A DNA stretch of 56,824 nucleotides from Candidatus Poribacteria bacterium (GTDB lineage: Bacteria > Poribacteria > WGA-4E > PCPOR2b): assembly GCA_022822785.1 (NCBI GenBank), contig JAJEAL010000043.1, forward strand, positions 1 through 56,824. The letters run 5' to 3'. Shown here piece after piece: positions 1 through 56,824 of this stretch. The translations under genes were made by a program, and so were the position numbers. The notes below the pieces were generated by a model, which ran no database searches, was not told the origin of the DNA, and was given only the letters and a program-made list of their open reading frames with translations. Every line of letters starts with the position of its first letter. Position 1 is the stretch's first letter.

Positions 1-14
1 CGGCTTTGGCCGAT

Positions 15-164
15 TATGGTGAACAATATAAATATGTAGACACTTTCGCTCCCCATGTTTGGTAGGTGCTGTTTCTAACTGCGCCATCCAGTCTCCCATT
101 GGGTAGGCGCTGTTTCCAACTGCGCCGGTTATAGAGTGTCCAAGTAATTCTAAAATTCATCATA
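15..164. repeat. MITE-like element, copy 1
   Basis: A 150-base non-coding element runs from TA to TA. Its ends are near-perfect inverted repeats (TTATGGTGAA at the left, TTCATCATAA at the right), followed inward by GACACTTTCG on the left and its counterpart GAGTGTCC on the right. Inside are two copies of an imperfect hairpin unit, GGCGC-n-GTT / AAC-n-GCGCC with a TCC loop. It is almost the same as the copy at 25595-25743. TA flanks with this end structure suggest mobilisation by an IS630/mariner-type transposase (inference; none is in the window). Confidence 0.75.
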
Positions 165-266
165 ATAGAATTTCGATTCAACTCAGGTGTCGATCTGAAT
201 CGAATCGTGTACCACTAAATTCGTAATCTATATTATCCCTTTTTTCAGGTGGATGGGATTTTTTTG

Positions 267-296
267 TTGACAGACAAGTTAGATTCTTGATAAAAT
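267..296 (+). promoter_or_regulatory. Predicted sigma70 promoter
   Basis: TTGACA at 267-272 and TAAAAT at 291-296 are separated by 18 bases. It lies 64 bases upstream of the GTG start of the first secreted protein, so it probably drives that gene. Seen by motif match only. Confidence 0.6.
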
Positions 297-359
297 GTTA
301 TTTCTGTATGATAATTGACATATTTTTGTCACAATCGAAACTTGAAAGGAGAGTTGGCC

Positions 360-1172
360 GTGCATAAAACTAACAATTTGCCCAAACTATACCTGTTTGT
401 TGCAATCGCAGTTTTGACGAGTTTCTCACTTATCACACCGAGTTTCGTTCACGCCATAGAAATCCTGTTTGAAGATAGTTTCAAGGGCGGGAAGCTAGAT
501 GGGTCAGGAAAGTGGCATGTTGCCCTTGGCAAATGGGCAATTCAAGGCGGAGAATTGGTAAATACGTCGGGCGATAAAAGCCTAATCATGGTGACGGATG
601 CCCATTGGGACCCAGAATGGAATGACTATTGGTTCTACGCCAAGATCACTCCGGCGGGCAATTCGCAGCCAGCCATCTTCTGGCGGTTTCATAGCGACGG
701 GTCACAGGGCGGAAACTTTTCTCCCGCTGGCGACCTGCCCAAACGGATGCAAGACAGCGGACGCCGCATTGTGATTTATTGGTGGCTCAACAAACCGGAT
801 GGGGGTGCAGTTGTCCAGCGTGATATACGGACAATTGTTAAGCCATTTGAGGAGACCGAGACCAAGACAAAACTCAACGGCGGAACCGATTATTATCTCA
901 AAATCGAAAACGCCCCGAACACCTATACCATATATCTGACAGAGAATGCGGGGTCGGTGCTGGCGGGGAATTATGGCGAGCCGATTGTTGACCTTGAAGC
1001 TTTAGGTAAGAAAGACATCAATAGTAAAGGTCAAGGACGTATCGCTTTCGGAACGATTGACGGTAAGATTAGGGTTGATGATGTGTTTGTCACCACCCCT
1101 GGGGGTAACCCCTTCTCTGTAGAGGCGAGGGGCAAGTTGGCAACCGTTTGGGGTGAACTGAAAGCAAAGTAG
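360..1172 (+). CDS. Secreted LamG-like / DUF1080-like protein with C-terminal KLxTxWG motif
   Basis: A 270-residue secreted protein. The GTG at 360 is preferred because GAAAGGAGAG sits about 7 bases upstream and it places a typical signal peptide (basic start, then hydrophobic LYLFVAIAVLTSFSLI, cleavage after FVHA) at the N-terminus; an in-frame start at 315 would add 15 residues and spoil it. The mature part begins ILFEDSF and continues with W/G-rich beta-strand sequence typical of concanavalin A-like folds (LamG, 3-keto-disaccharide hydrolase DUF1080, GH16-like). I see no catalytic residues that fix an enzyme activity, so carbohydrate binding or structural roles are equally possible. The last residues, GKLATVWGELK, match the ends of four neighbouring genes. 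It resembles the gene at 4110. Confidence 0.75.
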   Translation: MHKTNNLPKLYLFVAIAVLTSFSLITPSFVHAIEILFEDSFKGGKLDGSGKWHVALGKWAIQGGELVNTSGDKSLIMVTDAHWDPEWNDYWFYAKITPAGNSQPAIFWRFHSDGSQGGNFSPAGDLPKRMQDSGRRIVIYWWLNKPDGGAVVQRDIRTIVKPFEETETKTKLNGGTDYYLKIENAPNTYTIYLTENAGSVLAGNYGEPIVDLEALGKKDINSKGQGRIAFGTIDGKIRVDDVFVTTPGGNPFSVEARGKLATVWGELKAK

Positions 1173-1300
1173 TAGACGGTGTGCCCAATATCCCATAGGA
1201 AAGAACTTTAGCTGGGCTATCACAGGGGTGATCGCCCAGCTTTGAAAAATGTGTGTCCTGAATACCTCTTCGGCGCGCGTCAGCAGATCAGATGCAGTAT

Positions 1301-1408
1301 TATAGTGAATTCTAAAAATAAATAGACACTTTCGCTCCCCATGTATGGTAGGCGCTGCTTTCAACTGCGCCGGTGCAGAGTGTTCAATTAATTCTAAACT
1401 TTGCTATA
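1301..1408. repeat. MITE-like element, copy 2
   Basis: A 108-base element from TA to TA: TATAGTGAATTCTAAAA at the left, and a right end whose reverse complement begins TATAGCAAAGTTTAGAATT. It has one internal GGCGC...GCGCC hairpin unit. The right end supplies TATAAT at 1405-1410, which could act as a -10 element for the gene at 1526 (inference). This element is the main content of the 353-base gap between the first two genes. Confidence 0.7.
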
Positions 1409-1525
1409 ATTATTCCTTGGGTTGTATTCTGTCTGACTGAAAAATTTTCAACAGTAAATACAATATCAGGTGCAGAGCTAACTTAGTTTTTCATGATTTT
1501 ACATTAAAAACGGAGGAAATAAACT

Positions 1526-2485
1526 GTGCTTAAGAATGTTGTTCTGTGTGTAATAGTGTTAGCGATGTTGTTGTCTACATCGCTTGTTTTTGCACATTCG
1601 GGCGGTCAAGCGAAGGCTTTCTTCACGGATGTGCCCCCCGTAATTGATGGCCAGGTTGATGAACAGTATGAAGAACATTGGGCTGAATATCAGGCTGCTG
1701 ATATGCACATGGATCCCGAACGGGTTCCGGATTGGTTTCTGTTTGATGAGACCTCGCCTAACCGAGTCAGTCGTGGTGTTATTGAAGATGCCGAGGACCT
1801 GAGCAACAATTTCGGGTTCCTCTTTGATGAAGAACGTATTTACTATGTCGGTGTGGTTAAGGACGCGGATTTGCCGGTCGATATCAACAGCGGCGAAGTG
1901 CAAGCCAAGGGCGGACCCGTCGCACCGAATACCGATCAATTGTGGCTTGAGTTCGACTGGGAGCATAATGCTTGTCGGGTGCCGCGGGGGAATGACGACC
2001 GAGACCTAGCGCAAGTGGACTGCTGCAAACCGCAGCCCGGTGATCACTGGTGGCGGCTTAAACCGTGGTCGGGACCTGGCACTACCGAACCTGTATGTTG
2101 GTGGAATCATGGGCAGAACGCGGTGCTCGGCGATCAACATATCTTTGATGAAGATTGCACATCGAATACAGCGGCGACCCAAACCGATGATGGCTTTATC
2201 ATTGAGGTCGCGCTTAACTACAAAGAGGGAATGGAAAACTCGACCATCGCTGCCCAAGAATTGATTGATGGAGTCGTCGTGGGATTTGACTCGACGATGA
2301 ATGACTTTGAAGATGCAGCCGAGGCTCGAGAGGGTTCTATCTCGTGGGCGTCATCCTTTGAGAATGATAACTGTGTCTGTATCTACGGCGACCTCCAGTT
2401 CATTGGGGTGCGTGCTGTGAGCCCCCAGGATAAGCTTCCTATGACCTGGGGCAACATTAAGTTGAACGCGAGACGGGGACTATAA
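1526..2485 (+). CDS. Secreted CBM9-like (DOMON-fold) protein, paralog 1
   Basis: A 319-residue secreted protein starting at GTG 1526 behind CGGAGGAAAT. The signal peptide (hydrophobic VVLCVIVLAMLLSTSLVFA) is followed by AHSGGQAKAFF. The segment PPVIDGQVDEQY at about residues 38-49 is the IDG-x-x-D start typical of carbohydrate-binding module family 9 and related DOMON-like sugar or haem binders; alternating beta-strand sequence follows to about residue 300. Cysteines are numerous for an exported protein. The C-terminus carries KLPMTWGNIK, the shared terminal motif, here followed by eight more residues. It is a tandem paralog of the next gene, with many identical blocks such as GSISWASSFENDN versus GAISWASSFENDN. 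The ligand is unknown. Confidence 0.75.
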   Translation: MLKNVVLCVIVLAMLLSTSLVFAHSGGQAKAFFTDVPPVIDGQVDEQYEEHWAEYQAADMHMDPERVPDWFLFDETSPNRVSRGVIEDAEDLSNNFGFLFDEERIYYVGVVKDADLPVDINSGEVQAKGGPVAPNTDQLWLEFDWEHNACRVPRGNDDRDLAQVDCCKPQPGDHWWRLKPWSGPGTTEPVCWWNHGQNAVLGDQHIFDEDCTSNTAATQTDDGFIIEVALNYKEGMENSTIAAQELIDGVVVGFDSTMNDFEDAAEAREGSISWASSFENDNCVCIYGDLQFIGVRAVSPQDKLPMTWGNIKLNARRGL

Positions 2486-2584
2486 CCGGATCGTTTAGTT
2501 ACGCATAACGCGATAGGGGACGCAGGATTCCGTAGGTGTCGCAGCGACGCAACAGCTTTGGGATCGGTGTTCCCAAAAACAATA

Positions 2585-2604
2585 GGGGCTTAGCCCCATT
2601 TTCT
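2585..2604 (+). terminator. Weak hairpin between the two CBM9-like genes
   Basis: GGGGC-TTA-GCCCC at 2585-2597 is followed by ATTTTCTT. The stem is only 5 bp, so it is at best a weak terminator or attenuator ahead of the second paralog. Confidence 0.3.
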
Positions 2605-2638
2605 TACTTTACACTTAAAATTTGAAGGAGATAACATT

Positions 2639-3613
2639 ATGCTTAAGAATGCTATCCTATGTACGATGGCACTCGCAATGCTGTTTTCTGTAACAGCTGT
2701 ATTTGCACACTCCGGCGGTCAAGCGAAGGCGTTCTTCGTTGATAAGCCCCCGGAAATTGATGGAAACAATGATGAAGACCAATGGAACGAGATTTGGGCG
2801 GACGCTCAAGCTGCCGATATGCACATGAAACCGGAGGATACGCCGGATTGGTTTCTCTTTGATGAGACCTCGCCAAACCGAATCAGTCGTGGTGTTATTG
2901 ACGATAACAGTGACCTAAGTGTCGAATTTGCGTTCCTGTTCGACGAAGAGTGGCTCTACTATACCGCTAGAGTTATTGATGATGTCGTGCATGACAACCT
3001 GCAAAGCGGCGAAGTTGATAGCAAAGCGGGACCAACGGCGCCACATACCTTCCAGCTGTGGTGGGAGTTTGATTACCAACACGATGCCCCGAAGGTGCCG
3101 AGAGGCAACGATGACCGAGACCTCGCAGCGCTCCGTCCGCCGGCTGTACACTGTCTCTATTCGCCGGGCGATCACTTCTACTGGTTGAAGCCGTGGACAG
3201 GCGCAGGAACCGAAAAACCTGCCTGCTTTGAGAACAACGGTCAGAATGCGGTCTTGGGCGACCGGAATCTCTTCGATCCAGAGTGCTCAGACAATCTCAG
3301 AGCGGTAAAAACCGGAGACGGACTCACGATGGAAGGCAGGTTAAATTTCAATACCCTATTCAAAACCGCACAAACCCCGGAGCTTCTGCCTCCGATCGAT
3401 GGCGTGGTTTGGGGATTTGATTCAACTGTCGAAGACTTCGATGAAGCAGTGGGACAGGGCAGAACGGGTGCCATCTCTTGGGCGTCGTCCTTTGAGAATG
3501 ATAACACCGTCTGTATCTTTGGGGACCTGACCTTCGTCGGTGTCCGTGCTGTTACCCCTAAAGATAAACTCACGACAACGTGGGGAAATCTTAAGAAGCC
3601 GGTCACTCAATAA
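2639..3613 (+). CDS. Secreted CBM9-like (DOMON-fold) protein, paralog 2
   Basis: A 324-residue protein with an ATG start at 2639 behind GAAGGAG. Architecture matches the upstream gene: signal peptide ending VFA, then AHSGGQAKAFFVD, the IDG-x-x-D block (PPEIDGNNDEDQW), a beta-rich CBM9/DOMON-like body and the C-terminal motif KLTTTWGNLK. Shared blocks include DWFLFDETSPNR, RGNDDRDLA and SWASSFENDN, pointing to a tandem duplication. It probably binds a carbohydrate at the cell surface or in the periplasm; no enzyme motif is seen. A strong terminator follows. Confidence 0.75.
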   Translation: MLKNAILCTMALAMLFSVTAVFAHSGGQAKAFFVDKPPEIDGNNDEDQWNEIWADAQAADMHMKPEDTPDWFLFDETSPNRISRGVIDDNSDLSVEFAFLFDEEWLYYTARVIDDVVHDNLQSGEVDSKAGPTAPHTFQLWWEFDYQHDAPKVPRGNDDRDLAALRPPAVHCLYSPGDHFYWLKPWTGAGTEKPACFENNGQNAVLGDRNLFDPECSDNLRAVKTGDGLTMEGRLNFNTLFKTAQTPELLPPIDGVVWGFDSTVEDFDEAVGQGRTGAISWASSFENDNTVCIFGDLTFVGVRAVTPKDKLTTTWGNLKKPVTQ

Positions 3614-3678
3614 GACGGTTAAATCGCTACACGTAGTATATCGTAGGATTAGATTACACTTGATGCTTTTTGTCTCTT

Positions 3679-3710
3679 AAGGGGTAACCAACCGGTTACC
3701 CCTTTGTTTT
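3679..3710 (+). terminator. Rho-independent terminator
   Basis: An 11-bp perfect stem AAGGGGTAACC / GGTTACCCCTT with an AACC loop is followed by TGTTTT. It closes transcription of the CBM9-like gene pair. Confidence 0.85.
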
Positions 3711-3733
3711 AGCCGATTTAAGGAGAGATAATC

Positions 3734-4072
3734 ATTAAGAGAGTGTTATCAACATCCTTTAATTACATAAGTGCTTTCCTTATCGCTTTTGCTTTGTTGG
3801 GTTCCACAGCCACAGCGAAAATTCTGTTTGAGGATGACTTCAAAAACGCATCGAAATCGGAAAAAATTGGATTTTTGCCGCAGGAGAATGGAAAGTTCAA
3901 GGCGGCAAATTGACGCAAGGCGCATGGTGGTAAAAAGGGTGGCAGGGTTGCCCTAGGCACCCAGGCGACCTCCGTTGTTTTTTCCGATGTTATGCTCACT
4001 GACCTCGCAGGGCAAGGGGTCGAACCCGGCGACAAAATAGCAACCACGTGGGGGCTGCTGAAGTCCCGCTGA
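3734..4072 (+). pseudogene. Decayed LamG-like secreted paralog
   Basis: A broken relative of the gene at 4110. AGGAGAG is followed by ATT where the paralog has ATG, then a readable signal peptide and AKILFEDDFKNA. The homologous text then shifts frame (WIFAAGEWKVQGGKLTQG), stops, and resumes in a third frame after a gap where about 130 residues of the intact paralog are missing, giving GGRVALGTQATSVVFSD and ending DKIATTWGLLKSR. Lesions visible are a lost start codon, at least two frame changes and a large internal deletion. It still preserves the family's C-terminal motif. Confidence 0.8.
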
Positions 4073-4109
4073 TAAAGCTATCTGTCTGTTTTGAAGAAAG
4101 GAAAAAGCT

Positions 4110-4871
4110 ATGAAAAAAATATTAACAGTCCCATTTAACCTTATGAGCGCTTGTTTCATTGTGCTTGTCCTGTTTGCTTCTTCCGCTACGGCGCAGATCC
4201 TGTTTGAGGATAATTTTGCAAAGGCGAATCGTACCGCGGAAAAATGGGCATTCTTGCAAGGGGGATGGGAAGTTAAAGGCGGAGAACTCACACAAAATAA
4301 TCCGGAGGGGCGCACCATCGCCGTGGTTTCGGATGCTTTCTGGGATGATACCTGGAACGAGTATATTTTTGAGCTCACCGCACGAAAGCTAAGGGGCGCC
4401 AATGGGGCCCGCATATTTTGGCGGATCAACGATGATCTGCAGCCCGGCCCCGGCAGAGATGATGCCCGGTCATTTACGCTTGATGGACCTGTTAAAGGAA
4501 GACTGGCTGACGAAAAATCCCGTATCAAATTCTGGTGGGAAATCGGTTGGGAAAACAGCTCCTCCTATGTGCTTCGAGATCTCAGAGGTGTTACGAACAT
4601 TAAGGATGGTACTGAGACAAAGCACAAGCTCGGAAGGGAGCCGGTGCATATCAAAATTGTGAATCAAGGTAGTATCATCCAACTGTTTCTCGATAATGAA
4701 ATGATCTTTGACGGCAAGGATATAAACGGGAATAAAAAAGGGCGTGTCGGCGTAGGTACGGAGGCTACCGTCGCCTCATTTGACGATGTTTTTGTCACCG
4801 GTCTCAAAGGGCGCTCCGTTGAACCGGGGGGCAAGCTAACCACCTCTTGGGGTATGCTGAAAACACGTTGA
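4110..4871 (+). CDS. Secreted LamG-like / DUF1080-like protein
   Basis: A 253-residue secreted protein starting at ATG 4110 behind GAAAGGAAAA. The signal peptide (MKKILTVPFN, hydrophobic stretch, cleavage near ATA-QIL) leads to ILFEDNF and a concanavalin A-like beta sandwich similar to the gene at 360 (compare SDAFWDDTWNEY with TDAHWDPEWNDY). It ends KLTTSWGMLKTR, the shared terminal motif. Likely extracellular or periplasmic; carbohydrate binding is plausible but no activity can be assigned. A terminator follows directly. Confidence 0.75.
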   Translation: MKKILTVPFNLMSACFIVLVLFASSATAQILFEDNFAKANRTAEKWAFLQGGWEVKGGELTQNNPEGRTIAVVSDAFWDDTWNEYIFELTARKLRGANGARIFWRINDDLQPGPGRDDARSFTLDGPVKGRLADEKSRIKFWWEIGWENSSSYVLRDLRGVTNIKDGTETKHKLGREPVHIKIVNQGSIIQLFLDNEMIFDGKDINGNKKGRVGVGTEATVASFDDVFVTGLKGRSVEPGGKLTTSWGMLKTR

Positions 4872-4919
4872 TGGGCGACTCTCCTGCCTTCAGTTGTTTA
4901 TACTCAGAGTGTGTCTCGT

Positions 4920-4956
4920 AAAGCCCCCGCCATTTGGTGTGGGGCTTTCTTCTGTC
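4920..4956 (+). terminator. Rho-independent terminator
   Basis: AAAGCCCC pairs with GGGGCTTT, extended inward by CGCCA/TGGTG with one bulged base, and is followed by CTTCTGTC. It lies 50 bases past the LamG-like gene. Confidence 0.7.
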
Positions 4957-4989
4957 TAATTTTCCCCATAACCCCGCCCGTTACCTGCA

Positions 4990-6915
4990 ATGAATGACAA
5001 CACGTATGTGACAATCGCAATCAAGAAGCGTGCGGTACTCATCGGTGCGCTGCTTATCATCGCCAACAGCTACTGGATCGCCTATGTCGAAATGATATGG
5101 CATACCGCGCATCTGACGACTGTTTCGCTGTCGGTCAATGTCATGTTCGCTGTCCTGATGATCACGTGGCTAAACATCATTGTCCGTCAGATTTCGCCAA
5201 AATCTGCCCTCAATCAACAGGACCTGCTCGTCATCTATGCGATGCTTGCGGTCGGGAGTTGCTTCTCAGGGCACGACGCGATGCCCCGCTTGATGGGACT
5301 GATGCCCTACGCCTTCCGCTTTGCGACCCCCGAAAACGATTGGGCGGCGTTGCTGTTTCACCACCTGCCGGATTGGCTGGTGATCTCCGATCCGAAGACG
5401 GTCACAGATTTTTACGAGGGGAACGTCGATTTCTTTGCGGACGGCTATGTGCGGTATTGGATTACACCTATCCTATCGTGGTCAGTTGTCATCTTCTCGT
5501 TGATGATGATTTTTCTCTGCCTAACCTCGCTCATCAGAAGACAGTGGGTCGAGCGCGAGAAATTGGCGTATCCGATTATCCAAATCCCCCTCGAAATCAC
5601 CGCCGAATCCGGCGGCATCTTCAGGAATCGTGTCCTGTGGATCGGTTTTGGCCTCGCCTTCGGGGTTGACCTGTGGAACGGGATTGCGTTTTTCTTCCCC
5701 ATCCTCCCCTCCGTGCCCATCAATGACCGCACCACGAATGTCTTTAGGTTCTCACAGAAGCCGTGGAACGCAATGGGCAACACCTCCTTCTTTTTTCACC
5801 CATACCTGATTGGGCTCTCCTTTGTTCTGCCCTTGGACCTCTCCTTCTCATGCACCTTCTTCTACCTCATGCGGAAGGCGCAGCTGGTCTTTGGCAGCAT
5901 GGCAGGCATCAGGAGTATTCCCGGCTACCCGTTCTTAGGGGAACAGGGCACGGGTGCCCTGTTTGCTCTGCTCGCCGTAACCTGTTGGACCGGCAGGCGG
6001 CATTTTGTGCAGGTTCTCGCTCGCGTCATCCGTCCGAATCCGGTTGACGAATCAAACGAGCCAATCTCTTACCGAACCGCTATCGTCACGCTGTGTGTGT
6101 CTCTCTTGGTGTTGATGGTTTTCTGCATAAAGGGCGGGATGTCGCTCTGGGGTTACGCCGTTTTTATCGGTATCTATTTCGCAATCGTTGTTGGATTAGC
6201 GCGTATGCGGGCGGAGCTCGGTCCCCCAATTCACTCCATCGGTTACGTGAATCCGCAATACCTGATGGTGGCGATGTTCGGGACACGACGCTTAAAGCCG
6301 GGGAATTTGACAATACTCTCATTGATGAATTGGCTCAGTGGCGCGGGATTCCGCACCCATCCGATACCCGACCAACTCGAATCCTTCAAGCTCGCAGAAC
6401 GCACCAACATCAGAAATCGAACGATGTTCATCGTCCTCATTATTGCTAGCATTGTCGGTATCGAGTCCAGCCTCATCCTTTACCCATACACGATTTACAA
6501 GACAGGGGTGGCGGCGGGATCCGAACAGATTCACGCCGGTGGGTCGGGAACTTACAATTACCTCTCCGGGTGGTTGGTCAATCCCAAGCCGACGAATTGG
6601 CTGTCAATGAACGTCCTCGGTGTTGCTTTTTTCGTGAATCTCGCTATAATGTTTCTACGCGCCCGGTTCGTCTGGTGCCCGCTCCACCCAGCGGGTTACG
6701 TTATCGGTGTTGCGCCCGGCACAACGGATATGATCTGGTTCCCTGTAGCGATTGCGATGGTCACCAAGTGGCTGCTCATCCGGCACGGCGGCATCAAAGC
6801 GTATCGCGCCGCGATTCCCTTTTTCGTAGGCTTGGTTCTCGGCGAGGCGGTGATGGGCTGCTTCTGGCCCCTCCTAAGTCTTATCCTCACCTCCTCCGTG
6901 TATAGTTGGTGGTAA
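4990..6915 (+). CDS. Polytopic membrane protein, DUF6785/DUF6784 type
   Basis: A 641-residue integral membrane protein with roughly a dozen hydrophobic segments. It starts KKRAVLIGALLIIANSYWIAY and contains RRQWVEREKLAYPIIQIPLE at about residues 185-204. That conserved loop is typical of the large membrane proteins annotated DUF6785 and DUF6784 in Poribacteria, Planctomycetes and Armatimonadetes, which look distantly like oligopeptide (OPT) transporters. A transport role is inferred; the substrate is unknown. No clear Shine-Dalgarno site precedes the ATG. It stands alone between a terminator and a 325-base gap. Confidence 0.7.
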   Translation: MNDNTYVTIAIKKRAVLIGALLIIANSYWIAYVEMIWHTAHLTTVSLSVNVMFAVLMITWLNIIVRQISPKSALNQQDLLVIYAMLAVGSCFSGHDAMPRLMGLMPYAFRFATPENDWAALLFHHLPDWLVISDPKTVTDFYEGNVDFFADGYVRYWITPILSWSVVIFSLMMIFLCLTSLIRRQWVEREKLAYPIIQIPLEITAESGGIFRNRVLWIGFGLAFGVDLWNGIAFFFPILPSVPINDRTTNVFRFSQKPWNAMGNTSFFFHPYLIGLSFVLPLDLSFSCTFFYLMRKAQLVFGSMAGIRSIPGYPFLGEQGTGALFALLAVTCWTGRRHFVQVLARVIRPNPVDESNEPISYRTAIVTLCVSLLVLMVFCIKGGMSLWGYAVFIGIYFAIVVGLARMRAELGPPIHSIGYVNPQYLMVAMFGTRRLKPGNLTILSLMNWLSGAGFRTHPIPDQLESFKLAERTNIRNRTMFIVLIIASIVGIESSLILYPYTIYKTGVAAGSEQIHAGGSGTYNYLSGWLVNPKPTNWLSMNVLGVAFFVNLAIMFLRARFVWCPLHPAGYVIGVAPGTTDMIWFPVAIAMVTKWLLIRHGGIKAYRAAIPFFVGLVLGEAVMGCFWPLLSLILTSSVYSWW

Positions 6916-7240
6916 TCGTGAAAGCTATTGCCTGATCTACGGCGCCTTATTGCAACGCAAGCTGCTGGTGCGCTGTCAAGTAAATCGTGATTCCTTGCTC
7001 GGTTTGGATAGCCATATTCAAGCTGCTTTGTGAGGGGAGGGTCTAAAGGAGTTTTTTGTAGCACGATCTATTTGATTGTGATCCAAACCTGCAAACGCTA
7101 CATTTGGCAGATTGACCGATGATTACAACGTTTGCCGAATTCGCAATATCAAGATGTCAACACACCCTAGCAACTTAGATTGTAACCTAGGTTATTACCT
7201 AAACAAATCCGCAGTGGGGTGACCGAAAGATCTGTGCCCT
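6916..7240. other. Intergenic region with a 12-bp palindrome
   Basis: No gene seen in these 325 bases. The perfect palindrome TAACCTAGGTTA at 7183-7194, about 50 bases before the glycosyltransferase, could be an operator; that is only a guess from symmetry. Confidence 0.35.
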
Positions 7241-7951
7241 ATGATGCTAACGGTTCTGATGCCAGTTTACAATGAGAGCAAAACGCTGGGGGAGATTGTC
7301 TCCCGTGTGCTTGAACAGCGGATCGACGGTATCAATGCTCTTGAGCTCGTAATCGTAGACGACGCGTCAACCGACGGCTCTGCCGAAATCATCGAACAGC
7401 TAGCCGGCACACACCCGGAAATTCAGACCGTTTTTCAAAAAAAGAACCGGGGAAAGGGGGCTGCAATCCGTAAGGCGATTGACGTCGCTTCAGGCGACAT
7501 AGCGATTATCCAAGATGCGGATCTCGAATACGATCCAAACGATTACCACGCGGTGTTGACTCCGATACTGCGGGGGGATGCGGACGCGGTTTATGGGTCT
7601 CGCTTTCTCGGAAAAAAGGACGTATACTCCAGGCATGTTTTGGGGAACAGATTTCTGACGTTTTTGAGCAACTGGTTCACGAGCCTCAGCCTGACGGATA
7701 TGGAGACCGGTTATAAGGCGTTCCGTTTGCCAATCTTGAAAACAATCCCGTTACGATCGAACCGTTTTGGGATTGAGCCGGAGATTACGGCGAAAATTGC
7801 CAAGCGGCAATTGCGCGTCGAGGAAGTTCCCATCAGCTACCATGCCCGCACCTACGCCGAAGGAAAAAAAATCAAATGGAAAGATGGGATCGCTGCGATT
7901 TATGTTATCTTGAAATATTGGATCATTGATGATAGCGTTAGAGAAGACTAA
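7241..7951 (+). CDS. Family 2 glycosyltransferase (dolichyl-phosphate-mannose-synthase-like)
   Basis: A 236-residue GT-A fold enzyme. It has the N-terminal nucleotide-binding strand LTVLMPVYNES, the VDDASTDGS motif, KNRGKGAAIRKAI and the metal-binding DAD motif (QDADLEYDP) at about residues 91-99, as in DPM1/GtrB-like polyprenyl-phosphate glycosyltransferases. There is no C-terminal membrane domain, so it is the short soluble type. It likely transfers a sugar from a nucleotide donor to a lipid or glycan acceptor at the inner membrane face. Start is ATG 7241 or the next codon, ATG 7244; the ribosome site is weak for both. Confidence 0.8.
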   Translation: MMLTVLMPVYNESKTLGEIVSRVLEQRIDGINALELVIVDDASTDGSAEIIEQLAGTHPEIQTVFQKKNRGKGAAIRKAIDVASGDIAIIQDADLEYDPNDYHAVLTPILRGDADAVYGSRFLGKKDVYSRHVLGNRFLTFLSNWFTSLSLTDMETGYKAFRLPILKTIPLRSNRFGIEPEITAKIAKRQLRVEEVPISYHARTYAEGKKIKWKDGIAAIYVILKYWIIDDSVRED

Positions 7952-8042
7952 GCGAAGAAAAAGGGCAAAGCATGAAGTGCGTGGAATGTGAAATTGGTTC
8001 AGTGCTGCCCGTGCTACGGAGCTAAGACAAAAAAAGAGGAAA

Positions 8043-9170
8043 ATGATCGAATATATCTGCGACCAATGCAACACAACATACCGTATCGAGACGCTCCGAT
8101 ACAGATGCGACTGCGGTGGACCGCTTCAACTCAAGCAAGCGGGCACCGGGTTTTCTATTGACCGAGTCACGGTAGAAGACAGTACGCTTTGGCGGTATCG
8201 CCATGCCTTGCCAGTTACCGATGCCGCCTCCGTAATCTCGCTCGGCGAAGGGATGACGCCGCTTGTATCGTTTGATAGTCCCGAACATGACCATCGGGTG
8301 AAATTGGATTTCGTCTGTCCCACAGGTTCATACAAGGACCGGGGCGCTGCTGTCCTGCTGTCCAAGGTCAAGGAGCTCGGCGTCGAAGCGGTTGTCGAGG
8401 ATTCGTCTGGGAACGCGGGGGCAGCCATCGCAGCGTATAGTGCAAAGGCAGGGATTGACTGCACAATCTACTGTCCGGCGGCCACCTCGAAAGGGAAGCT
8501 CGCACAGATTTCGATGTACGGTGCGAGGCTAAAGCTGATCGAAGGGAATCGCGCGGCGACGACGCAAGCGGTGCTCGAAGCGGCGGAGACCACCTATTAC
8601 GCCTCGCACAACTGGAATCCCTTCTTTCTAGAAGGCACAAAGACCATCGCCTTCGAGATCGCAGAGCAGCTCAGTTGGGAAGCACCAGACCATGTCATCT
8701 GTCCGATCGGGTTTGGTAGCGTCTATATAGGGTTATTTATCGGGTTTCAGGAACTTCAAGCGCAAGGGATTATCACTAAGATCCCCCGCTTGCTCGGTGT
8801 TCAATCCGCTGCGTGTTGCCCGGTTTATAAGGCGTATTCCGAAAACCGGGCGCAGGTCGAAAGGGCGCCCCAAACTAATGAGACCCTTGCGGAAGGCATC
8901 ACGTCGGAGCTGCCCATCCGTGGGGATACGATTATGAGGGCACTCCGCGAGACCAACGGCGCGATTACGGTTGTTGATGAGCCGGAGATTGAGTTTGGGG
9001 TTAAGGCACTCGCTTCAAAGGGTATCTATGTCGAACCCACCTCCGCTGTTATCGTCAAAGCGTTTGATAAGTTTGTGGAATCGGGAATTATCCGTGCTGC
9101 GGATAGCACCGTCTCCATCCTGACAGGTTCAGGTTTGAAGGCGACCGATAAACTGATGAAAATTGCGTGA
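8043..9170 (+). CDS. thrC: Threonine synthase-like PLP enzyme
   Basis: A 375-residue fold-type II PLP enzyme. An N-terminal zinc ribbon (C6, C9, C22, C24) precedes the catalytic core; PTGSYKDRG places the PLP lysine at Lys98, SSGNAG is the substrate/phosphate loop and SILTGSGLK closes the active site. Threonine synthase converts O-phosphohomoserine to threonine; cysteate synthase-like or diaminopropionate-type side branches are alternatives within the fold. It starts at ATG 8043 behind AAAAAGAGGAAA. It is followed 21 bases later by an SDR and then by Kbl, so the three genes may form a threonine-linked operon. Confidence 0.75.
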   Translation: MIEYICDQCNTTYRIETLRYRCDCGGPLQLKQAGTGFSIDRVTVEDSTLWRYRHALPVTDAASVISLGEGMTPLVSFDSPEHDHRVKLDFVCPTGSYKDRGAAVLLSKVKELGVEAVVEDSSGNAGAAIAAYSAKAGIDCTIYCPAATSKGKLAQISMYGARLKLIEGNRAATTQAVLEAAETTYYASHNWNPFFLEGTKTIAFEIAEQLSWEAPDHVICPIGFGSVYIGLFIGFQELQAQGIITKIPRLLGVQSAACCPVYKAYSENRAQVERAPQTNETLAEGITSELPIRGDTIMRALRETNGAITVVDEPEIEFGVKALASKGIYVEPTSAVIVKAFDKFVESGIIRAADSTVSILTGSGLKATDKLMKIA

Positions 9171-9191
9171 GAGGATACGAGGAGATAGACA

Positions 9192-9956
9192 ATGGGTCAA
9201 TCCGAAGGGAAACTTCACAATCAGGTGGCGATTGTCACCGGTGCCGCTCAGGGGATGGGCGCCACGATTGCCGGACGTTTGGCGGCGGAAGGCGCGACGG
9301 TGGTCCTAAGCGACATCAATGCCGAAAAGGTCGCGCTGGTCGCTGAGAGTATAAACGCTGCTGCCGGGGACAGGGCCTTGGCGATGCGGACAGATGTCAC
9401 CAAGGAGGACGAGGTCGCTGAGATGGTCGAAACAACTGTCGAACACTGCGGGACTGTCGGTATTTTGGTCAATAATGCGGGCATCCTCTATCCCACCCGA
9501 ATTGACTACGTGACCAAAGCGGAGTGGGATGAAGTCCTTGATGTCAACCTGAATGGCAGCTTCCTCTGTTCAAAAGCGGTGCTACCGACTATGAAGGCGA
9601 ATAAATTTGGTCGCATCGTCAATATGTCCTCTTCCGCGGGGAGAAGCGTCAGTACGCTCGGTGGTGTCCATTACACCGCCGCCAAAGCGGGGGTCCTCGG
9701 CTTGACGCGAGGGATGGCAAAAGAGGTCGCGCCTTTTGGTATCACTGTCAACGCGGTCTGTCCCGGATTAATCGACACGGAGATGGCGCGGGAGAACTGT
9801 TCCCCTGAACAGTTACGCGCTTACGAAGAGAGTTTCCCGATTCCTAGATTGGGGACACCCGAAGAGGTTGCACAGCTGATAGTCTTTCTAGCGACGGATG
9901 CGGCGTATATCACAGGGGCAGCAATTGATATCAACGGCGGCGATTTAATGATGTAG
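9192..9956 (+). CDS. Short-chain dehydrogenase/reductase (FabG-like)
   Basis: A 254-residue classical SDR. The cofactor motif TGAAQGMG is near residues 17-24, NNAG near 94-97 and the catalytic S...YTAAK near 150-165, with a GG-x-x-x near the C-terminus as in FabG-like enzymes. ATG 9192 lies behind CGAGGAGATAGAC. Set between a threonine synthase-like gene and kbl, it occupies the place where a threonine 3-dehydrogenase (Tdh) often sits. It is not of the zinc-MDR Tdh family, so a Tdh role is only an inference from position. Confidence 0.75.
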
Positions 9957-9960
9957 TATC

Positions 9961-9975
9961 GGGGCAAGATGCCCC
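9961..9975. repeat. Short GGGGCA hairpin
   Basis: GGGGCA-AGA-TGCCCC lies just after the SDR stop codon and before the kbl ribosome site. It has no U-run. It may be an intra-operon processing or attenuation hairpin, or a fragment of a dispersed repeat. Confidence 0.4.
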
Positions 9976-10018
9976 TCCTACATTATTGTCTGTCGTTTAT
10001 CCAAATGGAGGATACGGA

Positions 10019-11203
10019 ATGATTGGTACGATGAAAGCGCACTTGAGGGCGCAGCTCAAGGACATTGAGGAGAGCGGGTTATATAAACGGGAGCGGATTA
10101 TCACTAGTCCACAGCAGGCACGCATTAATGTTCAGACCGGCGAAACTGTCCTCAATATGTGTGCGAACAACTACCTTGGCTTGTCAAACCACCCGGAGAT
10201 TATCCAAGCGGCGAAGGAGGGGGTAGACCGGTGGGGACACGGGTTGTCGTCCGTGCGCTTTATCTGCGGGACGCAGTCCATCCACCGAACCTTGGAGGAG
10301 AACATCTCCGAACTCCTCGGCACGGAGGATACCATCCTGTACACCTCCTGTTTCGACGCAAATGGGGGGCTGTTTGAGACGCTGCTGACCGAGGAGGATG
10401 CAGTACTCAGCGACGAGCTGAACCACGCCAGCATCATTGACGGGATCCGGCTGTGCAAAGCGAAGCGTTTCCGTTTCAAGAATTCCGACATGGGAGACTT
10501 GGAAGCCACGCTCAAAGATGCTCAGGACTCGCGCTTTCGACTGATCGCAACGGACGGCGTATTCTCAATGGACGGCACTATCGCTAACCTACAGGATCTC
10601 TGCGACCTCGCGGATAAACATGACGCGCTAGTCATGATCGACGATTCGCACGCCACCGGATTTATGGGGAAAACGGGGAAAGGGACGCACGAGTTCCGCG
10701 ACGTTCTGGGCAGGATCGACATTATCACCAGCACGCTCGGCAAGGCGCTCGGCGGCGCCAGCGGCGGGTTCACAAGCGGCAGGAGCGAAATTATTGAGAT
10801 GCTGCGCCAACGTTCACGGCCCTATCTGTTTTCCAACACCGTTGCTCCCAGCATCGTCAGTGCGTCTCTGAAGGCGCTTGAAATGATAACAGCGTCCACC
10901 GCGCTGCGGGACAAGCTGGAGGAGAATACCCGTTACTTCCGAGCAAAGATGGCGGAGGTAGGATTTGATATGCCGGACGGTTCCCATCCCATCGTACCGA
11001 TTATGCTTGGGGATGCGAAAGTGGCGCAACAGATGGCGGCGCGAATGCTTGAAAAAGGGGTATACGTGATAGGGTTCTTCTACCCTGTTGTTCCCGAAGG
11101 TACGGCCCGGATCCGGACCCAAATCTCCGCTGCACATTCGATCGAAGACCTCGATTTTGCTGTCAGGATGTTCGCCGAAGTTAAGGGGGAGTTTGGAGTG
11201 TAG
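10019..11203 (+). CDS. kbl: Glycine C-acetyltransferase (2-amino-3-ketobutyrate CoA ligase)
   Basis: A 394-residue PLP enzyme of the alpha-oxoamine synthase family, which cleaves 2-amino-3-ketobutyrate with CoA to glycine and acetyl-CoA. It closely follows E. coli Kbl: [48 protein letters not shown] and the PLP-lysine motif [15 protein letters not shown] 10019 is chosen over an upstream in-frame TTG because GGAGG at 10007 is correctly spaced for it and the length then matches the usual 398 residues. Its usual partner Tdh is absent here and an SDR precedes it. Confidence 0.9.
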
Positions 11204-11292
11204 TCATTACGGCGGTCAGGCGCCTCCACTGCTCTCTTTTATCTTAGCGCTAATCTCTCTTAGGCTGATGTCGATGGAATAGCCCAATAATC

Positions 11293-11332
11293 TTGCTTTT
11301 TCAACGCTCTTCGGGGTATACTTAGGATATAC
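11293..11332 (+). promoter_or_regulatory. Predicted mazEF promoter with overlapping inverted repeat
   Basis: TTGCTT at 11293-11298 and TATACT at 11317-11322 are 18 bases apart. An imperfect inverted repeat, GTATAC-TTAGG-ATATAC, covers the -10 region (11316-11332). That is where an autorepressing MazE-MazF complex would be expected to bind. Confidence 0.45.
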
Positions 11333-11358
11333 ATTTAACACCTTTGAGAGGGCTAGCT

Positions 11359-11607
11359 ATGTTGAGTAAAGTTCAGAAATGGGGAAATAGCCAAGGGCTT
11401 CGGTTGACAAAGGCGCTTCTCCGGGAAGTCCAGATACATGTGGGTGATGAAGTTAATGTTTCGGTCCAGGAAGGGCGAATTATCATTGAACCTGTCACTA
11501 AGGTGCGCGGCAGGTATGATTTGAAAGAATTAGTGTCGAGGATGCCCCAAGAGTATCGTGCCGAGGAAATAGACTGGGGTGAGCCTATTGGGAAGGAAGT
11601 GTGGTAA
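11359..11607 (+). CDS. mazE: MazE/AbrB-type antitoxin
   Basis: An 82-residue antitoxin. The SpoVT/AbrB swapped-hairpin domain is at residues 1-50 (VQKWGNSQGLRLTKALL, then GDEVNV and GRIIIEPV). The acidic, flexible C-terminus (about 50-82, ending GEPIGKEVW) is the part that blocks MazF in known pairs. ATG 11359 is preferred to a TTG five codons upstream because MLSKVQKWG is the standard family start. The stop codon directly abuts the toxin's start, so the two are translationally coupled. Confidence 0.88.
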   Translation: MLSKVQKWGNSQGLRLTKALLREVQIHVGDEVNVSVQEGRIIIEPVTKVRGRYDLKELVSRMPQEYRAEEIDWGEPIGKEVW

Positions 11608-11952
11608 GTGTCCCAATATATTCCTGAAAAAGGGGATTTTGTGGTTTTAACCTTTGACCCGCAGGCACGACACGAACAACACGGACACCGCCCCGCATTG
11701 GTGGTCAGCCACACGCTCTTCAATAGGCATACTGGATTGGCTATGGTATGTCCAATAACCAACACGCAAAGGAATATCCCATTTCACGTGCCGGTTTCCG
11801 ACGCCGCCTCCCGTACTCGATATATTATGGTTGAACAAATCAAGGCTGTCGATTATGTAAGTCGAAGGGTGAGGTTTATTGAGAAAGCTCACCAATCCGT
11901 CCTCGACGAGGTCTTGAGCGTTTTAGACGCGTGCCTATACGAGCCCGTCTAG
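11608..11952 (+). CDS. mazF: MazF-type endoribonuclease toxin
   Basis: A 114-residue PemK/MazF toxin that cuts single-stranded mRNA at short sequences. It shows the family landmarks: KGDFVVLTFDP near the start, GHRPALVVS with the catalytic-type Arg28, and VCPITNTQR with Thr51, matching the Arg and Thr used by E. coli MazF. GTG at 11608 begins directly after the mazE stop with no spacer. Being intact beside its antitoxin, it is probably a functional toxin-antitoxin pair. Confidence 0.9.
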   Translation: MSQYIPEKGDFVVLTFDPQARHEQHGHRPALVVSHTLFNRHTGLAMVCPITNTQRNIPFHVPVSDAASRTRYIMVEQIKAVDYVSRRVRFIEKAHQSVLDEVLSVLDACLYEPV

Positions 11953-12092
11953 CGGGGTGATGATACAATCGATAAATAGGATTTGTCCCCGCTTACTATA
12001 AATTCTACAATTACGACCGAGGTGTCTGCCTATACATATCGCTCATTCAATCAAGAGTGTCGTGAAAATCCTTAGACAGAAAGGAAAATACA

Positions 12093-12914
12093 TTGAGAAT
12101 TATTGACCCACACGTTCATGTCTGGAAAAACGATCCGCAGTTCCCGTGGGCGCCTGAAACTACCAGTCCACCGACCGATGATGCCACACCGGAGATGTTG
12201 CTGGAGTTGATGAATGCCAACGGCGTTGAGAAAACGGTACTGGTGCAGGTCATCCATTATCGTTGGGACAACAGTTACGCCGCCAAAGCGATAAAAGACT
12301 ATCCCGATAAGTTCATGGCAGTCTGCCGGATTAACCCAGAGGATCCCGACGCGCCAGACCATCTAAGTTACTGGGTTGAGGAGCACGGCATCCACGGCGT
12401 CCGCCTCAGTCCGTCTGGCGGTGCTACCAACGATTGGTTCACCGGTCCATTGATGGATCCAATCTTCAGTCGTGCGGAAGCGCTGAGTGTTCCGATGCTC
12501 ATTTTGACCGGCGTTGATCGGATGCCTGACCTAGCGAGAATCTTAGACCGGCACAGTGACCTTGATGTCTGCATCGACCACATGGCAAGCGCACCGCCGG
12601 ATGACCCGGAAAAGCAACAATTACTCCTAGACATGGCGCGATACCCACGGGTCTACGTCAAAATTAGCCACACCTGGTCGGCTTCCGATAGTGAATATCC
12701 GTGGACGGATACGCACGACTTGGTGAAGAAGGTCTATCAGGCGTTTGGGGGACAGCGCATCATGTGGGGGACGGACTGGCCCGTCTGCTTGAGCAACGCG
12801 ACCTACGCGCAGACCCTGTCCGTCGTCCGAGACGAGATGGACTTTTTCGCGCCCGAAGATCGGGAGTGGATCTTGGGCAAAACCGCGCTGCAGCTCTGGA
12901 ACTTTGGCGAATAG
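12093..12914 (+). CDS. Amidohydrolase family 2 protein (TIM-barrel metal hydrolase)
   Basis: A 273-residue amidohydrolase-2 family protein (COG3618-like, the group containing lactonases and decarboxylases). The metal-binding start IIDPHVHVW (His7, His9) is followed by HGIHGVRLSP, VCIDHMAS and the C-terminal WGTDWPV with the conserved Asp. The start is TTG 12093 behind GAAAGGAAAA; no better start exists before the metal motif. Likely substrates are sugar lactones or related cyclic acids, but this cannot be fixed from sequence. Confidence 0.75.
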   Translation: MRIIDPHVHVWKNDPQFPWAPETTSPPTDDATPEMLLELMNANGVEKTVLVQVIHYRWDNSYAAKAIKDYPDKFMAVCRINPEDPDAPDHLSYWVEEHGIHGVRLSPSGGATNDWFTGPLMDPIFSRAEALSVPMLILTGVDRMPDLARILDRHSDLDVCIDHMASAPPDDPEKQQLLLDMARYPRVYVKISHTWSASDSEYPWTDTHDLVKKVYQAFGGQRIMWGTDWPVCLSNATYAQTLSVVRDEMDFFAPEDREWILGKTALQLWNFGE

Positions 12915-12996
12915 GGGCTATTTTTAGGAACGCGCTGGGGGCGCTGCTTCGCACGATAAACACTCGTAACGTCTGACAGGAAAGGAGGCATCTACC

Positions 12997-13371
12997 ATGC
13001 CATTTTGTCCGGAATGTAAGGCTGAGTACACCGCAGCTGTTTCAATCTGTGTCGATTGTCAAGTCGCATTGGTGCCGAAAAGCCTACCGGCAGATACCGT
13101 TAGATACGTCGATTGGGAAGTTATTCAGGAGATCCCCAACGAATTTGTCGGCAACCTAATCAAAGGCGTGCTGGAGGGCGAAGGGGTTGACGCGGTGGTA
13201 CGGCCATACGAGATTACCGCGCTCGCCGGGATCCGACTTGAATCCGAATGGGGCGAGGTGCTTGTCCACGCGGATCAGGCGGAAGCGGCGAAAACGATGG
13301 TTCAAGACTACCTCGCCAACCTTTCCGCGGATGACGTCGAAAACGGTGACACCGATTCAGAAGATGCCTAA
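12997..13371 (+). CDS. Zinc-ribbon DUF2007 protein
   Basis: A 124-residue protein. A CPEC...CVDC zinc ribbon fills residues 4-21, and a DUF2007-like (putative signal-transducing) alpha/beta domain spans about 35-110 (WEVIQEIPNEFVGNLIKGVLEGEGVDAVV, then GEVLVHADQAEAA). The tail is acidic. ATG 12997 lies behind a strong AGGAAAGGAGG. The biochemical role of DUF2007 is not established. Confidence 0.75.
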   Translation: MPFCPECKAEYTAAVSICVDCQVALVPKSLPADTVRYVDWEVIQEIPNEFVGNLIKGVLEGEGVDAVVRPYEITALAGIRLESEWGEVLVHADQAEAAKTMVQDYLANLSADDVENGDTDSEDA

Positions 13372-13443
13372 GCGCAGGAAATCAGGATTTTGAAATCCCT
13401 TCTACGTGAGACCTGAATACCGCTGAAGCAGCCACGATTTGTA

Positions 13444-13472
13444 TTGACAAAGGCGGTGTCATTCGCTATAAT
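13444..13472 (+). promoter_or_regulatory. Consensus sigma70 promoter for the PorV-like gene
   Basis: Perfect TTGACA (13444-13449) and perfect TATAAT (13467-13472) with the ideal 17-base spacer. The predicted transcript has a leader of about 105 bases that includes the hairpin at 13518-13546. Confidence 0.85.
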
Positions 13473-13517
13473 GCCTCAGTCTTTTCTAAGCGGTTTACGG
13501 CAACAAATCGCCCAATA

Positions 13518-13546
13518 GAAACCGAGTTTTTATTGAATACTCGGTT
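13518..13546 (+). repeat. AACCGAGT hairpin repeat, copy 1, in an mRNA leader
   Basis: AACCGAGT (13520-13527) pairs with ACTCGGTT (13539-13546) around an 11-base loop. It matches the repeats near 18272 and 19491 and sits between the promoter and the PorV-like start, so it would be transcribed as a leader stem-loop. Confidence 0.65.
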
Positions 13547-13586
13547 GCCCTGAACATTTTACATTTGCCTCAATCTGGAGGATTGT

Positions 13587-14537
13587 TTGTCAGGATTTAA
13601 TCGATATCTCAGCCTTTTTATACTCTGCGGAATCGCACTCTATCCATGTGCCACAGCGGATAGCGCGGATATTCATGAGAACGTCGGGACACGGGCGATG
13701 ACGTTCCTGAAAATCGGTGTCGGTGCGAAAGCCATCGGCATGGGGGAGTCTCAGGTCGCAGACGCGGATGACCTGTATGCCACATACTGGAACCCGGCGG
13801 GACTCACCCAACTGCAGCGGCCACAACTCGGCCTCATGCACAACGAATGGTTCGAGGGGATTAACCACCAGTTTATCGGTTTTGCCCAGCCGATGGGGGA
13901 TGCAGGTACACTCGGCGCGAGTCTTATCTACCTCTCTTACGGTGAACTTGAGGGATACGACATTAATGAGAGTGGCGAACCGGTTAAGACGGAGAATTTC
14001 CGCCCTTATGACCTTGCCCTGATTGGTTCTTACGCTCGCCGGTTCGGGGCTGCGCTCTCTTTGGGCGCCAACGCCAAATGGGTCCGCGAAAAGATTGACG
14101 TCGAAAGTGCCCAAGCTGTCGCATTTGATATCGGAGGACTATACACTATCCTCAACAACGCACTCTCTCTCGGATTCAACGTCCAACATCTCGGCACCCA
14201 AGCCAAGTTCGTCGAGGAATCCTTTAGTCTGCCGCTCAACATCAAGGTCGGTGCGGCGTATAGATTGCTTGACGAAGCCTTTACCCTCACCGCTGACCTC
14301 AACCGTCCGAGTGACAATGACTCCACCGTTGGCGTGGGGGCGGCGTTTACCGCCTATGAACTGATCCACCTGCGGGCGGGTTACAAATATAAACTCGGCG
14401 GCAACGATTTGGGAACCGCATCCGGCATCACCAGCGGAATCGGATTCAGTGTGCAAGGTTTTCAACTTGACTACGCCTTTGTCTCGTTCGGCAAACTCGG
14501 CGATGTGCACCGATTCTCACTCATCTCAAATTTTTAG
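13587..14537 (+). CDS. PorV/PorQ-family outer-membrane beta-barrel protein
   Basis: A 316-residue outer-membrane protein with a signal peptide (LSLFILCGIALYPCATA). The motif GVGAKAIGMGESQVADADD...YATYWNPAGL at about residues 46-76 is the hallmark of the PorV/PorQ (UPF0164, FadL-like) family. Alternating beta strands follow, and the chain ends in Phe as expected for BAM-inserted barrels. PorV proteins help type IX secretion in Bacteroidota; homologues in other phyla are often just called PorV/PorQ proteins, so a secretion role here is unproven. TTG 13587 follows GGAGG by 6 bases. Confidence 0.75.
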   Translation: MSGFNRYLSLFILCGIALYPCATADSADIHENVGTRAMTFLKIGVGAKAIGMGESQVADADDLYATYWNPAGLTQLQRPQLGLMHNEWFEGINHQFIGFAQPMGDAGTLGASLIYLSYGELEGYDINESGEPVKTENFRPYDLALIGSYARRFGAALSLGANAKWVREKIDVESAQAVAFDIGGLYTILNNALSLGFNVQHLGTQAKFVEESFSLPLNIKVGAAYRLLDEAFTLTADLNRPSDNDSTVGVGAAFTAYELIHLRAGYKYKLGGNDLGTASGITSGIGFSVQGFQLDYAFVSFGKLGDVHRFSLISNF

Positions 14538-14589
14538 TAAAACATAGGAAAAAACTTCAAGGCTTATGTCAAAAGAGAGTGCTAAACAG

Positions 14590-14665
14590 TAAAGAAAACT
14601 GTAGGGGCAATCCCTTGTGTTTGCCTTTTTGGGCAGGTACAAGACCTGTCCCTACAGTTTCTTTT
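14590..14665. repeat. Inverted-repeat element with CTGTAGGG ends
   Basis: AAACTGTAGGG (14596-14606) pairs with CCCTACAGTTT (14650-14660), and GAAA/TTTC extends the stem. The interior has GCAATCCCTTGTG and AAGACCTGTC. It looks like a dispersed non-coding stem-loop repeat rather than part of a gene. Confidence 0.55.
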
Positions 14666-14720
14666 GCTCATTCTTTATATAAGCCAACTTCAAATCCCAA
14701 TCCCATCGGGAGTAGTGGGA

Positions 14721-14773
14721 CGAGCGGTTGGAAACCGCACCTACCGGTGGCGAAAGTGTTAGAATTCACTATA
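14721..14773 (-). repeat. Partial MITE-like element, inverted
   Basis: Reading the minus strand, TATAGTGAATTCTAA, then CACTTTCGCC and a GCGGTTTCCAACCGC hairpin match one half of the MITE family. No partner end was found upstream, so this is a truncated copy, 20 bases before the PhyH gene. Confidence 0.55.
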
Positions 14774-14792
14774 GTTAGAGGACATAGTTGTT

Positions 14793-15644
14793 ATGGATTT
14801 TGTTCAACTCACCGAAAAACAACGCCGAGACTTCGACGCAAACGGTTACCTTATCGTGCCGCAAGCGCTGGACAAGGCTACGGTTGATCGCCTAATCGAA
14901 GGCGGCGACCGACTGATGGAATCGTTTGAATACGAAGATTACTACGCGCATCGGCGTCACGGGCTTATCCAAGAGGAGGATGCCTTCGCCTCTCTCGTTA
15001 CGAACCCAAGCACGGTGCCGCTCATCGTTCAACTGCTCGGTCCCAACATCCATATCACCAACACCGCGCTGATTTATAAGCATCCCCAAGCGCCTGAAAC
15101 GCCCCCTTTCCGTAACTGGCACCGCGATGTTGGGGTCCACCTCGATCTCGGTCATCGGAGGCTCCCGCGTGTGGGATTAAAGGTCGGCTACTGCCTGACA
15201 GACTTCGCCGAACCCAACTCCGGTGCGACCATGTTTGTCCGTAAAAGCAACAACTTCAGCGAGCCGTTGCCTATCCCCAAGGGCAAAGTTGACCCACTGG
15301 AATACGACGAACCCATCCTACGTGCCGGAGACGCATTTTTATTCGAGAGCCGTACCTACCATGCCCCCGCGCTGAACTTCACCGATCAGGTCGCAAAGGT
15401 CGTCATCTACGGCTACCACTATCTCTGGGTCAGACCGGACTACTACCTTCGACACTATAACGGCAAACTGCAGCCGGAGGCGGCGCTGTTAGAAAAATTG
15501 GATGATGTCGGCAGGCAGCTCTTGGACGCAGCGGAGGGCACCGACGGCAGATCCGCACCCAACGGTATCCATTGGCCCCTGGTCGAGTGGGCGGAAGGTC
15601 ACAACGTCATGCCGGCGAAACAGACACAGGTCGTTGAGGTTTGA
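14793..15644 (+). CDS. Phytanoyl-CoA dioxygenase (PhyH) family protein
   Basis: A 283-residue Fe(II)/2-oxoglutarate oxygenase. The jelly-roll core shows the iron motif HRD (WHRDVGVHLD, about residue 109) and the distal His in RTYHAPALN, with a downstream strand for 2-oxoglutarate binding. The N-terminus (FDANGYLIVPQALDKATVDRL) is the standard PhyH opening. PhyH-family enzymes hydroxylate small molecules, lipids and natural products; the substrate is unknown. ATG 14793 follows GTTAGAGGACA. It is one of three related oxygenases in the window. Confidence 0.8.
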   Translation: MDFVQLTEKQRRDFDANGYLIVPQALDKATVDRLIEGGDRLMESFEYEDYYAHRRHGLIQEEDAFASLVTNPSTVPLIVQLLGPNIHITNTALIYKHPQAPETPPFRNWHRDVGVHLDLGHRRLPRVGLKVGYCLTDFAEPNSGATMFVRKSNNFSEPLPIPKGKVDPLEYDEPILRAGDAFLFESRTYHAPALNFTDQVAKVVIYGYHYLWVRPDYYLRHYNGKLQPEAALLEKLDDVGRQLLDAAEGTDGRSAPNGIHWPLVEWAEGHNVMPAKQTQVVEV

Positions 15645-15695
15645 AACAGCGTTAAACTCCCCGATAATCCCTTCCGAACGAAGTGTACCGCGCTT

Positions 15696-16397
15696 ATGAA
15701 CAAGGAAATCTATGTCCGTAAAATTTTCTCATCAATTGCGAAGCGGTACGACTTCTTGAATTCCTTGTTGAGTATGCGCCGCGACCGGGCGTGGCGAAAG
15801 TTCACGGTACAGATGAGTGAGGTGACACAGGGGAGCAAAGTCCTTGATGTCTGCACAGGAACAGGTGAACTCGCGCTTGCCTATGCCGACCACACCGGGG
15901 GCACCGCTGTCATTGGTACAGATTTCGTTTATGACATGCTCGCCGTTGGCAGGGATAAGGTCGTACAAGGGAGGCGGGCTAACGCTTTCATCCCGATCGA
16001 AGCGGATACCCTTGAACTTCCGTTTGCGGACGACACCTTTGACATCGTATCGGTCGGTTTCGGTATCCGCAATGTCGCTGACCTGCGGCGCGGTATTTGT
16101 GAAATGTGCCGGGTCGCTGTAACAAACGGACGGATCGCCATCCTTGAGTTCACACAGCCGACGACGCCTCTATTCCGCCATATCTACTACTTCTATTTCA
16201 AGGGACTGCTGCCGTGTATCGGAAACCTTATCTCAAGGAACAGGGAGGACGCCTACGGGTACCTGCCGGATTCTGTCATGCAGTTTCCGGATTGCGAGCA
16301 GCTCAAGGCAATCATGGAGGAGTGTGGCCTCACCGATGTCCGATTCTACCGGAAGACGCTAGGCATTGTTGCTATCCACATTGGACGAAAGAAATGA
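15696..16397 (+). CDS. ubiE: Demethylmenaquinone / ubiquinone C-methyltransferase
   Basis: A 233-residue class I SAM methyltransferase of the UbiE/MenG family, acting in quinone synthesis. Family landmarks: FSSIAKRYDFLNSLLSMRRDRAWR at the N-terminus, the SAM loop VLDVCTGTGELAL, GTDF, LPFADDTFDIVSVGFGIRN, and the late ILEFTQP. An enzyme methylating a menaquinone precursor is most likely in this kind of bacterium. Its TGA stop overlaps the ATG of the following lipoprotein gene (ATGA). Confidence 0.88.
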   Translation: MNKEIYVRKIFSSIAKRYDFLNSLLSMRRDRAWRKFTVQMSEVTQGSKVLDVCTGTGELALAYADHTGGTAVIGTDFVYDMLAVGRDKVVQGRRANAFIPIEADTLELPFADDTFDIVSVGFGIRNVADLRRGICEMCRVAVTNGRIAILEFTQPTTPLFRHIYYFYFKGLLPCIGNLISRNREDAYGYLPDSVMQFPDCEQLKAIMEECGLTDVRFYRKTLGIVAIHIGRKK

Positions 16398-17398
16398 CTC
16401 GGCTACCTTGGATTTTCCTGATTATTCCGGTCGTGGTGTTGCTTGCGGGGTGTGGGGATAGTACCGCGCCGGTCAAGATTGGGGTCAGCGTTCCACAGAC
16501 CACAGTCCCTAATTATACCCTCATGAGGCAGGCGCTGATTGAGGGGGAAAAAGATTACGGTATCAAGGTCCTATGGAATGATGTCCGAGATGCGGGCGTA
16601 AAGCAACATCTAGCAACGCTAGAAACACAACAGATCCGTCGAATGCTTGACGCAGGGATTCGAGTCCTCGTCCTCAAGGCTATTGATGAGAAAAGCGTCT
16701 ATCGCATTCTGAAGGAGGTGGGACAACGGAACGTTCCCATTATCACGCTCGATCAGCCGTTGACGGGCATAAAGGTGCGGGGACACATCGCTGTCGATAA
16801 TACCGGATTGGGGGAGACCGCCGCCCAATATGCGCTCGAAGAGATCGGCTACGAGGGGAACGTACTGGTTCTAGAGGAGGTTACGGGGTTGGAGTCCTTT
16901 CGGGATATCTCGTTGGGGATTTACCGGGTCTTAGACCGGCATTCCGATGGGCTTCGGGTGCATTCCCGCGCTGCTCGGCTTGATGCGACTGCTGCATTGG
17001 ACCTGACGGATCGTGTGCTGAAAAATTACGCGGGAAATATTCAAGCGGTTATCGCCGTGGATAGTGTGCTGGCAGTCGGTGCGATACGCGGTGTGCAGCT
17101 GCACGAACTCGCCGATCAGATTGTTACCGTTGGGGTCGGTGCCGGCGAGGAGGCGTGTCGCCAGATTATCTTGAAGCAGCACGATGCCGAAGTGGATACG
17201 ATGCCTTATCAGCGGGGGCAGGAGGTACTGAAAGCGGCGCGAGATGCCCTCAATAATCGTCCCTTTGCTTTCGATGCGGAACTGTCCAACGGCAGGATTC
17301 TAACGAAAACAAAATTTGGCGCAAGCCGTCTCATCACGTCCACCAACTCTCACGTGCTCAGAGGGATGTGGCCCAATCTGTTCGACGATAAAGAGTAG
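16394..17398 (+). CDS. Periplasmic sugar-binding lipoprotein (RbsB-like)
   Basis: A 334-residue lipoprotein. ATG 16394 overlaps the ubiE stop; a start far upstream would lie inside ubiE and lose the signal. The signal is MTRLPWIFLIIPVVVLLAGC with lipobox LAGC, so the mature protein is anchored by Cys20. The body is a type I periplasmic-binding fold (Peripla_BP_4): IGVSVPQTTVPNYTLMRQ, VLVLKAID, VPIITLDQPL, GHIAVDN. That fits ribose/xylose-type ABC importers, but no permease or ATPase of that type is nearby, so it may act in sensing or with a distant transporter. Confidence 0.8.
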   Translation: MTRLPWIFLIIPVVVLLAGCGDSTAPVKIGVSVPQTTVPNYTLMRQALIEGEKDYGIKVLWNDVRDAGVKQHLATLETQQIRRMLDAGIRVLVLKAIDEKSVYRILKEVGQRNVPIITLDQPLTGIKVRGHIAVDNTGLGETAAQYALEEIGYEGNVLVLEEVTGLESFRDISLGIYRVLDRHSDGLRVHSRAARLDATAALDLTDRVLKNYAGNIQAVIAVDSVLAVGAIRGVQLHELADQIVTVGVGAGEEACRQIILKQHDAEVDTMPYQRGQEVLKAARDALNNRPFAFDAELSNGRILTKTKFGASRLITSTNSHVLRGMWPNLFDDKE

Positions 17399-17407
17399 GA
17401 GGTAGAG

Positions 17408-17938
17408 ATGCGATACATTGTGTGGTTCTTAATAATCGGATTGTGCGCCTTCGTTTCGGTCGCTTCCGATCAGGCGCAGGTCGAGGAGCCCCTCCAAGTT
17501 GGCGAGGCGGTCCCCGATTTCACGTTGCAAGACGCCGAAGATCAGGAGCACGCGCTGAAGAAAATGCGGGGCAAGGTCGTCTTTCTCATAATGGGGAATC
17601 GGAAAATCCGGGAGGAAGACAATGAATGGGGGGAGGCCTTTCAGAAAGATTATCGGGAAAACGATCGGGTTATCGCGTACATTATTGCGGATATGCGGAG
17701 TGTACCGGCGTTTGTGCCCAAAGGCTTCGTTAAGCGGCAGCTCAGGAGAGATAAACCGCCAGTAACCTTGTTACTCGATTGGAAGGGCAAAGTGCATCAG
17801 GCGTATCGTACGGAGAAAGAGAAACCAAATCTCTACATCATCACCCCTGACGGGAAACTCGCCTTTCATATAAAATCTAACTTCAATCAGGAGACCTATC
17901 AGAAGTTGAAAGCAGTGATTGATGGGTTTAAGGATTAA
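17408..17938 (+). CDS. Exported thioredoxin-fold (redoxin-like) protein lacking cysteines
   Basis: A 176-residue exported protein: signal segment WFLIIGLCAFVSVASD, then an AhpC/TlpA-like redoxin domain (GEAVPDFTLQDAEDQEHALKKMRGKVVFLIM, and later PNLYIITPDGKLAFHIK). Where TlpA-type proteins have C-x-x-C, this one reads GNRK, and the mature chain contains no cysteine, so it cannot do thiol-disulfide exchange. A binding or structural role is inferred. ATG 17408 follows AGGAGGTAGAG and is 9 bases past the lipoprotein gene, so they are probably co-transcribed. Confidence 0.7.
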   Translation: MRYIVWFLIIGLCAFVSVASDQAQVEEPLQVGEAVPDFTLQDAEDQEHALKKMRGKVVFLIMGNRKIREEDNEWGEAFQKDYRENDRVIAYIIADMRSVPAFVPKGFVKRQLRRDKPPVTLLLDWKGKVHQAYRTEKEKPNLYIITPDGKLAFHIKSNFNQETYQKLKAVIDGFKD

Positions 17939-17943
17939 CAAAC

Positions 17944-18226
17944 TATAGTGGATTCTAAAAACAGATAGACACTTTCGCTCCCGGTGTTTGGTAGGCGCTG
18001 TTTCCAACTGCGCCGATGGGGTGCGGTTAGATGAAGATTAATTTATTAATTGGGTAATTTGCTATTGACACCAGCGCGGTTGCAAACCGCGCCTACCGGG
18101 TCTTGGGGAAATATAGAGTTACCCGATTATTTTCTGAAACTTCATGAAACCGCACCTACCGGTGTGATTGCCCGGATTTTCCCATCCCCGGTACAGAGTG
18201 TTCAATTAATGCTAAACTTTACTATA
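17944..18226. repeat. MITE-like element, copy 3 (long form)
   Basis: A 283-base element from TA to TA. The left end is TATAGTGGATTCTAAAAA...GACACTTTCGC; the right end GAGTGTTCAATTAATGCTAAA...CTATA. It contains the GGCGC hairpin unit plus extra palindromic pieces (GCGCGGTTGCAAACCGCGCC and ACCGCACCTACCGG), so it may be a composite or nested insertion. It fills most of the 424-base gap before purE. Confidence 0.65.
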
Positions 18227-18239
18227 GTTAAACTTTTGG

Positions 18240-18325
18240 TTCATGTCAAAAGAAGGTGTGGAACAGCTTAGAGAAACCGAGTTTTTCCGAAAAAACTCGG
18301 TTTCTGCTGCACGATTTCTTAACAT
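18240..18325. repeat. GAAACCGAG hairpin repeat, copy 2
   Basis: A 15-bp perfect stem (AGAAACCGAGTTTTT at 18272-18286 with its complement at 18291-18305) has a CCGA loop. It is flanked by TCATGTCAAAAGAA on the left and its imperfect inverse TTTCTTAACATGA on the right, so the whole 85 bases are a large imperfect palindrome. It ends about 40 bases before the purE start. Confidence 0.7.
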
Positions 18326-18362
18326 GAGCGAAACTTTTATTAAAAACGAGGAACGAATCAAT

Positions 18363-18890
18363 ATGAACAGTGTATCTTCAGACAAACCTTTAGTCAGTAT
18401 TGTTATGGGCAGTGATTCCGATCTGGACAAGATGAGCGAAGCTGCCGAAGTCTTAGAAGAATTTGACATCCCTTTTGAAATCACAATCTCGTCCGCCCAC
18501 CGCTCACCGGAGCGAACGATGGACTACGCACATAGTGCCGGTGATCGGGGTGTACAGGTCATCATCGCCGGCGCCGGACGCGCAGCACATCTCGCCGGTG
18601 TCATCGCCGCTCATACCACCCTACCCGTTATCGGTGTTCCGATTGATGGCGGACCGCTCAACGGCGTGGACGCGCTTTACGCCACCGTACAGATGCCCCC
18701 CGGTATCCCTGTCGGGACGATGGCGATCGGATCCGGCGGCGCACGTAACGCGGGACTTTTCGCTGTCCAGATACTCGCACTCAAGTTTCCTGAACTCAGC
18801 GAGAAACTCGATGCCTACAAGGTCAAACTCAGCGACGGTGTGGCAGAGAAAGCCGCACGGTTAGACGAGGTCGGCTACAAAGACTATTGA
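18363..18890 (+). CDS. purE: N5-carboxyaminoimidazole ribonucleotide mutase
   Basis: A 175-residue class I PurE, moving the carboxylate of N5-CAIR to C4 in purine synthesis. VSIVMGSDSDLDKM, SAHRSPERT (catalytic His), IAGAGRAAHLAGV and GVP(I)DG are all present. The ATG at 18363 behind ACGAGGAACG is chosen; an upstream in-frame start would run through the hairpin repeat at 18272-18305. PurK is not in the window. Confidence 0.92.
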   Translation: MNSVSSDKPLVSIVMGSDSDLDKMSEAAEVLEEFDIPFEITISSAHRSPERTMDYAHSAGDRGVQVIIAGAGRAAHLAGVIAAHTTLPVIGVPIDGGPLNGVDALYATVQMPPGIPVGTMAIGSGGARNAGLFAVQILALKFPELSEKLDAYKVKLSDGVAEKAARLDEVGYKDY

Positions 18891-18943
18891 GATTCCTGTA
18901 AAAAGAGAGGGCAAACGTTTCCGCACAGAAGCTACTATTGATT

Positions 18944-19429
18944 ATGACGCAAACTATAAAGGCAAATTGCTCTGCGGATCTGTCAATAAGAGACAAGCGA
19001 TCCACCTTTAAGACACATAGCCCCGAAGAAACACAAGAGATCGGTGTACGGATCGGGTGCCAACTTAACCCCGGCGACGTTGTCGCGCTCATCGGCGATT
19101 TGGGTGTGGGCAAAACCTGCCTGACACAGGGTATCGCTCGCGGCGCTGGCGTCTATCAAGACCAGACCGTCAATAGCCCTTCCTACATCCTCATCAACGA
19201 GTACGAAGGTAAAATCCCGATCTACCATATCGATCTCTATCGGCTTGACCGGTTAGAAGATATTGTCGATCTTGGGTTGGAAGACTATCTGGAGGGGGAT
19301 GGTATCTGCGTTATTGAATGGGCAAATCGGATGGATGAATTACTGCCTGAAAGCCACATTCAAGTCAAAATCACCGCAGAAGACGAGTTCACACGCGCCG
19401 TTGAAGTGTTGCCCACCGACCTCAAGTAG
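18944..19429 (+). CDS. tsaE: tRNA threonylcarbamoyladenosine biosynthesis ATPase
   Basis: A 161-residue TsaE (YjeE) P-loop protein that works with TsaB/TsaD in t6A37 tRNA modification. GDLGVGKT is the Walker A motif, followed by SPSYILINEY, IYHIDLYRL, LGLEDYLEGDGICVIEWANR, all characteristic. The start is ATG 18944; an in-frame TTG two codons earlier is possible and neither has a good ribosome site. It follows purE by 53 bases. Confidence 0.88.
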   Translation: MTQTIKANCSADLSIRDKRSTFKTHSPEETQEIGVRIGCQLNPGDVVALIGDLGVGKTCLTQGIARGAGVYQDQTVNSPSYILINEYEGKIPIYHIDLYRLDRLEDIVDLGLEDYLEGDGICVIEWANRMDELLPESHIQVKITAEDEFTRAVEVLPTDLK

Positions 19430-19458
19430 AGACGCAAGGATTTTTTTATTATTTTTGG

Positions 19459-19545
19459 CTCATGCAAAAAGAAAGTACAAAACGCGAGGAGAAACCGAGT
19501 TTTTTCTTGAAAACTCGGTTTCTGTTGTACGATTTCTTAAAATGA
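19459..19545. repeat. GAAACCGAG hairpin repeat, copy 3
   Basis: GAAACCGAGTTTT (19491-19503) pairs with AAAACTCGGTTTC (19510-19522). The outer arms TCATGCAAAAAGAAAGTAC and GTACGATTTCTTAAAATGA are again imperfect inverses. It is downstream of tsaE and could act as a transcript-end structure. Confidence 0.65.
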
Positions 19546-19701
19546 ATAGGACTTACACAGCGCGTTCATAAGTCCCCCTGACAAGGGGGATTTAGGGGGT
19601 TGGGGGATTTATCGGTTTCTGTTGCACGATTCCTTAAAATGAATAGGACTTGCACAGCGCGTTCATAAGTCCCCCTGACAAGGGGGATTTAGGGGGTTGG
19701 G
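19516..19701. repeat. 97-base tandem duplication with CCCCCTGACAAGGGGG
   Basis: Two direct copies, starting at 19516 and 19613, differ at only a few bases. Each has the right arm of the GAAACCGAG hairpin, AATGAATAGGACTT, CAGCGCGTTCATAAGT and a CCCCC-TGACAA-GGGGG hairpin followed by ATTTAGGGGGTTGGG. The last part recurs at 43802. Together with the preceding hairpin repeat these occupy the 438-base gap before the glycosyltransferase; no gene is seen there. Confidence 0.8.
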
Positions 19702-19867
19702 TAATTTAGGGGATTAACAATAGAAAAAATATCACGCTGCGTGCTAAATTTGCCTAAGCCCTGATCGTTTCTTTGCGTCTTTGCACCATTGCGACTTGGC
19801 GTTAAATATGCTTAGGGTTTTCGGCGTAAGGGCGTACCCGTCCAAAGAATAGGCGAAGGTCAGAACC

Positions 19868-21016
19868 GTGCAATCCAAGCGATACAATATCTTGTACCTT
19901 GACAGCGGATCCGGCATCGGTGGCGGTCAGCGCAGCTTGTTGTTGCTGCTCAAGCATCTGGACACGACACGATTTCGCCCGTTCCTCGGCTGTTTGGGGG
20001 ACAGTATGTTGGCAGCAGCAGCGCGGAAGGCGGGTCACCCAATCATCCCACTCGATCTGCCGAAACAGCACGATAAGGGGGATAAGCTCCGCCGCTTCAC
20101 AATCAACGATATCAGGCACGATCTGCGGCAGCTCAAAGTTATCTTTCAACTCCTGTGGGTGCTAGCAGAAAAACAGATCGATTTCATCCATGCCAATTCC
20201 TTGGCTGCGGGTCTCATCGGTGGAGTCGCCGCCAAACTCTACGGCGTTCCAATTGTGATGCACAAACGCTACGCCACCGCCTACGGCGTTTTGGATCGAA
20301 TCTGTGACGCGCTGCTGGACCGCGTGATTCTGGTTTCGGAGGCGACCCGATGGAAGTTTGCCCCAAGCTCGAAGCAGGCCTTAATCTATAACGGTGTCGA
20401 GCTTCCGTCATTTCAGCTGTCACCGAAGGCCGAAACGCTCCGTGCGGATCTGGGGCTCGACCCCGATGCGCTCTTAATCGGGATAGTGACGCGCATCACG
20501 CCAGAGAAGGGGATTCATACCTTAATCGAAGCAACCGCCACGCTCAAACCCTCCCCCGCTGTCCAGTTGCTTGTTGTGGGCGGACCCTACTTTCCCAAAG
20601 ATGCGGAATATATCGATGCTCTGAAGGCACAAGCGAAAGAATTGGGAATCTCGGATCGCGTTATCTTCACAGGCTTTCTTGAGGACGTGGGGGCAATCCT
20701 ATCCCTCCTCGACGTTGTTCTGCTCGCTTCGACCATCCCGGAAGCCTGTCCTCGCACCATCATCGAAGCGATGGCAGCCGGCGTACCAGTGATTGCTACA
20801 CCCCTCGGTGGGAGCAAGGAACTGGTAACACCGGAGACGGGTATCCTTGTCCCTGCTGAGGATGCGGACGCTTTTGCTGCGGCGATTACGCAACTTGTCG
20901 AAGATGTCGAACGACGAAATCGGATGGGCAAGGCGTGCCGTTTGAGGGCAGAACAACTGTTCTGCGCGACGCAGAACGCACGGTTGACCGAAGAGCTCTA
21001 TTTGGATTTGTTGTGA
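19868..21016 (+). CDS. Family 4 (GT1/GT4) glycosyltransferase
   Basis: A 382-residue GT-B fold glycosyltransferase. The N-terminal acceptor domain begins ILYLDSGSGIGGGQRSLLLLLKHL; the C-terminal donor domain has VTRITPEKGIHTLIEA, VVGGPYF, VIFTGFLEDV and the E-x7-E type motif in PEACPRTIIEAMAAGVPVIAT. It probably extends a cell-surface glycan or lipid-linked sugar from a nucleotide-sugar donor. GTG 19868 follows GAAGGTCA. It is single, with repeats upstream and an ABC transporter downstream. Confidence 0.85.
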   Translation: MQSKRYNILYLDSGSGIGGGQRSLLLLLKHLDTTRFRPFLGCLGDSMLAAAARKAGHPIIPLDLPKQHDKGDKLRRFTINDIRHDLRQLKVIFQLLWVLAEKQIDFIHANSLAAGLIGGVAAKLYGVPIVMHKRYATAYGVLDRICDALLDRVILVSEATRWKFAPSSKQALIYNGVELPSFQLSPKAETLRADLGLDPDALLIGIVTRITPEKGIHTLIEATATLKPSPAVQLLVVGGPYFPKDAEYIDALKAQAKELGISDRVIFTGFLEDVGAILSLLDVVLLASTIPEACPRTIIEAMAAGVPVIATPLGGSKELVTPETGILVPAEDADAFAAAITQLVEDVERRNRMGKACRLRAEQLFCATQNARLTEELYLDLL

Positions 21017-21064
21017 ATACCGTTGAAAAGACTAGTCCCAAGATCCCTACCGTTCATTTCTCCC

Positions 21065-21093
21065 TTGTGAATTTTTTACCATTCTGCTATAAT
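21065..21093 (+). promoter_or_regulatory. Predicted promoter of the sugar ABC operon
   Basis: TTGTGA at 21065-21070 and TATAAT at 21088-21093 with a 17-base spacer, about 70 bases before the binding-protein start. Confidence 0.6.
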
Positions 21094-21161
21094 CACCCGC
21101 TAAATCTTTCAAATCTTCAGCCCAATCAGGTTTTAACAAATACGTGAGAAAGGAAAAGGCT

Positions 21162-22472
21162 ATGAAAAAACTTGTGTGCTATTTTGCGATACTCATGTTT
21201 TCTGTACTAATCATCGCAGCACCGTCAACAGACGCTCAAGAAAAATTAACTATCGCTTGGGCGCAGTGGGATCCCGCGAACTATCTCGATGAACTGTCCA
21301 AGGATTTTACGACGGAGACAGGGATTGAGGTCGATCTGGTTCAGATCTCTTGGTCCCATTTCCAAGACCAAGTCTTCACCGCATTTGTCGGCAAAAGTGA
21401 TCGGTACGATATCGTTATCGGTGATAGCCAGTGGCTCGGTAGGAACTCCGTCGGCGGTCACTACGTCGACTTGACAGACTGGATCAACGAAAATATCGAT
21501 GTCGATTCGATTTATGGGACCGCTATGGAGGCGTTTGCAGAATACCCGAAAGGGAGCGGAAAGTATTGGGCGCTACCCGCAGAGGTGGACGCCAACGGTT
21601 TCCTCTATCGCACAGACCTTTTTGAGGATCCGAGCGAAAAAGCCGCCTTCAAAGAGAAATACGGCTATGAACTCGCCCCGCCCAAAACCTATGACGAACT
21701 CCGCGATATCGCCGAGTTTTTCACGCGTCCTCCGGACCTCTACGGCATCGCGCCGTGGTACAGTAAGGAGTACGATGGGATTACGATGGGCTTTCAACAG
21801 GTGATGTGGTCGTTTGGTGGGTCTTACGGCGACCCCGAAACCTATAAGGTCGATGGTCATATCAACAGCGATGATGTTGTCGCAGCGCTGGAGTATTACA
21901 AGTCGCTCAAGGAGCTTTCCCCACCTGACGCGCCGAACTACTATTGGGCAGAAACCCTTGATGCGTTTAAGGCAGGAAAGGTCGCTATGGCGATGGACTA
22001 TTTCGCCTTCTTCCCGGGTGTAGTCGATCCGAATCAGAACCCCAATTACTACGATAAGACCGGTTTCTTTGTCTCACCTGCCGGTCCGAAGGGACACGCC
22101 ATCAGCATCGGCGGTCAAGGCATGTCAATCTCTTCCTATTCCAAAAACCAAGAGATTGCCAAGCGGTATCTGAAATGGTTTATGCAGAAACCGGTACAGG
22201 AAAAATGGGCACAGCTCGGTGGGTTCACCCCGCATGAAGAGGTTCTGCAATCCGAAGTGTTCCTCAACGCGACGCCGTTCAACAGAGCCTTTGCCGCTAG
22301 TTTTCCATATCTGCGCGACTTCTGGGCGGTTCCCGAATACGCCGAACTTCTGGAAGCGTGCCAAACGGGCTGGAACCAAGTCATCATCGGATCCAAATCT
22401 GCCAAAGAAGCGTTGGATGAGATTGCGCGTAAGCATGAAGCTATTTTCGAGGATGCCGGCTATTACGACTGA
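21162..22472 (+). CDS. ABC transporter extracellular sugar-binding protein
   Basis: A 436-residue family 1 (MalE/UgpB-like) solute-binding protein with signal peptide KLVCYFAILMFSVLIIAAPSTDA. The mature part starts EKLTIAWAQWDPANYLDELSKDFTTETGIEV, and later has WALPAEVDANGFLYRTDLF, a typical ligand-domain region. ATG 21162 lies behind GAAAGGAAAAGG; an earlier in-frame GTG (21144) sits before the ribosome site. It leads an operon with two permeases. The sugar is unknown. Confidence 0.87.
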   Translation: MKKLVCYFAILMFSVLIIAAPSTDAQEKLTIAWAQWDPANYLDELSKDFTTETGIEVDLVQISWSHFQDQVFTAFVGKSDRYDIVIGDSQWLGRNSVGGHYVDLTDWINENIDVDSIYGTAMEAFAEYPKGSGKYWALPAEVDANGFLYRTDLFEDPSEKAAFKEKYGYELAPPKTYDELRDIAEFFTRPPDLYGIAPWYSKEYDGITMGFQQVMWSFGGSYGDPETYKVDGHINSDDVVAALEYYKSLKELSPPDAPNYYWAETLDAFKAGKVAMAMDYFAFFPGVVDPNQNPNYYDKTGFFVSPAGPKGHAISIGGQGMSISSYSKNQEIAKRYLKWFMQKPVQEKWAQLGGFTPHEEVLQSEVFLNATPFNRAFAASFPYLRDFWAVPEYAELLEACQTGWNQVIIGSKSAKEALDEIARKHEAIFEDAGYYD

Positions 22473-22528
22473 TAGCACCGCTGGGAAATTAGATTTATCG
22501 CTCACGCATCGATCACACAGAGGAGGCA

Positions 22529-23434
22529 ATGCGGTCCGCACGTTTCTCTCGCGGGTTCAGTGACTACCAGATCAAGATGGCGTTTATCATGCCGACCATG
22601 ATTTTGCTCATCTTGATGAATATTTTCCCGCTGCTATGGTCATTGTACTTGAGTTTCCATCGTTATAGGGCTTCCATGCCCAACCGTCCGGCAAGGTTTA
22701 TCGGTGTCCAGAACTACGCACGGTTGCTGACCGATCCGGAAATCTGGGGCTATTTCCAAACCACCGCTTACTTTGTCGTTCTCGCCGTTATCACCCAATT
22801 CATCATCGGTTTTGGGTTGGCACTACTCCTCAATCGAGAGTTTCGATACAAGGGGGTTGTGACAACGCTAATCCTGTTACCGATGATGCTCTCACCGGTT
22901 GTCGTCGGTCTATTCTGGCGGTTCATCTTTGCGTCCGATGTTTCAGGGTTGGTCAACTACCTATTGAGTCCGCTGTTCGGAGGACCGATTGGCTGGACAA
23001 CGGATCCCAAAATCGCCATGCTCGCTGTCGTGATTGTCGATACGTGGATGTGGTCGCCGTTCATGATGCTAATCTCTCTGGCTGGCTTGTCCGCTATCCC
23101 CAAGTATCTCTACGAAGCCGCAGATGTAGACCGCGCCTCCCGATGGTTCAAGTTCCGCTGGATCACCCTGCCGTTGGTGTCACCCCTGCTACTCATTGCA
23201 CTGCTGTTTCGCACGATGGATGCCTTCAAAATGTTCGACATTGTCTACGTGCTTACCCGCGAGGGGGGACCGGGCATAGCGACGGAAACGGTGTCGATGA
23301 ATCTGTATAAGCTGGCGTTTCGGAACTATAACACCGGCAAGGCGTGTGCGATGGCTTACATACTCCTCATTATCATTGTTGCGTTAAGCAACATTTACGT
23401 GAAATATCTGAACAAGGTGCGCAGCGAGGCGTAA
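22529..23434 (+). CDS. Sugar ABC transporter permease (MalF/UgpA type)
   Basis: A 301-residue inner-membrane permease with six predicted helices. The cytoplasmic EAA loop that contacts the ATPase is seen as YEAADVDRASRWFKFRWITLPLV near residues 195-217. The start at ATG 22529 has AGGAGG only two bases away, which is unusually close; ATG 22577 is an alternative but would cut into the first helix. It is separated from the second permease gene by one base. Confidence 0.87.
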   Translation: MRSARFSRGFSDYQIKMAFIMPTMILLILMNIFPLLWSLYLSFHRYRASMPNRPARFIGVQNYARLLTDPEIWGYFQTTAYFVVLAVITQFIIGFGLALLLNREFRYKGVVTTLILLPMMLSPVVVGLFWRFIFASDVSGLVNYLLSPLFGGPIGWTTDPKIAMLAVVIVDTWMWSPFMMLISLAGLSAIPKYLYEAADVDRASRWFKFRWITLPLVSPLLLIALLFRTMDAFKMFDIVYVLTREGGPGIATETVSMNLYKLAFRNYNTGKACAMAYILLIIIVALSNIYVKYLNKVRSEA

Positions 23435-23435
23435 G

Positions 23436-24590
23436 ATGGCACAGATAGAACGCAGCCGATTTGGACATTACCTAGCACTCGTTGTCATTGTGGCGGCGGT
23501 GCTGGTCTACCTCACCCCAATCTACTGGATTGTAGCGACCTCCCTGAAATCGCCGGCTGACATTATCGCACAAGTTCCCCAGTTCCTCTTCCGAGTCACC
23601 TTTGAGCACTACCAGAAACTGATGCCCGATGAAGTCCCCGGACTGACATACGTCTTCCTTGGGGAGGCGTTGATCGGTATGCTCGCCTGCCTCTTACCTT
23701 TCCGACACATCGCCTTTGCGCGTCGTTTCGCGCTGACGTGGAACGGTGTATTGATTTTAACCTGTCTCTACGCACTAGCGACCACGGTCAACTACAATTT
23801 CCTGATGTTAGCGATTTATACAGTCATCACGTTCCTGTTAATTTCTCCCCAAAAGGCGACCGATTCGCGACGGGTCCGCTTCTCCCTCATCGGTGTCGGG
23901 GTATTGGCGATTGTTGCCATCTGCACGTCGTTGGCGCACGGTGGGTCGAAATACTTCCACCAGCTGCTGAACAGTATCATCATCGGGTTCGGTAGCACCC
24001 TCCTCGCTGTTGGGTTCGGTACACTGTCCGCCTATGCGTTCTCGCGCTTCAAGGTTGCAGGCAAGGAGGATTTGCTCTTCTTCATCCTGAGTACCCGGAT
24101 GCTGCCTCCTGTCGTCGTGGTCATCCCAATCTACCTGATGTATAGTGCACTCGGACTGCGCGATACCCACTTCGGGCTCATCCTGCTCTATACCACCTTC
24201 AACGTCTCCTTCGCCGTGTGGCTGATGAAAGGCTTCATCGACGAAATCCCGAAGGAGTACGAGGACGCCGCCCTTGTCGATGGATATACCCGTTTCCAAA
24301 CCTTTGTCAAAGTGGTTCTCCCCCAATCTGTGACGGGCATCGCTGCGACAGCGGTCTTCTGTCTTATCACCGCATGGAACGAGTTCGCCTTCGCGCTGGT
24401 GTTGACCGAGGTGGGCGGCAGAGCGGTGACCGCCCCGCCTTCCATCACGAGTGCGATCGGGTCCAGCGGCGTGGATTGGGGAAAGATTGCGGCGGCGACC
24501 TTTGTTTTTCTCTTACCCGTTGCAATTTTTACCTTCCTCATGCGGGGGCACCTGCTTCGTGGTGTGACATTTGGCGCGGTCAAAAAATAG
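23436..24590 (+). CDS. Sugar ABC transporter permease (MalG/UgpE type) with a membrane insertion
   Basis: A 384-residue permease, about 100 longer than usual for MalG/UgpE. Helix 1 (YLALVVIVAAVLVYLTPIYWIV) and the periplasmic FEHYQKLM are normal, and the second half (LLNSIIIGFGSTLLAVGFGTLSAYAFSRF to the EAA loop EDAALVDGYTRFQTFVKVVLP) is normal. Between about residues 65 and 168 lies an insertion with up to four extra hydrophobic segments. The frame is continuous, so this is a real domain rather than a frameshift. Confidence 0.85.
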   Translation: MAQIERSRFGHYLALVVIVAAVLVYLTPIYWIVATSLKSPADIIAQVPQFLFRVTFEHYQKLMPDEVPGLTYVFLGEALIGMLACLLPFRHIAFARRFALTWNGVLILTCLYALATTVNYNFLMLAIYTVITFLLISPQKATDSRRVRFSLIGVGVLAIVAICTSLAHGGSKYFHQLLNSIIIGFGSTLLAVGFGTLSAYAFSRFKVAGKEDLLFFILSTRMLPPVVVVIPIYLMYSALGLRDTHFGLILLYTTFNVSFAVWLMKGFIDEIPKEYEDAALVDGYTRFQTFVKVVLPQSVTGIAATAVFCLITAWNEFAFALVLTEVGGRAVTAPPSITSAIGSSGVDWGKIAAATFVFLLPVAIFTFLMRGHLLRGVTFGAVKK

Positions 24591-24713
24591 AGATGTTAAG
24601 AGATCCTACCAAAGCATTCCCTTCGCGCCGATTATTTTTGTTGAGTCGTCGCCTGTGTGCACCAATTGCTGTATGTGCTACAGCGAAATATCAACTCGCT
24701 TGCCAAAAAATTG

Positions 24714-24742
24714 TTGAACATTTATGGGAAATATGATATATT
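24714..24742 (+). promoter_or_regulatory. Predicted promoter before the P460-like lipoprotein
   Basis: TTGAAC (24714-24719) and TATATT (24737-24742) with a 17-base spacer. A 14-base perfect palindrome, CGCGCATATGCGCG (24797-24810), lies in the predicted leader and could be an operator. The 304-base gap holds no gene. Confidence 0.45.
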
Positions 24743-24894
24743 CATAACCGAATTGCGTAGAGGATAAATCTGTATGTAGATAGGAACGCAGTTCAGCGCG
24801 CATATGCGCGAATGGATGAGAAACTTTTCAATGGTATTGAGTATAGGTTACGAAACCTTGATGCCAACGCATCTTAAAATAAGGAGTGTTAAAA

Positions 24895-25521
24895 ATGTTA
24901 AAAGTTCAGATGGCACTAATCGGTCTCTTAATCAGTTGCGTCGTTTTCATCTCCTGTGACCAGCTACAGGAACTATTGGCACCGGCAGCACCGGAGGAAA
25001 TGATGCCCGAAGAAATGATGCCGGAGGAGACCACACCTGAAGAAATGACGCCCGAAGAAACGACACCTGAGGAGATGATGCCGGAAGAGACGATGGCAGC
25101 GTATGCCTCTTGGGCGAATGTTACCTATGCCGCTGTGTCCCCTGCCCACGGTACGGGTGACCGTGTCGTTTACATCAACGATGTAGGGGTGATGGCATTG
25201 GGCGCTGGGATGACCACCTTCCCCGTCGGAACTGTCGTTGTCAAGGAAATCATGGATGACACGAACACCGCTGTCGCGGTCGTTGAGAGAATGGAGAAAA
25301 CGGACGACCCGATGTATGCCACGGAAGACGGGTGGCTATACAATGATGGAACGAATCAAGCTGCGTGTCACGGCTGTCATGCTACAGCTGGCACAGATCC
25401 AAAACCCGGTATGGACGCTGTCTTCACCATATTCCCGATGGCTGACATGGGGGGCGGGGACACGGACGGCGAGGACACCAGCGTGGTCAATGATGGCGAG
25501 GCTAACGACGAAGCCCAGTAA
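24895..25521 (+). CDS. Lipoprotein with cytochrome P460-like haem domain and PEExx repeats
   Basis: A 208-residue lipoprotein. Lipobox FIS-C gives Cys21 as the lipidated residue. Residues 33-67 are seven tandem 5-residue repeats PEE(M/T)(M/T), a flexible acidic linker. The globular part (about 70-185) has FPVGTVVVKEIM, a WLYNDG strand and the c-type haem site CHGCH (158-162), a layout like the cytochrome P460/cytochrome c'-beta family. Those bind a covalent haem and act on hydroxylamine or NO, or carry electrons; which applies here is unknown. ATG 24895 follows AAGGAG by 8 bases. It sits between the ABC permeases and their probable ATPase. Confidence 0.7.
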   Translation: MLKVQMALIGLLISCVVFISCDQLQELLAPAAPEEMMPEEMMPEETTPEEMTPEETTPEEMMPEETMAAYASWANVTYAAVSPAHGTGDRVVYINDVGVMALGAGMTTFPVGTVVVKEIMDDTNTAVAVVERMEKTDDPMYATEDGWLYNDGTNQAACHGCHATAGTDPKPGMDAVFTIFPMADMGGGDTDGEDTSVVNDGEANDEAQ

Positions 25522-25594
25522 TACTGACCCTGAACCTGAAAAGCCAAATTCCAATTAGTGCCTAACAACCTGCTTGGCTCAATGAGCTAGGAAT

Positions 25595-25743
25595 TATGGT
25601 GAACAATATAAATATGTAGACACTTTCGATCCACATGTTTGGTAGGCGCTGTTTCCAACTGCGCTGTCCAATCTCCCATTTGGTAGGCGCTGTTTCCAAC
25701 TGCGCCGGTATAGAGTGTCCAAGTAATTCTAAAATTCACCATA
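25595..25743. repeat. MITE-like element, copy 4
   Basis: A 149-base element nearly identical to copy 1. The ends are perfect 10-base inverted repeats TTATGGTGAA / TTCACCATAA, with two internal GGCGC hairpin units. It occupies the 327-base gap between the P460-like gene and the ATPase gene; otherwise nothing is seen there. Confidence 0.8.
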
Positions 25744-25860
25744 ATAGGCAATACACTGGGTATTTTGGTTGACCTTGTTGATAGAAGAGTTTCACGCGCA
25801 AGAAGTCGGAGTTGAATTATCAATCTGCACGTTCTCGCGTGTGGGAGTGTGTCAACACCT

Positions 25861-26979
25861 ATGCCAACCGTGAAACTTGAAAATCTCACCAAGCGTTTCG
25901 ATGACATCGTTGCGCTTGACGGGGTCAACCTTGATATCCACGATCAAGAATTTTTCGTCCTGCTCGGTCAGACTGGAGCGGGCAAAACGACTACCCTGCG
26001 CTGTATCGCCGGACTCGACCTCCCTGAAGACGGCGCAATCTACCTAGATAATCAACAGATTAACCACCTCACCCCCGCTGAGCGGGATGTCGCCTTCGTG
26101 TTTCAGGCGCATATCCTGTACCCTCACCTCACCGTCTACGAAAATATGGCGTTTCCGCTGCATCCACGCGGCTTATCAGCGGACGAGATCCATAGCCGTG
26201 TCACCGAAATTGCGTCAATGCTCCACATCGAACACCTCCTACAACGTAAACCAAGTCAACTCAGCGGTGGCGAAACACAGCGGGTTGGACTCGGCCGAGC
26301 GATGGTGCGGCGGCCTCAGCTCTTCCTGATGGACGAGCCAATCTCCAATCTAGATGCCAAACTCCGCACAGAGATGCGGGCAGAGATTAAGTGGCGACAG
26401 CGCCAACTGGAGACCACCACGCTGTACGTCACCCATGATCAGATTGAAGCGATGTCGATGGCTGACCGCGTTGCGGTGCTGGAAGCCGGGCGGGTTCAAC
26501 AGGTCGGTACACCGATGGAGATTTACGACCGTCCAGCGAATCTGTTCGTCGCTGGCTTCATCGGCAATCCAAGCATGAACCTAATCCCTTGCCAACTCGC
26601 AACTGCTAACGGGAAAGTCTATCTGGAACTAGTTGGGGGACGTCGGCTGCCGGTCAAGGACGAAAGGATTGCCCATACCCTAACCGCGTCCGGGAGAGAT
26701 CGAAATCTCATCCTCGGCGTCCATCCGGAGGATCTCCTTATCAGTGGCGAGCGTTCCCCAGAACATATCCCCGTAGAAGTCTACAGCTTTGAACCGCTCG
26801 GTGCGGAAACCATTGTGGACCTGACCCTTGCCAAGAACGAAACGGACGACGATATAATCCTGAAATCCAGAGTGGGGACGACCTTTGATGTCCGTGTTGG
26901 GGAGATGTTGTGGATGACCTGCGTGCCCGAACGGATCCACCTCTTCGACGGGGATACAGGTGAGGCGCTTTGCTCCTAG
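25861..26979 (+). CDS. Sugar ABC transporter ATP-binding protein (MalK/UgpC type)
   Basis: A 372-residue ABC ATPase. Walker A GQTGAGKT, Q-loop FQAHILYPHLTV, signature LSGGETQRVGLGRA, Walker B LFLMDEP and the H-loop in YVTHDQ are intact. The C-terminal ~130 residues are a TOBE/MalK regulatory domain. ATG 25861 gives the standard family start (PTVKLENLTKRF); GTG 25849 would add four residues, and neither has a well-spaced ribosome site. It most likely powers the permease pair at 22529-24590, although a lipoprotein gene and a MITE intervene. Confidence 0.87.
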   Translation: MPTVKLENLTKRFDDIVALDGVNLDIHDQEFFVLLGQTGAGKTTTLRCIAGLDLPEDGAIYLDNQQINHLTPAERDVAFVFQAHILYPHLTVYENMAFPLHPRGLSADEIHSRVTEIASMLHIEHLLQRKPSQLSGGETQRVGLGRAMVRRPQLFLMDEPISNLDAKLRTEMRAEIKWRQRQLETTTLYVTHDQIEAMSMADRVAVLEAGRVQQVGTPMEIYDRPANLFVAGFIGNPSMNLIPCQLATANGKVYLELVGGRRLPVKDERIAHTLTASGRDRNLILGVHPEDLLISGERSPEHIPVEVYSFEPLGAETIVDLTLAKNETDDDIILKSRVGTTFDVRVGEMLWMTCVPERIHLFDGDTGEALCS

Positions 26980-27187
26980 TAGTAGGCATACTCCGTATGC
27001 CGTAACCTTCCTATGCTAGCTAAACCGCTGATTTCGCCCTGATAGTCGGTGATGTGTGCTTCTCTCCTAACCCTCATAGCCCTAAACGTACAACCGGCAA
27101 TTCCGACTGTCTTTCGCTCCCGTTGCCTTAAATCCCGACGATAAGTTGGGGATTTATCGGGGAGGAGCACTATGTGTCAACAGCTTT

Positions 27188-27261
27188 AGCCCCAGCGGGG
27201 CGGCATGTTTATAGCAAACGCGACACCCCATACACAATAAAGCCCCAGCGGGGCGACATGT
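27188..27261. repeat. Two GCCCCAGCGGGGC hairpin repeats
   Basis: AGCCCCAGCGGGGCGGCATGT (27188-27208) is repeated with one change at 27241-27261. Each contains the hairpin GCCCC-AGC-GGGGC. They lie between convergent genes and may help end both transcripts. The rest of 26980-27277 shows no gene. Confidence 0.65.
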
Positions 27262-27277
27262 GCTAGTCTGAGACATT

Positions 27278-28327
27278 TCAAGCCACCGGCACAATTTCGC
27301 CCGTCCTCACCGACTCCGCCTCTTTATAACAAAGCAGCAACGCGTCCCTTGCACCAACGCCTGATAGCGCGGTCGGCTCGCTCCCACTATTAATCGCATC
27401 AACAGCATACTGAATCTCGCCTGTAAACGCATCAACGGGATCTACCTCGCCCAGATCGACCTCCTGAACGTCCCTGTCATCGGTCAGCAGTGTCAATGGG
27501 GTTGAGGTCACCGGTTCGCCACCAAGCGTTGCAAACTCATACAGCAGCGTCGCTTTCTCCAAATAGAGCTCGAACCCGTGCGAAAACGCACGTCCCTGCT
27601 GAGATACCGCCCCCGACGAGCAGCTGATCGAGAGATCTTTGTCGTTGTAGATATACTGCGTGGTCAGGTATTCGACAAAATCACCGGCAGCGAGCTTGCC
27701 TTGCGAGAAGACCGCATCGGGTACACCACCGAGCAGCTGGATAAAATGCGTATCGTGGATGTGCAGGTCAATCCCCGGTCCCCCGCTCTTTTCTAAGTCC
27801 GCGAAATCGCGCGTCCATGTCGGCTGAGAGATTACCCGCTTGAAATGCCCACCGAGTAACTCCCCGTATTCCCCGCTATCGACCGCTTGTTTGGCGTAGG
27901 CAAATTCGGCGAAAAACGGCAGGACGTGCGCCACCATCAACTGCTTCCCACTTTCCACACCGACCTGTACCACCTCGTTTGCACCGTCTAGCTTAATCTC
28001 AATCGGCTTCTCGACAAGGACATGCTTCCCCGCTTGGAGTGCCGCGATACTGACCGATTTGTGCATATAGGTCGGGAGGCAGATGTTTACCATGTCGATG
28101 TCAGGATCTGCAAGCAGTTCCTCGATCTGGTTGTACTTCCGCAGGTGCGAGAGGTCTTCGTTCCCACCGCGCGGACCGAAATTTCCCTGAATCCCCGTCC
28201 AATCGCCGTCCAACTTTTTCTGATCGCGCGTACAGATAGCGACCACCTCCCCGCCGGAGACCTTCTTCGCGCCGTAGTAGTGGATCATTCCCATGAAACC
28301 GATACCGATAATTCCGATTCTGACCAT
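27278..28327 (-). CDS. Gfo/Idh/MocA family oxidoreductase
   Basis: A 349-residue NAD(P)-dependent oxidoreductase. The Rossmann start IGIIGIGFMGMIHYYGAKK, the VNICLPTYMHKS strand and the EKPIEI motif (catalytic-type Lys) identify the family, whose members oxidise or reduce sugars and inositols. ATG 28327 follows GGAGGG (minus strand). It is convergent with the sugar ABC ATPase gene, and the imported sugar could be its substrate (inference). Confidence 0.85.
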   Translation of the reverse strand: MVRIGIIGIGFMGMIHYYGAKKVSGGEVVAICTRDQKKLDGDWTGIQGNFGPRGGNEDLSHLRKYNQIEELLADPDIDMVNICLPTYMHKSVSIAALQAGKHVLVEKPIEIKLDGANEVVQVGVESGKQLMVAHVLPFFAEFAYAKQAVDSGEYGELLGGHFKRVISQPTWTRDFADLEKSGGPGIDLHIHDTHFIQLLGGVPDAVFSQGKLAAGDFVEYLTTQYIYNDKDLSISCSSGAVSQQGRAFSHGFELYLEKATLLYEFATLGGEPVTSTPLTLLTDDRDVQEVDLGEVDPVDAFTGEIQYAVDAINSGSEPTALSGVGARDALLLCYKEAESVRTGEIVPVA

Positions 28328-28427
28328 TAGTTCCCTCCGTGTTTTGTAACGAAAAATATGCCGCCCTGTTTTTTTATTGTTGAGGCAAACATATTTCTCC
28401 TATATTTTTTATAAGTAACAATTTGGG

Positions 28428-28766
28428 TTGATTAACGTCTTGACAATACTACTCTGGTTTTCAGGTTGGGCTGCCCGTGATTTTGAAGTCCGTCCGTCTG
28501 TTTTTGTCGATGAACAACAGAAAAGTAGTTTTGAGATATATGTCCCAATTCTTCGTCAAGCGAGGGAACGGCTCAAATCTGACGGTGTACTTGTCTTACA
28601 TCTAGGCAAAAGTGTCAAGTGTGATATGGCTGCTCATTTACAGAAACTTGGTAAACGATGGTTCCGTTCGGCGAATCTTTTCGATGAAAGTGTCGCCCAC
28701 TGTGAATCGCACGGTATCCGGGACAAAGGAACAGTTACTTCTCATCAGTATCTTGTGTTGTACTAG
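28428..28766 (+). pseudogene. C-terminal remnant of a SAM-dependent (probably DNA) methyltransferase
   Basis: A 112-codon open stretch whose first ~20 codons look arbitrary. From VRPSVFVDEQQKSSFEIYVPILRQA it reads as the last third of a Rossmann methyltransferase: a strand/turn LKSDGVLVLHLGKS and a conserved-looking tail HGIRDKGTVTSHQYLVLY. No SAM-binding FxGxG or catalytic DPPY-type motif is present, because the N-terminal part is missing. No good start or ribosome site exists. It lies at the downstream edge of the DpdA-type island, facing it. Assignment to DNA methylases is from remembered similarity of the tail. Confidence 0.5.
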
Positions 28767-28831
28767 CACCTACCGCCTGATGGAGCACCCGTTGATATTC
28801 CTGATCGGCTTGACGGATCTAATTTGTATTG

Positions 28832-29866
28832 TTACTTCAGCGTGTCAGACCTTTCTACGATTTGATCGATGAGTGGGCGATAAGTCGAGTTATGCAGATG
28901 TTCTTTGTACCATTCTACATAAGTTTTATTTTTTATGTGCTCTTGAATCATTCTATTTTCTTCCAGCAACGTCCATAAGTTGTGGGTGGCTCGGTTGCAA
29001 GCACCAAAGGTACGGTTCGCTTTAAGACCCTCTAAACCATACTTTTGACAAGCGGGACATTGACACTCTTCCAATTTTTTCAATTCTTGCGAAGTTGGTT
29101 CGCGCACCTTCCAATTACCAAGATCGGCTATGGAACGATCACCAATTCCTGGTAACTGCACAAGCCCGCGCGCTGCGCGAACACGCCAACCAACGGAATC
29201 CACCGAATCCATCTTCAACAACGCAGCGATGTGCAACGTGGCTGTTCCGCCAACTCCAAAGAGGTGTAATTTCTGATTTGCAAATGTCTCACGAACTTTA
29301 TATATACTGTTAAGTATTTTCTTATAAGACATGGATTTAGGGGCACGTAAGAGATTGGGAACAATCCCACCGATGGCAAAAATTGATTTTTCCCGCAGTT
29401 TTTCATCTTCATTAAACAGACGAATGTATTTGTTCAAACGGCGACTTACATGCAGGATCGGCACATAACCATCGTAAGAAAATTCTTGATTAACTGCCAT
29501 TGTCTTTTCTAAACATTTATTTTGTTTATAATCGCTCATGCACGGTGTAGGAATGTAATCTTGAGGGATTACGTACCAGTCAGGCTTTACCTTTTTCACG
29601 AATGCCTTATAATCATCACGCGGCACTTCGCCCCCAGCCCGTGAAAATCTGAATGCTCCATTATCCAAGTAGATTTTTACATGCTTTGGAACACTAAGAC
29701 TGGTGTGCAATCCCTCCTCTATAGCTCGACGATAGCGAGTCCGGTTTTGATGAAATTCTGCGTAGGAAACCATTACAGCATCTAGATCAGACAAGTAATA
29801 AGGTGAGGCGGTATCCCATACTCGTGGCTTGATACTGTTTAGATTCAAACCTGCAACGATTTTCAT
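28832..29866 (-). CDS. DpdA-like tRNA-guanine-transglycosylase-fold enzyme
   Basis: A 344-residue TGT-fold protein. Comparison with bacterial TGT gives YLDNGAF (Asp68) for the DSGGF catalytic Asp, PQDY (Asp103) for the base-binding FDE Asp, IGGIVPN (165-171) for the base-pocket GGL loop, and VDSVGWRVRAARG (Asp223) for the nucleophile Asp. The zinc site is C268-x-C270-x2-C273 with His295. DpdA enzymes insert preQ0 into DNA in place of guanine; canonical TGT acts on tRNA. The diverged DSVGWR segment and the HerA-NurA neighbours favour a DNA substrate (inference). ATG 29866 is chosen because it follows the nurA stop by two bases behind AAAGGAAATTAGGG; an upstream start would overlap nurA. Confidence 0.8.
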   Translation of the reverse strand: MKIVAGLNLNSIKPRVWDTASPYYLSDLDAVMVSYAEFHQNRTRYRRAIEEGLHTSLSVPKHVKIYLDNGAFRFSRAGGEVPRDDYKAFVKKVKPDWYVIPQDYIPTPCMSDYKQNKCLEKTMAVNQEFSYDGYVPILHVSRRLNKYIRLFNEDEKLREKSIFAIGGIVPNLLRAPKSMSYKKILNSIYKVRETFANQKLHLFGVGGTATLHIAALLKMDSVDSVGWRVRAARGLVQLPGIGDRSIADLGNWKVREPTSQELKKLEECQCPACQKYGLEGLKANRTFGACNRATHNLWTLLEENRMIQEHIKNKTYVEWYKEHLHNSTYRPLIDQIVERSDTLK

Positions 29867-29868
29867 CC

Positions 29869-31479
29869 CTAATTTCCTTTGACCATTTTTTGAAAACGCG
29901 ACATGATCCATTGTCCAGTTGCCGAATCAATCGATTTTCCAACATCTTTTGAGAGTGTATGTGCGTGCTGAGTAACGGTTGGAATGAGATAATTTACTGG
30001 TCGATCAGCCATAAATGAGTGGTCTACGTCAACTGTAAAACCACACTTCTGTATACCAGATAGAATCTTTTGGGTTATTTTTTCGGGGTTACCAAGAGAT
30101 TCGGAGTAGAAGAACTCATAACGGGGGAGCTGCTGCTGTGGGCTTTTGGAATGGCCGATAAAGAACATGTAAACGTGAGCAATTTCACACAATCTTTTGT
30201 ATGGATTGATATCTACTTCTGGATGTTGGTCTTGATAGGTTTGAAAGTAGGTATTAAGATCATCGAGATCTGCTCTGAGATTCAAATTCGCCCTTGTAGT
30301 GAATGAGCGGCGAATCAGGCAAGTTGCTACAGCTTGTTCTAAATTATCTCCCACAAATGATGGGGAGGCCAGTAGCACACTCATCATTTGCCCATCGTTG
30401 AACGTGTAATTACCAAATTGCCAATTTGGATCGATATATTTCGCAACGAACCAATCGACGATTGCGCTATAGACTTTTAGTTGTACGTTTTTCGACACGC
30501 CGCAGTAAACCGCACCGATTGCTCTCGCATAACTCAAGCAATCGAGCATCTCACGTATAGCTTCGCGGGTGAAATCACCCCTTCTATTTTCAATTAGGAA
30601 GTTGTCAAGGTAAGCGTCTTGCGGAAATAAACTTCCATCTCTAAAAATAATATCAGGTGGACGCATGTTTGCTTTCAACAAGTATCCAAGATCAAACTTA
30701 TACTGACCAACATCCATCGCCGAATCTAAACACCGCTGATAATCTTCGTTTTCGAGTTCGTCTTGATAGGACGGATCAATTAGCATCCATCTCATTAACT
30801 CCTCATCCGGCTTGGGGTTAAAGATATTGTCAAACTTAGGACTGCCATCCTGCACCGTGTATAATGTGCCTGCTGCATTGTTGAGTACAAATGGAACTTG
30901 GCGCTTAAAAAAAGGTGCGGGAACAGGAACAGCACTACGATGTTGGCTAACGTCGGAAGCTCCAATAACTGGGAGACGACCATTCCAGACAGTTTCGTCA
31001 ATTGTAATCGGGTTGAGGAAGTATTCTCCGAGGATGTGATCATCAAGGTGTTTTTGCACAGCCTCTGCATCAAGATGAACTGTCCGTCGTGTTCCGCCTT
31101 TGGAAGGTTGATTCACACGGATTTGTCGTCTACTCATCCCAAGTCCGCGAATTGCCACTGTTTCTAACAAGTTTGCTAACGCTTCAGACTTGGGAGAGTT
31201 TTGCTCAATCTCGTGTTTCAAATCAATCAGAAAGTCGAAATAGAGTTGCTGTGGTTTTCTCTGCAATAAAGCTTCACGGACTTTTTGAAATGTCGTTTCC
31301 CAAACCTGTTCAATTTCCACTACACGCCGCATATATTCGGCGGTAGTTGCAAGGGGATCATATCCCTGAAAAGTGCCCTCCTGTGGACGATTATGTACTT
31401 CTGCAGAACTGATTACTTCATTAAAATTGATCTCTAGCTGCAAATCAGATTGCTGCTGGGACTTGGATTTACGTGGCAT
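29869..31479 (-). CDS. NurA-domain nuclease
   Basis: A 536-residue NurA-type nuclease. The metal-binding motifs are VIGASDVSQ (Asp176) and FRDGSLF (Asp281), matching the two key acidic motifs of NurA, with a late TQHAHTLSKDV segment (about 503-513) in the place of the conserved C-terminal histidine. An N-terminal extension of about 160 residues precedes the domain. NurA is a 5'-3' exonuclease/endonuclease that works inside a complex with HerA in archaeal end resection and in some bacterial defence loci. ATG 31479 follows GGAGGAG. HerA is directly upstream (15-base gap) and the DpdA-like gene follows two bases after the stop. Confidence 0.8.
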   Translation of the reverse strand: MPRKSKSQQQSDLQLEINFNEVISSAEVHNRPQEGTFQGYDPLATTAEYMRRVVEIEQVWETTFQKVREALLQRKPQQLYFDFLIDLKHEIEQNSPKSEALANLLETVAIRGLGMSRRQIRVNQPSKGGTRRTVHLDAEAVQKHLDDHILGEYFLNPITIDETVWNGRLPVIGASDVSQHRSAVPVPAPFFKRQVPFVLNNAAGTLYTVQDGSPKFDNIFNPKPDEELMRWMLIDPSYQDELENEDYQRCLDSAMDVGQYKFDLGYLLKANMRPPDIIFRDGSLFPQDAYLDNFLIENRRGDFTREAIREMLDCLSYARAIGAVYCGVSKNVQLKVYSAIVDWFVAKYIDPNWQFGNYTFNDGQMMSVLLASPSFVGDNLEQAVATCLIRRSFTTRANLNLRADLDDLNTYFQTYQDQHPEVDINPYKRLCEIAHVYMFFIGHSKSPQQQLPRYEFFYSESLGNPEKITQKILSGIQKCGFTVDVDHSFMADRPVNYLIPTVTQHAHTLSKDVGKSIDSATGQWIMSRFQKMVKGN

Positions 31480-31494
31480 TAACTCCTCCGTATT

Positions 31495-33009
31495 TCAAGT
31501 TGGTCGTCTTACTAATTTTGCCCATTTTTCTTCCATCATTTCCTTAAAAATATTTGGTGTTTCGCCCCCCTCTGATTTTGGAGTTTCTCGTTGTCGAATT
31601 TTAACGGGAATGGTGTGCTTTATACTCTCATAAGTGCCTGAAAGCAAACCCGTTCCTTGTGGCATCTTCGATAGGGCATTTAACATTTCTTCTGAAGCGT
31701 CCGCTTTCACACCGCGAATAGCATCAAGTTGATCCGGCTCTAACGCAAAAACAAGACGTGTGTTACATTGACGAATTGTTCGCTTATCAATGTCAACAGG
31801 GCTTTGTGTCATGAGTACCATCGCAATCCCATGATGCCGGCCCATACGAACTCCTTCTCGAATAATCTGTTTGCAGGGGCTGCCTTCTCCCTCAGGGACA
31901 AATAAATGAGCTTCGTCAATAACGGCAACATAAGGTGGAATGAATCCTCGTAACCGTAAATCTTGTAATTCCCTCAACAGAGCAGTAGCAACAGTTTGTA
32001 ACCTATTTGATGTCAGATGTTTGCAGTTGATAGAAAGACATGGAATCATTAGTTCGGGCCAATTTGCTCGTCCAATTCCTTCACCAAAGATGTTGTGTCT
32101 AGATAAGAACTCGGTTCTCATACTTGCTAGGCTTACGGAACTGGCTGTCTTCGTCAATTTTGGACCAACCTTCTCAACTCTGTCCACCAAATCTGTAATA
32201 GAAAATTTTTTTCTTTTGTCTGCACTAATCTCATCTTCTAACTCCAAAAACGCTGCTGTGATGATGTTTTGTTGCAACTCTGAGTCAGTAGGAACGAGAT
32301 CAATGAGTTCTCGATCGGTCAGTGATGAAATGCGAATGTTGAAGTCTTTGCCCGGAGTACGAACCTGACCTCCTAACCCTTTTACTAGATTTGAATACTC
32401 GTCTTGAGTATCAATAAATATAACGGGTAAATCATGTTTCACTAGCTCTTCAGCAATAACACCCATCGCGTAACTTTTGCCGCTACCGGTTGTTCCGCAA
32501 AGAAAAAAATGTCGTTGAATAGACTCCCGCTTGAGAATAATGTTAGTAGTTGTGCCACTGACCGTCTTACCAATCTTCAGACCAATCGATTTATCTTTAG
32601 TCAGACCAAGTGCTTGCACAATCTCATCGTCATTGGCGATAAATACGTCCGAGCCAGGCTGAGGCAATGTCTGCGGTGATTGCATGGTTTGATCAATAAG
32701 TTCCTCGATTAATTCAGCTTCCGCAAGACGGAAAATTGTTGTGCTATGTTCCTCCCCCGGATAGTTTGCTTCCATTCCCAAGGTATCACGAACATTGATG
32801 CTTTGAGGATTTTCTTGAGGATTTTGCTCGTGAGCACTACGAATTCGACCAATGAGCGTGCTATCCACATTATTCCTTGACACGGGCACTCGAACAAGCG
32901 TACCCGGTTTGACATCTTGCCCAGCCTTTAGTTTAATCCGGATAACTTCAAACGTTGGAGTTTCCTGATCGGAAATAACTGTACCAATGGGATCTGTATT
33001 AGAACTCAT
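31495..33009 (-). CDS. HerA-type hexameric DNA-translocating ATPase
   Basis: A 504-residue HerA/FtsK-superfamily ATPase. An N-terminal HAS-barrel-like region (about 1-115) precedes Walker A GTTGSGKS (172-179), Walker B VAVIDEAH (Asp366-Glu367) and the sensor-like LMTQSP (399-404). HerA forms a ring that drives DNA through an attached nuclease such as NurA. ATG 33009 is selected because AGGAGG precedes it by 7 bases; a start 27 codons upstream would overlap the previous gene. It is the second gene of a four-gene minus-strand operon. Confidence 0.88.
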   Translation of the reverse strand: MSSNTDPIGTVISDQETPTFEVIRIKLKAGQDVKPGTLVRVPVSRNNVDSTLIGRIRSAHEQNPQENPQSINVRDTLGMEANYPGEEHSTTIFRLAEAELIEELIDQTMQSPQTLPQPGSDVFIANDDEIVQALGLTKDKSIGLKIGKTVSGTTTNIILKRESIQRHFFLCGTTGSGKSYAMGVIAEELVKHDLPVIFIDTQDEYSNLVKGLGGQVRTPGKDFNIRISSLTDRELIDLVPTDSELQQNIITAAFLELEDEISADKRKKFSITDLVDRVEKVGPKLTKTASSVSLASMRTEFLSRHNIFGEGIGRANWPELMIPCLSINCKHLTSNRLQTVATALLRELQDLRLRGFIPPYVAVIDEAHLFVPEGEGSPCKQIIREGVRMGRHHGIAMVLMTQSPVDIDKRTIRQCNTRLVFALEPDQLDAIRGVKADASEEMLNALSKMPQGTGLLSGTYESIKHTIPVKIRQRETPKSEGGETPNIFKEMMEEKWAKLVRRPT

Positions 33010-33022
33010 CAATAACCTCCTA

Positions 33023-33778
33023 TTACCTTGAATAAACCTTAATTCCGAGTTGTTGCAGGACTCGCCTTGCTTCGTTTGTGTGAAAAGCATTCACAGGCAG
33101 CCCCGTCAACTGATTTACTAACCACTTGGGAGGTACCTGTTGACCGTCTATCTGCACATACCAAACCTGGTATTTTGGGGTATTTTGTTCCTTTTCGAGT
33201 GCGGAACGTGCTTCATCCATTATCTGTTGAGGTGTGAGTGTGATTTCAATACCACGAAGGTATGCCTTGTCTTGTTGGACAACTTTCGTCTGGCTATCAG
33301 GCGATTCTGATACTCCTTCATGCAACCAGTCGTGAAGTTCTGCCAACTTGCGTCCCATTACTCCCCTAGAAACTATCACCTTGAGATTATTGGGAATTAG
33401 CGATTCATATCCATTCAATACTCGCAAATAATCTTTTCCTAGACTTAAAAATAAATCCTCATATCGTTTACGAATTAAAACCTGCTTGAGTGCACTCAAG
33501 ACCGGTTGTTGCAATTCTTTTGCTCGCTGATGTGTCATTCGGCGATCATAGTTAGGAATTGGTTTGCAGGATGAAATCAACCCAAACTCGGCTGATAAGA
33601 TATACATATCAAGTAACCGCGCTTCAGATGGATGCACTCGCATAAACTTGTTCATTACCCGATATGCCGGTCCATCATAACGTTGCAAGGCGGGCAGTAA
33701 GCCTTGAGTGGAGCGCTTCCTTTGGGAACACGAGAGAATTAGCAACCGTTGGTTTGAAGCAGTTTTTTCTTTATACAT
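33023..33778 (-). CDS. DUF6884/YaaA-like protein with C-terminal PPK domain
   Basis: A 251-residue protein. Residues 10-150 look like a DUF6884/YaaA-type domain: RLLILSCSQRKR, then YILSAEFGLI and IPNYDRRMT. A second small domain (about 200-251) has YVQIDGQQVPPKWLV and NEARRVLQQLGI, loosely like short DNA-recognition heads seen in restriction proteins (recalled pattern, not tested). In dpd DNA-modification clusters a YaaA/DUF328 protein, DpdC, converts inserted preQ0 to its amide, so this could be the counterpart. First gene of the operon; its stop is 13 bases before herA. The ATG lacks a Shine-Dalgarno site. Confidence 0.65.
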   Translation of the reverse strand: MYKEKTASNQRLLILSCSQRKRSTQGLLPALQRYDGPAYRVMNKFMRVHPSEARLLDMYILSAEFGLISSCKPIPNYDRRMTHQRAKELQQPVLSALKQVLIRKRYEDLFLSLGKDYLRVLNGYESLIPNNLKVIVSRGVMGRKLAELHDWLHEGVSESPDSQTKVVQQDKAYLRGIEITLTPQQIMDEARSALEKEQNTPKYQVWYVQIDGQQVPPKWLVNQLTGLPVNAFHTNEARRVLQQLGIKVYSR

Positions 33779-33789
33779 GTTTTTAATAA

Positions 33790-33819
33790 AAGATACCAGA
33801 AGAGCCGGACGTAGTGCAA
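33790..33819 (-). promoter_or_regulatory. Possible promoter of the DpdA/HerA/NurA operon
   Basis: On the minus strand TTGCAC (33814-33819) and TATCTT (33790-33795) are 18 bases apart. The predicted start would be only a few bases before the ATG at 33778, giving a nearly leaderless transcript, in line with the missing ribosome site. Weak match. Confidence 0.3.
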
Positions 33820-33870
33820 ATCTATTTTCTTTAGAGTTAAACTAATAGTTTGACTCTGGTGAAAATAAAT

Positions 33871-33992
33871 TATGGTAGATTTTAGAATTACTTAGACGTG
33901 ATGAGCGAACCAAGTCACGAACCTTGCTCACCGAGTTGCGGCACACGGAGTGTGCCTACTACTTTTACTACTTATTTTTAAAATTCACCATA
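33871..33992. repeat. MITE-like element, copy 5
   Basis: A 122-base element with ends TTATGGTAGATTTTAGAATT and, on the other strand, TTATGGTGAATTTTAAAAAT. The interior differs from the other copies (GGCACACGGAGTGTGCC palindrome). It lies just upstream of the DpdA-type operon and downstream of the oxygenase start region. Confidence 0.65.
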
Positions 33993-34053
33993 ATCGTTCA
34001 ACCCAACCTACACCACTATCGTTGATGCAATGAACTAATGTACCTGTGAACCT

Positions 34054-34899
34054 TCACGCCCAAACGAACACCTCATCATCATCTGGTGAATATCCGATAA
34101 AAATAGCCAGGACAGTGCGCGGGGATTTGCCTTTGATGCCCGGTACTTCGTGGATACAGCGGGTGTTGAAAAAGTAGAGATCCCCCACCTCTAAATCGAC
34201 CTGAACCTTTTCGATGCTGTTTTCTGCTGCGTACTGATGGAAAGTGTTGTCTGTGATGTGATGAGCGATTTCCGGTTGCCAGAGGCACCGATGCAAGATG
34301 GATTGTGCCGTTTCACCCTCAATCTCCGAGTTCTGGAAGCAGAGGATCCCGGCTAACTGATGCTCGAAGCGATAGACCTCATAGTTGACGCGATTCTCAC
34401 GCCACCTGACCGAATCGAAATGTGGACTGTAGGCGATACCGCCGTAGTGGATACGAAAAATCGCGGGCCCGTAACGCCGACCGTCCGGCTCATACGCGGT
34501 CACGACACGCTTGCCGGGCGCTAACCGGGCGAGGTTTTCGTAGAGCGTCGTCACCGGATTATCGAATCCGTCGAACAGGGTCTCAAAAAGGGTGTGGGTT
34601 TCTTCGGCGTGTGAGAAGAAATCCACCGGCGAGTTTCCACGGTTGCCTAGGCTGGTGCCGATGTCGATCCGTTCTCTGGGGACAATCGAGGGGTCGTTGT
34701 AAAGCGCGTCCTGATCATAGATCAGCCCTTTTTCGATAAACCGTTGGGTGAGCCCCTCACAGTGTGCGGGGTTGTAAGCCTGACGGATAATTGGCGCCGG
34801 CGTGTGCATCTCAGCGAGTGCTTGGATTGGGTTGGGGTATCTTTCCAAAATCGTCTCCCAATCCGGTTCGATAGGAGTCCACGGATCTTGTTGCGACAT
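34054..34899 (-). CDS. 2OG-Fe(II) oxygenase-like protein
   Basis: A 281-residue protein with the iron-binding facial triad of 2-oxoglutarate oxygenases: SPHFDSVRW supplies His-x-Asp (about residues 160-162), RCIHEVPG the distal His (about 249), and RTVLAIFIGY the 2-oxoglutarate-binding Arg. The substrate is unknown. ATG 34899 follows AGGGAGC on the minus strand. It is unrelated in closer sequence to the PhyH genes at 14793 and 42936. Confidence 0.72.
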   Translation of the reverse strand: MSQQDPWTPIEPDWETILERYPNPIQALAEMHTPAPIIRQAYNPAHCEGLTQRFIEKGLIYDQDALYNDPSIVPRERIDIGTSLGNRGNSPVDFFSHAEETHTLFETLFDGFDNPVTTLYENLARLAPGKRVVTAYEPDGRRYGPAIFRIHYGGIAYSPHFDSVRWRENRVNYEVYRFEHQLAGILCFQNSEIEGETAQSILHRCLWQPEIAHHITDNTFHQYAAENSIEKVQVDLEVGDLYFFNTRCIHEVPGIKGKSPRTVLAIFIGYSPDDDEVFVWA

Positions 34900-35021
34900 A
34901 GTTTGCTCCCTGTTATGTGGCTAGGACTATTCGGTTAAAAGTTACACGCTTCCAGTTTTAGTAGCGCAATGAATTACTTTCTTCCCTCGCCCCTGTGGGA
35001 GGGGCTTCCTAGCCCCGACTT

Positions 35022-35504
35022 TTACAAATCTCGAATCTCAACCTCCAACGACTCCAAGTCCACAATGGCAACCGTGGATCTACCGGTCGTCCATCCGCCG
35101 GTTTCGCCCGGATTCAGGATGAGTGTCCCGTTCTTACGAACATCAATCTCATGCGTGTGTCCATAGATGACAATGTCGTATTCACCGCTTTTCGCGATGG
35201 GTTCGGCAAGCTCCGGATAGTGCATCGCGGCAATCTTGCGTCCGCCAACCGCTACGCTTGCGAGGTTCGGGTGTACCTCTCCAACCTCCGCAAACCGTGC
35301 AGCCAGCCCGATGCGTTCTCCGTCGTTGTTCCCGAAAACACCGACGACTCGACACCTGAGATCCGCCATCGCTGCGACCACAAACGGCGCGATGAAATCG
35401 CCGGCATGTATCACCAATTCGACCGCTTCGTTATTGAACAGTTCGACAGCTTTCTTGACCATCGGAACGTTGTCGTGGCTGTCTGAAAAAACGCCAATTT
35501 TCAT
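35022..35504 (-). CDS. YfcE/MJ0936-type metallophosphodiesterase
   Basis: A 160-residue calcineurin-like phosphoesterase. The metal motifs SDSHDN, HAGDF, GNND and GHTHEID are in order, as in YfcE/MJ0936. These cleave phosphodiesters such as bis-pNPP or cyclic nucleotides in vitro; the natural substrate is unknown. ATG 35504 is preferred because GAGGAGG sits 5 bases upstream and the family start MKIGVFSDSHD follows; a longer reading would run into the upstream gene. Confidence 0.85.
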   Translation of the reverse strand: MKIGVFSDSHDNVPMVKKAVELFNNEAVELVIHAGDFIAPFVVAAMADLRCRVVGVFGNNDGERIGLAARFAEVGEVHPNLASVAVGGRKIAAMHYPELAEPIAKSGEYDIVIYGHTHEIDVRKNGTLILNPGETGGWTTGRSTVAIVDLESLEVEIRDL

Positions 35505-35553
35505 ACAAACCTCCTCGAACATTATGCCTAAATCCATCGGGGGAATAAGTAGC

Positions 35554-36420
35554 TTAACCGCCGAGTGCGGGGATTTTGCTCTCAATTAGATCGGGGTTGA
35601 TTTCGCCTTTGTGGAGAACGACACGGTACTGAAATTCAAGTTGATCGTCTAATGCCAGCTGGAACGGCTCATAATAGGCGGGCGACGGGTGGATTATGCC
35701 GTAGGCCTCTCGGTTCCGCACCCACCACGTCGTTGGATGGCGTGGATTAGATGGGTGGTCAATGATTGTTGCGCCGTAGACATCGCCATCGTCCGCATGC
35801 GTTCCCGCGAAACTGCACCACCGGCTCTGTTCTCCGAAAATATCGGTCGGTTCCGTGCGTCCATTCGCATCTAACAGTTGCCCCGGCGTGAGTGCGTTAT
35901 CGAATCGGATAGTCAAGCCGCTGTAGAACAACCCGCCGCGCCCCGGCTCTCCACGGTTGAGATCTAACGTCACTTCGCGGCCGTGTGGTCGAAATTGGAA
36001 TCGCACATCAATAACCAGATGGTCCAGTTCCGGCGGAAACACCGTCGTCTGACGAATCTCCGTGAGATGGGTGACATCCTGCCAGTCGATCCACGCGTTC
36101 TCGACGGTGAATTGCGCTTTCTCTGCATTAGCGGACTGCGTTATACACCGTTGATGGGCAATGCGTCCGAACCCTGTGGGATCTCCACCGACCCCCGGTT
36201 GTTCCCAGAAGTTCACGCCGTTGACCTTTTTCCACGCTACCCACATCCCCTGATGGTGTACATGATCTTCGGGCTGATTCATCGTCAGCGGCGGCGAATC
36301 GGGTAGTCGAAGCGGCTGCCAGTAGGTTCGCTGTCCACCGGTTTGGAAGTGATAGTTGAGCAGCGTCTCCTCGTTCCAGGTTAAGCCTAACCCATCGTCA
36401 ATCGGTCCCAGTGTCAACAT
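35554..36420 (-). CDS. DUF6807 (PmoA-like) family protein
   Basis: A 288-residue beta-rich protein of the DUF6807 family, often labelled methane oxygenase PmoA although unrelated to particulate methane monooxygenase. Landmarks: the N-terminal region up to RPYWQP-like RTYWQPL, PEDHVHHQGMWVAW with its histidine cluster, and the C-terminal FQYRVVLHKG. Such proteins sit near sugar and glycoside genes and may bind or modify carbohydrates (inference). It has no signal peptide. Confidence 0.7.
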   Translation of the reverse strand: MLTLGPIDDGLGLTWNEETLLNYHFQTGGQRTYWQPLRLPDSPPLTMNQPEDHVHHQGMWVAWKKVNGVNFWEQPGVGGDPTGFGRIAHQRCITQSANAEKAQFTVENAWIDWQDVTHLTEIRQTTVFPPELDHLVIDVRFQFRPHGREVTLDLNRGEPGRGGLFYSGLTIRFDNALTPGQLLDANGRTEPTDIFGEQSRWCSFAGTHADDGDVYGATIIDHPSNPRHPTTWWVRNREAYGIIHPSPAYYEPFQLALDDQLEFQYRVVLHKGEINPDLIESKIPALGG

Positions 36421-36463
36421 CAGTTATCCCTTTCTTGGATAGAAGCAAGATATAGCATTAGAA

Positions 36464-38386
36464 TCAGGCGTTTCGATAATCAATGATTGCTTGCCGATAC
36501 GCCTCCGGTACGCCGATGTCGAAACACCTGCCCTTGACAAGGTAACCTGAAAAGTTGTCCTCTTTCCGCAATTTGTCTAGGCAAGAGGTGAGCTGAAACT
36601 CACCGCGTTCGCGGAGGCTATGAGCGATATTCTCTTCAAGGTAGCTGAAAATTTCTGGCACCAGCACATACATCCCGAACACAGTCAAAAATTCGTCGTC
36701 GTCCAGCCCATCGACACGAAGATGTTCCCGCGCATACGCGACCGTGGGTTTTTCGGAGAACTCTGTTATCGAAAGAATCGTGCCCAACTCTTGCCAGCTA
36801 CCCGTCACACAACCGAAGTTATGAATCTGATCTGCGGGTGTCGCTCGTAACCCAACCACGCTATGCTCTACCCGATCATAGGCATCCAGTAGCTGCCGTG
36901 CACAGGATACATCGTTATCGGAGGCATAGATATGGTCCCCTAGCATCAGCAGAAAGGGCTCGTCGTTGACCCATTCCCGTGTGCAAAAGACAGCGTGTCC
37001 AAATCCCTCCTGAACATCTTGGGTCACAAACGAAATCCGCTGTCCCAGCTCCATCAGGTATTGTGAGTACTCCTGATCTTCTTTGGACAGCTTGTTGAAA
37101 TTCTCAATAAACGGAGGCGTCTTGAAAAACCGCTCGAAGAGTTCCCTGTCCCTGCTTTGCACGACAAGGCAGACCTCCTCGATACCGGCGTTGATTGCCT
37201 CTTCGACAATTGCCATGATGACCGGCTTCGGTTTGCCCGATTTGTCGATGATAGGGAACAGCTCCTTCTTTATCGCCTTTGACGCCGGAAATAGGCGAGT
37301 CCCAAAACCGGCGGCGGGAATCACCGCTTTGCGCACACGCTTTCCCGCTTGAATCACTAATTTCAAACAGGACATCTCCAAGTCCCGCTCGATAATGTCG
37401 ATAACCTTCTGCTGGCTCTCGCTATCTTTAACGATGAATTGGGCTGTACCATCTCCTTGAGAACCGACGCCTTTCCCGCCCAGTATGTACGACTGGATAG
37501 GAGCGTAATTGAGAACTTTATGCAGCACGGGTGCCGTGAGCTGCGACGGACAAGCGGGTTGCACGTACTCGTCAAACTCCGCCTGTGCTTCTTTCATTAG
37601 TGCCCCGATACGCGGCGCATCGCCTTGATGTAACGCGTTGTATGCTGCACGGGTTATCCTTGTGCTGATTGGGCCGAGATATCTTTGGACGTTCCACTGC
37701 AGCTGGTTTTCGGCGAACGGATAACAGTGGTTGAGCCGGTTGAGTATCAGCCGCGTATCCTTGCCCGCCCCTAGGTCAACAATGACAAAGTATAGGTCTT
37801 TCGACACGTTAATCTCTTCGACATCAATTCGGTCGCCATCGAAGGTCATCATGATAGGACGGTTGCCGTAAGCGCAGCCCTGATCCATCCGACCGCAGCG
37901 GGACGGTGTGGTTATCTCGCCGATGTAAGCGTATTCCATTTCGCCCCGGACAGTCATCTTCAGGTCATAAATACGATTGAATGCGCGAGCCACAAGGACA
38001 CAGGTCGCCGCGCTGGAGGACAGCCCCTTTTCGGCGGGCAAATCGGTCAGATAATTGTCAATCTCAAGTCCATGCACCTGATAATGTGTCAGAATCTGAT
38101 ATGCCACCCCAGCGGCATAGCTGAAGAATCCACCCTTTTGCGCTTCCGCGAGAAGTGCTTCACTTTCCATCGGCACCTCAAACGGTTCCATACGTGTGCC
38201 GTCGCTTAGGGTTGTTCGTAGGATTAGCTTGGTTGGGTGAGGGTGCACTTCAGCATAGAGCCCCTGATTGGTACTGGCGATAATCGCGTAGCCTTTTTCT
38301 AAATCGGCGTTGGTGCGACGGTAACCGCCTGCCCAATCGGTGTGTTCTCCAAAAAGGCAGATACGGCCTGGCACAAAAATCTTCAT
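36464..38386 (-). CDS. Bifunctional GHMP sugar kinase - nucleotidyltransferase (GalU-like)
   Basis: A 640-residue fusion. Residues 1-345 are a GHMP kinase: PGRICLFGEHTDWAGGY at the N-terminus (galactokinase-like GEHTD), the ATP loop PAEKGLSSSAA (117-127) and GGKGVGSQGDG near 303. Residues 351-640 are a complete GalU-type sugar-1-phosphate nucleotidyltransferase (VIPAAGFGTRLFPASKAIKKELFPI, later LMLGDHIY and FSEKPT). The two halves could phosphorylate a sugar at C1 and then charge it to a UDP/NDP sugar in one protein. Fkp/FKGP enzymes do the same for fucose but with the domains in the opposite order. ATG 38386 follows GGAGTCAGAGG. Confidence 0.82.
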   Translation of the reverse strand: MKIFVPGRICLFGEHTDWAGGYRRTNADLEKGYAIIASTNQGLYAEVHPHPTKLILRTTLSDGTRMEPFEVPMESEALLAEAQKGGFFSYAAGVAYQILTHYQVHGLEIDNYLTDLPAEKGLSSSAATCVLVARAFNRIYDLKMTVRGEMEYAYIGEITTPSRCGRMDQGCAYGNRPIMMTFDGDRIDVEEINVSKDLYFVIVDLGAGKDTRLILNRLNHCYPFAENQLQWNVQRYLGPISTRITRAAYNALHQGDAPRIGALMKEAQAEFDEYVQPACPSQLTAPVLHKVLNYAPIQSYILGGKGVGSQGDGTAQFIVKDSESQQKVIDIIERDLEMSCLKLVIQAGKRVRKAVIPAAGFGTRLFPASKAIKKELFPIIDKSGKPKPVIMAIVEEAINAGIEEVCLVVQSRDRELFERFFKTPPFIENFNKLSKEDQEYSQYLMELGQRISFVTQDVQEGFGHAVFCTREWVNDEPFLLMLGDHIYASDNDVSCARQLLDAYDRVEHSVVGLRATPADQIHNFGCVTGSWQELGTILSITEFSEKPTVAYAREHLRVDGLDDDEFLTVFGMYVLVPEIFSYLEENIAHSLRERGEFQLTSCLDKLRKEDNFSGYLVKGRCFDIGVPEAYRQAIIDYRNA

Positions 38387-38577
38387 CCTCTGACTCCGGT
38401 CTTCTGTAATCTCCTAAAGTGCAACTCCGGTATGATCGGGTTAGGTCCCGTTGACATGTGATGGATTGAGCGCAATGGGGTAAACACAATCCCTACCGCG
38501 TAGGGGTTATCCCCGGATACATCGGAGTTCAAAATAACTTGTGGTCGCCCGTCGTAGGAACGGCGGATCTGCTTTTC

Positions 38578-40215
38578 CTACCAACCTACCGCATAGCCGT
38601 CCCGCCGTGGGTCTGAACCGCCAATCAGTGCGCCGGAATCTGAGTCGATCCGAATCGCTTGTGCGCTGCCGGGGCCACCCCAATCTCCCAAGATCCGGAG
38701 GTCATGCCCCCGGTGGGCGAGACCAGCGCGGACATCTTCCGGGAATCGCCCTTCGAGCTGAAGCGCGTCTTCACAGGTGTGCGGTATGGTGGATTCCATC
38801 GGGTTCTGTAGGTTGCGCCAACGCGGCGCTTCGACCGCTTCCTGCGGCGTCATACCGAAATCGACAACGTGGGTGACCAACTGAAGGTTGGTTTGTACCT
38901 GTGTATCGGCTCCCGGGGTCCCGCAGATGAGGAACGGCTTGCCATCCTTGGTTACAATCACCGGGTTCATGGTGTGGCGCACACGCTTGCCGGGCATGAG
39001 ACAATTCGGGTGGTCTGCCTCAAGATGCCAATATGTCATCCGGTTGTTGAGCAAGATGCCGGTGTCGCCAGCGATAAGGCTTGAACCGAATCCGGACTGT
39101 ATGCTCTGCAACACGCAGACAGCATTCCCCGCGCCGTCCGCTGTACAGAAGCAGGTGGTGTCCTCAAACTGTTCGGGCCCACCGGAGGGGACATCGGTCG
39201 CCGCCCGGCTAGGATCAATGCGTGCAGCCTGCTTTTTCGCATAATCTTTGGACAACATGCCTTTGATAGGAACATTGACCCACTCTGGGTCAGCCATATA
39301 TTTCTCCCGATCCGCAAAGGAGAGCTTTTTCGCTTCCACCATCAGGTGCACGCTTTCAGCCGTGTTGCAGCCCATCGATTGTAGATCGAACTGTTCAACG
39401 ATGTTCAGCTCCTGCAACAAAATATGTCCACTCGAATTGGGCGGCATCTCATAGACCTCATGCCCCCGATAGGTGGTGTGGATGGGGTCGCTCCACCGGG
39501 CGTGATAATCAGACAGGTCCTTTTCGGTCAACAAGCCGTCGTATGCGTTGCTAAACTCAACAATCGCTCTCGCAATCTCACCTTCATAGAGGGTCCCGCG
39601 TCCTTCGGCAGCAATCTTCCGTAGGGTGCTTCCGAGCGCTTTGTTGTAGATAATTTCTCCCGGCTTGGGTGGGTCGCCGTCGTTGGTAAATATCGGGCGT
39701 GTGTATGGGTCTTGGGCGAAGCGTGGGTTTTCGCCGCTAAGTCCACTGGCAAGATTGTGGCTGATGGGAAAGCCGTTTTCACAGAGCGAAATTGCTGGTT
39801 CAAAGGCTTGTTCGAGTTTAAGCGCACCGTACCGCTCGTGTGCTTTCAGCCAGCCATCGACGATGCCCGGCACCGAGACGCTGCGAATCCCCTTCATCGG
39901 AATCCCGCCATCCTGTAGGTAAAGTTCACGGGTCGCTGCGTAAGGCGCGGGACCGGTCGCATTCACAGCCGTTACCGTGCCCGTTTCTGCCCAGTAAATC
40001 AGGATGAATCCGTCCCCGCCGACACCAGATCCCGCCGGTTCGACCACACCCAGCGCGGTCGCCGTTGCGACTGCGGCATCAACGGCGTTCCCGCCCGCTA
40101 AAATCGCCTGCATCCCCGCCTGTGATGCGAGCATGTGCCCTGAGGTGACCATGCCGTTTCTGCCCATCGCAGAGGGTCGAAATCCCGAAAATTTAATTCC
40201 GTGTGGTGATTGCAT
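38578..40215 (-). CDS. ggt: Gamma-glutamyltransferase / hydrolase
   Basis: A 545-residue Ntn hydrolase of the Ggt family. The glutathione-site motif is seen early (GGNAVDAAVATATALGVVEP) and the self-cleavage threonine is Thr353 in DTTCFCTADGAGNAV, which becomes the N-terminus of the small subunit. The end GGSDPRRDGYAVGW is typical. Unlike E. coli Ggt there is no signal peptide, so it may be cytoplasmic or act on other gamma-glutamyl or cyclic substrates. ATG 40215 follows CGGAGGAT. Confidence 0.87.
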   Translation of the reverse strand: MQSPHGIKFSGFRPSAMGRNGMVTSGHMLASQAGMQAILAGGNAVDAAVATATALGVVEPAGSGVGGDGFILIYWAETGTVTAVNATGPAPYAATRELYLQDGGIPMKGIRSVSVPGIVDGWLKAHERYGALKLEQAFEPAISLCENGFPISHNLASGLSGENPRFAQDPYTRPIFTNDGDPPKPGEIIYNKALGSTLRKIAAEGRGTLYEGEIARAIVEFSNAYDGLLTEKDLSDYHARWSDPIHTTYRGHEVYEMPPNSSGHILLQELNIVEQFDLQSMGCNTAESVHLMVEAKKLSFADREKYMADPEWVNVPIKGMLSKDYAKKQAARIDPSRAATDVPSGGPEQFEDTTCFCTADGAGNAVCVLQSIQSGFGSSLIAGDTGILLNNRMTYWHLEADHPNCLMPGKRVRHTMNPVIVTKDGKPFLICGTPGADTQVQTNLQLVTHVVDFGMTPQEAVEAPRWRNLQNPMESTIPHTCEDALQLEGRFPEDVRAGLAHRGHDLRILGDWGGPGSAQAIRIDSDSGALIGGSDPRRDGYAVGW

Positions 40216-40545
40216 CTTTTATCCTCCGAAGTTGTAATCTTTGGACGCTAGAGAGATTGTGCTGCTGCCATCAGTCGCCACTTTAGCACTGTCCCCACCA
40301 AAAAATCAAGTGCAAACTTGTCCGCGCTACACCTGCAAAGGGGACAACTGTGCGTACAACGGATGCCGTCAAAATGGAACAAATCACTTTTGGCCGTGTG
40401 TAAACTCTCAAGCATCCTATCACACTTCTAAAGGGCACATCAATCTAATTTTCTGGGCTCCGGTGATTTGAATAGATTGACAAACCGCTGCGGATAGGGG
40501 ACTCTGTTCAGTCTCGTGACTTAATCCGGCGATAGTAATCGGTGC

Positions 40546-40574
40546 TTGACACCTATCGGCAAAGATGATAAAAT
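40546..40574 (+). promoter_or_regulatory. Predicted sigma70 promoter for the TPR gene
   Basis: Perfect TTGACA (40546-40551) and TAAAAT (40569-40574) with a 17-base spacer, 64 bases ahead of the TPR gene. The rest of the 423-base gap (40216-40638) holds no gene that I can support. Confidence 0.75.
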
Positions 40575-40638
40575 GGGCAAGAAGGACAAAATTCGTTCCA
40601 CGCTTTTGTAACAAAACACACCAACAGGAGTTTAAAAG

Positions 40639-41877
40639 ATGAAAAGATTCATTATTGTAGAGATTATTGTTATCGCAGCCTTAGTGATCGGCTTTTTTGT
40701 TGGCAGGGCGTCAAAACCAGGAGACAGCCTAGATGCTTACTACATAAACGCGGATGCGGCGTGGGAAAAAGCGCAGCAGGCGGATACCCCTCCCGTAACT
40801 CTTGAGGACGAAGATCAGAAGCGTGTCAGCGATGTCAGGGCGTTATACCGGCAGGTGTTCGAGAGATACCCCGACAATCGGTGGGCGGATGACGCTATCT
40901 ATCAGTTGGCATCGCGGCTTGGACGGACAGACGAGGAAGCCTTCGCGCTGTTTCGACGACTCGTTAACAACTATCCCGACAGCGAATGGGTAGACGATTC
41001 GCTATATACCATTGCCATCGCTTACTATCGACTGGGGGAGGAAATTAAAAAGACCGATAGCGTTGAGAGCGCAGATGCCTACTACGATCGGGCATCGGCG
41101 ATGTTTGATCAACTCATCCAAAACTATCCGGGTAGCGCCCTCGCCGACGAGTCCCGGTTCAATCGGGCGATGTGCCTCTACGGAAAAGAGAAGTGGACCG
41201 CCGCACTCGAGGCGTTAGATGCGTTGCGGGAAGATTTCATCGGTACTGACCTCTTTTATAGTATTGTGTATTATACAGGGATGATTTTTACCCAGAGGCA
41301 AGCGTATGACGACGCGCGAGTCGAGTTCCAAAACGTCGTCAGCTCAGCTCACGAAGAACTTGCCCCGCTTGCACAGTTTGGTATCGGTCAGACCTATTTT
41401 GCCGAGGCAAAATATGATGAAGCGATTGAGGCCTACCAAAAGGTAATTGACACATACCCCGAGGCCGCAATGGCGCAGGAGGCACATTTCACCATCGGTT
41501 GGGCGTATGAGAAGTTGAAGAAGTATGACGAAGCGATTATCCAAGTTGAGGGAGCGATAGAGAAATATCCGCACCACGCGAATACAGCCAACATGCAGTT
41601 CTATGTTGGACAGATTTACTACGCCAAGGAAGATACCGACGGGGCAATCAACGCATATCGCAAAGTCGCCGATAATCCGACCTATGATTACGATACACGC
41701 AGACAGGCGCAGTATTGGGTCGGCAATATCTACGAAACCACGGACAGGACGGACGAGGCAATCAAAGAATACCAGAAACTGCTCACGGACTTTCCAGAAC
41801 CTCACCGTACACTCCGCCATCCATCGAACAATATCAACGAAAACTATATTCAGAAACTGCGGACCGGAGAATTATAA
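40639..41877 (+). CDS. Membrane-anchored TPR-repeat protein
   Basis: A 412-residue protein: an N-terminal membrane anchor (FIIVEIIVIAALVIGFFVG, residues 4-22) leads to about eight tetratricopeptide repeats with the usual W/Y-L-G-Y-A-P spacing (for example GIGQTYFAEAKYDEAIEAYQ). The set resembles YbgF/CpoB or BamD-like periplasmic scaffolds, so protein-protein assembly in the envelope is likely. ATG follows AACAGGAG. Confidence 0.78.
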   Translation: MKRFIIVEIIVIAALVIGFFVGRASKPGDSLDAYYINADAAWEKAQQADTPPVTLEDEDQKRVSDVRALYRQVFERYPDNRWADDAIYQLASRLGRTDEEAFALFRRLVNNYPDSEWVDDSLYTIAIAYYRLGEEIKKTDSVESADAYYDRASAMFDQLIQNYPGSALADESRFNRAMCLYGKEKWTAALEALDALREDFIGTDLFYSIVYYTGMIFTQRQAYDDARVEFQNVVSSAHEELAPLAQFGIGQTYFAEAKYDEAIEAYQKVIDTYPEAAMAQEAHFTIGWAYEKLKKYDEAIIQVEGAIEKYPHHANTANMQFYVGQIYYAKEDTDGAINAYRKVADNPTYDYDTRRQAQYWVGNIYETTDRTDEAIKEYQKLLTDFPEPHRTLRHPSNNINENYIQKLRTGEL

Positions 41878-41920
41878 AACGATTTCTGAAGTGGCAACAT
41901 TTGATGTCATAGGTAAATAC

Positions 41921-41951
41921 ACCTTGTGAGGGTCCTAAACCTTCACAAGGT
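41921..41951 (+). terminator. Hairpin after the TPR gene
   Basis: ACCTTGTGA (41921-41929) pairs with TCACAAGGT (41943-41951) around a 13-base loop. There is no U-run, so it is a weak terminator or a processing structure between convergent genes. Confidence 0.4.
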
Positions 41952-42055
41952 TGGGTCCGCATCAGTCCGGCTAAAGGGGCTTACCCTTCCCAAATTCCCT
42001 AGAGTACTTTTCCCGCACAGTCCCTATCTCTCCCAAAATTACCCAAACGTGCACC

Positions 42056-42799
42056 CTATCGGCGATGCACGTCGAGGTAGACAAACACCCGCTTGATTTG
42101 CTCAATGCGTTTCTGCAAGGCTGCCGCACGTTCAAAACGGAGCGCGATTGCCTCCCGATCCCGCGCTGCAGTCAGTTTCTTAATGACAGCTTCATAGTTC
42201 CCATCTAATATGTGAACCACATCGTTAATCATTCCACGGTAGACTCTACGACTGACTTTCGCCGCGCAAGGGGCTTGACAACGCTTTAGGTGGTAGCTGA
42301 AACATGGACGAAAATCGGGCAGCGGGGTGATGGTGCCCTCACAGGTCCGAATCGGGAAAATCTGGTATAGTACCTCAAGCACCTCCCTTGTCCATCTCAG
42401 ACTTGAATACGGTCCGAAATAGCGTGCCCCATCGGCTTCTTCCTTGAAAACAACTATCACCTGCGGGAAGTCCTCGTTAAGCGTTACCTTGATGAACGGG
42501 GATCTGCGGACAAATTTCTGACTGGTGTTGTACGGCGGTTGATGGTGTTTGATAAGCCGGGATTCGAGCAGGAGTGCCTCAAACTCGGAAGCACAGATTT
42601 TATAGTCAATTTGGGTGGTGTGTTGCACTAACCGCTTGATTTTGCCCCAGCGATTCTGCTTGGAGTTATACAGGTAGGATCGCACCCGTTTCTTGAGCGA
42701 TTTTGCCTTGCCGATGTAGAGAATTTCGCCCGACCTACTGAGAAAGAAGTAGACGCCCGGCAGCGACGGAAGATTGGCAACCATTTCCTTGGTGAGCAT
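42056..42799 (-). CDS. Half-length UvrC / Cho-like GIY-YIG endonuclease
   Basis: A 247-residue protein matching the N-terminal half of UvrC. The GIY-YIG domain is at residues 10-95 (PGVYFFLSRSGEILYIGKAKSLKKRV), a Cys-rich segment around RPCFSYHLKRCQAPC, and a UVR motif (UvrB-binding) at about 205-240. The C-terminal RNase H-like and HhH domains of UvrC are absent, and the downstream bases do not encode them. It therefore resembles E. coli Cho, which makes the 3' incision alone. A stand-alone nuclease with UvrA/UvrB dependence is likely. Confidence 0.8.
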   Translation of the reverse strand: MLTKEMVANLPSLPGVYFFLSRSGEILYIGKAKSLKKRVRSYLYNSKQNRWGKIKRLVQHTTQIDYKICASEFEALLLESRLIKHHQPPYNTSQKFVRRSPFIKVTLNEDFPQVIVVFKEEADGARYFGPYSSLRWTREVLEVLYQIFPIRTCEGTITPLPDFRPCFSYHLKRCQAPCAAKVSRRVYRGMINDVVHILDGNYEAVIKKLTAARDREAIALRFERAAALQKRIEQIKRVFVYLDVHRR

Positions 42800-42935
42800 C
42801 GTTGATATCGGAGATGAGTAGAAGGGTGGAGGGAAAGGAAGGCTATCAGCAGCTGTTGGAATTTCTAAGCTTCTCGCCTTCCACAGTTTAAGTGCTTATA
42901 CACAGAGTGGGACAGTCGAAATGCGGTCCGTAGGG

Positions 42936-43661
42936 CTAATTCGCGAAGGGGAATGTGCCCTCATAGCCGCGTGGACGCGAGACGTGCCAAATCCCTTCAT
43001 ACATAGGCGTTACCTGATAGTGACAGACCACGTTGCTCCGTTCCATGTTGTCCCGCTCTTTCGCGCCTTGATGTGGAATATGGTTGATAAATACCACGCA
43101 ATCGCCAGCCTTCGGGTAGAGGATAACGTGCTCCTGTGCCTCACACCACGCCTCAAATTTCGGACGGTCTAACGGATATAGATGGGGCGGCTCCACAAGG
43201 TGGCCGCCCTTGACATACTTCAGGTGCCCTAAACCGGGGTCGTTGTCCTGAAAATAGTAAGTTGCGTTGACACCGATGGGAGACACCGCAAATCGATACC
43301 TCTCCGCCTCCCGTTTCTCCTGCCAATAGCCGTAGAAATCGAGGTGCCACTCTTGGAGGTACGGGCCCGGGTTGATGTGGGCGCGTAGGCTCCGCAGTTG
43401 GCACTGCTTACCCATCATGCCTTCGAGGTAAGGACGGATACTTGGATGACCCACCAACGGGGCAAATGTCCCTGGCTCCCGGTCTAGCAAGGTATCGAAC
43501 CACATATTCCCCACCGCGTTGAGCCCTTCTTCCCAGCCCATCTCACGGGCGTAGTTGATGCGCTGCCGGATATGTTCCGTCTCCTCCGGGGATAGTGCGC
43601 CCTCTATCAGTATGAAACCGTCCTGCTCTAATCTATCCAGCTTGTTCTCCATGCTTTCCAT
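42936..43661 (-). CDS. Phytanoyl-CoA dioxygenase (PhyH) family protein
   Basis: A 241-residue Fe(II)/2-oxoglutarate oxygenase. N-terminus LEQDGFILIEGALSPEETEHIRQ; iron motif WHLDF; distal His in INHIPHQGA. ATG 43661 is used; an in-frame TTG 11 codons upstream is possible but has no ribosome site, while AAGGAGACC lies closer to 43661. Substrate unknown. Single gene between convergent and divergent neighbours. Confidence 0.78.
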   Translation of the reverse strand: MESMENKLDRLEQDGFILIEGALSPEETEHIRQRINYAREMGWEEGLNAVGNMWFDTLLDREPGTFAPLVGHPSIRPYLEGMMGKQCQLRSLRAHINPGPYLQEWHLDFYGYWQEKREAERYRFAVSPIGVNATYYFQDNDPGLGHLKYVKGGHLVEPPHLYPLDRPKFEAWCEAQEHVILYPKAGDCVVFINHIPHQGAKERDNMERSNVVCHYQVTPMYEGIWHVSRPRGYEGTFPFAN

Positions 43662-43801
43662 AGCCGGCAAAGGTCTCCTTCCCAGTTGTGTCAATTTTCG
43701 AGATTAACCAATATAACTCTTAGTGTACTATGTCTTGTTGAAATCGTCAATCCACAATTAAAGATAAAAACCGTCTATGGTCCATTAGGGAGACCTGCAT
43801 C

Positions 43802-43830
43802 AAGTCCCCCTGACAAGGGGGATTTAGGGG
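43802..43830. repeat. CCCCCTGACAAGGGGG dispersed repeat
   Basis: AAGTCCCCCTGACAAGGGG with ATTTAGGGG matches the core of the units at 19516-19701. It lies in the 349-base gap before asd. Confidence 0.7.
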
Positions 43831-43916
43831 TTGCCTTCAGTTGACTCGCTTTATGTAGTCGTCTTTGATGCAACGCCGGTTCTATTGCGCCGATATTGAG
43901 TCGCTTTGCAAATCGC

Positions 43917-43946
43917 TTGCGAATCCAGCGCCAAGTGTGGTAGAAT
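43917..43946 (+). promoter_or_regulatory. Predicted asd promoter
   Basis: TTGCGA (43917-43922) and TAGAAT (43941-43946) with an 18-base spacer, about 64 bases before asd. Confidence 0.5.
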
Positions 43947-44010
43947 ATCCTTTTAAGTATTTGGCTACAATGAGAATTGCACAATCTGATTCTTCAAGAG
44001 GATTATCAAG

Positions 44011-45021
44011 ATGGATAGGAGTTACCGTGTCGCCATCGTGGGATCAACCGGAGCGGTTGGGACAACGATGCGACAGATTTTGGAGGAACGCACATTTCCC
44101 GTCACTTCGCTGAAGTTGCTCGCTTCCCATCGGTCTGCCGGCGAAATTTTAACATTCAAGGACCAACCCATCGTGGTCGAAGAACTGACACACGATTCGT
44201 TCGACGACATTGACCTCGTGTTTTCATCGGCGGGCGCGTCCGTCAGTCGTGAGTTTATACCGACAGCGGTGGAAAAAGGATGTCTCGTCATTGACAACAC
44301 CAGTGCGTTTCGGATGGACGCAGACACACCGTTGGTGATCCCCGAAGTGAACATGCACGCAGCAATGCGACATCACGGCCTGATCTCTAATCCAAATTGT
44401 TCGACCATTCAGATGCTTGTGGCGCTCAAGCCACTCTACGACGTCGCCGGGATCAAGCGTATCGTCGTTTCGACCTATCAGAGCGTTTCCGGAAAGAGCG
44501 GCTCGGCCGTCCTTGAGCTGATTGATCAGACAACGTCTGCCTTAGAAGGCCGTCCGATTACCTGCGATCAGTTCCCGCATCAGATGGCGTTTAACGTCGC
44601 TTTCGATTGGCCCTTCGCGGATAACGGTTACAGCGAAGAGGAGATGAAGATGGTCGGCGAAACACGAAAAATCCTTGAAAATGATAGCGTCGGCGTCTCA
44701 GCGACAACCGTTCGGGTGCCGGTCTTCTTCGCCCATTCTGAATCCATCAACCTGCAAACGGACAGCAAGCTCACCGCCGATGAAGCGCGCCGAATCCTTT
44801 CCCAAGCCCGTGGGGTTACTGTTGTCGATGACCCGAAAAGCCGAAGCTATCCGCTGGCAATCAATGCCGCCGGGCAGGACGATGTATACGTCGGACGTAT
44901 CCGTGAGGACGATTCGATCGAAAACGGATTGAACTTATGGGTCGTCGCGGACAACCTCCGCAAAGGGGCCGCACTGAACGCTATTCAGATCGCAGAAATC
45001 TTGGATCAGATTAATGTGTAA
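44011..45021 (+). CDS. asd: Aspartate-semialdehyde dehydrogenase
   Basis: A 336-residue Asd, reducing aspartyl-phosphate to the semialdehyde for lysine, threonine and methionine synthesis. GSTGAVG is the NADP loop, SNPNCSTIQ carries the catalytic Cys, and the RVPVFFAHSES region the catalytic-type Arg/His. Length is normal. It supplies precursor for the threonine synthase-like gene at 8043, though the two are far apart. Confidence 0.92.
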   Translation: MDRSYRVAIVGSTGAVGTTMRQILEERTFPVTSLKLLASHRSAGEILTFKDQPIVVEELTHDSFDDIDLVFSSAGASVSREFIPTAVEKGCLVIDNTSAFRMDADTPLVIPEVNMHAAMRHHGLISNPNCSTIQMLVALKPLYDVAGIKRIVVSTYQSVSGKSGSAVLELIDQTTSALEGRPITCDQFPHQMAFNVAFDWPFADNGYSEEEMKMVGETRKILENDSVGVSATTVRVPVFFAHSESINLQTDSKLTADEARRILSQARGVTVVDDPKSRSYPLAINAAGQDDVYVGRIREDDSIENGLNLWVVADNLRKGAALNAIQIAEILDQINV

Positions 45022-45123
45022 TCATTACACGCCTAGCCCAACCCTAGCGTAACACGTGATGCGTGAAAACAATTTGTTCATCGATTCATTGGTATATTCG
45101 CCCGTTAATGAATTCTTGAACGC

Positions 45124-45357
45124 ATGAGCAGGTACACCTTTGAACCGATGCCCTCCACACTTGAGAACGAATTGATTGAAATTTATGAACGGGAAGTTGA
45201 AAAGCTGATCGAATCTGAGAGTAGGTATCAATCCGACCTCGGTGCCGCCGAAGTTTCCACTGTTGTCCAAGCGTTTCGTTTCATGCTTGAAAACGGGCCC
45301 GATAAGGTAACCGTTCAGATGCTCTACGATATGATCAATGACAGCTCCGGGGATTAA
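45124..45357 (+). CDS. Small acidic helical protein upstream of Rad50-like gene
   Basis: A 77-residue, highly acidic, mostly helical protein (TLENELIEIYEREVEKLIESESRYQSDL...QAFRFMLENGPDKVTVQMLYDM). I do not recognise it. Its stop is three bases before the ATG of the Rad50-like gene, so the two are translationally coupled and it is probably a partner. There is no clear ribosome site for its own ATG. Confidence 0.6.
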   Translation: MSRYTFEPMPSTLENELIEIYEREVEKLIESESRYQSDLGAAEVSTVVQAFRFMLENGPDKVTVQMLYDMINDSSGD

Positions 45358-45360
45358 CGT

Positions 45361-47262
45361 ATGCGACTTGAACGTATCATCCTTAAATCTTTCGGCTGTT
45401 TCGACCGTAGGGATTTCGATCTGAGCGATGGGGTGAATCTCATCTTCGGTCCCAACTTCAGCGGCAAAAGTACGCTTGTTAATGCCATTTTTTTTACATT
45501 GACGGGCAAGCCGATTGTTCCCAAGGTGGGCTTGCCTGCAATGGCGCAATCTGGGGCGGCTAGCGGCACCGCTGGACTCATTTTCCACAACGGTGAGCAG
45601 AACTACCAACTGTTCCGCTCGACGCAGGGAGAGGTGCAACTCCGGCTTAAGGAGGAGCAGGGCGATAAATGGCGTGTCCTTTTCACGGGCAAACGTTCGG
45701 CGGACGAAGATTTACGGAAGAAATTCCATTTCAGCTATCATCAGCTTGCCGCAGCGACCTTCCTACGGGAAGGGGAGATTTTTGAGTTCCTCGCACGACA
45801 GCCCGCGGATCGGCGTGATGTCCTTCACGCACTGCTCGGTATTGACCGGTTGATGGACGTGCGACAACGTTTCATTGACGGGCGGCGGATCGCCAAGCGG
45901 GAGGAGAAACGGATACAAGACCATCAACGCAGTATGCGGGTAACGACGGTCAAGAACCATCGTGAAGAGATTGAACGGGTCGAAGCAGAACTGAAGCATT
46001 TGGAAAGCCAATACGAATCGCTGTCGGACAGTGGGACCGAAACCGGTGATACCGCGCTCATCGCCGAGTTGAGGCAAGCTCATGAGCGTTTCCAAAAAGA
46101 AATTGATGGACTAATCCAAGAACGGGCATCGACCCTCCGCGGATTCACCGATGTTAATCACCTGCGGACCTCTATTAAGGAGATTGAAGCGGCGACCGCT
46201 AGCGCGGGCGGGTTAGACAAGCAGCGCGACAAGCTCATTCAGGGGGTTGGTAGCCTGAACAGTCAGGTCCAAACGCTTACGGCAGAATGCGAAACTTTAC
46301 GCCAACTCATCGACAGCGATCACGGGCACTGTCCAACCTGCCATCAGCCGGTCCAACAAAAAGTTATTGCGGGAATCCTTAAAGAGAAAGAATCGGCGAG
46401 AGCTACGAGCCAGAAAGAACTTGACGCGCAACAGAAGGCGCTCGACGAACAGACCGCGAACATCAACGCGTTGCGTGGACTGCGACAGCGACACCAACTG
46501 ATGCAAGGCAAGGTCGAGCAGCTGGAACAGATTGAAAAACGACTGACGAAGCTGCAGCGTGAGTTCGATGGGGTGGCTAGCCGATTGGGGGCGTTGCAGC
46601 CGCCGCCGGCACCGCAAACGGGTGTGAGATCCGATGCGGCTGCTGACCCCGTACAGGTTGCTGAGCAACGCCGCCAACTCAAATACCGCATCGACAGCTT
46701 ACGCCGCCGCCTCGTCGGGCTCAATAAGGAAGAAGCAGTCCTCGCCCATAAACTCCAAGAGCTACAACGCACACAGGGTCAAGCGGATCAGATTCTACGT
46801 ACTCGTCTCAGCTTTGAACTCGCTTGCGAGGGCATTGATAAGACAATCGCCTCCCTCCAACACACAATCCTCCAACCCGCCGAAAAGGAGATCCAACGGT
46901 GGCTAGAACGGATGGACCTGACTCGGTTCTCTCAGATCGATCTCAAAAGCCAGCACCTACTCCCCTCCCTCAATGTCGAAGGTGTCGAGCGCAACCTGCT
47001 GCTCCTCAGCGGCAGCGAGAAGATGATGCTCTATCTCTGCTTCAAAGCCGCGTTATCGGAAGCGTTGGGCGCACTCGGTTTCTTCGTCTTCGATGACCCC
47101 ACCCTCCACCTCGATCCAGATCGACGCGGCGCGATGATTGACTTCATTCAGCAGCTCGCCGAAGAACATCAGGTCATCGTTACCAGCAATGATCCGGAGG
47201 TCCGGGCAGGCTTGCCGGACGCACATCTGATTGAGACAGTACCGGAAAATGGTAGTTCATAG
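45361..47262 (+). CDS. Rad50/SbcC-like ATPase with zinc hook
   Basis: A 633-residue SMC-type ATPase. Walker A GPNFSGKS (30-37), Q-loop region near 127-145 (HQLAAATFLREGEIFEFL), a zinc-hook CPTC (324-327) between two coiled-coil arms (about 180-320 and 340-520), the ABC signature LSGSEK (549-554) and Walker B FFVFDDP (574-580). This is Rad50/SbcC architecture with short arms. No Mre11/SbcD nuclease gene is nearby, so the partner may be elsewhere, or the 77-residue protein may substitute. Confidence 0.82.
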   Translation: MRLERIILKSFGCFDRRDFDLSDGVNLIFGPNFSGKSTLVNAIFFTLTGKPIVPKVGLPAMAQSGAASGTAGLIFHNGEQNYQLFRSTQGEVQLRLKEEQGDKWRVLFTGKRSADEDLRKKFHFSYHQLAAATFLREGEIFEFLARQPADRRDVLHALLGIDRLMDVRQRFIDGRRIAKREEKRIQDHQRSMRVTTVKNHREEIERVEAELKHLESQYESLSDSGTETGDTALIAELRQAHERFQKEIDGLIQERASTLRGFTDVNHLRTSIKEIEAATASAGGLDKQRDKLIQGVGSLNSQVQTLTAECETLRQLIDSDHGHCPTCHQPVQQKVIAGILKEKESARATSQKELDAQQKALDEQTANINALRGLRQRHQLMQGKVEQLEQIEKRLTKLQREFDGVASRLGALQPPPAPQTGVRSDAAADPVQVAEQRRQLKYRIDSLRRRLVGLNKEEAVLAHKLQELQRTQGQADQILRTRLSFELACEGIDKTIASLQHTILQPAEKEIQRWLERMDLTRFSQIDLKSQHLLPSLNVEGVERNLLLLSGSEKMMLYLCFKAALSEALGALGFFVFDDPTLHLDPDRRGAMIDFIQQLAEEHQVIVTSNDPEVRAGLPDAHLIETVPENGSS

Positions 47263-47305
47263 GATAGGGTTTGCGAAACAAAAGTTCGGAATGCCTACAT
47301 TGCGT

Positions 47306-48178
47306 TCAATTCTTCAACCCTAACTGCCCCGCAAGGTCATCAACGAACTGGCGTGCGACCCGTCCCGATCGACCACTCGACGACGCTTCCCACTCCAACG
47401 CTTTCCGATGGAGCTCCTCTGTTGAGAGAGATAGTCCACGTTTTTGGGCGTAGTGAGAGACAATCTGTAGGTAGGTGTTTTGGGAGAACCGATAGAAGGC
47501 GAGTCGCAGCCCAAACCGATCGCTGAGCGAAACCTTCTCTTCGGTCGTCTCTCGCGGATACAATTCGTCTTCATCGGTATGGGGGTATTGGTTTTCTCCG
47601 ACTTGACGCGGCATCAGGTGACGCCGGTTGGATGTCGCATAGATCAGGACGTTCTCAGGACGAGCAGCAATTCCACCCTCTAACATCGCTTTCAACTCCC
47701 TATATTCCGCTTCCCCTTCGCTGAAGGAGAGGTCGTCGCAAAAGAGGATATACTGTTCCGGGCGGTCCCACAGGAGATCGGCAATCTCTTGCAGATGGAG
47801 CAACCCCTCCTTGGTCACCTCAACCAGTCGCAACCCCTCCGGCGCATACCGATGGAGTATCCCCTTGATGAGCGACGATTTACCTGTTCCCCGATCTCCC
47901 CACAGCAGCGCATGGTTTGCCGGTAATCCCTGCAAAAACTGACGTGTATTCCGATCCAACTCCTCAATCTGCCGATCCACCCCAATCAGGTCCGCGAGGT
48001 CAATAAGGTCAGGATGTTTGACGGGAATTAGACGTTGACTCCGCCACCGAAAGGCGATATGTCCATCGAGCGGTTCAGAAGAATTTGCGATAGCATCGGT
48101 GCTGGCTGTCAAGAGTCCTTCCACTTTGTCGAGCAGCTGCTCGACGCGGGGGATAATCGTTTTCCAATCTTGTGCCAT
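47306..48178 (-). CDS. DUF815-family AAA+ ATPase
   Basis: A 290-residue P-loop ATPase of the DUF815 (PF05673) type. Walker A GDRGTGKSS, Walker B ILFCDDLSF and the following YATSNRRHL sensor motif are clear, and the C-terminal region NTYLQIVSHYAQKRGL fits the family. The cellular role of DUF815 proteins is unknown. It is convergent with the Rad50-like gene (44-base gap). Start ATG 48178 behind AAGGAAC. Confidence 0.8.
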   Translation of the reverse strand: MAQDWKTIIPRVEQLLDKVEGLLTASTDAIANSSEPLDGHIAFRWRSQRLIPVKHPDLIDLADLIGVDRQIEELDRNTRQFLQGLPANHALLWGDRGTGKSSLIKGILHRYAPEGLRLVEVTKEGLLHLQEIADLLWDRPEQYILFCDDLSFSEGEAEYRELKAMLEGGIAARPENVLIYATSNRRHLMPRQVGENQYPHTDEDELYPRETTEEKVSLSDRFGLRLAFYRFSQNTYLQIVSHYAQKRGLSLSTEELHRKALEWEASSSGRSGRVARQFVDDLAGQLGLKN

Positions 48179-48203
48179 AGGTTCCTTATATTTTCAGCGG
48201 TTT

Positions 48204-49103
48204 TCACGCATCTCCAGAGCGATTCTCTTTTGCGGCATCCGCCAAGATCGAAATCATCTCCGCCAAATCCGGGAACGCATCCGAATCTTCAGGCGCGAGA
48301 TCGGCGAGGGGCGTCTTCCCGACCAATCGGTACATCTCCGCTACCCCCGCTAAAATCTTCGGCGTCAAACCGACATGACCGAACGTCGCCGAAATCTCCT
48401 CCATCTCACCGATCCACCGTCTAGCCTTCGGCGGCATTCCCGGCAATCCGCCCTCCATCCGTTGATACAGCGCAGATTGACTCATCTGAAATTCCGCTTT
48501 GAGGGGTTCGGACACCCCCAACAGTTCTGCAGCGGTCAGCAGTTCCGTGCACAGTGCGGTCAGTCCTTTGGTCAACGAGGCATAGCACATCTTAATCGCC
48601 GAAGCTAACCCAATTTCATCGCCGAGCGGACGGACATCGAGTCCAAATTCCGTCAACGCTTCAAAATCGGCGACATGCGTACCTGACGCGTAAAAACGGG
48701 TCGCGCCCGGCCTTCTTGGCGGAGGCCCGATGATTGACGCATCGACAAAACGGCCACCGGCTCGGGTGATGATTTCGTCCAGCTGGCGCGTGGTTTGTGG
48801 GGCGATTGCGTTACAATCGACATAGGTGAGATCCGTTTCCGTTTCGACAAGCGCGTCCGCAACCCTTTGAGACGCGCCTTTGGCTTCCGCCGGCACCATG
48901 ATTGACAGGATAAGCGCTGCTTCATTCACAAGGTCTTCATACGTTGGCACATCCTCAATCTTTGCGGTTCGTGCAAGGGCTCGGGTGCGTTCACTTCTGC
49001 CCTGAAGACAGGTAATGACGCGCAAGCCGTGCGTAACAAGGACGTTGCCCACAGTATGTCCCATGTCGCCGGGACTGAGTAGTCCAACAGTTTGTAGTGA
49101 CAT
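48204..49103 (-). CDS. NAD(P)-binding dehydrogenase with DUF1932 domain
   Basis: A 299-residue beta-hydroxyacid-dehydrogenase-like protein. The Rossmann start TVGLLSPGDMGHTVGNVL is followed by a strand typical of 6-phosphogluconate/3-hydroxyisobutyrate dehydrogenases (LILSIMVPAEA, VDCNAIAP). The C-terminal helical domain (about 185-275, IKMCYASLTKGLTALCTELLTAAE) is the DUF1932 type. Substrate unknown. ATG 49103 behind AAAGGAAAAAG. Confidence 0.75.
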   Translation of the reverse strand: MSLQTVGLLSPGDMGHTVGNVLVTHGLRVITCLQGRSERTRALARTAKIEDVPTYEDLVNEAALILSIMVPAEAKGASQRVADALVETETDLTYVDCNAIAPQTTRQLDEIITRAGGRFVDASIIGPPPRRPGATRFYASGTHVADFEALTEFGLDVRPLGDEIGLASAIKMCYASLTKGLTALCTELLTAAELLGVSEPLKAEFQMSQSALYQRMEGGLPGMPPKARRWIGEMEEISATFGHVGLTPKILAGVAEMYRLVGKTPLADLAPEDSDAFPDLAEMISILADAAKENRSGDA

Positions 49104-49116
49104 ATCTTTTTCCTTT

Positions 49117-49354
49117 TTAGGTTGTTAGTCGGTCATATATTGCTTCAGCAATCTGTTCGATAAAGTTGATTGCATCAAGCTTCGTCAATGGGCCATCGGG
49201 TATCGTAAGGCGTTGGATCCATATCCGCTTCATGAACGATTTTATTTCTTCGGTCAGTAATAAGATTGAGCTCTCGCTTTATATCTTGCGCTGGCATTCC
49301 TAGAGAGGTTGACACTTGCTCCCACAGGCTAATGTCCGAGATTAATCGAAGCTG
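49117..49354 (-). pseudogene. Frameshifted remnant of a RiboL-PSP-HEPN protein
   Basis: Minus-strand reading gives SDISLWEQVSTSLGMP, then DIKRELNLITDRRNKIVHEADMD with an R-x4-H HEPN ribonuclease-type motif, then PYDTRWPIDEA and a stop. One base less in the TT run near 49191 restores the frame to DAINFIEQIAEAIYDRL and a natural stop. The N-terminal part is lost. It is a broken C-terminal HEPN domain, or an intact one with a sequencing error at one T. Confidence 0.6.
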
Positions 49355-49484
49355 TTAGCGCTGTGAGTCGGACCCGACTACCGCGCAAAAGTGTCGAAGA
49401 GGTCATGTCTGCTATTCCTTACGGACTGATCCCGGCGCGTTGTAGAGTACCTCTTTGTTTGGACTGTTTGTGGGTGGGTGGGTG

Positions 49485-50066
49485 TTACGCAATTACCGTT
49501 TCGTCATCCGTGTCATCGGAATCGTTCGACTCTTCGGATTCTTGTGACTCTGTCAATGTCGTCGGTATAAACAGCAGATCGCCCGGAACGTTGGGCTGCT
49601 CCGTTTCCTCTGGCTCTTCTTCGGTGTCAGTCTGTGACGTTTCTTCGTCATCCGTTGGCTCAGAGATATCAGGTGTGTCAATGCTATCAGCTTGTTCAGA
49701 TGCATCATCAAAGGCGCTTAGTTGGTCTGACTCTTGGCTTTCTGCTCTGGTCTCCACATTACTGAGCATTGTCATTAGCCCTTCGAGACGTTCGCGGACC
49801 TCTGCCTTCTCTTTGTCTACGTTTATACGTTCCTGCTCGCGCTCATTCTGAAGCACCTGCAGCTCCGATTCAAAATGGTTGAGCTCCGCGTTCCGTTGCT
49901 CAAGGTTTTGAATCTGTACATCCCGCTGATCCAACTCGTCCCGGAGCTGATTGTTTTCGGATTCTAGCGCAAGCCTCTCTTCTCTGAGACGGTGGATAGT
50001 GTCAATTGCGCGTTCAACGCGCTCCTCTAACAGTGTCAATACATTTTCTCGTAAATCTTCAAGCAT
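49485..50066 (-). CDS. ZapB-like coiled-coil protein with acidic tail
   Basis: A 193-residue protein. Residues 1-110 form a continuous coiled coil (LRENVLTLLEERVERAIDTIHRLREERLALESENNQL), with the short-repeat pattern of ZapB/DUF904 cell-division proteins. The C-terminal 80 residues are very rich in Asp, Glu, Ser and Thr and probably disordered. ZapB helps place the Z-ring in E. coli; here that role is inferred only. ATG 50066 follows TAGGAGAG. Confidence 0.65.
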   Translation of the reverse strand: MLEDLRENVLTLLEERVERAIDTIHRLREERLALESENNQLRDELDQRDVQIQNLEQRNAELNHFESELQVLQNEREQERINVDKEKAEVRERLEGLMTMLSNVETRAESQESDQLSAFDDASEQADSIDTPDISEPTDDEETSQTDTEEEPEETEQPNVPGDLLFIPTTLTESQESEESNDSDDTDDETVIA

Positions 50067-50152
50067 GTGACTCTCCTATCTATTTTTTGTGTGATCAAAA
50101 ATCTTACGGTGGGTTGATTATAGCTTACGGCTAAGGGGATCGAAAGTGACCC

Positions 50153-51019
50153 CTAGCTTTCAGTTGTTAGCAAATCTTCAAGCCCAACTGTGCGGGCATA
50201 GTGAAACAGGTATTGCTGGGCGTAGCCGAGATATTCACCAAAATAGTCTTCGGCAAACTGACGAATCTCACGAATTGAGCCTTGGCGTTTGAGGTAAAGC
50301 TGTTCGATAATCCGCTTCACCCATACATCAATGGGGAGTGCTTGAACATGTCCTAACGAAAACAGGCAGATACAATCCGCGACCTTCTCGCCAATCCCTT
50401 TGAACCGCATCAATTCTCGCTTCGCTTCGGGGTAAGGCAGACGCTTCAAAGCCTCAAGGTCGAATACCCCCGCTGCAATCTCCGACGAAACCGTCCACAG
50501 ATAAGGCGCACGATACCCCAACCGACAATCGTACAACGTCTCAACACCGGCATCGGCGAGGGCTTGTGGGGTCGGGAAAGCGTAATCGACCGAGTCTTCA
50601 AGGGTAATTTCTTCCCCGAATCGTGTCGCGAGTGTGCGGATTATCCCCTTAATCCGGGGGACGTTGTTATTCTGGGACAGGATAAACGACGCGAGACATT
50701 CCCACACCTCTTGGTTCAAAATCCGCATCCCCCAGAACGTTTCGATTGAGTGGTGCATGAACGGATCGATGTCCACAGCGTCTAAGATCGCCGGTAAGTC
50801 CCGGTTCAGGTCGAGGTAGTGGCGGAGAAACGCTTCTAGTCGATCGGGTTCTTCGTCAGCTGAGCTTTCGACAATCAGCACCTCCTGTTCCTGACGTATC
50901 TTCAGCTGCCTGCCCTCGACTACGCCGTGATACCAACCGTCGATTGGCTGCCAACGGAACGACTGCCCACACTCCAATGTATGCTTCAGATTAAAATCGG
51001 TGACAAGTTCGATTCGGAT
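50153..51019 (-). CDS. ogg: 8-oxoguanine DNA glycosylase (OGG1 type), apparent ATC start
   Basis: A helix-hairpin-helix-GPD glycosylase that removes 8-oxoguanine. MRFKGIGEKVADCICLFSLGHVQALPIDV has the catalytic Lys (EKVADC) and Asp (PIDV) of OGG1. The first standard start (TTG 50977) falls inside the conserved FNLKHTLECGQSFRW opening. AGGAGG is 7 bases before ATC at 51019, which adds IRIELVTDFNLKHT and restores the family start, with no ATG, GTG or TTG in between. So the CDS is given from the ATC (289 codons with stop). It cannot be excluded that a base was lost from an ATG there. Confidence 0.7.
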   Translation of the reverse strand: MRIELVTDFNLKHTLECGQSFRWQPIDGWYHGVVEGRQLKIRQEQEVLIVESSADEEPDRLEAFLRHYLDLNRDLPAILDAVDIDPFMHHSIETFWGMRILNQEVWECLASFILSQNNNVPRIKGIIRTLATRFGEEITLEDSVDYAFPTPQALADAGVETLYDCRLGYRAPYLWTVSSEIAAGVFDLEALKRLPYPEAKRELMRFKGIGEKVADCICLFSLGHVQALPIDVWVKRIIEQLYLKRQGSIREIRQFAEDYFGEYLGYAQQYLFHYARTVGLEDLLTTES

Positions 51020-51129
51020 AGGGCAGCCTCCTTACTAAGATAACCCAACGGCTATTGTTGGCGTTTCGCGTATTATACAATGAATCTCCGGTCAAGACAA
51101 GGGCAGAAATTACGCGTGAGTAGATGGTA

Positions 51130-51963
51130 TCAATAGGTGGATAGATCGGTGTCCGGATGCGCTTCATAGAAGCGTGCCTGACCCACTCCGAAATCCTCCT
51201 GAAGTTGGATGGTCAGTCCGCCATCCACCGCCAGTGCGTGCCCGGTAATAAAAGATGCCTCGTCCGAGCAGAGGAAGTTGATCGCGTTAGCAATGTCGAT
51301 TGGGCGTCCAACACGGCGAACCGGATATTGCGCCTCAAACAGACGCAGCAGCGACGGGTTCTGCTTCCAATGTTCCTCAATCCGCTCTGTTACGATATGA
51401 CCGGGGCAGATTGCATTGACCCGGATGCCCATCGGGCCGAAGTCAATCGCCATCTGACGGGTTACACCGATGACGGAGGACTTGCCCGCTTCATATACCA
51501 GCTTCTTCGGCGCCATCAGCAGACCGTGGACGGACGAGATATTGATGATGCTACCTTTGCCCGATTTTTCGATTTCCGGCACAGCGTACTTCGCTCCCAG
51601 AAACATGGACTTGACCAAAACGTTCATGGCATAGTCCCACGCCTCCTCCGACAGGTCCACCGCGCTGCCGTCCGGCTCTTTGGTGTTAAAAGCGTTGTTG
51701 ACGAGGATATCGAGACGACCCCACAATTCAACCGCTCTACCCACCATCGCCTCAATGTCGTCACGACGGGAGACATCGGTTTCAATGACTTCTGCGACCC
51801 CACCTGCGTTCCGAATCCGGTCTGCGTTGCTGTGCGCTGTCTCAACGTCCATATCGGCGATGAGAATTTTCGCGCCCGATTCGGCGAGCCGTCTCGAAGT
51901 TGCGCCGCCGATGCCCTGAGCGCCACCTGTGACAATTGCGACCCGATCTGTTAAACTTCCCAT
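51130..51963 (-). CDS. Short-chain dehydrogenase/reductase
   Basis: A 277-residue classical SDR. TGGAQGIG cofactor motif, VNNAFN in place of the common NNAG, INISS and YEAGK (Tyr-x3-Lys) for catalysis. A longer C-terminus (about 20 residues more than FabG) ends EAHPDTDLSTY. ATG 51963 follows AAGGAG by 8 bases. It is divergent from the molybdenum hydroxylase operon, with which it may share an oxidative pathway (inference). Confidence 0.8.
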   Translation of the reverse strand: MGSLTDRVAIVTGGAQGIGGATSRRLAESGAKILIADMDVETAHSNADRIRNAGGVAEVIETDVSRRDDIEAMVGRAVELWGRLDILVNNAFNTKEPDGSAVDLSEEAWDYAMNVLVKSMFLGAKYAVPEIEKSGKGSIINISSVHGLLMAPKKLVYEAGKSSVIGVTRQMAIDFGPMGIRVNAICPGHIVTERIEEHWKQNPSLLRLFEAQYPVRRVGRPIDIANAINFLCSDEASFITGHALAVDGGLTIQLQEDFGVGQARFYEAHPDTDLSTY

Positions 51964-52114
51964 GGTTCTATCTCCTTGATTAAAAATATTTTATGCATAA
52001 TTAGAGCGCTAACCATTATATCAGGGGCGACTAGTTTGGTCAACAGAATTGGATACGCGCTTGCACGACTGAAAGGTACGGCTGATTTTTGGGTTTCTAT
52101 TTTTTCGGCAGCTA

Positions 52115-52123
52115 TGTTATAAT
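52115..52123 (+). promoter_or_regulatory. Extended -10 promoter for the molybdenum hydroxylase operon
   Basis: TG-n-TATAAT at 52115-52123 is an extended -10 box; no good -35 is seen. It is about 185 bases upstream of the first subunit. The 345-base gap 51964-52308 otherwise shows no gene. Confidence 0.45.
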
Positions 52124-52308
52124 CTTGAACAATTTCCATAAAAAAGAAGCTATTTACGATAATCCAAGCGGCTACCTATCGAAAATCTATCCGCACAGAA
52201 TGCGCTAAGGCTTGCGACCCAGAGTAGCGCAATGTATGGAATTTATCAATTCAACGAACTAATGAATAAAAAAAGTACCATAAATCATCTCAACAAGGGA
52301 GAAATTAC

Positions 52309-53178
52309 ATGATTGATTGTCACTATCTTGAACCGACCACTGTCTCGGAGGCGTGTGCACTGCTAGCCGAACACGGGGATGGTGCGAAGGTTGTCGCCGG
52401 CGGACAGCAGATGTCGCTGCTGTTACGGAACGGATTGATTCAGCCATCCCATCTCATTAGTATTCAGCATGTCTCCGGGTTGGAGGATATAGCCGAATCG
52501 GCGGACGGGGTAACAATTGGTGCCAAGGTTACACTGAACCGTTTGATCGGGGTAGACAACGCACATCCGACGCTACGTGCTCTGAGTCGTGCTGTCGAAG
52601 ATGTAGCAGACCAACAGATTCGTAATTTCGCAACGCTTGGCGGGGCAATCTGTGAGGCGCATCCAGCAAGCGATATTAACGTTGTTCTGAGCACACTGAA
52701 CGCTTCGGTAAAACTGGTAAGCGCGAGCGGTGAACGGGTTGTGTCGATAGACGATTTTGTGACTGATGCCTTTGCGACCGCTGTCCGACCGGGCGAGTTG
52801 CTGACAGAGGTGGTTGTCCCCTCGTTCGACCTCACCTCCGCTGCAGCCGCCTACCGCCGGTTTGTGCTGCGTGCAGGCGACTATTCCGTCGTCGGGGTCG
52901 GTACATTTGTCAGTCTTGACGGTGCGGGGAGTTGTCAGGATGTCCGCATCGTAGTCGGTAACTGTTCAGGTACTCCGGCTCAGGCGCAGGAAGCGGAGGG
53001 GCGCCTGAAAGGTCACAATATCGTCGGAAACAATGCACTCGCCGACGCTGGCGACCTCGCCGCTGCCCATGTCGCACCATCGGGCGATCCGATGGCATCG
53101 AGCGAATACAAGATTGACCTGGTCAATGTATTGACAAGGGAAGCGTTGGCGGAAGCTGTCGCGCTTGCTACCGGTTGA
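52309..53178 (+). CDS. Molybdenum hydroxylase FAD subunit (CoxM/XdhB-like)
   Basis: A 289-residue FAD-binding subunit of the xanthine-dehydrogenase family. The FAD loop VVAGGQQMSLLLRNG and the LGGAICEAHPASD region (a diverged TIGGN-type motif) identify it, and the C-terminal domain fits the family. It passes electrons from the 2Fe-2S subunit to FAD and an acceptor. ATG 52309 follows AAGGGAGAAA. First gene of a three-subunit operon. Confidence 0.85.
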   Translation: MIDCHYLEPTTVSEACALLAEHGDGAKVVAGGQQMSLLLRNGLIQPSHLISIQHVSGLEDIAESADGVTIGAKVTLNRLIGVDNAHPTLRALSRAVEDVADQQIRNFATLGGAICEAHPASDINVVLSTLNASVKLVSASGERVVSIDDFVTDAFATAVRPGELLTEVVVPSFDLTSAAAAYRRFVLRAGDYSVVGVGTFVSLDGAGSCQDVRIVVGNCSGTPAQAQEAEGRLKGHNIVGNNALADAGDLAAAHVAPSGDPMASSEYKIDLVNVLTREALAEAVALATG

Positions 53179-53254
53179 GATCATTAAAAAAGTGGTGCGG
53201 CACCCTAATCTTCGATCGGGATTGGATTCATAACTAACTATTGGAGGATTTTTA

Positions 53255-53728
53255 ATGAAATACCCATTATCGTTGACTGTCAACGACGAAAATTATGATG
53301 TCCTCGTCGAACCCTACCATACCTTGATGGATGCGATTCGTGATGGGATCGGGCTAACGGGGACGAAGTGTGCTTGTGAGGATGGGCGATGCGGAACATG
53401 CACCGTGCTAATTGATGGACAGCTGGTGAAATCGTGCTTGATGCTTGGACTACAGGCAAACGGGAAATCGGTCACGACTATAGAGGGTATGGGCTCCCCC
53501 GATGCGCTCCACCCCTTGCAGGCTGCCTTTCTTGAGCACGGTGCGGTGCAGTGCGGTTACTGTACGCCGGGGATGCTGCTGACGGCAAAACAGCTGCTAG
53601 ACGAAAACCCAAGTCCAACTGAAGAGGACGTCCGCTCTGCATTCGTGGGGAACCTATGCCGCTGCGGCGTCTACACGCACGCAACGGAGGCGATTTTAAG
53701 CATCGCAGAGGAGAAGGAGGATAGATAA
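53255..53728 (+). CDS. Molybdenum hydroxylase 2Fe-2S subunit (CoxS-like)
   Basis: A 157-residue protein with two [2Fe-2S] clusters: a plant-ferredoxin-type domain with CACEDGRCGTC and a later Cys, and an all-alpha domain with CGYCTPGM and CRCGVYTH. It shuttles electrons from the molybdenum centre to FAD. ATG 53255 follows GGAGG by 7 bases. The stop is two bases before the large subunit. Confidence 0.9.
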   Translation: MKYPLSLTVNDENYDVLVEPYHTLMDAIRDGIGLTGTKCACEDGRCGTCTVLIDGQLVKSCLMLGLQANGKSVTTIEGMGSPDALHPLQAAFLEHGAVQCGYCTPGMLLTAKQLLDENPSPTEEDVRSAFVGNLCRCGVYTHATEAILSIAEEKEDR

Positions 53729-53729
53729 C

Positions 53730-56084
53730 ATGAACGTTGTTGGAACTTCTGCTAAACGTATTGATGGTATAGAAAAAGTCACTGGAAGTGCGGAATTTAC
53801 AACCGACATCGTGCTGCCGCGTATGATCCACGCCAAGGTGAAACGCAGCCCGTTTGCACATGCACGGATTCTGGGAATTGATACCAGCAAAGCGGAACAG
53901 ATGCCCGGTGTCCGCGCTGTCATTACCGCTGCCGATCTGCCTGACATCCGGCTAGGCATTCTCACACTGGATGAGCATCTGCTCGCTCACGACAAGACAC
54001 GCCTTGTCGGTGAACCGGTCGCTGCGGTCGCTGCGGATACCCCGGAAATTGCACGATCAGCTTGTGAACAGATTGAGGTCGAGTACGAGGAGCTCCCGCC
54101 CCTATTTGATCCGGAAGAAGCGATTCGGTTAGATCCGCCTGTAGTGCTGCACGAAGAATACGAAGAATACGAAAAACTCCTTGAAATTGCCGAAATGGAC
54201 GAGCGTCCGCCCAATCTCTGGCAAGCCTACCGCATCCGGCACGGCGACATCGACGCCGCGTTCAAACAGGTAGAGGATGAAGGTGGACACATCATTGAAA
54301 ACCGCTATGCAACCGGCTATGTTCACACCGCTTGCATGGAGCCGCACGGTGCAGTGGCGCAATGGAGTTCCGACGGCACGCTTACCCTCTGGGCAGGCGG
54401 ACAGTCGCCCTACATCGCACGCGACGGTTTAGCGAAAGCACTTGATCTGTCACCCTCCAAGGTCCGCGTCATCGTTCCATTTGTTGGCGGCGCTTTCGGC
54501 GGCAAACTGACGGTCAAGGAAGGGGCTATCGCCGCTGCACTTGCTCGCAAAGCGCGGCGTCCCGTCAAAATTATCTTGACCCGCGCCGAAGACCTCTCCG
54601 CTACGGCGGCGCGTACACCGTTCATCTTTGATATAAAGGATGCTGTGACTAAGGAGGGGATCCTAATTGGTCGCAAAGTCACTTCGATTCTCTGGGGCGG
54701 CGGCTATAGTGGCGAAGGGATTCTCAAACCGATTTTCTCCACGCATCTCTATCCCGGCTCCTACCGTTTAGCTGCACTCTGGGTGGATTCTTACGGCGTG
54801 TATACCAACCGCGTCTCCGGTGGTGCGTTGCGCGGCTACGGATGTGCAGAGTCCGCCTGGGCAGTCGAAACTCAGATGGACATCATCGCCAGAGAGTGTG
54901 ACATTGACGCCGTTGAACTGCGTATCAATAACCTATTGACCGAAGGCGAGCGCACCGCTATCACCATGCCCGCTCATGCCTTCAGTGCTCACGAATGTTT
55001 GACCAAGTGTGCTGATGCAATTGAGTGGGAAACCCCCTCCGAGTCTTTGGAGCACCCGTGGTATCGCGGAAAAGGTATCGCTTTGGGTAATAAGTATTCC
55101 TTCGCGCCGACCGCTTCCAGTACGGAGCTAAAGGTCCATGAGGACGCGTCCTGTGAGTTGCGCACCAGCGCGGTCGATTTAGGGCAGGGCGCTTATACCA
55201 TTCTCACGCAGATCGTCGCCGATGAGTTCGGAATCGAGATTGATCAGGTCAAGCTGGTCACCCCGGACACCGCGATCACGCCGTTCGATCATGTCGCCGG
55301 TTCCAGCCGTCAGACCTTCCACACCGGCAATGCCACCCGCATGGCGTGTGACGATGCCAAGCGTCAGATCCGGGAACTCGCTGCGCCCAAGTTGGAAGCG
55401 GATCCGGACGACTTAGACGTTTCCGGTGGGCGAATCTTCGTCAAGGGGTCTCCCGAGAGATCCATCGAAGTCGAAGACCTGTTCGTGGTTGAAATGCTCG
55501 CAGGAAAACGTCCGGCGGATGTCGAAGTTATCGGTAAGGCGACATGGGAGGTTACTGCCAGTCCGCACGACCCGAACACCGGACAGGGCGAGGAACCGAT
55601 GGCTTACATGGGACACGGCGCCCAAGCCGCCGAAGTCGAGGTCAACGTTGAAACAGGACAGGTTCGTATCCGGAAGTTCGTCTCTGCGATTGATGTCGGC
55701 AAGGCGATGAACCCGCAAGGAGTCGAAATGCAGAACTACGGCGGCGGGTGCATGGGTATCGGCATCGCGCTGCACGAGGATATGTGTTTCGATGCAAGTG
55801 GGGAGATGACCAACGCCAGTCTGATGGATTACAAAATTCCCTCCATCGCCGAGATGCCGTTGAACGAGTATATGGAGTCGATTATCGTCGAGGTCCCGCA
55901 CCAGCATGGACCCTACGGTGCCAAAGGTGCCGGTGAAATCGTCGTCGTGCCCACATCGCCCGCAATCGGTAACGCAATCTATGACGCGATTGGTGTGCGT
56001 ATCTGGGATCAGCCGCTGACTCCTGAGAAGGTCGTCAAGGCGTGGAAAGAAAAGAAGGCAGCCGGCAACGGTTCTGGGGCATAA
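53730..56084 (+). CDS. Molybdenum hydroxylase large subunit (xanthine/aldehyde oxidase type)
   Basis: A 784-residue molybdopterin-binding catalytic subunit. Landmarks include GEPVAAVAA near residue 95, the GGAFGGK cofactor loop, RGYG near the active site and GAKGAGE near the end, with the catalytic Glu. The CO dehydrogenase active loop AYxCSFR (Cys plus Cu) is missing, so this is not a form I CO dehydrogenase; it more likely hydroxylates an aldehyde, purine or aromatic heterocycle. ATG 53730 follows AAGGAGGATAGATAAC. Confidence 0.88.
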   Translation: MNVVGTSAKRIDGIEKVTGSAEFTTDIVLPRMIHAKVKRSPFAHARILGIDTSKAEQMPGVRAVITAADLPDIRLGILTLDEHLLAHDKTRLVGEPVAAVAADTPEIARSACEQIEVEYEELPPLFDPEEAIRLDPPVVLHEEYEEYEKLLEIAEMDERPPNLWQAYRIRHGDIDAAFKQVEDEGGHIIENRYATGYVHTACMEPHGAVAQWSSDGTLTLWAGGQSPYIARDGLAKALDLSPSKVRVIVPFVGGAFGGKLTVKEGAIAAALARKARRPVKIILTRAEDLSATAARTPFIFDIKDAVTKEGILIGRKVTSILWGGGYSGEGILKPIFSTHLYPGSYRLAALWVDSYGVYTNRVSGGALRGYGCAESAWAVETQMDIIARECDIDAVELRINNLLTEGERTAITMPAHAFSAHECLTKCADAIEWETPSESLEHPWYRGKGIALGNKYSFAPTASSTELKVHEDASCELRTSAVDLGQGAYTILTQIVADEFGIEIDQVKLVTPDTAITPFDHVAGSSRQTFHTGNATRMACDDAKRQIRELAAPKLEADPDDLDVSGGRIFVKGSPERSIEVEDLFVVEMLAGKRPADVEVIGKATWEVTASPHDPNTGQGEEPMAYMGHGAQAAEVEVNVETGQVRIRKFVSAIDVGKAMNPQGVEMQNYGGGCMGIGIALHEDMCFDASGEMTNASLMDYKIPSIAEMPLNEYMESIIVEVPHQHGPYGAKGAGEIVVVPTSPAIGNAIYDAIGVRIWDQPLTPEKVVKAWKEKKAAGNGSGA

Positions 56085-56194
56085 GCCTTGGTAGCTTTTT
56101 TGTAAAGAAAACAGAATACTGATGTGAGGGAAGGCCTTCTTAAGGCGAAAGTTCTACTGCTATGCAAATACGGAGTAGGTTGCCCCGTTCTTTC

Positions 56195-56824
56195 TTACTC
56201 TTTAGACACAATAGCAGTTTTGAATTCGACTTTTGTGACAATTGTGGGGGTGCTTTCCTCATGTCGCCTGAGTTCATATTCGTCTTCGAGAAATTTCATA
56301 ACTGACCGGCGATTTTCATATTGGTCTTCAGGTATGATTCTTAACAACGCCTCTGCTATGGAAATAGCATCATCGCGTGTCGCGGTGCCAGCCTCCGAAC
56401 GCGTGAGCACTTCAGCTACGACATCAACATCTTCTGAATCACCGTACGCCGCCTTCAATAAATCGAGAAAGCTTGAGATACCGTGTTCGGGGTATGTATA
56501 GGCGACTCCCTCGACGGGTTCGTCTAAAACGAGGTCTGGTAACTCAACCTCTGACGGAAAAAGTTCGTCGATTTCCCAATCAAACCAATCAAATTCCCAC
56601 GTGTCTGTCTCGTCAAGCCATAGCTCTTTGGGTTCCATGTCAAGGCCGTTCAGTTCTGACATTTGGTATTCCAATCGTTCAGTCTGCACTGTTATTGAAG
56701 GTGTTACGTGGCCGGAGCGTTCAGTTGAAGCTATATCTCTTAGTGAAACAGGCTCTAGGGAAATGGCTAATGCAGGCGGTTCCTCAAGCGATGCCTTAAA
56801 ACGTCTCAAATCCCACTGCAAGTA
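56195..56824 (-). CDS. Hypothetical acidic protein, 5' end beyond the window
   Basis: At least 208 residues, open to the window edge, so the start is unknown. It is rich in Asp, Glu and Trp (ETDTWEFDWFDWEIDELFPSE), and the C-terminal 100 residues look helical with a repeat-like YGDSEDVDVVAEVLTRSEAG region. I do not recognise it. Convergent with the molybdenum hydroxylase operon. Confidence 0.5.
   Translation of the reverse strand, partial: YLQWDLRRFKASLEEPPALAISLEPVSLRDIASTERSGHVTPSITVQTERLEYQMSELNGLDMEPKELWLDETDTWEFDWFDWEIDELFPSEVELPDLVLDEPVEGVAYTYPEHGISSFLDLLKAAYGDSEDVDVVAEVLTRSEAGTATRDDAISIAEALLRIIPEDQYENRRSVMKFLEDEYELRRHEESTPTIVTKVEFKTAIVSKE

What the first reader, a model, noticed from the sequence alone, without database searches (positions are those of the whole stretch)
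28832..33778. Compact operon joining a DpdA-type base-exchange enzyme to HerA and NurA
Seen: four tightly packed minus-strand genes (gaps 13, 15 and 2 bases) in the order DUF6884/YaaA-like, HerA ATPase, NurA nuclease, TGT-fold enzyme with complete catalytic and zinc residues. Known: DpdA puts preQ0 into DNA, and DpdC of dpd islands is a YaaA-family protein; HerA-NurA is a DNA-translocating nuclease in archaeal repair and some defence loci. I know of no characterised system that combines a TGT-fold enzyme with just HerA and NurA. Inference: this is a minimal DNA 7-deazaguanine modification and restriction island, with HerA-NurA as the effector or as the machine that gives DpdA access to DNA.
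Basis: partly seen in the sequence, partly recalled or inferred. Interest (0 to 1): 0.9.

Follow-up and report, generated by a model that had tools for sequence, protein, structure and literature searches.

The report
Base-swapping restriction operon with HerA-NurA
A compact, mobile four-gene bacterial operon pairs an enzyme that swaps guanine for a 7-deazaguanine base (probably in DNA) with a DNA-pumping motor and nuclease; the same gene set recurs in at least 12 genomes, and one phage carries only the base-swapping gene, which suggests a self-marking antivirus system not described in the papers I could search.

Summary
The four genes are real and intact (28832-33778, minus strand): DUF6884, HerA, NurA-like, and a TGT-fold enzyme with complete catalytic and zinc residues. 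They fill a low-GC island (43% against 52%). Orthologous TGTs were found in 12 cellular genomes (Poribacteria, Latescibacteria, Chloroflexota). All 12 lie beside HerA and NurA; 11 have a DUF6884 protein. Two dissimilar HerA-NurA pairs sit between the same DUF6884 and TGT; tree tests show a pair was swapped. A cyanobacterial plasmid carries a third, Mre11-Rad50-containing cassette. The TGT falls on the DpdA side of the tree, away from tRNA TGTs, with DpdA's signature histidine, but is its own family. For a 7-deazaguanine substrate: four of five QueC-lacking genomes carry a YhhQ-type preQ0-importer gene at the operon; none of seven QueC-encoding genomes does. For self-marking: one phage contig carries only the TGT, fused to a scrap of HerA; one genome lost both TGT and DUF6884. 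A Latescibacteria genome fuses DUF6884 to true DpdA near a HerA. Best reading: an R-M-like defence in which TGT (plus DUF6884) marks host DNA and HerA-NurA destroys unmarked DNA. DNA as substrate is not shown experimentally.

The parts
33023..33778 (-). DUF6884 protein (YaaA/DpdC/ArcS-DUF5591 superfamily) with an extra conserved C-terminal region (about residues 170-250); proposed to process the inserted preQ0 or to read the site
   Evidence: Pfam PF21818 1.4e-8; PADLOC PDC-M57A 1e-7 and DpdC 1.4e-3; model pLDDT 85; Foldseek: AF0587 6.6e-4, E. coli YaaA 1.9e-3, then SMUG1
31495..33009 (-). HerA-family DNA-translocating ATPase, type A (Walker A GTTGSGKS, Walker B VIDEAH)
   Evidence: Pfam DUF87 7e-22; PDB HerA 4d2i 6.6e-14 and 9x1l 8e-15
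29869..31479 (-). NurA-like nuclease, type A
   Evidence: Only Pfam family matched by all four type-A members is NurA, best 0.0034, window copy 0.012, below cut-off; NurA-like motifs ASDVSQH, RDGSLFP, GVSK, PRYE, PTVTQHAH read from sequence; the type-B counterpart in the same slot passes the cut-off (8e-9); AF2 model failed (pLDDT 39)
28832..29866 (-). TGT-fold base-exchange enzyme (probable DNA-guanine transglycosylase), all catalytic and zinc residues present
   Evidence: Pfam TGT 4.5e-14; D68, D103, D223, C268/C270/C273/H295 and DpdA signature H201 (= phage 9g H196); tree
28330..34050 (.). approximate low-G+C island holding the operon
   Evidence: G+C 42.9% in the operon against 51.6% and 52.7% in the two flanks, changing sharply near 28 and 34 kb
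28428..28766 (+). C-terminal remnant of a DNA methyltransferase at the island edge (debris of another R-M system, not a working part)
   Evidence: 81% identical over 104 aa to the C-terminus of an 898-aa ORF with methyltransferase-like motifs, next to an HNH-like ORF, in L113

Best explanation
The operon is a compact restriction-modification-like antiviral (anti-DNA) system that uses a 7-deazaguanine mark. The TGT-fold enzyme replaces guanine in host DNA by preQ0 or a relative (made by the host's QueC pathway, or imported by a YhhQ-type transporter where QueC is missing). DUF6884, a YaaA/DpdC/ArcS-type protein often adjacent or fused to TGTs, either processes the inserted base (as DpdC does, preQ0 to ADG) or recognises the target. 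HerA pumps unmarked incoming DNA into NurA, which shreds it; marked host DNA is spared. Shown: gene integrity, recurrent association, cassette swapping, intact active sites, DpdA-side phylogeny, transporter/QueC pattern, phage capture of the TGT alone. Inferred: DNA as substrate, the chemical identity of the mark, the role of DUF6884, and that HerA-NurA is the restriction effector.
For: (1) All 12 cellular genomes with an orthologous TGT (the 11 others 52-80% identical to the window protein) have HerA and NurA in the same operon, and 11 have a DUF6884 protein. Within 83 Poribacteria genomes NurA-A occurs only in the three that have a type-A operon. (2) Two HerA-NurA pairs, with HerAs about 28% alike, occupy the slot between the same DUF6884 and TGT; a single type-A clade of TGTs is rejected (p-AU 3e-8) and both the DUF6884 and TGT trees place L018 (type B) among type A: the nuclease cassette is exchanged while the bookends stay. 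(3) Four of five genomes without a full QueC carry a Vut_1/YhhQ transporter gene at the operon, none of seven with QueC does (one-sided Fisher 5/495 = 0.010, with some related genomes). In G285 and G317 it is the only Vut_1 in the genome. (4) TGT: intact active site; H201 equals the DpdA signature His196 of phage 9g, absent in bacterial tRNA Tgt (PMC6884629); DpdA side of a 99/98 split. (5) A phage contig (L029, major head protein 4e-57, terminase 3e-27) carries the TGT alone, in frame behind an 18-aa scrap of type-B HerA. (6) G056 kept NurA-HerA but has no TGT and a deletion through DUF6884: the two bookends were lost together. (7) G085 encodes a DUF6884-DpdA fusion (7ui4, 7e-65) in a locus with another HerA. 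(8) Neighbours are defence-like: EcoRV-type R-M directly downstream in L025, HepT-MNT in L020. HerA-NurA of T. kodakarensis degrades both strands of dsDNA in an ATP-dependent way (PMC12977600).
Against: No experiment; DNA is not proven to be the substrate. The TGT is far below the curated DpdA cut-off (21 against 200 bits) and its best curated resemblance by score is archaeal tRNA TGT (59 bits against 350); H201 is shared with arcTGT. There is no DpdB-like ATPase. NurA-A is below Pfam's cut-off and its AF2 model failed. G027 lacks DUF6884 beside the operon and G181 lacks both QueC and a detected transporter. G056 still has HerA-NurA without the TGT, although its DUF6884 is broken, which leaves open whether the nuclease is harmless alone. 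The phage and the G056 cases are each n=1. Many genomes are fragmented metagenome assemblies.
Confidence: 0.66

Rival explanations
1. HerA-NurA is not a restriction effector but the access machine: HerA translocates along host DNA and opens it so that the TGT can exchange bases, NurA being a structural or nicking partner. The system marks DNA (protecting it from other restriction systems or regulating it) rather than attacking invaders.
For: HerA-NurA and TGT are always together in cells; Dpd needs an ATPase (DpdB) for insertion and none other is present here (PMC12839542, discusses such a substitution by another ATPase).
Against: The phage keeps the TGT without HerA-NurA, which suggests that insertion does not need them; the nuclease cassette is swapped wholesale for others, including one with Mre11-Rad50, as expected of effectors; G056 keeps NurA-HerA without TGT.
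Confidence: 0.15
2. tRNA modification or salvage: the TGT is a divergent tRNA enzyme and its neighbours are bystanders of a gene-rich island.
For: TGT family membership; best curated-model score is the archaeal tRNA TGT; YhhQ genes also serve queuosine salvage.
Against: The genomes checked already carry a housekeeping tRNA Tgt; the two with YhhQ at the operon in that search carry a second YhhQ elsewhere, in G087 close to tgt; tree split 99/98 from tRNA TGTs; 12 of 12 linkage to HerA-NurA; patchy distribution (5 of 85 Poribacteria, 5 of 400 Chloroflexota).
Confidence: 0.07
3. DNA repair or base-excision role: DUF6884 (UDG-like fold) and TGT exchange damaged purines, and HerA-NurA (with Mre11-Rad50 on the Aulosira plasmid) resects ends.
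For: HerA-NurA and Mre11-Rad50 are repair machines in archaea (PMC2288612); SMUG1 is among the weaker fold matches of DUF6884.
Against: Patchy, island-borne, plasmid- and phage-borne distribution; linkage of transporter genes to absence of QueC; capture of only the TGT by a phage.
Confidence: 0.06
4. The TGT is the weapon: HerA captures foreign DNA and the TGT loads it with deazaguanine so that NurA can cut it (modification-triggered destruction).
For: Same parts list; the direction of the mark is not determined by sequence.
Against: A phage would have no reason to carry the TGT, and known DpdA marks protect phage DNA (PMC6884629).
Confidence: 0.05

Closest known systems
Dpd genomic islands (DpdA-DpdB-DpdC + DpdD-K; 7-deazaguanine R-M-like system)
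   Same: TGT-fold enzyme with the DpdA signature histidine and complete active site; a DpdC/YaaA-superfamily partner (DUF6884; PMC11888242 lists DUF6884 as the Pfam domain of DpdC); preQ0 supply or transport genes nearby; modification plus nuclease logic
   Different: TGT is a separate clade below the DpdA cut-off; no DpdB and none of DpdD-K; a single HerA-NurA pair replaces the large restriction operon
BREX-related capture (BRC) systems (PMC12839542, 2026)
   Same: HerA/FtsK translocase with a TGT in a subset of loci; proposed 7-deazaguanine self-mark
   Different: BRC is defined by PglZ, DUF6079 (BrxC), STAND and DUF4007, and the paper reports no DpdC or DpdB homologue; the present operon has none of the BREX parts and uses NurA
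HerA-NurA (with or without Mre11-Rad50) DNA end resection
   Same: HerA ATPase and NurA-family nuclease in tandem
   Different: No linkage to base exchange in the repair setting; these copies are sporadic and, with one exception (G056/G055), linked to the TGT in the genomes found
DndFGH / HerA anti-invader capture systems (phosphorothioate)
   Same: DNA mark plus HerA-family (DndH) motor on the restriction side
   Different: The mark is backbone sulfur, not a base exchange; no NurA/TGT/DUF6884
Orphan DpdA of phages
   Same: A phage (L029) carries the TGT alone, as many phages carry lone DpdA (PMC6884629)
   Different: The phage copy comes from this operon family, not from known phage DpdA/DpdA2

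Membership tests
Dpd / DpdA (NF041059) | Curated family score (200 bits) | tested here: not met
   21.1 bits, E 1.2e-4
Dpd / DpdA (NF041059) | Catalytic aspartates and zinc site of TGT fold | tested here: met
   D68, D103, D223, C268/C270/C273/H295 in all 14
Dpd / DpdA (NF041059) | Signature histidine (phage 9g H196) | tested here: met
   H201 aligned to 9g H196; Y/F in bacterial tRNA Tgt, but also H in arcTGT
Dpd / DpdA (NF041059) | Phylogenetic grouping with DpdA | tested here: inconclusive
   On the DpdA side of a 99/98 split, but a separate group (90/94) and long branches around it
Dpd / DpdA (NF041059) | DpdB partner | tested here: not met
   None of the four operon genes matches DpdB in Pfam/PADLOC
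Dpd / DpdA (NF041059) | dPreQ0 or dADG in DNA | not testable with these tools
   Needs nucleoside mass spectrometry
Bacterial tRNA Tgt (TIGR00430) | Curated score (306.75) and clustering with housekeeping Tgt | tested here: not met
   23.5 bits; separated 99/98; the genome has its own Tgt on C70
Archaeal tRNA TGT TgtA (TIGR00432) | Curated score (350) | tested here: not met
   59.3 bits
HerA-NurA | HerA/DUF87 domain over cut-off | tested here: met
   79 bits against 23.2; PDB HerA 4d2i
HerA-NurA | NurA domain over cut-off | tested here: not met
   15.5 against 21 bits in the window; NurA is the only family in all four type-A copies; type-B copy 35.7 bits, met
HerA-NurA | HerA-NurA complex with ATP-dependent dsDNA degradation | not testable with these tools
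   Biochemistry needed
BREX-related capture (BRC) | PglZ, DUF6079/BrxC, STAND NTPase, DUF4007 | tested here: not met
   None among the operon proteins or the two flanking genes scanned with Pfam
Restriction-modification-like defence | Candidate modification gene and nuclease gene in one mobile unit | tested here: met
   Low-GC island; patchy distribution; cassette swap; plasmid and phage copies
Restriction-modification-like defence | Reduces phage plating or transformation by unmarked DNA | not testable with these tools
   Needs a plating or transformation assay

The most novel reading that the evidence does not exclude
This operon is one member of a general, undescribed class of base-exchange defence systems in which DUF6884 and a TGT/DpdA act as constant marking bookends (sometimes fused) around interchangeable DNA-destroying cassettes: HerA-NurA type A, HerA-NurA type B, a HerA-like/Mre11/Rad50 set (Aulosira plasmid), BrxD-like ATPase sets, and UvrD with a predicted PD-(D/E)XK nuclease. 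Archaeal-style end-resection machines would thus have been recruited as restriction effectors guided by a 7-deazaguanine self-mark.
Probability: 0.5. Interest if true: 0.85.

Novelty: new variant of a known kind. Interest (0 to 1): 0.76.

Why it matters
7-Deazaguanine marking of DNA is known from large Dpd islands and from phages; a system of only four genes would be a tractable way to ask how a base-exchange mark steers a nuclease. It would also give HerA-NurA, so far a repair machine, a defence role coupled to a chemical self-mark, and the swapped cassettes show which parts mark and which parts cut. The QueC/transporter pattern and the lone phage copy make direct predictions about the precursor and about anti-restriction. 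A cyanobacterial culture-collection strain (Aulosira laxa NIES-50, plasmid6) carries a relative, so nucleoside analysis should be possible at once.

Tried and rejected
Structure prediction of NurA-A failed (pLDDT 39, only 4 rows), and its profile had no PDB match. hhalign between NurA-A, NurA-B and the Aulosira NurA-like protein was uninformative (probability below 1%), and HMM searches did not join A to B or to L109's 694-aa protein, so NurA identity of type A and of the Aulosira and L109 proteins rests on motifs and position (plus the weak Pfam match for type A). DUF6884 had no PDB sequence match; fold search gave YaaA and AF0587 only at modest TM-scores (0.3-0.4). A further lead, that the C-terminal region of DUF6884 resembles DNA-reading heads of HNH restriction enzymes, is from memory and found no support. 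HerA-A and NurA-B gave no plasmid hits and NurA-B no viral hit. No tRNA, Rfam hit or flanking direct repeat explains the island ends. The histidine at window position 139 looked diagnostic at first but is not (it does not align with 9g H196); H201 does. A search of the held literature found no description of this gene set; paywalled papers and preprints were not searchable.
Full report
WHAT IS THERE. The window (contig 67 of a 5.6-Mb Poribacteria genome; phylum named from the records of close relatives) holds four intact minus-strand genes: DUF6884 33023-33778, HerA 31495-33009, NurA-like 29869-31479 and TGT-fold 28832-29866, separated by 13, 15 and 2 bases. DUF6884, HerA and TGT pass Pfam's cut-offs; NurA is below its cut-off (E 0.012), but NurA is the only Pfam family matched by all four type-A homologues. 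The operon is 42.9% G+C between flanks of 51.6% and 52.7%. A C-terminal scrap of a DNA methyltransferase (28428-28766, plus strand; 81% identical to the end of an 898-aa methyltransferase-like ORF elsewhere) lies at the island edge, so the site has hosted other R-M genes.

RECURRENCE. Among 85 Poribacteria genomes, five including this one have the TGT at 57% identity or more. A GTDB-wide scan added one Latescibacteria and two Chloroflexota genomes, and a sample of 400 Chloroflexota four more. In all 12 cellular genomes the TGT is in an operon with HerA and NurA. Nine have an intact orthologous DUF6884; G037 has a copy with a premature stop plus other DUF6884-type proteins, G103 a different DUF6884 (2e-19), and G027 none beside the operon. 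L025 (Latescibacteria) repeats the exact order of the window, with gaps of 13, 4 and -4. In Poribacteria NurA-A occurs in exactly the three genomes with a type-A operon.

CASSETTE SWAPPING. Two arrangements occur: A, DUF6884-HerA-NurA-TGT; and B, DUF6884-NurA-HerA-TGT, with HerAs only about 28% alike and NurAs not alignable by simple profiles. One genome (L019) has a B set followed by a 26-residue TGT remnant and then a full A set. The TGTs of type A are not a clade (p-AU 3e-8), and both the DUF6884 and the TGT tree put L018 (type B) with the type-A window. The two outer genes therefore share a history while the HerA-NurA pair was exchanged. On a plasmid of the cyanobacterium Aulosira laxa NIES-50 (L072) the same DUF6884 (48%) and TGT (56%) bracket a third set: a 352-aa protein with NurA-like motifs (by eye), a weak HerA/DUF87 protein, an SbcD/Mre11-type and an SbcC/Rad50-type protein.

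WHAT THE TGT IS. All active-site and zinc residues are present and invariant in 14 family members. Window H201 aligns with His196 of phage 9g DpdA, described as conserved in DpdA (PMC6884629); it is Tyr or Phe in bacterial tRNA Tgts but also His in archaeal TGT. In a 35-sequence tree the operon TGTs form one group (90/94) on the DpdA side of a 99/98 split from tRNA Tgt, archaeal TGT and TGT-DUF5591 proteins. It is below the curated cut-offs of DpdA (21 against 200 bits), bacterial Tgt and archaeal TgtA: a separate family nearest DpdA by tree, not a DpdA. PDB profile matches are archaeosine TGT 1iq8 (3e-12) and DNA-guanine transglycosylase 7ui4 (0.006). The genome has a separate housekeeping Tgt.

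THE SUBSTRATE. Seven operon-bearing genomes encode a full QueC (preQ0 synthase): G000, G019, G027, G037, G057, G085, G103; none has a Vut_1/YhhQ (preQ0-transporter family, PMC5372724) gene at the operon. Five lack a full QueC: G086, G087, G285, G317, G181; four of them have a Vut_1 gene immediately upstream or a few genes upstream of DUF6884, 13 bases away in L026. One-sided Fisher is 5/495 = 0.010, computed by hand; G285, G317 and G181 are related, so the evidence is weaker than the number. In G285 and G317 it is the genome's only Vut_1; G086 and G087 have a second copy, in G087 about 2 kb from the housekeeping tgt. This is the pattern expected if the operon consumes preQ0 or a close relative.

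DUF6884. The model (pLDDT 85) matches AF0587 and E. coli YaaA best. PMC11888242 lists DUF6884 as the Pfam domain of DpdC in dpd islands, and the own genome's TGT-DUF5591 fusion matches ArcS in its DUF5591 part. From established knowledge, DpdC and ArcS both act on inserted preQ0. In Latescibacteria G085 a single ORF joins DUF6884 to a true DpdA (7ui4, 7e-65) in a locus with another HerA; G056 has a similar DUF6884-DpdA fusion near a UvrD-like helicase. So DUF6884 and TGT-family enzymes are coupled beyond this operon. Whether DUF6884 finishes the base or reads the site is undecided.

DIRECTION OF THE MARK. A phage contig (L029; major head protein, terminase) carries the TGT (56%) and no HerA, NurA or DUF6884 of this type in the 17 kb held; its ORF holds an 18-residue stretch of type-B HerA just ahead of the TGT, so the gene was probably taken from such an operon. 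Its nearest TGT is Aulosira's (97/92). Phages with lone DpdA are known, and deazaguanines protect phage DNA (PMC6884629). In G056 (L088) NurA-B and HerA-B remain at the same secF/sigma54-regulator site as in G057, but the TGT is gone and DUF6884 is deleted through residues 79-215. Both fit a self-mark; each is a single case.

MECHANISM (most likely). preQ0 is made or imported; the TGT exchanges it for guanine in host DNA; DUF6884 processes the base or provides specificity; HerA threads unmarked DNA into NurA. HerA-NurA of T. kodakarensis cleaves both strands of dsDNA with ATP (PMC12977600). Steps on DNA are inferred, not shown.

COMPARISON AND NOVELTY. It works like Dpd in logic but lacks DpdB and DpdD-K and is not a DpdA. 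It resembles BRC systems (PMC12839542), which join HerA/FtsK with TGT in some loci but are defined by PglZ, DUF6079, STAND and DUF4007, none of which is here. No held paper describes TGT with HerA-NurA. Verdict: new variant of a known kind (7-deazaguanine-marked restriction), with a fair chance of heading a broader modular class.

Noticed in passing
L029:778-7323 (IMG/VR phage contig): Type IV CRISPR genes (Csf1, Csf2 and at least two Csf3; PADLOC 1e-26 to 1e-45) with two PAPS-reductase-like genes on a tailed-phage contig that also carries the TGT.
   Followed up: partly
L109:1804-7168 (Latescibacteria G085): DUF6884-DpdA fusion followed by a 694-aa protein with NurA-like motifs and a HerA: a second HerA-containing locus built on a true DpdA, in a genome that also has the type-A operon.
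   Followed up: partly
L110:5246-10946 (Poribacteria G056): DUF6884, UvrD-like helicase, a PD-(D/E)XK-looking protein and a DUF6884-DpdA fusion in one row: another possible cassette type.
   Followed up: no
L090:6323-11587 and L091:6346-11655: DUF6884 and TGT bracket three genes and a BrxD-like ATPase; these TGTs keep the catalytic Asp residues but lack the aligned zinc cysteines.
   Followed up: partly
L112:8133-10124 (own genome, contig 97) = L003: TGT-DUF5591 (ArcS-like) fusion, also in G019 and G027; it lies near a probable type I restriction subunit.
   Followed up: no
L111:7116-9906 (own genome, contig 88): A second DUF6884 protein (45% identical) beside a DNA methyltransferase-like and a restriction-enzyme-like gene.
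   Followed up: no
L022:735-9065 (Poribacteria G001): Divergent TGT with DUF6884, N6/N4 DNA methylase, an unknown 385-aa gene and a 1356-aa DEAD helicase.
   Followed up: no
L025:12144-14017: Complete EcoRV-type restriction enzyme and D12 methylase directly downstream of the type-A operon in Latescibacteria.
   Followed up: no
window:34054-34899: Gene upstream of the operon matches the WelO5 carrier-independent halogenase family (1.3e-16).
   Followed up: no
L018:6825-8454 and L088:6619-7362: Extra small conserved proteins (DUFb) without Pfam match between secF and the type-B operon, related to each other and weakly to DUF6884-type proteins.
   Followed up: no
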